A stretch of DNA of 28,613 nucleotides from a virus, in the IMG/VR virus record IMGVR_UViG_3300040801_001534, positions 1-28,613 of that record. The stretch is one strand, 5' to 3'. Positions 1 to 28,613 of the stretch are shown in pieces. Each line of letters opens with the position of its first letter. The stretch's first letter is position 1. The translations under genes and the position numbers were made by a program. A model generated the notes under the pieces. That model was given only the letters and a program-made list of their open reading frames with translations, was not told the origin of the DNA and made no database searches.

Positions 1-2421
1 CTTAAAAATAAACAAAATGAATATCTTGAAAAAAGTCCAAAAGATATGCATAAACGTCTGGCAAAAGAATTTGCTAGAATTGAACAAAAATACTCTAATC
101 CATTATCTGAAGAAACAATCTTCAGTCTATTGGATAACTTTACCTATATTATCCCAGGTGGCTCTATACTTTACGGAGTTGGAAATGATTACTCCATCAG
201 TAGCCTCGGCAATTGTTTCGTCATTGGGAATTCAAGTGATTCTTATGGTGGTATATGCCAAACAGATCAAGAACAAGCGCAATTGATGAAACGACGTGCC
301 GGAGTTGGTCACGATATTAGTCATCTAAGACCCTCCGAAGCTTCTGTAAGCAACGCTGCTGGCACATCTACCGGGCCTGTATCATTTATGCCTAGATATA
401 GTAATACTACACGAGAGGTAGCTCAAGGTGGCCGTAGAGGAGCCTTAATGCTTACTATAAATATAAATCATCCTAATATAGAACAATTCATAGATTCTAA
501 AGCAGATTTGAGTAAAATAACTGGTGCTAATATATCAGTTAAAATTACTGATGATTTTATGAAAGCTGTTGAAAATGATGAAGAATTTGAATTAAAATTT
601 GATAATTACTTGTCTAAAGAAAAAGCAGCTACAATGTTAGAACCTTTAGGAGGTAGACAACTCAGAATTAAAATTAAAGCTAAAGAACTTTGGAATAAAT
701 TAATTCATCAAGCCTGGTCTACAGCAGAACCTGGTTGCTTATTTTGGTCAACTATACAAAAAGAATCTATTCCTTCATGTTATGGTAAGGAATGGGAAGA
801 AACGAGTACTAATCCATGTGGTGAAATCCCACTCTGTCCGTACGATTCGTGCAGACTAATGAGTGTGAACTTGTACTCGTTTGTAGAACATCCTTTTACA
901 AACAAAGCATACTTCAACTATGATAAATTCAAAGATATAGTGTATAAAGCACAACGTTTAATGGATGACGTAGTTGATTTAGAAGAAGAAAAGATAAATA
1001 AAATACTTGATAAAATTGAAAATGACCCAGAACCAGAAGATATTAAATCAGTTGAACGAAACTTATGGGTCAAAATTAAACAAAAACTCCTCGATGGTAG
1101 ACGTACTGGTCTTAGTGCAATTGGACTTGCAGACTGCTTGGCTGCGATTGGAGAAAGCTATGGAACTAACAATTCAATCAAAATTAGCGAAGAAATCTAT
1201 AAACAATTTGCTATAGCTGCGTATAAAAGTAGTATAGATATGGCAAAAGGAAGAGGTGCTTTTCCGATTTGGAATTTTGAAAAAGAAAAAAAGAATCCTT
1301 TTTTAATTAGATTAACCGGAGATTATGATGATATTGACCCTTATTGGATAGAATATGGACGTAGAAACATAGCTCTATTAACTATACCACCCTCAGGCAC
1401 AATAAGTCTGTTAGCTGAAATAAGTTCTGGAATAGAGCCTGTATATCAATTATCATATAAACGTAGACGTAAAGTAGATCCTAATCATCCAAATAAAGCC
1501 TTTAAAGACCAGAATGGTGATTGGTGGGAAGAATATACTATATTACATCCTAAGTTTAAAGAATGGAAAAATTTACAAAAAGGTAGTATAAATAACCAAG
1601 ATACAATATTACCGGAAATTAAAGTAGATTTTAATAATGAAAAAAATATAGTAGAATTATCTAAATTATCCCCATATTACAATTCTACAGCATATGATTT
1701 AAATCCTATACAAAGAGTTAAACTTCAGGGGGCTATTCAAAAATGGATTGACCATTCAATATCTTCTACTATTAATTTACATGAAAATGTAACTGAAGAA
1801 GAAGTTTCTAATATTTATATGACTGCTTGGAAAGAAGGGTTGAAAGGAGTAACTATTTATCGTGATAATTGTAGAACTGGTGTATTAGTAGGTAACAAAA
1901 CTAAGGATACAAAATTTGAACAACATGACGCACCTAAAAGACCTAAAGAATTAAAAGCTAATATACACTCTACTAAAGTAAAAGGTGAAGAATATTTAGT
2001 CTTTATAGGGTTACTTAATGATAAACCTTATGAAGTTTTTGCTACTACAGATTTAAATGTAGAAGAAAAGTTACCAGGTATTTTAACTAAAGTTAAAAAA
2101 GGTCACTATTCCTTTAGCAATGAAAAAACTAAAATTTCAAAATTAACCGAAAACATGTCAGATGAAGAACAAGCTATTACAAGGTTAATTTCTGCATCAT
2201 TAAGACATGGAGCACAAATCGAATTTATTGTAGAACAATTAAGTAAAACTAACGGCGATTTAACCCAATTTAGTAAAGCTATAGCAAGAGTATTGAAAAA
2301 ATATACTTCAGACACAGCTATGCAAAGTAGAACTACTTGTGATAACTGTAAATCTTCAAATGTTAAATTTGAAAATGGATGCTATACTTGCCTAGATTGT
2401 GGCTACTCCGCATGTGGTTAG
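1..2421 (+). CDS. nrdJ: Class II (adenosylcobalamin-dependent) ribonucleotide reductase, 5'-truncated by window edge
   Basis: Reduces ribonucleotides to deoxyribonucleotides, supplying dNTPs for phage DNA synthesis. The frame is open to base 1, so the true start lies upstream; the first in-window ATG is at 46 and residues are counted from it. NPCGE at residues 256-260 is the family's catalytic loop (Cys258 thiyl radical, Asn256, Glu260). Near the N terminus, LGNCFVIGNSSDSYGGI matches the first redox-cysteine region. PPSGTISLLAEISSGIEP is the phosphate/substrate loop, and GVTIYRDNCRTGVL is typical of NrdJ. The C terminus has two CxxC pairs (CDNC, CLDC) and ends GYSACG, the flexible redox tail characteristic of NrdJ. 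No small radical-generating subunit or glycyl-radical motif is visible, which fits a B12 enzyme and a host with cobalamin. Ends in TAG just before a bracketed hairpin. Class II assignment is good; class Ia is the less likely alternative. Confidence 0.9.
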   Translation, partial: LKNKQNEYLEKSPKDMHKRLAKEFARIEQKYSNPLSEETIFSLLDNFTYIIPGGSILYGVGNDYSISSLGNCFVIGNSSDSYGGICQTDQEQAQLMKRRAGVGHDISHLRPSEASVSNAAGTSTGPVSFMPRYSNTTREVAQGGRRGALMLTININHPNIEQFIDSKADLSKITGANISVKITDDFMKAVENDEEFELKFDNYLSKEKAATMLEPLGGRQLRIKIKAKELWNKLIHQAWSTAEPGCLFWSTIQKESIPSCYGKEWEETSTNPCGEIPLCPYDSCRLMSVNLYSFVEHPFTNKAYFNYDKFKDIVYKAQRLMDDVVDLEEEKINKILDKIENDPEPEDIKSVERNLWVKIKQKLLDGRRTGLSAIGLADCLAAIGESYGTNNSIKISEEIYKQFAIAAYKSSIDMAKGRGAFPIWNFEKEKKNPFLIRLTGDYDDIDPYWIEYGRRNIALLTIPPSGTISLLAEISSGIEPVYQLSYKRRRKVDPNHPNKAFKDQNGDWWEEYTILHPKFKEWKNLQKGSINNQDTILPEIKVDFNNEKNIVELSKLSPYYNSTAYDLNPIQRVKLQGAIQKWIDHSISSTINLHENVTEEEVSNIYMTAWKEGLKGVTIYRDNCRTGVLVGNKTKDTKFEQHDAPKRPKELKANIHSTKVKGEEYLVFIGLLNDKPYEVFATTDLNVEEKLPGILTKVKKGHYSFSNEKTKISKLTENMSDEEQAITRLISASLRHGAQIEFIVEQLSKTNGDLTQFSKAIARVLKKYTSDTAMQSRTTCDNCKSSNVKFENGCYTCLDCGYSACG

Positions 2422-2428
2422 TATATAT

Positions 2429-2489
2429 AAGTAGAATTAGAATAAGCCTCTTTAATAGCTAAAAATGCGATATTCTTTTTCTACTTTTT
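2429..2489 (+). terminator. Nested hairpin with T tail, likely terminator after nrdJ
   Basis: Arms AAGTAGAA (2429-2436) and TTCTACTT (2479-2486) are perfect reverse complements. Inside them GAATA (2440-2444) pairs with TATTC (2471-2475), and AGC (2445-2447) can pair with GCT (2458-2460). A T run follows the outer arm. It lies 8 nt after the RNR stop and 14 nt before the next ATG. The long inner part makes it more elaborate than a minimal intrinsic terminator. Pairing is seen directly; function is inferred. Confidence 0.5.
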
Positions 2490-2502
2490 AAATTTAAATA
2501 TT

Positions 2503-3042
2503 ATGACAGTAGATTTAGCTCTCAATAATGTATTTTTTACATCTGATGAACATTTTTACCATGAAGCAATGATTACCAAACATAATCGTAATTTTCCTGA
2601 CATTCACAATATGAATCAATATATTATTGATAGTTGGAATTTAGTTGTCACTAATAAAGATGATGTCTTTGTTTTAGGAGACTTTTCATTTGGTAATAGA
2701 AAACAAAATGAACAGATATTTTCTAAATTAAATGGTAGAAAGCATCTTATAATTGGAAATCATGATGATAATCGAGTTAAAAAATTATCATGGACTTCAG
2801 TAGATAAATGGACTACACTTAAAGTACTAGATCATGAAAGAGGTATAGTACAGAAAATATTTTTATGTCATTTTCCAGTACTATCTGCTCCAGTATATGA
2901 GTTTGGATGGGTACTGCATGGGCATGCTCATGGAGATTTAACCCCTTCAAAAACTGTACATAAAATGAAAGATGTAGGAGTAGATACTAATAATTATCTA
3001 CCTTATTCCTATCTAAATATTAAGGAAATATTTAAACCTTAA
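2503..3042 (+). CDS. Calcineurin-like metallophosphoesterase
   Basis: A 179-residue phosphoesterase of the calcineurin-like superfamily, expected to bind two divalent metals and hydrolyse phosphomono- or diesters. All the metal-binding motifs are present in order: D-x-H (Asp15, His17 in SDEHF), GD (Gly59, Asp60 in LGDFSF), GNHD (85-88), a lone His (123 in CHFP) and GHxH (140-143, GHAH). Length fits the small YfcE/MJ0936-type single-domain members. No signal peptide or extra domain is seen. The ATG follows an AT-rich leader with no Shine-Dalgarno motif. It sits between hairpins on both sides. Phages carry such enzymes as phosphodiesterases or RNA/nucleotide repair enzymes; the substrate here cannot be told from sequence. 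Confidence 0.88.
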   Translation: MTVDLALNNVFFTSDEHFYHEAMITKHNRNFPDIHNMNQYIIDSWNLVVTNKDDVFVLGDFSFGNRKQNEQIFSKLNGRKHLIIGNHDDNRVKKLSWTSVDKWTTLKVLDHERGIVQKIFLCHFPVLSAPVYEFGWVLHGHAHGDLTPSKTVHKMKDVGVDTNNYLPYSYLNIKEIFKP

Positions 3043-3063
3043 TATCCTTAATTTAATTAAAAA

Positions 3064-3086
3064 AGGGTATCTAGTTGATAGACCCT
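3064..3086 (+). other. Intergenic hairpin between phosphoesterase and next gene
   Basis: AGGGT (3064-3068) pairs with ACCCT (3082-3086). CTA (3071-3073) and TAG (3079-3081) extend the stem after a two-base bulge, leaving a five-base loop. Only an interrupted T-rich stretch follows, so it may be a weak terminator or an RNA processing/stability element. Confidence 0.35.
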
Positions 3087-3111
3087 AGTATTTATTCAAA
3101 AATTAATTATT

Positions 3112-3543
3112 ATGACAAAGGAAGAACTCATTAAATTAAAAGATTCTGATCGTTACAATGTAGTGATTGGAACTAAAACCAGCAACTGGGAACAAATTCG
3201 AGTAAAAGTAAAAAAACTTGAAGGTGGTACCTATAGACCAAAACGAATTTGGAAAGTTACATTCCCAAAGCATGATTTGGTAATATATTCAACTTCTAAT
3301 GTTAAAGGGGTAATATGTAATATTCCTGAACATAGATTAGTATTTAAATGGGAAGCTGGACCTACTCCAAAGCCGAGAGGTAAAAAACCTTCTAAAGGAG
3401 AATTCAGTGCTAAGCATGTTCATTTAGTATGGCGTCACTACAAAAAACAAGGTACTAAAATAACACATAAAGAAGCTAGACAAATGCTAGAAAATAAAAC
3501 CATTAAACTACATGAAGCAACACAAGGTTTAAGACGTAAATAA
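3112..3543 (+). CDS. Hypothetical basic protein
   Basis: I do not recognise this 143-residue protein. It is rich in Lys and Arg throughout, with a proline- and lysine-rich linker (TPKPRGKKPSKGEF) around residues 85-98 that separates a beta-rich N-terminal half from a helical C-terminal half. The C-terminal half (from about AKHVHLVWRHYKKQGTKI to QGLRRK) could be a small helical nucleic-acid-binding domain. There is no signal peptide or membrane segment. It begins at an ATG after an AT-rich leader and is followed by the long structured intergenic element at 3571-3690. A DNA- or RNA-binding role is suggested only by charge and context. Confidence 0.7.
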   Translation: MTKEELIKLKDSDRYNVVIGTKTSNWEQIRVKVKKLEGGTYRPKRIWKVTFPKHDLVIYSTSNVKGVICNIPEHRLVFKWEAGPTPKPRGKKPSKGEFSAKHVHLVWRHYKKQGTKITHKEARQMLENKTIKLHEATQGLRRK

Positions 3544-3570
3544 GCCTCACACCAATACTATATATTTCAA

Positions 3571-3690
3571 AAAGACCAAGTATAAATCTACTACCGCTAA
3601 TCGTCCCTAAATACTCGAAATGAGTTAATAAGTTGCAACATAAAGGGATAAGCGCTACATAGCTTCGTTAAATACTTGGTCTTTCATTTT
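3571..3690 (+). ncRNA. Candidate structured RNA bracketed by a 13-bp stem, ending in a T run
   Basis: AAAGACCAAGTAT (3571-3583) is the exact reverse complement of ATACTTGGTCTTT (3672-3684), and CATTTTTC follows, so the whole element could end as an intrinsic terminator. The enclosed 88 nt hold further pairings: TCCCT (3604-3608) with AGGGA (3644-3648), ACTC/GAGT (3613-3616/3622-3625) closing a GAAAT loop, the self-complementary GTTGCAAC (3632-3639), and AAGC/GCTT (3650-3653/3662-3665). This is far more structure than a terminator needs. It could be a small RNA, a leader regulating the MoxR-type gene, or a decayed element. I cannot match it to a known RNA family. Confidence 0.45.
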
Positions 3691-3705
3691 TCAAAATTAA
3701 CAAAT

Positions 3706-4926
3706 ATGCAAATAACAAAAACTTTTAATGAACATCTCGGCACAGTTATAATGGAAAATACTGTCCCGAAATCAGTTAAAGATAAATTAGATGTTATTAA
3801 TCCCAATCAATTAAAAGTAGGTAGTAACTTTACTGGTACTATTACCTTAAAGACGGGAAATCGTGTAACTAGTAAATTTAAAGTTACATCTATTCAAGAA
3901 GATCTAGTCACTGTTCGTGATGCTAATAAACTTAGCTTTAGAGTACACCTTGATAAAATTACAGTAAAGCCAGGTACTGAACAAGAAAGATTAGCTTTAA
4001 AAGAATATGACCGGTCATTACGTAAAGAGCATTCTTCTCAATTAAAAAATTTAAATTTGATAGTTGAAACAAGTAATGCTTTTGCAGTTACTAAGCCTAA
4101 AGAACAGCTCTTAAATCTCATTAAAAATCAAATTCATAATATTTGGATGGTGGGACCTGCAGGTTGTGGTAAAACTACTATTACAAAAGAAGTAGCAACT
4201 AAACTAAAAAAAGATTATCATGTAATATCTTGTGGAATAGGTACAAGTTCTGCTGAATTTATAGGATATAAATATCCATCGCGTGAAAAAACAAAATTTG
4301 CTGATTTTTATCAAAGTAACTCTGTTATCGTATTAGATGAATTTACTGCTCTAGACCCTAGTGTAGCTCAAATTGTAAATGCTGCCTTAGCTAATAATTT
4401 TATGGAAACTACAACTGGTACTATTGAAAGGCATCCAGATTGTATTATTGTAGCTACATCAAATACTTTTGGACACGGTGCCGATAGACAGTATGTATCT
4501 AATAATCAATTAGACGCTTCTACTATTGACCGATTTACTGGTGGTATTTTAAAAGTTGACTATGATCCTGAATATGAATCTCAATTTGATTCTGAAGTAG
4601 TAGAATATGTCAGAGATTTACGATCTATTATTAAAAAAGCAGGATTACGTCGTATTGCCTCTACTAGATCCATAATTACAGGAGAAAAGCTTAAAAAAGG
4701 TAATATAGGAGATTGGAGAGATGTACTAACTATAAATTGGACAGAATCTGAGCTTCAGATTTTAATGGAAGAACTGATAACTATTTACTCTAAACGTAAG
4801 AAAGAATTAAAAAGTAAACAATTACCAAAATTATTAGATACTGAAATAATTTCTGACAAAGAAGTTAAAACAGAGTCAAAAGGAGAAATGATAGAAGTAG
4901 AATGGGAAGATAATCCTAAATCTTAA
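3706..4926 (+). CDS. MoxR-type AAA+ ATPase
   Basis: A 406-residue AAA+ ATPase (AAA_5/MoxR-like), of the class that remodels protein complexes together with a vWA-domain partner. Residues 1-100 form a beta-rich N-terminal domain. The ATPase core has Walker A GPAGCGKT at 150-157, Walker B VLDEF with Asp211-Glu212, sensor 1 Asn253 in ATSNT, a likely arginine finger Arg276 in DRFTGG, and a sensor-2-like region near LRRIASTRS. The C-terminal tail is charged. I chose ATG 3706: a longer frame from TTG at 3676 would start inside the terminator-like stem of the preceding RNA element. Eleven bases separate it from the vWA-like gene, which supports a functional pair. In phages such ATPases are common but their targets are mostly unknown. 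Confidence 0.85.
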   Translation: MQITKTFNEHLGTVIMENTVPKSVKDKLDVINPNQLKVGSNFTGTITLKTGNRVTSKFKVTSIQEDLVTVRDANKLSFRVHLDKITVKPGTEQERLALKEYDRSLRKEHSSQLKNLNLIVETSNAFAVTKPKEQLLNLIKNQIHNIWMVGPAGCGKTTITKEVATKLKKDYHVISCGIGTSSAEFIGYKYPSREKTKFADFYQSNSVIVLDEFTALDPSVAQIVNAALANNFMETTTGTIERHPDCIIVATSNTFGHGADRQYVSNNQLDASTIDRFTGGILKVDYDPEYESQFDSEVVEYVRDLRSIIKKAGLRRIASTRSIITGEKLKKGNIGDWRDVLTINWTESELQILMEELITIYSKRKKELKSKQLPKLLDTEIISDKEVKTESKGEMIEVEWEDNPKS

Positions 4927-4937
4927 AGATTTTCCAT

Positions 4938-5774
4938 ATGGTACAAACAATTAAAGAAATAAATAACCATAGTATTGAGTTACACTATGAATTTGAAACT
5001 TTGAATGATTTTTATCGAGAATGTATGAAAATTGATAAAAAACATGGAGATGCTAATAAATATTCTTCCTTCTATGAGAGTACATCTAATGATAGCTTTA
5101 GAGGAGAAGACCGGAAAACTATCTTAGAATCTAAATTCATATATAGAAAGGCTCTTGGGACTTTACCTGATATAAATGAAGATTTATATTTGGGCACTAA
5201 AAAGCCCTCTTATTGTTGGAGTGAAGTTGACGGAGACGAGATGTCTATGACTAGAGCATATGATCAGTTACCTTTTATGAAACAACGCGATCATATGAAA
5301 GGTAATAGCAAAGGTAAATTTATTACTATTCATGTAAACATTGCTGTAAGCTGGATGGTTACAGCTGAAAATCTAAAATATAAAGCTCGTACTGTAGTTG
5401 CTTTAGTTGATTATTTAGAATCTATAGGGTATAGAGTACAAGTTTTACTTGAAGATCATACTGGAAATGCGGGTACTTTGAATGGTAAACATATTGATAA
5501 ATTTTACCTTAAAATTCCTGTTAAAAACTTTAATGAAACTATATCTTCTTCTGTATTATTTGCTACTATAGTACCCTGGATGTTAAGATTTTGGATTTTT
5601 TTATTTCAATCTGCTAAATATAAACCATCAGATGGAATGGGACAGGCAATTGGTTTTCGTAAATCAGATACATTAGGAGATGTTTATATTGACAGTAAAG
5701 ACTGTTTAAATGAAAAAGCTTTCAAACATAAAATATCTAATTTAAAAACACTATTTGAAAATGAACAAAATTAA
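4938..5774 (+). CDS. Probable vWA-like partner protein of the MoxR ATPase
   Basis: This 278-residue protein has no motif I can name with certainty. Residues 128-138 (FITIHVNIAVS) look like the first strand of a Rossmann-type fold, followed by a helix at about 143-164 and a second strand near 166-171 (RVQVLL), the order found in von Willebrand A domains. The MIDAS motif DxSxS is not intact (NIAVS instead). A preceding segment with VDGDEMSMTRAYDQLPFM (97-114) resembles a conserved block in phage proteins encoded beside MoxR-like ATPases (I recall the DUF7192 type, unverified). The position directly after the MoxR-type gene is the strongest argument. Inferred role: substrate- or metal-binding adaptor of the ATPase. 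Confidence 0.55.
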   Translation: MVQTIKEINNHSIELHYEFETLNDFYRECMKIDKKHGDANKYSSFYESTSNDSFRGEDRKTILESKFIYRKALGTLPDINEDLYLGTKKPSYCWSEVDGDEMSMTRAYDQLPFMKQRDHMKGNSKGKFITIHVNIAVSWMVTAENLKYKARTVVALVDYLESIGYRVQVLLEDHTGNAGTLNGKHIDKFYLKIPVKNFNETISSSVLFATIVPWMLRFWIFLFQSAKYKPSDGMGQAIGFRKSDTLGDVYIDSKDCLNEKAFKHKISNLKTLFENEQN

Positions 5775-5780
5775 TTCATC

Positions 5781-6452
5781 ATGACGATACAAAAACTATT
5801 TGGTGAGAGTTGGGCTAAACAAATAGAATCTTTACCAAATTTCAGTAATAACTTAAACAATATTGCTGATTTTTTAAAAGAAGAAAGAGCTAAAGGAAAA
5901 CAAATTATTCCAGAATATAACTCTGACCTATGGTTTAAATCTTTTCGTTCTACTCCGTTTGAAGATGTTAAAGTAGTGATATTAGGGCAAGATCCTTATC
6001 ATACTCCTGGTGCCTTTGATGGTTTAGCATTTAGTAATTCTACTTTATATAGACCACAACCGTCACTTAGAAATATTCTTCAAGAGGTAGTAAACGATGT
6101 TTACAATGGGGTAAATGAAGAACGATTACATAACTACTCACTGTATAATTGGGCTAAACAAGGAGTATTATTACTTAATACTGCCCATAGTGTTGAAGTT
6201 GGAAAAGCAGGTAGTCATCTATCAAAATGGAACCAATTCACTAATGATATTATAAACTTGCTAAATAAAAAGAAATATATAGTTTGGATTCTGTGGGGAT
6301 CTAAAGCAAGACAAATAAAGTCAATGGTAGCGGTTCAACACTCTATAATTGAGTCAAGTCACCCCAGTCCCTTGTCAGCTAGGCATGGCTTTTACGATAG
6401 TGCTCCCTTTTCCAAATGTAATCAATTACTTGAGACCCCAATTATTTGGTAA
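5781..6452 (+). CDS. ung: Uracil-DNA glycosylase, family 1
   Basis: Cleaves uracil from DNA, starting base-excision repair. The 223-residue protein has the family-1 motifs: GQDPYH at 69-74 with catalytic Asp71, GAFDGLAFS providing the aromatic stacking residue, LLLNTAHSVE with the uracil-reading Asn, and HPSPLSA at 194-200 with catalytic His194. These sit about seven residues later than in E. coli Ung (Asp64, His187), and the length is close (229 in E. coli). The segment after LLLNT reads AHSVEVGKAGSH, a mild variant of the usual xLTVExGxAxSH. It begins six bases after the vWA-like gene. With the dUTPase at 18153 it forms a two-step guard against uracil; UDG is a known crAss-like phage gene. 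Confidence 0.97.
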   Translation: MTIQKLFGESWAKQIESLPNFSNNLNNIADFLKEERAKGKQIIPEYNSDLWFKSFRSTPFEDVKVVILGQDPYHTPGAFDGLAFSNSTLYRPQPSLRNILQEVVNDVYNGVNEERLHNYSLYNWAKQGVLLLNTAHSVEVGKAGSHLSKWNQFTNDIINLLNKKKYIVWILWGSKARQIKSMVAVQHSIIESSHPSPLSARHGFYDSAPFSKCNQLLETPIIW

Positions 6453-6475
6453 AAACCATTTTAAGCCATTCTAAG

Positions 6476-6506
6476 ACACTTTTATATTAATTAAAGGTGT
6501 TACACC
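6476..6506 (+). other. Intergenic hairpin(s) after ung
   Basis: ACACTTTTA (6476-6484) pairs with TAAAGGTGT (6492-6500) over nine positions including one G-U wobble, loop of seven. Overlapping it, GGTGTTACACC (6496-6506) is a second possible stem, so the two folds are mutually exclusive. No T run follows. The stretch 6453-6541 holds no other feature. Confidence 0.35.
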
Positions 6507-6541
6507 AATGAGAATAAAAAATTACTGTAGAGACCCTTAAA

Positions 6542-6697
6542 ATGCGTAATATGGACAATACTTACTTTGAATGTAAACCTAGCTATAATTTAGTTACAGG
6601 TTGGTACGACCCACCGCGGAGACATGATTCTAGTATCATTCGCACGCACTTTGAAATTAATCATTTATATAAGAATAAGTATCATGAATATCGCTAA
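6542..6697 (+). CDS. Small hypothetical protein (51 aa)
   Basis: An ATG at 6542 opens a 51-residue frame that ends at TAA 6697. The product is rich in aromatic and charged residues (for example VTGWYDPPRRHD in the middle, ending NKYHEYR). It is preceded by an A-rich leader like those of the neighbouring genes and overlaps the start of the next small gene by 14 nt, as is common in this compact block. The two-in-a-row small ORFs fill what would otherwise be a 400-base gap. I do not recognise a family; coding status rests on position and plausible composition. Confidence 0.5.
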   Translation: MRNMDNTYFECKPSYNLVTGWYDPPRRHDSSIIRTHFEINHLYKNKYHEYR

Positions 6698-6872
6698 TCA
6701 AAAAGCAAAGTTTGATGTTATTACTATGTTAGGAAAAACAGAAGCACAGTTAGAGTTATTAACTGAACTTCAACCTTCTTTACATCCAGACATATATTGG
6801 AAAAAACGAAGAGAACTTTTAATAGACAGAAATGTTTATAGTAAAGTACTAACAATGGCAATTACATTATGA
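6684..6872 (+). CDS. Small hypothetical protein (62 aa)
   Basis: I chose ATG 6684 (product starts MNIANQKAK) over an ATG at 6624, because the longer version would be mostly hidden inside the preceding 51-residue frame and its extra residues have no clear character. The 62-residue product looks helical, with an acidic first half (GKTEAQLELLTELQP) and a basic segment (YWKKRRELLIDRN). Its stop TGA overlaps the next ATG as ATGA, a sign of translational coupling with the 420-residue basic protein, so the two may act together. No known family recognised. Confidence 0.6.
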   Translation: MNIANQKAKFDVITMLGKTEAQLELLTELQPSLHPDIYWKKRRELLIDRNVYSKVLTMAITL

Positions 6873-8131
6873 CAGTAAAATCACTTGCTAATTTAATTGA
6901 TAACCATAATATGGTAGCTGTATTTCGATTTAATGATTCTGTTAAAATGGAATTGAGGAGAGGTACAATATCATTTGATGGGTCAGAAAGAGGACCACTA
7001 AACCTTTGGTATAAAAGTTTATTTAAGGAAAAACGTCAACTTTTTGAATCTTATTATTATTTAGCACATTTAGTTTGGCCACGTGAATATAAGCCCTATA
7101 TGGAAGACATAATGAAATATTTCATTAAATGTTACCCATATAACTCTAAGCATAATATTGTTCGTTTTAAGAAAGATGATAGATATGTAACTAGAGAATT
7201 TAAAGGACAACTTATTGAGGAGGCCATTAAGAGAGCTACTAAGTTCGGAGTACTAAAAAAATGGTATAAAGATGAAAAAGTAGCTAGAGAACACATTGAG
7301 GTATTATACCCAGTACATAAAATGTATAACAAGAAAAAACAAATAATGCCTAAACAAGGAAAAAAAATTCAAGCGTTTAAGTTGGTTAATATTATTGACC
7401 GACGAACAGAACAGACCTGGAGAATCCCCAGATGGCGGGCTGAGGATGTCATAGAGAGGTTTCCAAAATGGTTTAGTTATACTACTAAAAGTAAACATAA
7501 ATCTAACCGTAAAAAAACATATAAGTTACTGCATATTAAAACTGGTAAAGTACTAACAGTACCTAAAGATAAAGCATTAAAAACTTTATCTACTTATCCT
7601 ATGAATACCAAATTTCGTTTAGCTGATGGACTACAATATGAAGCTAAGAAAGTACGAATAGATGGTAAAGATGTAATTAAGCCAGTACTCAAAAAAAGAA
7701 TGCGTCCAAAATTAAGAAAATCTAACTATCCAACCGATAGATTACGTGCTGGACGTATGCAAAAAGTAACTTATACAGGAGAAAAGAAAATTTATTTAGA
7801 TACCTATAAAGAAAAAGGTGATTTTATTGATGCACAATGGGTTGATAATAATTTTCCTAAATACAAAGGACTAGATTATGAGGTTATAGATTGGTCAGTT
7901 CGTAACTCTAAAGGAGAAGAACAGAACTTTTCTAGATTATTTGTATTTAAACCTGTAAAAAAAGTAAAATGGGTTTATCGTCATCCTTATCGTAGTACAG
8001 TTTCTAAACCTGGTTTTAATAAAAAGAAAAATTATCCGCAACCAAAAACAAGTAGTGAGCTAATACCTGTAAATAGAAAAGTAATTAATTTTACTAAGAT
8101 TGCTCCACATCGTGAGGCTATTACAGAGTAG
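6869..8131 (+). CDS. Hypothetical highly basic protein with internal repeats
   Basis: A 420-residue protein of unknown function, strongly rich in Lys, Arg and Tyr. Residues 1-130 form one region (FRFNDSVKMELRRGTISFDG, then helices). After a basic linker there are repeats of about 40-50 residues: FKLVNIIDRRTEQTWRIP with a downstream IERFP, then YKLLHIKTGKVLTVP with a downstream LSTYP, and a more diverged third unit around the DNNFPKYKGLDYEVID segment. Each has the pattern strand, turn, strand, Pro, helix, aromatic-Pro. The C-terminal 50 residues are basic and proline-containing. It starts in a 4-nt ATGA overlap with the preceding small gene and lies 41 nt before the DNA polymerase. A nucleic-acid-binding role in replication is a reasonable inference, nothing more. 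Confidence 0.8.
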   Translation: MTVKSLANLIDNHNMVAVFRFNDSVKMELRRGTISFDGSERGPLNLWYKSLFKEKRQLFESYYYLAHLVWPREYKPYMEDIMKYFIKCYPYNSKHNIVRFKKDDRYVTREFKGQLIEEAIKRATKFGVLKKWYKDEKVAREHIEVLYPVHKMYNKKKQIMPKQGKKIQAFKLVNIIDRRTEQTWRIPRWRAEDVIERFPKWFSYTTKSKHKSNRKKTYKLLHIKTGKVLTVPKDKALKTLSTYPMNTKFRLADGLQYEAKKVRIDGKDVIKPVLKKRMRPKLRKSNYPTDRLRAGRMQKVTYTGEKKIYLDTYKEKGDFIDAQWVDNNFPKYKGLDYEVIDWSVRNSKGEEQNFSRLFVFKPVKKVKWVYRHPYRSTVSKPGFNKKKNYPQPKTSSELIPVNRKVINFTKIAPHREAITE

Positions 8132-8172
8132 GAATTTAATACTTACAAACGAGTAAAAAAACAAAAGACCAC

Positions 8173-10176
8173 ATGATTTATTTGATCACTAACCAAAGAA
8201 GTCTATTTGATAGACTATCTACCGATATTGGTTATGCTGATCTTGCAGACTTTTATTTATATTTCAAAAATCATAACGAAGTCGCTGTAGATACTGAAAC
8301 TCATGGTTTTGATGTCTATACAAAGAATTTAATTACAGTACAAGTAGGTGATGAAAAAAACCAATTTATCATTGACTGTACAACAGTAGATATCTCTTTA
8401 TTAAAAGATTTCTTTGAACGAGAGGATCTACTTTTTTTATTTCATAATGCAAAATTTGATTTACGATTTTTTTTACATAGACGTATTCTTATTAAAAAAG
8501 TTTATGATACATTTTTAGCAGAGGCTACTATTAATAAAGGCAGAAAAACTGTTAAAAAAGCCTTAGATGCAGTTGCTTATAGATATTGTAAAGTAGAATT
8601 GGATAAGACTGTTAGGGGAGTAATACATAGAGAACTTTTAACTACTCGTGTATTAAAGTATGCAGCAGATGATGTTAAGTACTTAATTACTATTAAAAGA
8701 AAACAGTTACAAAAAATTAAAGAGCAAGAATTAGAAACAATCTTATCTTTAGAAAATAAATTTGTAATTGTACTAGCCTATGTTGAATATTCAGGACTTT
8801 ATCTAAATACAGATAAATGGAAAGCTAAAATTGCAGAAGATCGTAAAGAATTTGAACAAGCTAAGAAAGAATTAGATAAATGGATTATTGATAATAACCT
8901 AGATAAGTATATTAATAAACAATTAAATTTATTTAGCTCTGAATTAACTTGTTATATTAACTGGTCATCATCACATCAAGTCATCCCATTATTAAAAGAT
9001 TTGGGTATCAATACTCAAGTTATAGATGATAAAACTGGTCAGTTAAAAGACTCTTGTGAAGCTAAAGTTTTAATAACACAAATAGATAAAAGTACCTTTG
9101 TACCTTTATATCTCAAATATAAAAAACTTGAAAAAATTAACACTACTTATGGAGATAATTTCCTTAAGCAAATTAATCCAATAAGTGGAAGGATACATAC
9201 TACATTTACACAAATTATGGATACTGGGAGAATGTCTTCCGGTGGTAAGAATAAAGATACAGGGGAAGATTATATTAATGCACAAAATATACCAGCAGAT
9301 GAAAGAACTAGAAGTTGTTTTACAGCAAGTTCAGATTGTGTATTAATAAATTCAGATTTTTCTGGGCAAGAACAAATAGTTTTTGCTAACTGGTCCATGG
9401 ACAAAGATCTATTAGATTTTTATGATAAAGGATTAGATGATATGCACTCATTTGTAGCGTCAAAGATCTATCCTGAATTAAGTAATTTATCATTACAAGA
9501 AATTAAACAAAAATATCCAGATAAAAGACAAATTGCTAAGAAAGCTGGTTTTGCAATTAATTACGGAGGTAATGGTGCAACTATAGCTGAAAATGTAAAC
9601 ATTTCAAAAGAAGAGGGTGAAGCTGTTTATAATGCATATTTTAAAGCTTTTCCTGGAATTAAGTCCTATTTTAACAAAGTTTCAAAATTAGCATTACAAA
9701 GGGGATACATACAATTTAATGATATTACTAAAAATAAATCTTATATAGATTTCTTCCCTGAATTCAAAAGACTAGAACGACAAATTACATCTGAGTTCTG
9801 GCAAAAATACCGAGAACATAAAGAAAAGAATACAACACAGTTTATACAGTACTACAAACCATTTGTGAAACAATACTTCAAATATAGAGGTATAATAGAA
9901 CGCAAATCATACAATTATCCCATACAGGGATCTTCTGCAGAAATTACTAAAATTGCTGGTATATATGTTTATGAAGAATTATTAAAACGAAATTTATTAT
10001 TTAAAGTACATTTTAGTAATCTAGTTCATGATGAACTATTATTAGAAACTCCTAAAGAACTAGGAATAGAAGTAGCAAAAATAGTAGAAGATAATATGAT
10101 TAAAGCTGGTAAAGTATACTGTAAACGTGTACCATTAACAGCCAAAGCAATTATTTCAGATATTTGGGAACATTAA
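8173..10176 (+). CDS. polA: Family A DNA polymerase with 3'-5' proofreading exonuclease
   Basis: The replicative polymerase, 667 residues. The N-terminal DnaQ-like exonuclease domain has Exo I Asp40-x-Glu42 (DTETHGF), Exo II in FHNAKFDL and Exo III YAADD (Tyr163, Asp167), so proofreading should be active. The polymerase domain has TGRMSS upstream, motif A with Asp395 (DFSGQE), the O-helix pattern R452-x3-K456-x3-F460-x3-Y464-G, and motif C VHDE with His619-Asp620-Glu621. Phe at the O-helix position is the same residue as in E. coli Pol I (T7 has Tyr). There is no 5'-3' nuclease domain, as usual for phage enzymes. It starts at ATG after a short AT-rich leader. Family A polymerases are found in part of the crAss-like phages. 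No thioredoxin-loop insert is obvious. Confidence 0.96.
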   Translation: MIYLITNQRSLFDRLSTDIGYADLADFYLYFKNHNEVAVDTETHGFDVYTKNLITVQVGDEKNQFIIDCTTVDISLLKDFFEREDLLFLFHNAKFDLRFFLHRRILIKKVYDTFLAEATINKGRKTVKKALDAVAYRYCKVELDKTVRGVIHRELLTTRVLKYAADDVKYLITIKRKQLQKIKEQELETILSLENKFVIVLAYVEYSGLYLNTDKWKAKIAEDRKEFEQAKKELDKWIIDNNLDKYINKQLNLFSSELTCYINWSSSHQVIPLLKDLGINTQVIDDKTGQLKDSCEAKVLITQIDKSTFVPLYLKYKKLEKINTTYGDNFLKQINPISGRIHTTFTQIMDTGRMSSGGKNKDTGEDYINAQNIPADERTRSCFTASSDCVLINSDFSGQEQIVFANWSMDKDLLDFYDKGLDDMHSFVASKIYPELSNLSLQEIKQKYPDKRQIAKKAGFAINYGGNGATIAENVNISKEEGEAVYNAYFKAFPGIKSYFNKVSKLALQRGYIQFNDITKNKSYIDFFPEFKRLERQITSEFWQKYREHKEKNTTQFIQYYKPFVKQYFKYRGIIERKSYNYPIQGSSAEITKIAGIYVYEELLKRNLLFKVHFSNLVHDELLLETPKELGIEVAKIVEDNMIKAGKVYCKRVPLTAKAIISDIWEH

Positions 10177-10187
10177 AATATATTATT

Positions 10188-10562
10188 ATGAAGCCATCAA
10201 AGCAAGAATTACACCTTTTAATTGATTTAGCAAAATTAGAAACTATACCAGGAACTACTATGATAGATAGTAACGGTAAAGCTTATAAGCATGCTTTTAG
10301 ATCTTTATATTTAGTTACTAAAAATAAACATTTAAATTACCGAACTAATAACCCATTGGTACTACATAGGGTTATTACTCAAGACTTTGGATTTAAAGAT
10401 ATTTCTTTTACTGATATTAAAAATTTTATTAATCCAATTAAAAGTAGACTAAATATAGATAAGTATTTTTCTAATGTTGAAAAAAAACATGGCCTAAGTG
10501 AAGACCAACTTAATTTAGTTACAGAACAAAGAATAAGTAAAGCACAAAAAGAATTTAAATAA
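10188..10562 (+). CDS. Hypothetical protein downstream of polA
   Basis: A 124-residue protein without a recognised family. I chose ATG 10188 (MKPSKQELHLL); the frame can be extended to a TTG at 10164 but that would overlap the end of the polymerase gene. It is mixed helical, basic overall (FRSLYLVTKNKHLNYR, NPIKSRLNID), with a charged helical C terminus (EQRISKAQKEFK). It lies 11 nt after the polymerase and one base before the winged-helix-like gene, so it is likely co-translated with the replisome. Possible roles are a polymerase or helicase accessory protein, by context only. Confidence 0.7.
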   Translation: MKPSKQELHLLIDLAKLETIPGTTMIDSNGKAYKHAFRSLYLVTKNKHLNYRTNNPLVLHRVITQDFGFKDISFTDIKNFINPIKSRLNIDKYFSNVEKKHGLSEDQLNLVTEQRISKAQKEFK

Positions 10563-10563
10563 T

Positions 10564-11157
10564 ATGGTTGTTGAAGTCGATATTGACATGTTAATTGATA
10601 ATAAATTAACGGCTCACGACTGGATTGTTGCCAAACTTATCAAAGAAGAAAAATTCATTTATCTCACTACTTATCTTGATCAAACTGGTCAAGATGGGAA
10701 AGAAGTTACCAAGAAGTTAGTTAATGCTAAACTAATCAAGGATTATAATGATCCACTTAGTGATAAATTCTATACCACTAGATTAGAAGCTACCCCAAAG
10801 CTACAAAACATTCTAATGAAAGGTGACTTCTTTGATGAATTTGTATCAAAGTACCCCGTTAAAGTTATTAGACCAGATGGGCTACCTGATTATCTCAGAA
10901 CTGATCTATCCAGATCAAGGAGAATATATAATAAGCTCACTAATAATAGTAGAGTTAAACATAACCACATACTACGTTGTCTTGAATTTGAAGTAGACGA
11001 ACGTACTAGAACACATAAATTGGCTTATATGAAAAGATTACCGAAATGGCTCGCTGCAAAAGAATATGAGACGTATGAACAAGCTATGATGGACCAAAAA
11101 GTAGAAGCCAATGGTAAACCAAAATCAGATACAAAATACGGAGAAACCATTTTATAA
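10564..11157 (+). CDS. Winged-helix-like protein, possible helicase loader or replication organiser
   Basis: This 197-residue protein opens with a region that looks like a winged helix: helix LTAHDWIVAKLI, helix FIYLTTYLDQ, then GKEVTKKLVNAKLIKDYND as recognition helix and wing (about residues 15-65). The centre is basic (DYLRTDLSRSRRIYNKLTNN, about 110-130), and the C-terminal part is helical (MKRLPKWLAAKEYETYEQAM). The 3' end overlaps the helicase frame by 47 nt. Small winged-helix proteins just upstream of DnaB-type genes in phages are often helicase loaders or origin-binding organisers; here that is inferred from fold impression and position, not from a specific motif. It ends in TAA. Confidence 0.6.
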   Translation: MVVEVDIDMLIDNKLTAHDWIVAKLIKEEKFIYLTTYLDQTGQDGKEVTKKLVNAKLIKDYNDPLSDKFYTTRLEATPKLQNILMKGDFFDEFVSKYPVKVIRPDGLPDYLRTDLSRSRRIYNKLTNNSRVKHNHILRCLEFEVDERTRTHKLAYMKRLPKWLAAKEYETYEQAMMDQKVEANGKPKSDTKYGETIL

Positions 11158-12106
11158 AACATTAGAGTATAAACACATTTCACAGCCAACAGATGATATT
11201 GTAGAATACATTGAGGACAGAAAATATGGTAGAATACACTCTTTAAAAACTAGATGGACTAAGTTAAATAACCGTATTAATGGTGGCATAGAAGCAAACT
11301 CAATCTATGTTATATCTGGTATATCTGGTAGTGGTAAAAGCTCATTTGCAAATAGTCTGGAAACAGACTTAATTGATTTAAATCCTAATGAAAATATAGT
11401 AATCTTAAACTTTAGTTTTGAGATGCTAAGCCCAAGACAAGTTGGTAGAAAATTATCCTATAAACTAAAACAGACTACTCAAGAACTTTACAGTGGTATA
11501 TATGGGCAAAGATTATCAGATGAAGATTTACTCCGTGTAAAAGAAGAAACAGAAAAAATTAAACAATATCCTATCTACTATGTAGATACTCCAGGGACAG
11601 TAGAGGAAATTAAAAATACTATTATTGCCTTTCAAAAAGAACACAAGAACAAATGGTTAGTTATTATATTGGATCATACTTTATTAACCAAAGCTGTTCA
11701 AGGTTTTAATGATAGACAAACTTTAGTACATTTACAAAATATGTTTCTCGAAGTAAAAAAATACTATAAAAATACTATAATTGAGTTAACACAATTAAAT
11801 CGTAGTATTGAAGATGATAATAGAGTAATTAACCCCTCTATGCATTATCCTCAACGTAGTGATTTATCAAGTAGTGACGCAATATTTCAATCTGCCGATG
11901 TAGTAATGGTACTGCACAGACCTGAAATATTAGGAATAGAATTATATGGATTGCGAAACATACCCGTTAAGAATAAGGTATTCCTGCACTTACTTAAAAA
12001 TCGAGAAGGTGAACCTGCTATATTGCAGTTTCATAATAATTTAAAGTACAACAGTATTGAAGATGACCGTCCAAATCCCGATGATCAATTACAATTAAAT
12101 ATTTAA
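11111..12106 (+). CDS. dnaB: DnaB-like replicative helicase (SF4)
   Basis: A 331-residue RecA-fold helicase of superfamily 4, unwinding DNA ahead of the polymerase. Walker A is GISGSGKSS at 70-78 with Lys76. Walker B is LVIILDH with Asp188-His189, and TQLNRSIED supplies the downstream H3-like motif with its polar Gln. A segment with DLSSSDAIFQSADVVMVLHRP matches the conserved block seen in DnaB before the arginine-finger region. The usual DnaB N-terminal domain is missing, so it is closer to short phage SF4 helicases. The ATG at 11111 gives a 47-nt overlap with the upstream gene; no other ATG exists before the ATPase core, so I kept it, though a non-ATG start closer to 11157 is possible. Confidence 0.9.
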   Translation: MVNQNQIQNTEKPFYKTLEYKHISQPTDDIVEYIEDRKYGRIHSLKTRWTKLNNRINGGIEANSIYVISGISGSGKSSFANSLETDLIDLNPNENIVILNFSFEMLSPRQVGRKLSYKLKQTTQELYSGIYGQRLSDEDLLRVKEETEKIKQYPIYYVDTPGTVEEIKNTIIAFQKEHKNKWLVIILDHTLLTKAVQGFNDRQTLVHLQNMFLEVKKYYKNTIIELTQLNRSIEDDNRVINPSMHYPQRSDLSSSDAIFQSADVVMVLHRPEILGIELYGLRNIPVKNKVFLHLLKNREGEPAILQFHNNLKYNSIEDDRPNPDDQLQLNI

Positions 12107-12116
12107 AAAGAAAAGA

Positions 12117-12737
12117 ATGAGAACTTTCAATTTTAATGAATTAGCAGAATTAGTAGGATTATTTTCAGACTTTCCGAAGAAAGAAAAGAAAACTGAAAAA
12201 CTTCCTAAATTCGTAGTACACATTGATGTAAAACGCAACTCAGGAGTCTTAAAAGCTTTTAATAATTTTCTCAATACATTAACTAACCTTAAAATGGAAA
12301 AAGATCCTTTGTTTGGTTTAGTTGATATGCCTACAGTGGTAGGAAAAGGTGATGCATTAACAGTAGGTTTTTCCATTACTGGAGAAAAAGTTGATGTTAG
12401 TATTATTACTAAACAAATGATGAGAGATTTTGATATTTATATTAAGTCTAGTATTCCAGAATACACTCTTTCCAAAGATTTTGGAAAAATCATTAATGAG
12501 TTTGTAAAATTAAACAAACAACGTGGTGATGCTAAAAAAGCAACAACTAATACTAACTATTACCAACTGACAGAACAGGAAGAAGTACCCCATGTACGAA
12601 TCCATGAACATTTTGTAACAATTGGCTGGAGCCGATACAATATTAAGCGTGACCTACTAGGACAGCCTTATATTGAAGTAGGTAATCGCCTATTTGCTGT
12701 CATTGATGGTGGTTTGGAAGAATTATTTCAAGCCTAA
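12117..12737 (+). CDS. Hypothetical protein between helicase and Sak4-like ATPase
   Basis: A 206-residue protein of unknown function. The N terminus is acidic-helical followed by a lysine-rich stretch (FPKKEKKTEKLPK, about 19-31). The middle alternates strands and turns (KDPLFGLVDMPTVVGKG, DALTVGFSITGEKVDVSII), and the C-terminal third (VPHVRIHEHFVTIGWSRYNI to the end) is again strand-rich. No catalytic motif, membrane segment or signal peptide is seen. It lies 10 nt after the helicase gene and is followed by a clear intrinsic terminator, making it the last gene of the polymerase-helicase sub-cluster. Replication accessory role is inferred from position. Confidence 0.75.
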   Translation: MRTFNFNELAELVGLFSDFPKKEKKTEKLPKFVVHIDVKRNSGVLKAFNNFLNTLTNLKMEKDPLFGLVDMPTVVGKGDALTVGFSITGEKVDVSIITKQMMRDFDIYIKSSIPEYTLSKDFGKIINEFVKLNKQRGDAKKATTNTNYYQLTEQEEVPHVRIHEHFVTIGWSRYNIKRDLLGQPYIEVGNRLFAVIDGGLEELFQA

Positions 12738-12749
12738 TAATAACATATT

Positions 12750-12791
12750 TAGGAGCTGCTATATTGTGAGGATAGGGTAGCTCCTATTTTT
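12750..12791 (+). terminator. Intrinsic terminator
   Basis: TAGGAGCT (12750-12757) pairs with AGCTCCTA (12779-12786), an 8-bp perfect stem, followed at once by TTTTT (12787-12791). CTAT (12759-12762) and ATAG (12772-12775) can extend the stem inward. It separates the helicase sub-cluster from the Sak4-like gene, whose ATG is at 12804. Confidence 0.75.
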
Positions 12792-12803
12792 AACTTAAAT
12801 TTT

Positions 12804-13463
12804 ATGAGTAAATACGAACCCTATAAGTTTGCACTAGTAGGTAGTTCGGGTAGAGGTAAAACCTATTCTTTTAGAAATATGAATCCAGACACATGTGGAT
12901 TTATTAACGTAGAGAATAAACCACTACCCTTTATTAACAAATTTAAGCATTATGCACTTCCAAATGATTGGAAAGAAACATATGATAAACTCATAAAATT
13001 TGCAAAAATGTCTGAAATTACAGAAGTAGTATTTGATAGTTTTTCTGCATATGTGGACTCATTAATGAAATATTGCCGACAAACCAAAAAAGGCTTTGAA
13101 GTATTTAATGAATATAATGCTAAAATTGGAGAACTACTTTATATTATAAAGAAATATCCAAAAGAAATAATTATGACTGCCCATTATGACTGGGTAGAAG
13201 GTGAATCAGGTGTTTTAGAAAGAGCCATTGCTGTTAAAGGTAATGAATGGAAAGGTAAAATTGAAAAAGAATTTACTTTAGTTAATTATGCTGATGTACG
13301 AGTAGTCAATGAAAAGCGTAATTATACATTCATACTAAATTCAGATGGTACAAGTACTGCTAAAACCCCACCTATGTTCCTTAAAGCATTTGATAATAAG
13401 GAAGAAATTCCTAATGATGCCAATGAACTACTAAATTCTGTAAGGAAAATTTTAAAACAATAA
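12804..13463 (+). CDS. Sak4-like RecA-family ATPase (AAA_24)
   Basis: A 219-residue ATPase resembling Sak4-type phage recombination proteins, which stimulate single-strand annealing with their cognate SSB. Walker A is GSSGRGKT at 13-20 (Lys19), preceded by the strand YKFALV, as in the AAA_24 family. Walker B is EVVFDSFSAY with Asp78. IIMTAHYDW gives the polar residue after the fourth strand, and the remaining half is strand-rich (VNYADVRVVNEK, YTFILNSDG). The length is typical of the family. The next gene is an SSB, the arrangement known for Sak4 systems, which strengthens the call. A RecA/RadA-like strand-exchange role is the alternative. Confidence 0.85.
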   Translation: MSKYEPYKFALVGSSGRGKTYSFRNMNPDTCGFINVENKPLPFINKFKHYALPNDWKETYDKLIKFAKMSEITEVVFDSFSAYVDSLMKYCRQTKKGFEVFNEYNAKIGELLYIIKKYPKEIIMTAHYDWVEGESGVLERAIAVKGNEWKGKIEKEFTLVNYADVRVVNEKRNYTFILNSDGTSTAKTPPMFLKAFDNKEEIPNDANELLNSVRKILKQ

Positions 13464-13477
13464 TTTAATAATAACCA

Positions 13478-13533
13478 CATATAACACATGACTAATTTAT
13501 AATCTTTCACAAAATTTACTAATTAGTTATATG
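13478..13533 (+). promoter_or_regulatory. Bulged inverted repeat in the leader of the SSB gene
   Basis: CATATAAC (13478-13485) pairs with GTTATATG (13526-13533), and TAATT (13493-13497) with AATTA (13521-13525) in register, giving 13 pairs with a one-sided 7-nt bulge. The loop is 13498-13520. No T run follows, so it is not a standard terminator. It ends 17 nt before the SSB start, a position suited to a translational operator or a protein-binding site. Pairing is seen; role is inferred. Confidence 0.4.
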
Positions 13534-13550
13534 CTTTAAACAAAAAGTAT

Positions 13551-14150
13551 ATGAACTATAATATGACCTCTGACATTAATTCCGAAGTGAACAAGGTTTC
13601 ATTTATGGATGTAGGAATACATGAAAATGTAGAATTAAAAAATGTTAGATCTGAAGTTTCTAAAAATGGTAATCCTTTTCTTGCCTTTGATTTTGAAGAC
13701 AGTAAAGGACGTACTTTATCTCACACTGAATGGCCAATCACAAATAATGTAACTGCAGAGCGTGTGCAGAATCAGATGAAACGCGTAAGGCATATAGTGG
13801 TTAAGTTTATTCCTGAAGAAAAATATATCTTTGAGGCAAAAGACTTTACTGACTTTGCTAATAAAACTGTAGCGTTATTAGGTGAAGCTTACAAGGGTAA
13901 AAAAGTAAGAGTAAAAGTTGTTTACAACAACAATGATTTTACTGACTTACCAAATTATACACCATTCATTGAAAGTATGGATATTCCAACAAATGAATCG
14001 AAGTTGGAAATTATCAGCATTGATAAAGTTAAAAAATCAGTTACTCCTGATACTAATACAGGAGGAGCTAATCCATTTGCATCAGCAGATGAGGGAACTA
14101 CCGACAGTTCTGCTCCTCAAGATGCACCTAAAGATGATCTTCCTTTCTAA
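13551..14150 (+). CDS. ssb: Single-stranded DNA-binding protein
   Basis: Coats single-stranded DNA during replication and recombination. The 199-residue protein has a strand-rich N-terminal domain (to about residue 145) fitting an OB-like fold, then a disordered tail rich in Thr, Ser, Ala, Asp and Pro that ends DAPKDDLPF. That acidic tip with a terminal Pro-Phe is the hallmark of bacterial and phage SSBs, used to dock partner proteins. The start ATG 13551 has a second ATG four codons later, so the exact start is uncertain. It follows the Sak4-like ATPase and precedes an intrinsic terminator and the primase. The OB domain itself is inferred from composition; the tail and the neighbour carry the call. 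Confidence 0.88.
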   Translation: MNYNMTSDINSEVNKVSFMDVGIHENVELKNVRSEVSKNGNPFLAFDFEDSKGRTLSHTEWPITNNVTAERVQNQMKRVRHIVVKFIPEEKYIFEAKDFTDFANKTVALLGEAYKGKKVRVKVVYNNNDFTDLPNYTPFIESMDIPTNESKLEIISIDKVKKSVTPDTNTGGANPFASADEGTTDSSAPQDAPKDDLPF

Positions 14151-14162
14151 TTATATATAACC

Positions 14163-14192
14163 AAGCAGGGTGAAATACCCCTGCTTTTACTT
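14163..14192 (+). terminator. Intrinsic terminator after ssb
   Basis: AAGCAGGG (14163-14170) pairs perfectly with CCCTGCTT (14179-14186), loop of eight, and the T-rich tail TTTTACTTTTTCTT runs from 14185 up to the primase ATG at 14199. It directly abuts the next start, so the same RNA hairpin could also shape primase translation. Confidence 0.8.
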
Positions 14193-14198
14193 TTTCTT

Positions 14199-15170
14199 AT
14201 GTACAATACATTAAATGTCAGTAAGTTAACTAAAGAAAATGTTTTAGAGAAAGTTACCGAGTATGATATATATCAATTTTACTTGAAAGGAAAGTTTGAT
14301 TTAGGTAAAGTAATGCCTTCTCCTTTTCGTAAAGATACAAATCCATCTTTTGGTATATTTAAATCCTCTAAGACAAGTTCTTTACTATATAAAGACCATG
14401 GTACAGGACAAACAGGCGATTGTTTTAAACTAGTAGGAGAATTGTTTGGACTAACTTTACCACAAACACTTAAAAAGATATATCATGATTTAGTAGATGG
14501 TAAATTAACTATTACTACTAAAGGTATTGATATTAAAGAAAATTATAAAAATACAAACACAATAATATCAGTTAAAAAGAAAAATTTTACTAAAACTGAT
14601 GATGACTTTTGGAGTAAATATAAAGTAATTACAAGGGACACCCTAAAACATTTTAACATTTATCCTATTCAATTTTATTGGGTAAATGGTAAGCGCAGTC
14701 TACATGAATATAGTAGTGATAATCCTATGTATGCTTATCCTATCTATAATAAATTCAAAATTTATAGCCCTTATTCTGATAGGAAATATAAGTTTATCAG
14801 TAATTGTAATAATTTTGATATACAGGGTTTAGAATATTTAGAGTACAATTCTCATAACCTTATTATTACAAAATCGTATAAGGATTTAATGGTTTTATAT
14901 GGTCTCAATTTAGACTATGATGTAATAGCGGTAAATAGTGAGTCTGTTAATATACCAAAATCCATACAAAAACACTTAAACGCTAGATATACTAATATAT
15001 ATTTACTATATGATAATGATCAAGCTGGTCATTTAGGTATGGAAAAATTGGCAGTAAAAACTGGATATAAGCCTTTGTATTTGACTACTAAAGAAAAAGA
15101 TATCAGTGACTATATTGAAAATCATACAGTAGAAGAAACTAAAGAATTAATTAATACATTATTAAACTAA
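14199..15170 (+). CDS. DnaG-like TOPRIM primase, degenerate zinc finger
   Basis: Makes RNA primers for replication. The 323-residue protein has an N-terminal domain matching the CHC2 zinc-binding domain in outline (PSPFRKDTNPSF at 40-51, then a GDCFKLVG segment), but the usual cysteine and histidine ligands are replaced (Ser41, Arg44), with only Cys75 left. The C-terminal part is a TOPRIM domain: LIITKSYKDLMVLYG at about 221-235 stands for the first motif, where the usual Glu is Lys225, and the acidic motif is DNDQAG with Asp272 and Asp274. DISDY near the C terminus fits a further TOPRIM-associated acidic residue. It lies among helicase, Sak4, SSB and polymerase. Primase-family membership is well supported; catalytic competence is less certain. 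Confidence 0.82.
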   Translation: MYNTLNVSKLTKENVLEKVTEYDIYQFYLKGKFDLGKVMPSPFRKDTNPSFGIFKSSKTSSLLYKDHGTGQTGDCFKLVGELFGLTLPQTLKKIYHDLVDGKLTITTKGIDIKENYKNTNTIISVKKKNFTKTDDDFWSKYKVITRDTLKHFNIYPIQFYWVNGKRSLHEYSSDNPMYAYPIYNKFKIYSPYSDRKYKFISNCNNFDIQGLEYLEYNSHNLIITKSYKDLMVLYGLNLDYDVIAVNSESVNIPKSIQKHLNARYTNIYLLYDNDQAGHLGMEKLAVKTGYKPLYLTTKEKDISDYIENHTVEETKELINTLLN

Positions 15171-15174
15171 TAGT

Positions 15175-15264
15175 ATGAAAAAACAAAATATTGTTACTCA
15201 ATACGAATTTTTAGATTTTATAAAAAAACAAGAAGGAATTACCGAAAGAATTTTTATTAATTAA
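15175..15264 (+). CDS. Possible small protein (29 aa)
   Basis: An ATG at 15175, four bases after the primase stop, opens a 29-residue frame (starts MKKQNIV, ends RIFIN) with a lysine/acidic mixed helix. Its stop is eight bases before the next gene's ATG, so it fits the tight gene spacing precisely. The length is too short to judge by composition; it could also be a fortuitous frame. Confidence 0.35.
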   Translation: MKKQNIVTQYEFLDFIKKQEGITERIFIN

Positions 15265-15272
15265 AGGTTAAT

Positions 15273-15704
15273 ATGCAAAATAAATATTATACCCCTTCAA
15301 TTTCAGAGTTTCATGTAGAATTTGAATGTGAAATAAATGCAAATTATACCACTACTACTCATTTTATTAAATATATTATTGTTGAAAATGATCCTTTTAA
15401 TATACCAAATTTATTAAAAAAAGGTGACGTTAGAGTAAAATATCTAGATAAAGAAGATATTGAAAGTTTAGGCTTTGTATGTACAGGTGATATAGGTATT
15501 GAATCAGAATTCCAAAAGTATGAAGATAATTATACATGGATAGTTTTAGAAACATCATTTGATAATGAAATAACTATTGAAAGAGAAGTTGATGTAAATA
15601 AGGATGGTTATGTAACTGCAACTTATACTCTATTTAAAGGCAAAATAAAGAATAAGTCTGAACTTAAAAGATTATTAATACAATTGGGTATAAATATTAA
15701 ATAA
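15273..15704 (+). CDS. Conserved-looking hypothetical phage protein
   Basis: A 143-residue protein without a recognised catalytic motif. It opens KYYTPSISEFHVEFECE, has a strand-rich acidic body (VRVKYLDKEDIESLGF about residues 53-68, then several strands), and ends with FKGKIKNKSELKRLLIQLGI, a basic helix. The N-terminal TPSxxEFHVxFE pattern and this C-terminal block recall short proteins often seen in Bacteroidota phages, from memory only. No membrane segment or signal peptide. It sits between the primase and the nuclease/methyltransferase pair. Function unknown. Confidence 0.72.
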   Translation: MQNKYYTPSISEFHVEFECEINANYTTTTHFIKYIIVENDPFNIPNLLKKGDVRVKYLDKEDIESLGFVCTGDIGIESEFQKYEDNYTWIVLETSFDNEITIEREVDVNKDGYVTATYTLFKGKIKNKSELKRLLIQLGINIK

Positions 15705-15734
15705 AAACTAAAATCAGAATTGATAAACTAATAA

Positions 15735-16199
15735 ATGCCACGCAAAAAGAAAAAAACATATGTGAACAAAAAAGTACGTAATGCTACTCCATTAGAAGTA
15801 GACAATATCCAATTTAAAAGTAAATTAGAAGTATATTGTTATCAAAAATTACAAAAATATAACTTATTTCAAGGATACGAATCAGAAACTTTTGAATTAA
15901 TTACCCCATTTACGTATACATCACAATGTTATGAGCATAATAAAAGAACTAAAACATTAAAAGAACAACCTAAAGTTAGGAAAATGTCATATACACCTGA
16001 TTTTGTATTTAACTACAAAGGTGAATTATACATAGTAGAATGTAAAGGTTTTCCTAATGAGCAATTTCCTATAAAATGGAAGTTATTTAAAAAAACAAGA
16101 GAAGATTTTTATCAGAATTATCTTATTAAACAAAACTTATTTCTTGTAAGTAATAAAGATGAAATAGATTTCATGATAAAAACAATTATAAATGAATAA
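15735..16199 (+). CDS. PD-(D/E)XK nuclease, DUF1064-like
   Basis: A 154-residue endonuclease-fold protein. After a very basic N terminus (MPRKKKKTYVNKK) it has FKSKLEVYCYQKL, whose Glu fits the first helix residue of the fold, then YTPDFVFNYKGELYIVECKGF split as Pro-Asp89 and Glu102-x-Lys104, the PD-(D/E)xK catalytic signature. Length and motif order fit the DUF1064 family of phage nucleases, thought to be Holliday-junction or structure-specific enzymes. The gene overlaps the following Dam methyltransferase by 8 nt. Alternatives are a host-DNA-degrading nuclease or a restriction-like enzyme partnered with that methylase. The fold is clear; the substrate is not. Confidence 0.85.
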   Translation: MPRKKKKTYVNKKVRNATPLEVDNIQFKSKLEVYCYQKLQKYNLFQGYESETFELITPFTYTSQCYEHNKRTKTLKEQPKVRKMSYTPDFVFNYKGELYIVECKGFPNEQFPIKWKLFKKTREDFYQNYLIKQNLFLVSNKDEIDFMIKTIINE

Positions 16200-16638
16200 A
16201 GATTTGATGTTTAGTAGTGAAAGTTCAGAATGGGAAACTCCCGATGAATTTTTTGATATACTTGATATGGAATATAACTTTCAAGTAGATTTAGCTGCTA
16301 GTGAATCAAATAAAAAATGTAACTTATTTTTCAGTCAAGAAGATAATGCACTAGACAAAGTGTGGTCATTATACCATGGATATTTATGGCTTAACCCGCC
16401 TTATGGAAAAACTATAAAGGATTGGGTTGAAAAATGTGACGAACAAGCACAACAAGGAGCTAAAATTATAGCACTATTACCCGCAAGAACTGATACCAGG
16501 TGGTTTCATAATCATATTTATAAAAAGTATGAAGTTAAGTTTCTTAAAGGTAGATTAAAATTTTTACTTAACGGTGAAATGCAAAATGCTGCACCATTTC
16601 CAAGTATGTTAGTAATATTTGAAAAGAAAAATAAGTAA
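16192..16638 (+). CDS. Phage DNA N6-adenine methyltransferase (Dam family)
   Basis: A 148-residue member of the compact phage Dam family, which methylates adenine N6 in DNA using S-adenosylmethionine. SSEWETPDEFFDIL near the N terminus, then VDLAAS (a family-typical block containing the aspartate), the catalytic NPPY at 68-71 (LNPPYG), a helical segment and the closing FPSMLVIFE strand are all in the expected order. No separate target-recognition domain is present, usual for this family. It overlaps the upstream PD-(D/E)XK gene by 8 nt, so the two are probably co-translated. Possible roles: protection from a host or own nuclease, or timing of packaging/replication. Confidence 0.9.
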   Translation: MNKDLMFSSESSEWETPDEFFDILDMEYNFQVDLAASESNKKCNLFFSQEDNALDKVWSLYHGYLWLNPPYGKTIKDWVEKCDEQAQQGAKIIALLPARTDTRWFHNHIYKKYEVKFLKGRLKFLLNGEMQNAAPFPSMLVIFEKKNK

Positions 16639-16657
16639 ACCAAAGACTAGATTATAA

Positions 16658-17656
16658 ATGACAGATAAAGAGTATAGACAAAGTAATAAAATATCTAACT
16701 CTTCACTATCATGGTTTCTAATTTCCCCTAAATATTTCAAACTTCGCCTTGACCAAGAATTAGATGGTGAAGACAAATCCTACTTATACCAAGGTAGACA
16801 ATTACATCAATATATACTTGAACGAGATGATTTTGATAAAAAGTATATAGTATTTGATGATAAAGATAAACCCACATCAGCGCAACAACTCAAGTTTGCA
16901 GAGCACTATAATAAAAGTACTGACACTGATGGTGATACAAGATTAATTGAAGCCTATAAAGCTAACTATGTAATCAATAAAAAATTTGATGATAAAGTAT
17001 TACAAGAAGCTAAGAAGCTATATGCCCGTATTTGGCCTTATATTCAATTCTTAGACACTTTAGCAGATGATAAGGTAGTTATATCAAGTAGTAGGCTAGA
17101 GTGGCTTAAAACGGCTGAAAACACCCTTAAACAGCATTCTAAGGCTAAAGAATTATTATTCCCCGATGAGGCCCTATTAATGGATGCTGATATTAAAATA
17201 TATAATGAACTACCCATTGAATGGGTACACACTGAGACTAGTTTAGAATGTAAATCTAAACTTGACCGATTGATTATCAACCATAAAGAAAAATCAATCA
17301 CACTAATCGACCTTAAAACAACTTCAGATTTACCAAATTTTCATGTATCAGCTAGAGATTACCAATATGGTAGACAACTAGCTTTTTATTGGAATGCCTT
17401 TTTTTATCATATACATAAAGAAGATCCAGAAAGAGCCAAAGAAATTATGAATACTTATAAGTTTATAACTTACATTGTAGCAATTGATACAACTCATTTA
17501 GCAGAATGTAAAGTATTTAATATAGGTATTGATTGGCTTAATTATGGAGAAGCTAGCTATAGTAAAATCCTTAAGGAAATTAAATGGCACTATGAAAATG
17601 ATAAATGGGAATTTTCCAGAGAGTATTATGAAAATAATGGAGTAGAAGAATTATGA
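16658..17656 (+). CDS. RecB/RecE-like PD-(D/E)XK exonuclease
   Basis: A 332-residue nuclease of the RecB-like family used by phages to resect DNA ends for recombination. Motifs: SSLSWFLISPKYFK, the usual N-terminal helix block; GRQLHQYIL with His50, the GxxxH motif; Asp203 in KLDRLI; Asp218-x-Lys220 in LIDLKTT, the catalytic D-x-K; and YQYGRQLAFYW, the QxxxY motif that marks RecB-type exonucleases. All active-site elements are intact. It overlaps the next gene by ATGA. With the Sak4-like ATPase and SSB it completes an exonuclease-annealase-SSB set, although the exonuclease is about 3 kb away from them. Confidence 0.87.
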   Translation: MTDKEYRQSNKISNSSLSWFLISPKYFKLRLDQELDGEDKSYLYQGRQLHQYILERDDFDKKYIVFDDKDKPTSAQQLKFAEHYNKSTDTDGDTRLIEAYKANYVINKKFDDKVLQEAKKLYARIWPYIQFLDTLADDKVVISSSRLEWLKTAENTLKQHSKAKELLFPDEALLMDADIKIYNELPIEWVHTETSLECKSKLDRLIINHKEKSITLIDLKTTSDLPNFHVSARDYQYGRQLAFYWNAFFYHIHKEDPERAKEIMNTYKFITYIVAIDTTHLAECKVFNIGIDWLNYGEASYSKILKEIKWHYENDKWEFSREYYENNGVEEL

Positions 17657-18153
17657 GAAGTTTTACAACAATCTTTGTATTACCTTCAATAGTATCACCT
17701 GTACTATATTTTAAATTACAAAAAGTCATTAATAGTGATTCCTTTGTAAACTGTTACTTAGGTGATGTTGACAAACCTGAGTATGATGACCACTTATTAA
17801 TGGTATTTAATAATGAAATGAAAATGACTGAACTCAAAATACTAGAGTCTTTAAGTAACTATATTAATTTATATACTAAAGATGAGTATATTGTGGTAGT
17901 ATTTGAGTTAGATCATGATAATGATTATTACAAATTAATTAGTGGTAGGTACACTGAAATAGATGATATTATGAAAGAAAAGATTTTAAAGTTTTGGGAA
18001 CTAGCTAAAGATAGTGCAATTGGAAGCCTTTTACATAAAACCATTGTAAATGAAGAAGATGTAAAAGTAGATGAATGGTGCCGCTTTAGTTATAGTACTT
18101 TTACTGATTATTATAGTAAACCACAAATGTTTAACGAAATACTTGGATTTTAA
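17653..18153 (+). CDS. Hypothetical protein between exonuclease and dUTPase
   Basis: A 166-residue protein I do not recognise. It starts with a hydrophobic strand-like segment (FTTIFVLPSIVSPVLYF, residues 4-20), which could be read as a weak signal or membrane segment but more likely is a core strand pair in a soluble protein. The rest is acidic and mixed alpha/beta, with many Asp, Glu and Tyr (VVFELDHDNDYYKLISG). It overlaps the exonuclease by four bases and the dUTPase by one (TAATG), so the three are translationally coupled. Its place suggests a link to nucleotide or recombination metabolism; no direct evidence. Confidence 0.75.
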   Translation: MRSFTTIFVLPSIVSPVLYFKLQKVINSDSFVNCYLGDVDKPEYDDHLLMVFNNEMKMTELKILESLSNYINLYTKDEYIVVVFELDHDNDYYKLISGRYTEIDDIMKEKILKFWELAKDSAIGSLLHKTIVNEEDVKVDEWCRFSYSTFTDYYSKPQMFNEILGF

Positions 18154-18617
18154 TGACTAAGATAGAAAAAGTCAAAATCCCAATTGCCAATATATCAAAG
18201 AATAACTTACCAACACAACATACAAAAAAAGCAGTAGGATATGACTTAAAAGCAAATTTACATGAACCAATAACACTACCACCTTTTACTAGAGTATTGA
18301 TACCTACTGGATTAAGAGTACGTTTACCAGATGATAAACAAGCAGAGATAAGACCTAGAAGTGGTTTAGCTTTAAATCATGGTATCACTGTACTTAATAG
18401 TCCTGGTACAATAGACCCAGACTACATGGGCGAAATTAAAGTTATATTAACTAACTTAAGTGAACAAAGGTATACTATATACCCAGGAGATCGCATTGCA
18501 CAGTTAGTAATTACTAATAGAACTGAAATTGAATGGGTAGAAGAATTTGATTATAGTTTTGTAATGAATGAAGAAAACGACCGAGACCAAGAAGGTTTTG
18601 GTGGTACAGGAAAATAA
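18153..18617 (+). CDS. dut: dUTP diphosphatase (trimeric dUTPase)
   Basis: Hydrolyses dUTP to dUMP and pyrophosphate, keeping uracil out of DNA and feeding thymidylate synthesis. The 154-residue protein has all five motifs of the trimeric family: AVGYDLKA (27-34), RPRSG (67-71), GTIDPDYMGEI (85-95) with Asp88/Asp90, GDRIAQLV (112-119) and the C-terminal GFGGTG (148-153) that closes over the active site. The glycine-rich arm has an acidic lead-in (ENDRDQE) instead of the common Arg-Gly. The start ATG overlaps the previous stop by one base. Functional partner of the UDG at 5781. It is the last gene before the 233-nt structured gap. Confidence 0.97.
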   Translation: MTKIEKVKIPIANISKNNLPTQHTKKAVGYDLKANLHEPITLPPFTRVLIPTGLRVRLPDDKQAEIRPRSGLALNHGITVLNSPGTIDPDYMGEIKVILTNLSEQRYTIYPGDRIAQLVITNRTEIEWVEEFDYSFVMNEENDRDQEGFGGTGK

Positions 18618-18850
18618 ATCTCTTACAAAACACACTAATAGTAGGTCGCGTATCCTCGAAAGAGGGCCTTAAATTGCGTATATACTAAAGGAGAACTGTT
18701 AGGTTGCGATTGATTGTGTAGACTAAAAAAGGGTTTATAATATTCGTAACAAACCAGAAACCCTGCGTAAGGGGTTTGTTATTAAGCCAGGATTGGATTG
18801 TGAATATATGATCGCCTGGCTTTTTTATTTAATTTTAAAATATAGATAAT
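18618..18850 (+). ncRNA. Structured intergenic region, candidate RNA element ending in a terminator
   Basis: At 233 nt this is the longest gap in the + block and holds no plausible ORF. Seen directly: CCTC-GAAA-GAGG (18654-18665), a hairpin with a GNRA-type tetraloop; TAGTA near 18640 can pair with TACTA near 18682; CCTT (18667-18670) with AAGG (18688-18691); ACACA (18630-18634) with TGTGT (18715-18719), enclosing all of these. Downstream, AAACCC (18758-18763) can pair either with GGGTTT at 18731-18736 or with GGGTTT at 18772-18777, while AACAAACC (18748-18755) can pair with GGTTTGTT (18773-18780). The folds compete, as in attenuators. A terminator closes the region. It could be an ncRNA, a leader of the 18851 gene, or an origin-related element; I cannot assign a family. 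Confidence 0.5.
18784..18826 (+). terminator. Intrinsic terminator at the end of the structured gap
   Basis: AAGCCAGG (18784-18791) is the exact reverse complement of CCTGGCTT (18815-18822), followed by a run of T to 18826 and further T-rich sequence. The 23-nt loop is long for a simple terminator but the GC-containing stem is strong against the AT-rich background. Confidence 0.72.
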
Positions 18851-19660
18851 ATGTCTAAAAAGAGTGAAAAAACTGAAAACAAATTAGCAACCGTATCTGT
18901 AAGTTTATCTGAATACGATAAGTTGAAAGATCAGATTCAAAGTAAACAAAAAGAAGTTGATAGCCTCCATGAACAAATAGGAGACTTTAACCGTACCTTT
19001 GAGCATATGCGAGCTGAAAAAGCTAAAGATGATAAAGTTAAGATTATACATGAAACTAAGTATGGAGATACTCGTGTAACTTATCAGAATCTTCCTAATC
19101 TTGAAAAAGAAGCATATGAATTAGCTAAAAAAGAACTTGAAGATGAAATTAATGAACGAACTGAATTACAAGAGGAAATTAAAGATCTAAAATTAAAACT
19201 AAACGAAGAGCAGAGAAAATATAGTGCGAATCTTAATGAGATAAACCATAATAACCGTAATCTAAAAAATGAAGTCCGTGATGAGTATATTAGTAAGTTA
19301 GATAAGAAAGAAGAACAAATTAAAAACTTACAGAAAGAACTTCATAAAGTTAAAAATGATAAGACTGACGAACAACTTGAAAAAGCTCGTAAGAAAGAAA
19401 TTTCACAGTTAAATAAAATCATTGCTCAACAACAGAAACAAATTGAAGAGTTGCAAACTCGTGGTTGGTTTCGTAAATTATTTGAACGTATTGTAAACTT
19501 TAAATCTCAAATAGCTACTGAAAAAGAGCTACAAAAGGAACGGGAAAAGTTAGCTGAATATAGGAATCAAATTATTAATTTACAACAAAATCAACAGTCA
19601 TATACCTATAGTAGTTCTTATTCTGGTACAGATTACACTAATTATGGGATAAAATGGTAA
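18851..19660 (+). CDS. Coiled-coil protein
   Basis: A 269-residue protein dominated by heptad-like charged helices: about residues 17-60 and again 85-203, with runs of Lys/Glu and Leu/Ile at regular spacing. Between the two coils lies a short non-helical insert (IIHETKYGDTRVTYQNLP). At 204-220 the coil breaks into an amphipathic basic segment (RGWFRKLFERIVNFKSQ) that could lie on a membrane or bind a partner, then a last helix and a Ser/Tyr/Thr-rich tail. No enzyme motif. It precedes the AAA+ ATPase gene with only a small hairpin between, so a complex with that ATPase is possible. It might alternatively be a structural scaffold. Function unknown. Confidence 0.8.
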   Translation: MSKKSEKTENKLATVSVSLSEYDKLKDQIQSKQKEVDSLHEQIGDFNRTFEHMRAEKAKDDKVKIIHETKYGDTRVTYQNLPNLEKEAYELAKKELEDEINERTELQEEIKDLKLKLNEEQRKYSANLNEINHNNRNLKNEVRDEYISKLDKKEEQIKNLQKELHKVKNDKTDEQLEKARKKEISQLNKIIAQQQKQIEELQTRGWFRKLFERIVNFKSQIATEKELQKEREKLAEYRNQIINLQQNQQSYTYSSSYSGTDYTNYGIKW

Positions 19661-19677
19661 GCCTATAAACAATAAAA

Positions 19678-19702
19678 GCCAATCATAATGACTGGCCTAT
19701 TT
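19678..19702 (+). terminator. Small hairpin with T-rich tail
   Basis: GCCA (19678-19681) pairs with TGGC (19693-19696), and after an A-C mismatch TCA (19683-19685) pairs with TGA (19689-19691) around a TAA loop. CTATTTTAC follows. It is a weak intrinsic terminator between the coiled-coil and AAA+ genes. Confidence 0.45.
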
Positions 19703-19725
19703 TACTTATTTATAATATATATCAT

Positions 19726-20526
19726 ATGATAATTAAAGAAAAAAATACATATACTATAATAGATAGCTCTACTACCGAAACATGTGACACAGTAGACCCA
19801 GGTGTTTATAATCTAAATATTAAAAGGTCTATGATGGGTACACGCTTAGAATTAACTACTACAAATACTTTTAAAAATACAAAGCAGTTTAATCGAGGTG
19901 TATTTAAGGAAGTAAATGATTATGTAGACAATTTTTTGTGTAAGGAAAGTTATGAAGCTAACCGTTTATTAGGTATTCCCCATAGACTTGGATTATTATT
20001 TACAGGTGATCCTGGAACTGGTAAAACAATGGCAGCTGGGAATATAGGAGAACGATTAGTCAAAGAACATGGAGCTATTGTTATAGTTACAACTGAACGT
20101 CTTGATAAAATTTTTAAAGATGTTATTGAAGGAGCAAGAGCAAATAATCCAGATCAATTAATTGTACTTATTAGTGATGAGTTTGAAAAGACTTATGATT
20201 TTGAATATGAAGTAGACTCTTTATCTTTTTTAGATGGTAAAGATAGTGTAGATAATATACTTTTTATTGGTACAACAAATAGTCTAAAAGATTTTTCAGA
20301 TAAAATCTTAAAGCGACCTGGTAGATTTGAAAAGACATTTACTTTTAGTTATGAAAAAACTGAAGTACTTGAAAGTATTATTGAAACATTGCTTCCAGAT
20401 GGATTTAAAACAAAAGAAATTATATCTGAGATTTTAAACCTACTCAATAAAGAGGAGATTAAAACCGTAGATATTATTCGAGTAGTAATTAGAAAATACT
20501 TAGTGAAGCATATAAACTTAAACTAA
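19726..20526 (+). CDS. Classic-type AAA+ ATPase
   Basis: A 266-residue ATPase of the classical AAA clade (FtsH/Bcs1/proteasome-like), which unfolds or remodels proteins. Residues 1-80 form a non-conserved N-terminal part. Walker A is GDPGTGKT at 94-101, Walker B LISDEFEK with Asp151-Glu152, sensor 1 in FIGTTNSL, and the second region of homology ends with KRPGRFEKTF carrying the likely arginine finger (Arg197/Arg200). A short helical lid domain follows. No protease, zinc or membrane domain is attached. It is distinct from the MoxR-type ATPase at 3706. The two-base gap to the next gene suggests that small protein as a partner. Target unknown. Confidence 0.88.
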   Translation: MIIKEKNTYTIIDSSTTETCDTVDPGVYNLNIKRSMMGTRLELTTTNTFKNTKQFNRGVFKEVNDYVDNFLCKESYEANRLLGIPHRLGLLFTGDPGTGKTMAAGNIGERLVKEHGAIVIVTTERLDKIFKDVIEGARANNPDQLIVLISDEFEKTYDFEYEVDSLSFLDGKDSVDNILFIGTTNSLKDFSDKILKRPGRFEKTFTFSYEKTEVLESIIETLLPDGFKTKEIISEILNLLNKEEIKTVDIIRVVIRKYLVKHINLN

Positions 20527-20527
20527 G

Positions 20528-20917
20528 ATGCATAAGTACTTAATGAATGAACGACATTTCCTTAATCTTCCGGAGTTCCATTCTCTGGGAGCTATTAGGG
20601 CATCTGTCCGTTTAAATAATTATTCCGATAATGAGAATAAAGCCTTAAATGAGGAATTTTATGGTATTGATACTGAGCTTAGCATTAGTGATTGTGGGAA
20701 AATTATCAATCTAAGTTTAGAGTATGATACTCCTGAAGAGTATGCTAATAGCATTCGTAAACTTGAAATTTTAGAACAAACTATTACAAGTTTAAAAAGA
20801 AACTTCATAAAGGGCTATGAAATTTATAAAGATTTAAAAGCAAAAAGATCTGAAAAGCATGAGACTAATAAAGAAGAACTAGTACAGCCACTTGCTGAAG
20901 TTAAAAATAAAAATTAG
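20528..20917 (+). CDS. Hypothetical protein following the AAA+ ATPase
   Basis: A 129-residue protein of unknown function, starting two bases after the ATPase stop and ending (TAG) shortly before the convergent terminator; it is the last + strand gene. The N-terminal half is mixed (MHKYLMNERHFLNLPEFHS, then SVRLNNYSDNENKAL), followed by a strand pair and a long charged helix from about residue 75 to 110 and a Lys/Glu tail (NKEELVQPLAEVKNKN). Tight coupling points to a partner or adaptor of the ATPase. No motif recognised. Confidence 0.72.
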   Translation: MHKYLMNERHFLNLPEFHSLGAIRASVRLNNYSDNENKALNEEFYGIDTELSISDCGKIINLSLEYDTPEEYANSIRKLEILEQTITSLKRNFIKGYEIYKDLKAKRSEKHETNKEELVQPLAEVKNKN

Positions 20918-20947
20918 TATATTGTATTATAATGTCTTTAAATGAAA

Positions 20948-20984
20948 AAGGGGAAAAGCTTAATTGCTAATCCCCTTCTTTTTT
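20948..20984. terminator. Bidirectional terminator between convergent blocks
   Basis: AAGGGGA (20948-20954) pairs with TCCCCTT (20971-20977), with AGC/GCT extending the stem inside. On the + strand a T run follows (CTTTTTT); on the - strand the same stem is followed by TTTTTC from the A run before 20950. It lies between the last + gene (ends 20917) and the end of the - strand giant gene (21010), so it can stop transcription from both sides. Confidence 0.85.
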
Positions 20985-21009
20985 GTGGCTTAAATACTAA
21001 TCTAGAATC

Positions 21010-24000
21010 TTAGTTTACCCACCAGTTAAGTTGCGATTGTATATCCCTCAATTTATATATTTGTTTTCTTATAGGTATAAAGTCTATTGCTTGTTTCTTT
21101 AATTTTAAATCTCCTTTAAAATGTCCCCTTTCGTATACTTCAAAGGGATTAGTCATTAACTGATTAAATACCTTAATAGTATTCTCTAGCATTGCCATAG
21201 ATGCTGCGGGTGACCTAAGTATTTTTAAACTCTCGGCTGGATTAAAAAAGAATAGTAATTCTGTTCTATATCTTAACATCTGATACGCTGCAAATTCATA
21301 TATCCAATCCCTATCATCATCTTGATCTGCACGTAAACTTAGGAATACTTTACTTAGTATAATAGCAGATATTAAAAACCCAACCTCAGCAATAGTTCTG
21401 TGTATATTGGCTTTCTCAACATCAGTAAGCTTATTCCAATCCTCTTTTAATAAATCAAACTGGAATTTCCTCATATCATTTATCAGTGTCTTAAAGAACT
21501 TACCAGTCGTTCTATAGTTACCTTCTGTAAAATCTTCTAATCGTTCATTATAGTTTAGGTTACCCCATCTACGTCTAAACCCAGGTTCTACAAACTTACG
21601 AAACATAAATGCCATTCTGCCAAGTGCTCTACGTTCAATAGCTACTTTACCTATTCTAGAATATTCACCATGGAGTTGTGATAATACCCCCCTAGTTTTG
21701 TATAAAAAAGCATCTTGGTCTTTTTCTGTCCATTTAGACTTATTAACATCTACTCTATCGTCCAAAATTAATTTACCATCTTTAGCTTTATACATATCAA
21801 GCATAGTACCAAGTTCATTACCGTCTGCATCGTAAGCTTTCTTGTTTGCTAACATTCCTAATAAGAATCTTGATTGTATAAAATGTTCACCAACTTTAGA
21901 AGTAAAGAATAATGTATCAGATTTCATCAATTGTCCAAACCTACTATCTTTTCTAAAATCAGCCCTATCATATTCGTTAAGTACATCGAATCTTTCAAGT
22001 AGTAAGCTAACTATATTCTTGGGTTTTCTACTACCTATGTCACCTATTATTCCTGGGAAATTTTTATCATAAAAGAATCTACCTTTACGGTAGGCTTTAC
22101 GATTAATATATCTACCAGCAAATGTTTCTATTCTTTGCATAGTTTCACCTAGTATAACGTTTGCTGTACCCTGAGTAAAGTTACCAGCAAGCATATTTAT
22201 AGAAGTAAATCTATTTAACCAATCAGCTGCTTTTGCTTTATCTATAGTAACTCCAAATAATGTAGCAGTACCTTCATCTCTTTCAGATTTACCATATACC
22301 CAAGTCATTGTCCAATCTTCAAATTGTTGATAAATTTGGGATTCACTACCTGCTTTAGTACGAATGACTTGTTGATCTTTATAAGCTGGATCATATACTG
22401 GCTTCCCATTAGCTTTAGTTTTTTGTACTTCCCTTGTTTCTAGCAGAAACCTAGTTAATTCTAGTTCTGGTAATATCTCACTTTTATAAGCAAAGTCAGT
22501 AGCTGACCTATAATACTCATAGTATATACTACCCAAATCAAATGATTGATCTTGTAGTGATATTCTATTAGTAAAGTATATGGGAACATAGTTAACTACC
22601 CTACCAGCTTCATTAGTTAGTTCTAAACTACCACGGTCAGTTTCATCTGATAGTATTTTAAAGCTCTCTCTGGCCTTTTCTTTAGCTACCCTTAGTACTC
22701 CTTGACCAGCAGCTAAACGTTCACCAGAAGCCTTTAAAATGCCTGGTAGACGTGTTTGTAGTCTATACTGCCAAGGTACCCTACTATCGGCTTCCTCTCT
22801 TATATCTTTAATTAGATTATAGAACTTCGTCTTAGGATCATTAGGATTAGCTTCCATAAATTTCTCAAGTTTTGCAAAGTCTGGATTTAACCACTTTTGA
22901 ATTGGCCTTCTATAATCCCAGATATTCCTAAATACCCAATCATCAATTAATTGCGCGGCTTCATCATTAACAATATTACTAGTCTCTTCTCTAGTAGGCT
23001 CTTTTTGATTGAACTGAGTAAACTGTTGTATATAATCTTGGTCTACTATAATAAGATCTTCAACTTCTTCTTCTGTTAATTTACCTTCTTTAACTAACTG
23101 ATTATAGTACTCATACTTAGCCCTATTAAACCCCTCATGGTCTAATGGGGCATTCTCTGACATCCACAATCTACGCTGTCTACGCCGTTCATTATCCTCT
23201 AACTCTCTTGTACTTTCATAAAATTCTTTATATGATTCAAACAAACTACTTTTGTACTGTGTTAATAAATGTTGAGTTGGATTACCATTTTCATCCTTTT
23301 CCAACATAAAATCATACAGTTTTTGTATTTCATTTGGTGTACCATATTTTTCTTCTAATTCTCTCTGTACAGTCACTATTCTATCTCTCACGTCTAGGAT
23401 TTCTCTCCTAGCTTTTTGATCTTGAAAAAAGAAGGCTTTAACCATAGCTGATACTACTGGATCTGGACTGTCCATTAAGTTAGCAATCCACCTGGATGCA
23501 TAATTAATATCACGACTAGCTTTATGCAGTTCAGTTTGTAACATCAACTCTGTACGCTCTTTAATATCTTCTACCAGAGGCCCAATCTTCTCATCGATAT
23601 ATTCTTGCTTAGTAATACTAGCTTTCTCCTCTTTTGGTAGATTATTATATTCTCGTTCTAATCGTATTCGTTCTTCACCTTCAATTCTTGTAGAATAATT
23701 TGCTAAGAATTTAGCTAATTGTGGTAACCCTTTAGCTGCATACTGTCTTTTTAAAGTATTTTTTTGATTAATAGTACTGTCTATTGTATCTAGTACTTTC
23801 TGTAAACTCTCGTTACTAGCTGTTTGTTTACTTATATACTCTCGTACAGCACTTTCATTTAAGATACTACTTATATCATCAAGTATATCATATGCTAGAG
23901 TAGAATTAAACCACCTTTGTAATAGTGGTAGTGTAAATAAATTCTTACTAGATGTCTGTTGTTTCTTCTCCAGTGCTAAGTACTCATTAAAGATACTATT

Positions 24001-27000
24001 AATCTCTTTATTAGCAGCTAGTACAAAATCAAGTAGAGCTTGAAACTCATGCATTTCTTTTAATTTCTTGATAGTATCTTTAAGATCATCCGCTAGACCC
24101 GGTCGACCCAACTTACGTAAACGTTGTTCCTTTCTTTCTAAAGCTTTTACTGCTTTATCTTTAAGTATTGCCAATCTTTCTAGACGATTTCTACGAGCCT
24201 CTGCTTTAATCTGTTCACGACTCTCCTTTTCTAGCTGTTCCTTCGTTTTAGGTAAAAGTTGAAATACTAGGTCATCTGTGTCGAATAAACTATTACGCAT
24301 GCTAGATTCTACAGTACTAACAACTTCACTCCTAATTAAACTTCTAGGAAACTTACGTTGGCCCTTCTTTAAAGCTGCTATTTTAGTATTAATTTCTGCT
24401 TGAGAAGTGTATTCTTTTTCGGGAACTGGTTTTTTAAAACTACCCAACACTTCTTGTTTTATTTTATCAGAAAGTACCCAAAATTTAACACCATGTTTAT
24501 TTTGTTCTTCTCCTATAATAAAATCTTTTATATCAGAATAAATACTATCATCTTGCCACATGCCAATTTCATTAGTAGTATTTCCAACATTTAAAGTAAA
24601 AATAGATACTTTTCTATCTATCTTACCATCAAAATTACTACTACCTGAATAATTTTCAGGTAAAATACCTTTGGATGCGGATTCATATTCTCTTAGTTGA
24701 TATATATATCTATCATTTACTTTATCCTTTTTTATACTTTCAATACTTTCCTTTAAATTCTCATTAGTTTGAGTTGGTTGTTTACCTATATATCTCTCAA
24801 TTTTTAAATGATGTTCTGCATTATATACTTTCCTAGACTCAATAAAAGATTCGGCTTCTTTTGATGTATTAAATTCATGAGTTTCTTCTATAACTTCTCC
24901 TTCAAAATACTCAGAAGTTTTAACCACATATTTGTCAACTTCAGGGTTTTTAACCTTAGGCTCAACTAACTTACCAAATTTACTATCTAGTATGCCATTA
25001 ATCTTATCAATTAACTTCTTAGTAGAATAAGGTACATTGTCATCATATTCTAATCTAAAGTTATTGCCTGTAAGTTCAATACCTAATTCATTATGATGAT
25101 GTGCTAAATTATCTATAACAGCAGCTAAATTAGGTTGTACTGAATCAATATTATTTAATGCTGGGGATTTAGTATAACTAACTCCAACTATCTCAGACTT
25201 AGTATCTTTACTAACTTTTTTAGATGCATCCCATACACTACCACTAAATACATCAGTATTAGCAGCCCATTTAATATCTTTAGATTTAGGGTGAATTCTA
25301 AACTTAATCTTACCTCCCCCACCTTCAAGATGTCCTATTTGTTTATTAACAGGTTTAGTGAATGCAGATATAGTAAATTCTCCTCCAGCTTTCTTATTAT
25401 CTTCAATATGAGCTAATAAGTTTTGAAACATTAATTCTATATCAAAATCACTATAAGCTCCTACTACAGAATAGAATCCTTGACCTCTAGAATATACTTC
25501 TTCAGGATCATATTTAATATCATTAACTTTCTTCCACTCTTCTATAATTTCTTTAGATTGTTCGTATTCTTTGTTTTTAGAGATAAACTCTTTTAAGTCT
25601 TTAACCTGCTTAGGTTTAGAAACATTATCTGGGTTTATATCAAATATTCTATATATATCAAAATCAGTCAAAGTTTCCTTACTACCGTCTTCATAATTAA
25701 TATTATAGGTATCAGGATACTCCATACCCATTTCTGGAACACCTTCTTTAAATGTATAACTTTTAATTATTTTATTACCTTTTTTTCTACCAATTAAACT
25801 TATTTCTTTATAGTTTGCTAACTCACTAATATGATTACTAGCTTCTTGATAAGTTTTAAAAGTTTGATTATCAGGTGTAGTATAAATCACCTCATTCCCA
25901 GGTAATATAAGTTTAGAATCTCTATAAGCTAATAAATCAGCTATATCACCTAAAGTCATATTATCAGGCAATTCATCTATCTTAACTTCTTTAGCATTAA
26001 ATAAAGACTTCATATACGCCTTCATTTCTTTGAGAAGCCTTTTAAGTAAAGATATTAATTTACCATCTTTAACTTTATCTAACCTGTCAGCAGTATATAA
26101 TCCTAATAATTCTACAATAGCTTCTTCTTGTTGTTCTTCTAAGGTGTATTTAACTTGTTTATTTTTAACACTTCTATACAAACGTTTACCTTCAGGGGTA
26201 TCAATTTCATAAAAATATTTAACCCCGTTCTTAATAACAGACTGTCCTTGTTCAATCACACTATCTGCTTCTTCTTCTGTAATATAATTAGGTTCTGAAG
26301 TTTCTTTATATTGATAATCCCTCTTAATCCTATCTAATACTTCTTTACCTCTACCAGTTTCAAGTTCTTTGAGTAGGTTTTGGTATAGTTGATTATTTAA
26401 CCCTTTATTAAGTGTTTTAACAAAAGATTCCGCATCTTCTTTATTTTTATAATAGCTTGAATTTACCCATAATCCCTCCTTATTTTTATATCTAACTCTA
26501 GTGCCAGCAGAAGTAGTTTTATATTCAACATTAGTGTCAGTAGCTCCTTTTGTTTTTAAAGCCCTAATAATAGGATGCCCTAGTATTTCATGTATAGGAG
26601 TATCTAAGGTAGCATAAGCTAAGTTAATAACAGCAGTATTACCTTCTAATTTACCTTTATAATCTTTAGTTCTATCAGATTCATATCTAACTTTTAATCC
26701 AATCCTATCAGCCATTCTTTCAGCTAAGTCCCTAATAGTCTTTTCAGAAGTTAAGTTTTTTTCATTTTGAGTTTCTGCAATACGTTGATAAAAACTAATA
26801 TTATTAGTGTCATCTAATGGTAATACTTCACCACCCTTAACAGTTATATTAGCTTCCCTATACAAATTAGCAAATTCTTCATAAGAAGTTTCCTCCTCTA
26901 CCTCTTCCATAATACTGGATACAATTCCATATTCACGAATAACCCCATCATTAACTTTAACTCGTTTAACTACAGTTCTACCGGAATCGACGAATCTTTC

Positions 27001-27321
27001 AGTAAAAGGATTAATAGGTACAGTTTCTAATTCAACTAACCCTGGGTAAAGTTTATTAATCTTATTTAATTCTGCTTCTGTATCTTGTATATAAGTAGTA
27101 CCAGGCTTATTAGCTTTAATATAAACATAGCCATTATATAGCTGTAGAGACTTAAGTTGCTTTAAATGATTAACTACATCTGATTCAGTACTGAAAGCAC
27201 GTTCTGTGGGTATTTCATTGTCGTTAGCAATAAATAACCTGTAATTCTCATACCTACTACCAGTCTTACTTAATAAATCACGCCACTCTTGGCTATTTTC
27301 ATTAGGACATATAACTGCCAT
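21010..27321 (-). CDS. Giant multidomain late protein with zincin-like motif, probable internal virion protein
   Basis: A 2103-residue protein, by far the largest here. The N-terminal region (CPNENSQEW, then strand-rich) leads to HEILGH at 244-249, an HExxxH metal site; EEAIVELLG (399-407) with Glu404 is a candidate third ligand, as in Glu-zincins. The middle contains a Gly-rich block (HLEGGGGKIKF) and LAHHHNELGIELTGN around 735-765, then a coiled coil near 1025-1125 and long charged helical stretches. The C terminus has a hydrophobic segment at about 1979-1996 (GFLISAIILSKVFLSL) and ends DIQSQLNWWVN. Such giant proteins in crAss-like phages are packaged in the head and ejected with the DNA. 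The start ATG is one base after the upstream stop (TAATATG). No clear RNA polymerase motif is seen. Exact role inferred from size, position and recalled relatives. Confidence 0.75.
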   Translation of the reverse strand: MAVICPNENSQEWRDLLSKTGSRYENYRLFIANDNEIPTERAFSTESDVVNHLKQLKSLQLYNGYVYIKANKPGTTYIQDTEAELNKINKLYPGLVELETVPINPFTERFVDSGRTVVKRVKVNDGVIREYGIVSSIMEEVEEETSYEEFANLYREANITVKGGEVLPLDDTNNISFYQRIAETQNEKNLTSEKTIRDLAERMADRIGLKVRYESDRTKDYKGKLEGNTAVINLAYATLDTPIHEILGHPIIRALKTKGATDTNVEYKTTSAGTRVRYKNKEGLWVNSSYYKNKEDAESFVKTLNKGLNNQLYQNLLKELETGRGKEVLDRIKRDYQYKETSEPNYITEEEADSVIEQGQSVIKNGVKYFYEIDTPEGKRLYRSVKNKQVKYTLEEQQEEAIVELLGLYTADRLDKVKDGKLISLLKRLLKEMKAYMKSLFNAKEVKIDELPDNMTLGDIADLLAYRDSKLILPGNEVIYTTPDNQTFKTYQEASNHISELANYKEISLIGRKKGNKIIKSYTFKEGVPEMGMEYPDTYNINYEDGSKETLTDFDIYRIFDINPDNVSKPKQVKDLKEFISKNKEYEQSKEIIEEWKKVNDIKYDPEEVYSRGQGFYSVVGAYSDFDIELMFQNLLAHIEDNKKAGGEFTISAFTKPVNKQIGHLEGGGGKIKFRIHPKSKDIKWAANTDVFSGSVWDASKKVSKDTKSEIVGVSYTKSPALNNIDSVQPNLAAVIDNLAHHHNELGIELTGNNFRLEYDDNVPYSTKKLIDKINGILDSKFGKLVEPKVKNPEVDKYVVKTSEYFEGEVIEETHEFNTSKEAESFIESRKVYNAEHHLKIERYIGKQPTQTNENLKESIESIKKDKVNDRYIYQLREYESASKGILPENYSGSSNFDGKIDRKVSIFTLNVGNTTNEIGMWQDDSIYSDIKDFIIGEEQNKHGVKFWVLSDKIKQEVLGSFKKPVPEKEYTSQAEINTKIAALKKGQRKFPRSLIRSEVVSTVESSMRNSLFDTDDLVFQLLPKTKEQLEKESREQIKAEARRNRLERLAILKDKAVKALERKEQRLRKLGRPGLADDLKDTIKKLKEMHEFQALLDFVLAANKEINSIFNEYLALEKKQQTSSKNLFTLPLLQRWFNSTLAYDILDDISSILNESAVREYISKQTASNESLQKVLDTIDSTINQKNTLKRQYAAKGLPQLAKFLANYSTRIEGEERIRLEREYNNLPKEEKASITKQEYIDEKIGPLVEDIKERTELMLQTELHKASRDINYASRWIANLMDSPDPVVSAMVKAFFFQDQKARREILDVRDRIVTVQRELEEKYGTPNEIQKLYDFMLEKDENGNPTQHLLTQYKSSLFESYKEFYESTRELEDNERRRQRRLWMSENAPLDHEGFNRAKYEYYNQLVKEGKLTEEEVEDLIIVDQDYIQQFTQFNQKEPTREETSNIVNDEAAQLIDDWVFRNIWDYRRPIQKWLNPDFAKLEKFMEANPNDPKTKFYNLIKDIREEADSRVPWQYRLQTRLPGILKASGERLAAGQGVLRVAKEKARESFKILSDETDRGSLELTNEAGRVVNYVPIYFTNRISLQDQSFDLGSIYYEYYRSATDFAYKSEILPELELTRFLLETREVQKTKANGKPVYDPAYKDQQVIRTKAGSESQIYQQFEDWTMTWVYGKSERDEGTATLFGVTIDKAKAADWLNRFTSINMLAGNFTQGTANVILGETMQRIETFAGRYINRKAYRKGRFFYDKNFPGIIGDIGSRKPKNIVSLLLERFDVLNEYDRADFRKDSRFGQLMKSDTLFFTSKVGEHFIQSRFLLGMLANKKAYDADGNELGTMLDMYKAKDGKLILDDRVDVNKSKWTEKDQDAFLYKTRGVLSQLHGEYSRIGKVAIERRALGRMAFMFRKFVEPGFRRRWGNLNYNERLEDFTEGNYRTTGKFFKTLINDMRKFQFDLLKEDWNKLTDVEKANIHRTIAEVGFLISAIILSKVFLSLRADQDDDRDWIYEFAAYQMLRYRTELLFFFNPAESLKILRSPAASMAMLENTIKVFNQLMTNPFEVYERGHFKGDLKLKKQAIDFIPIRKQIYKLRDIQSQLNWWVN

Positions 27322-27322
27322 A

Positions 27323-28613
27323 TTAACAATCTTTTTCTCGTTTTACTACTTCATTTGCTTCATCATTCTTTTCTCGTGAAGCTAACTGTTCTTCTATTAC
27401 TACAAAATCTCTAGACTCTATAATTGGGCCATACTTTTTAGTAGCTTGATTAAGTGCCTGCTCTCTAGAATAATACCGTCCCAAATCATTACCTGGAACT
27501 ATACTACCTTCATAGCCATACTCTTTAATTTTCCTGGCTTTCTGTGAAAATCCTTTCTTAGGTACACTATAGTAAATAGGTAGTCTATACTCAGAAGAAT
27601 AACCAAGATATTTCATTACTACTTCAACTTGACTATTACTAACATCTTGGTCTGTATATTTATAAGTAATATAACGTTTAAATGTGTTGTCAAGATTCTT
27701 AACTTGATATATATTATTTATCACACCGAGAATAGGATATTCAGCTTGGGAAGTTTTTGCAGTAATAAATTCTTTCAGATTTCTAACTTCAGAAGTAAGT
27801 AAATGATAATTATGTTGATAAATTTCATCTATAATACTTTCAGTTAGCAAAGTAGCTTCCTCAGAATTGAACATATCTTTCATTCCTAATAAATAGTCAC
27901 TATAACTAACAATATCTCCCTCATTATTAACTATTTGACGAAGTATTCTAGGTGGAATATATTGATGAAAACCAATAAAGGATTGTTGCATACCTGTAGA
28001 AAAAGCTGAGTAACCAATAAGTCCCCTAGCCATTTTTGATACAACTTCATTATCTGACTCTATAAGGTCTTCCCAACCAGCTACTAGAGCTTCCTTAGAC
28101 CATTTATTTGAATGCCTAGTAGATACTAATGTGATAAAGTTTGGTTTATTATTTACATCGTCACTAAACTCTACTTGTAAAGCCTTGAGAAATGGATTAT
28201 CTTGAAATTGTTTATAGTCGGGATGTGTTTGTACTTTATGAACTAAATTAGCTAAACTATTAGCTCCATAGAACATCCTAGTAGCGGAGTCTTTCTTTAA
28301 ATTTAGTCCTTGTGAACTAGTAAAGAAACGACTAGCTATGGATGAAAATAATTCTCTCTGTATCCAGTTAGTTAATTTAGGATCTTTAATCTCTTCACCG
28401 AGAGCTGATTCGTATTCATTACGTAGCTCCTCAAATACATCTATAAATGTTTGGGATGAAGTTATAGTTTGGTCTTGAAATAGTTTAGGTACTAAAAGTA
28501 TACTATTATTTAAGTAGGTAGTTAGTGCTGTAGGATTATCTGACTGCATAACTTCACCTGTGTCCACATTATAAGACATCATATCTTCATATCCGGTAAA
28601 GAACTCTCTACTA
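27323..28613 (-). CDS. C-terminal part of another large late protein, truncated by window edge
   Basis: The frame runs open through the right edge (upstream codons read SREFFTGYED before the first in-window Met at 28582), so only the last 430 or so residues of a longer protein are visible. They are mostly helical and charged, with conserved-looking patches ASRFFTSSQGLNL, GYSAFSTGMQQSF and YIPPRILRQIV, and a basic, Glu-rich C-terminal tail (REKNDEANEVVKREKDC). I do not recognise a catalytic motif. It is directly followed, one base after its stop, by the 2103-residue gene, so both belong to one late operon. In crAss-like phages this region often holds RNA polymerase-associated and other ejected proteins; which one this is cannot be told from the fragment. 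Confidence 0.65.
   Translation of the reverse strand, partial: SREFFTGYEDMMSYNVDTGEVMQSDNPTALTTYLNNSILLVPKLFQDQTITSSQTFIDVFEELRNEYESALGEEIKDPKLTNWIQRELFSSIASRFFTSSQGLNLKKDSATRMFYGANSLANLVHKVQTHPDYKQFQDNPFLKALQVEFSDDVNNKPNFITLVSTRHSNKWSKEALVAGWEDLIESDNEVVSKMARGLIGYSAFSTGMQQSFIGFHQYIPPRILRQIVNNEGDIVSYSDYLLGMKDMFNSEEATLLTESIIDEIYQHNYHLLTSEVRNLKEFITAKTSQAEYPILGVINNIYQVKNLDNTFKRYITYKYTDQDVSNSQVEVVMKYLGYSSEYRLPIYYSVPKKGFSQKARKIKEYGYEGSIVPGNDLGRYYSREQALNQATKKYGPIIESRDFVVIEEQLASREKNDEANEVVKREKDC

Follow-up and report, generated by a model that had tools for sequence, protein, structure and literature searches.

The stretch of DNA analysed here (the window) is a 28.6-kb record from a crAss-like phage, and the nearest relatives of its DNA polymerase I are found in crAss-like phages and in one Leptolyngbya phage. 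A 233-nt gap (18618-18850) lies between the stop codon of a dUTPase gene (18615-18617) and an ATG at 18851, and it accommodates, except for two initial bases that overlap the dUTPase stop codon, an element composed of the following parts.

18153-18617: dUTPase gene, 5' of the gap
18616-18777, + strand: whole element, read from the sequence as a circular permutation of "type C" (open at arm Z)
18616-18626, + strand: closing stem Z, 5' strand AAATCTCTTAC, 11 bp with 18767-18777
18627-18638, + strand: joining strand AAAACACACTAA (family J2, ACACACUA variant), identical string in L023, L058 and L061
18639-18687, + strand: arm W, with TAGTA/TACTA, inner GCGTA/TGCGT and apical CCTC-GAAA-GAGG (18654-18665)
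18688-18695, + strand: joining strand AAGGAGAA (J3), identical string in L023, L058 and L061
18696-18698, + strand: CUG strand of helix P2, paired with 18755-18757
18699-18702, + strand: conserved UUAG joining strand (UUAG in 87 of 95 copies)
18703-18709, + strand: helix X strand GTTGCGA, double changes at 6 of 6 pairs
18731-18736, + strand: pseudoknot strand GGGTTT (PK5), paired with 18758-18763
18737-18742, + strand: ATAATA, counterpart of the conserved RUAGUA, whose AGUA is the proposed loop-E partner of GAA
18744-18750, + strand: helix X strand TCGTAAC, supported by covariation and present in the unconstrained minimum-energy fold
18751-18754, + strand: conserved AAAC joining strand (AAAC in 81 of 95 copies)
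18755-18757, + strand: CAG strand of helix P2, paired with 18696-18698
18758-18763, + strand: pseudoknot strand AAACCC (PK3), supported by covariation
18764-18766, + strand: TGC, counterpart of the conserved YGA/YGC (TGA 51, TGC 24, CGA 18 of 95)
18767-18777, + strand: closing stem Z, 3' strand GTAAGGGGTTT, which includes a second GGGTTT
18784-18826, + strand: intrinsic terminator AAGCCAGG...CCTGGCTTTTTT, separate from the element and 3' of it, with its stem in the minimum-energy fold
18851-19660: coiled-coil gene, 3' of the gap

Neither a tRNA nor an Rfam match was found in the window, and the coiled-coil protein has no relatives that we could find in viral contigs. Further downstream, a block of opposite-strand genes includes one (21010-27321, - strand) for a 2103-aa protein without a PHROGs match.

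An initial annotation had described this gap as a long structured element with competing folds. The gap exists and every string named there is present; the observation is partly confirmed and its interpretation partly supported: the CCTC-GAAA-GAGG hairpin is real and caps arm W, and the terminator (stem 18784-18791/18815-18822 followed by T6), which a terminator scanner missed because its loop exceeds 8 nt, stands 3' of the element. The ACACA/TGTGT stem proposed to enclose the hairpin is not supported: L023 and L058 also have its 5' half, the conserved joining strand ACACACUA, and its 3' half falls in a variable loop. The strings TGCGATTGATTGTG and GGATTGGATTGTGA, reported to recur, are present in the gap and were not seen in relatives.

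The gap folds somewhat better than its shuffles (z -2.37 for 18618-18832; z -2.09 for 18620-18773); its unconstrained minimum-energy fold includes P2, X and W, and folding with exact ends adds Z. The window copy has the 6-bp pseudoknot of the GGGUUU/AAACCC type, helices P2 (CAG/CUG type) and X linked by AAAC/UUAG (18696-18709, 18744-18757), and a closing stem at Z, one of the three junctions (V/X, W, Z) used in the family. It departs in the conserved strands: AAAAAA replaces GAAAAA and AATA replaces AGTA, so that AAA/AATA stands beside the pseudoknot in place of the conserved GAA/AGUA. As the helices and the remaining joining strands are kept, the window copy is counted as a variant of the family.

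Fold, covariation and circular permutation

The RNA is about 90-160 nt long, and its parts follow one another in a ring: V, GAAMAA, PK5, RUAGUA, V', X, AAAC, P2 and PK3, and from there YGA, arm Z, ACCC/ACACA, arm W, P2', UUAG and X'. Its core consists of helix X, the 3-bp helix P2 and the 6-bp pseudoknot, accompanied by the variable arms W and Z and the short helix V; the strands GAA/AGUA, AAAC/UUAG and YGA are conserved and unpaired. GAA and AGUA occur together in 86 of 95 copies, a combination that may mark a loop-E (sarcin-ricin type) motif; in the window, immuto and L042, AATA is found at the AGUA position and the G of GAA is A or T.

Two covariation tests were run on sets picked without requiring the tested pairs; identical rows were removed, and the counts are otherwise uncorrected for relatedness. 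Across 43 distinct copies collected with the core pattern, helix X is paired in 93% of cells, with double changes at all six pairs, and 120 double-change cells compare with 34 in shuffled and at most 31 in slid controls. The pseudoknot and P2 were assessed in 27 distinct copies collected with a joining-strand pattern that fixes two of the three P2' bases and leaves the middle base free, after five rows with a misplaced anchor had been removed by hand; they are paired in 99.6% of cells, with double changes at five of the six pseudoknot pairs and at the P2 middle pair (27 double-change cells, compared with 7.7 in shuffled and 0 in slid controls). Phage KVP40 has swapped the pseudoknot completely, AGCAUU/AAUGCU replacing GGGUUU/AAACCC. 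The P2 variants of a larger set (CAG/CTG 76, CTG/CAG 12 and GAG/CTC 5 of 95) serve as illustration only, as that set was partly found by pairing, and in type A copies helix V, which formed part of no search pattern, reaches 96% pairing over its first two pairs.

These data strongly support the initial suggestion of a phage ncRNA, and confirm that GGGTTT (18731-18736) pairs with AAACCC (18758-18763), as a pseudoknot. Compensatory changes, which had been named as the check to make in relatives, are indeed found, in stems that are partly other than those expected. They also bear on the suggestion that the gap is a replication origin or another DNA-level structure, for which its intergenic position within a replication gene block might speak: the changes, G-U pairs included, act on RNA helices; the element lies on one strand only, mostly co-oriented with genes; and phages whose replication modules are unrelated have the same RNA in their tRNA arrays. 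We regard an origin as extremely improbable.

The ring is opened in nature at three places: at V/X, at W or at Z. Most copies have their ends at V/X; ends at arm W, with the X end closed by a loop, are seen for example in L009, L025, L033, L038, L043, E. coli G2469 and Proteus PM135; and ends at arm Z in the window, L076 and L147. The closing stem of 12 bp in L076 and that of 9 bp in L147 occupy the ring position that stem Z has in the window. Closing stems recovered by an automatic search measure 7-15 bp and lie mostly at the expected junction, a few being off-register. In several permuted copies the terminal stem is followed by T-rich DNA, and it may therefore double as a terminator.

Distribution and genomic setting

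When the gap was used as a sensitive BLAST query, only one 43-nt part matched, in Flavobacterium, Vibrio and Zobellviridae phages not related to one another in other respects. The core, which in the window reads GGGTTT-RTARTA-N-AAACCAGAAACCC (18731-18763), was turned into the pattern GGGTTTRTARTA-N3-24-AAACCAGAAACCC, for which 0 chance matches are expected in the window; it occurs in 66 stretches of viral DNA (IMG/VR) and, among about 85,000 bacterial and archaeal genomes, in only 3 contigs. A relaxed core was found in T4-like, T5-like, Listeria, Bacillus, Vibrio, Rhizobium, Flavobacterium and jumbo phages, and further pattern scans and BLAST with family members supplied extra members: Straboviridae (KVP40, Pectobacterium PM2, E. 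coli Mosigvirus), Demerecviridae (Proteus, Klebsiella and Pectobacterium phages), Vequintavirinae, Herelleviridae (Listeria, Bacillus Eldridge), Rhizobium phages, the Klebsiella jumbo phage RaK2 and contigs of up to 518 kb. The Aeromonas phages 4L372XY and PhAER-4 contain GGGTTTATAATA...ACAAACTAGAAA only, without the pseudoknot partner or CTGTTAG, and were rejected as members.

In one subtype, GGAC replaces AGUA and the pseudoknots are richer in G+C (e.g. GGGCUC/GAGCCC). Its members are L142, L156, L157, L161, L162, L166, L168, L180, L183 and L184; one of these ten is near tRNAs, and some come from isolate-derived records and may be prophages. Searches of plasmids and of E. coli chromosomes gave no match to this subtype.

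A same-strand tRNA lies within 300 nt of the element in 56 of 124 cases, vs. 11.7 expected when positions on these loci are drawn at random (at most 20 in any of 200 trials). Many elements stand 3-7 nt from the tRNA end and others further away, and over half have no tRNA within 300 nt. In G2469 the element occupies precisely the space from tRNA-Met to tRNA-Arg, which in RB69 measures only a few bases; relative to RB69 it is a clean insertion of ~100 nt.

Other copies are built into, or around, further structured RNAs. In Klebsiella phage VLCpiM5b (L206:1386-1690), the element lies within a group I intron (RF00028, 69.8 bits) that splits the DNA polymerase gene, the parts of which are annotated as two polymerase genes; in our reading of the intron strings it is placed between Q and R, i.e. 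in the P6 region. This context was rejected as a general rule: L206 alone among 30 records has a group I intron over the cut-off, and the window has no RF00028 match. The skipping-rope RNA (RF02924) replaces arm Z in L016:3112-3203 (- strand), L182:9291-9407 and L189:7299-7415, all above cut-off, and is present in arm Z of L154 (about 1077-1166) below cut-off; at these loci it is part of a larger RNA. In the record of L008, a skipping-rope copy lies apart from the element. A common structured insert of ~45 nt (GTATAGGGC..TAGCCCGCGAGTTC..) occupies arm Z in L012 and L020. In L031 (5380-5640), the element stands between GAGGAAAGTCGGG and ACAGAACCCCGCTTACAG, which are RNase P RNA end signatures; the RNase P models RF00010 and RF00011 gave no match on L031 or L203, and the RNase P-like identity of L031 is partly supported, as a lead only. 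Such RNase P-like strings were observed at both ends of a stretch of ~250-350 nt containing the element in L031:5380-5640 and L203:1890-2196. Permuted (two-piece) tmRNAs were found at L018:2229-2654, L019:9069-9437 and L154:8103-8446, and in the first two of these contigs a GTGTGG/CCACAC stem seems to enclose the element, which immediately precedes the tmRNA.

Three further explanations were considered. The first, an attenuator-type leader whose competing folds switch the three downstream genes, is not supported: no protein family recurs regularly beside the RNA across its locations, the downstream genes differ everywhere, no conserved regulated gene was found, and the element is often between tRNA genes. 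In favour of this reading, which the initial annotation had proposed, are the second GGGTTT and a terminator, both downstream in the window, and an alternative stem AACAAACC/GGTTTGTT, which is possible. The two GGGTTT copies do not compete for AAACCC, however: the second (18772-18777) has its own partner in the 11-bp stem Z. Neither a second copy of the pseudoknot strand close to PK3, of which 6 of 95 copies have a 5-nt match, mostly as chance fragments, nor an alternative partner is shared by the family, and the alternative stem would break conserved P2 and pseudoknot pairs. Two conserved, mutually exclusive folds, one of them a terminator, were not found; the terminator follows the element, and permuted copies put different ends downstream. 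A switch of this kind is very unlikely.

A second explanation is a new class of self-cleaving ribozyme, predicted to trim phage tRNA or mRNA transcripts as theta (HDV-like) or hammerhead ribozymes do. Circular permutation is typical of self-cleaving ribozymes, and three permutations are present here; the core is compact and pseudoknotted, with many conserved unpaired bases; and the element often comes right after a tRNA 3' end. Theta ribozymes are found at phage tRNA 3' ends, with cleavage sites mostly within 1 nt (PMC10879173). They resemble this RNA in adjoining phage tRNAs and in being pseudoknotted, but they have another topology, and a cleavage site within about 1 nt of a tRNA 3' end does not fit our RNA, whose distance from the tRNA end varies (3-7 nt and more); the window has no tRNA. 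Moreover, cleavage would be harmful within the group I intron of the polymerase gene and within the RNase P-like RNA, many copies have their own terminal stem and nothing downstream to process, and no Rfam ribozyme family matches. We consider self-cleavage distinctly unlikely.

The third explanation, a cis-acting module that protects or regulates phage RNAs as an exonuclease-blocking or stabilising domain or as a ligand-binding aptamer, would account for the copies within the group I intron and the RNase P-like RNA of L031, around the skipping-rope RNA and next to permuted tmRNA, and for a conserved unpaired core such as aptamers have. It accounts poorly for free-standing copies with a closing stem of their own between tRNA genes, which have no obvious target in cis, and the genes flanking the element are of no common kind on either side. 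We judge it unlikely.

Possible action of the RNA and relation to known systems

The best explanation, in our view, is that the gap encodes a member of a widespread phage RNA family outside Rfam, which is probably a trans-acting module with a binding surface, predicted to fold autonomously and to be stable; the attenuator, origin and self-cleaving readings are less likely. We infer that the RNA acts through its fold, since it retains its core whichever of the three openings it has, occurs on its own between tRNAs and can be accommodated within other folded RNAs; its positions argue against control of one neighbouring gene. Beside tRNAs, tRNA processing would free it from the precursor transcript as if it were a further tRNA; elsewhere, it would be made as a small RNA of its own. 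In the window, the transcript would pass through the dUTPase stop and end at the terminator at 18826. The conserved unpaired core probably offers a surface for binding a partner that many bacteria have in common, candidates being a factor in translation or tRNA processing and a protein or signal of bacterial defence; as the hosts span several phyla, such a partner must be widespread in bacteria or supplied by the phage. Points against this explanation are the majority of elements that lack a nearby tRNA; the insertions into other structured RNAs, which fit a cis-acting stability element or aptamer equally well; and the deviating conserved strands of the window copy.

A bolder version, which we find doubtful, is that this RNA is a natural module for binding a ligand or protein, useful to phages universally, which is made in free form to serve as a decoy or sponge and is also incorporated in RNA enzymes. 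Its target would be a conserved bacterial one, the group I intron and the RNase P-like RNA may be controlled by the module, and the three permutations would have come about because nothing but the folded core is important, perhaps via a circular RNA intermediate.

The spread of this RNA over unrelated phages of Proteobacteria, Firmicutes and Bacteroidota suggests a shared unmet need of large lytic phages that is met by an RNA rather than a protein. Natural circular permutation in three ways is, to our knowledge, rare, and it suggests that function is carried by the folded core and not by the ends. As some E. coli phages that can be grown on K-12, e.g. phage mogra, have a copy, and natural relatives such as RB69 have none, the family offers a testable case for an old question, namely the role of extra stable RNAs in phage tRNA clusters.

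In Rfam 15, no family reaches its gathering cut-off over the element, and low-stringency scans of single copies gave chance matches far short of the cut-offs (best E-values 0.39-6.6), none at the core. In the Pistol ribozyme, the loop of a hairpin forms pairs with a strand further downstream, and V and the pseudoknot of our RNA are arranged likewise; the two differ in conserved sequence, and the Rfam scans gave no match. The skipping-rope RNA is, like ours, small, phage-borne and equipped with a pseudoknot, but it differs in fold and sequence, and most family members have a plain hairpin or nothing in arm Z. The stable RNAs C and D of T4 (rnaC, rnaD) are small stable RNAs of no known function in a T4-like tRNA cluster; they were rejected as homologues, as the family core motif was not seen in them by eye. 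GOLLD and ROOL are structured RNAs of phages that have no protein partner, commonly lie close to tRNA genes and are of no known function (PMC12286853). These ornate RNAs, which occur in phages and prophages near tRNA islands, resemble our RNA in the respects just named but are several times larger and unrelated in sequence and fold; neither RF02032 (GOLLD) nor the ROOL model matched the window element. A GOLLD RNA is present as a separate RNA in L167 (926-1388), ~450 nt upstream of an element copy in a tRNA-rich 8-kb phage locus.

Because there is no Rfam 15 match and the literature searched gave no description of this RNA, we regard the RNA class as new, with the caveat that a bulk computational list, such as the list of viral structured RNAs reportedly released in 2023, may contain it unnamed. 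What was known already is the setting: GOLLD, ROOL and the stable RNAs of T4 are earlier cases of orphan RNAs located in the tRNA islands of phages.
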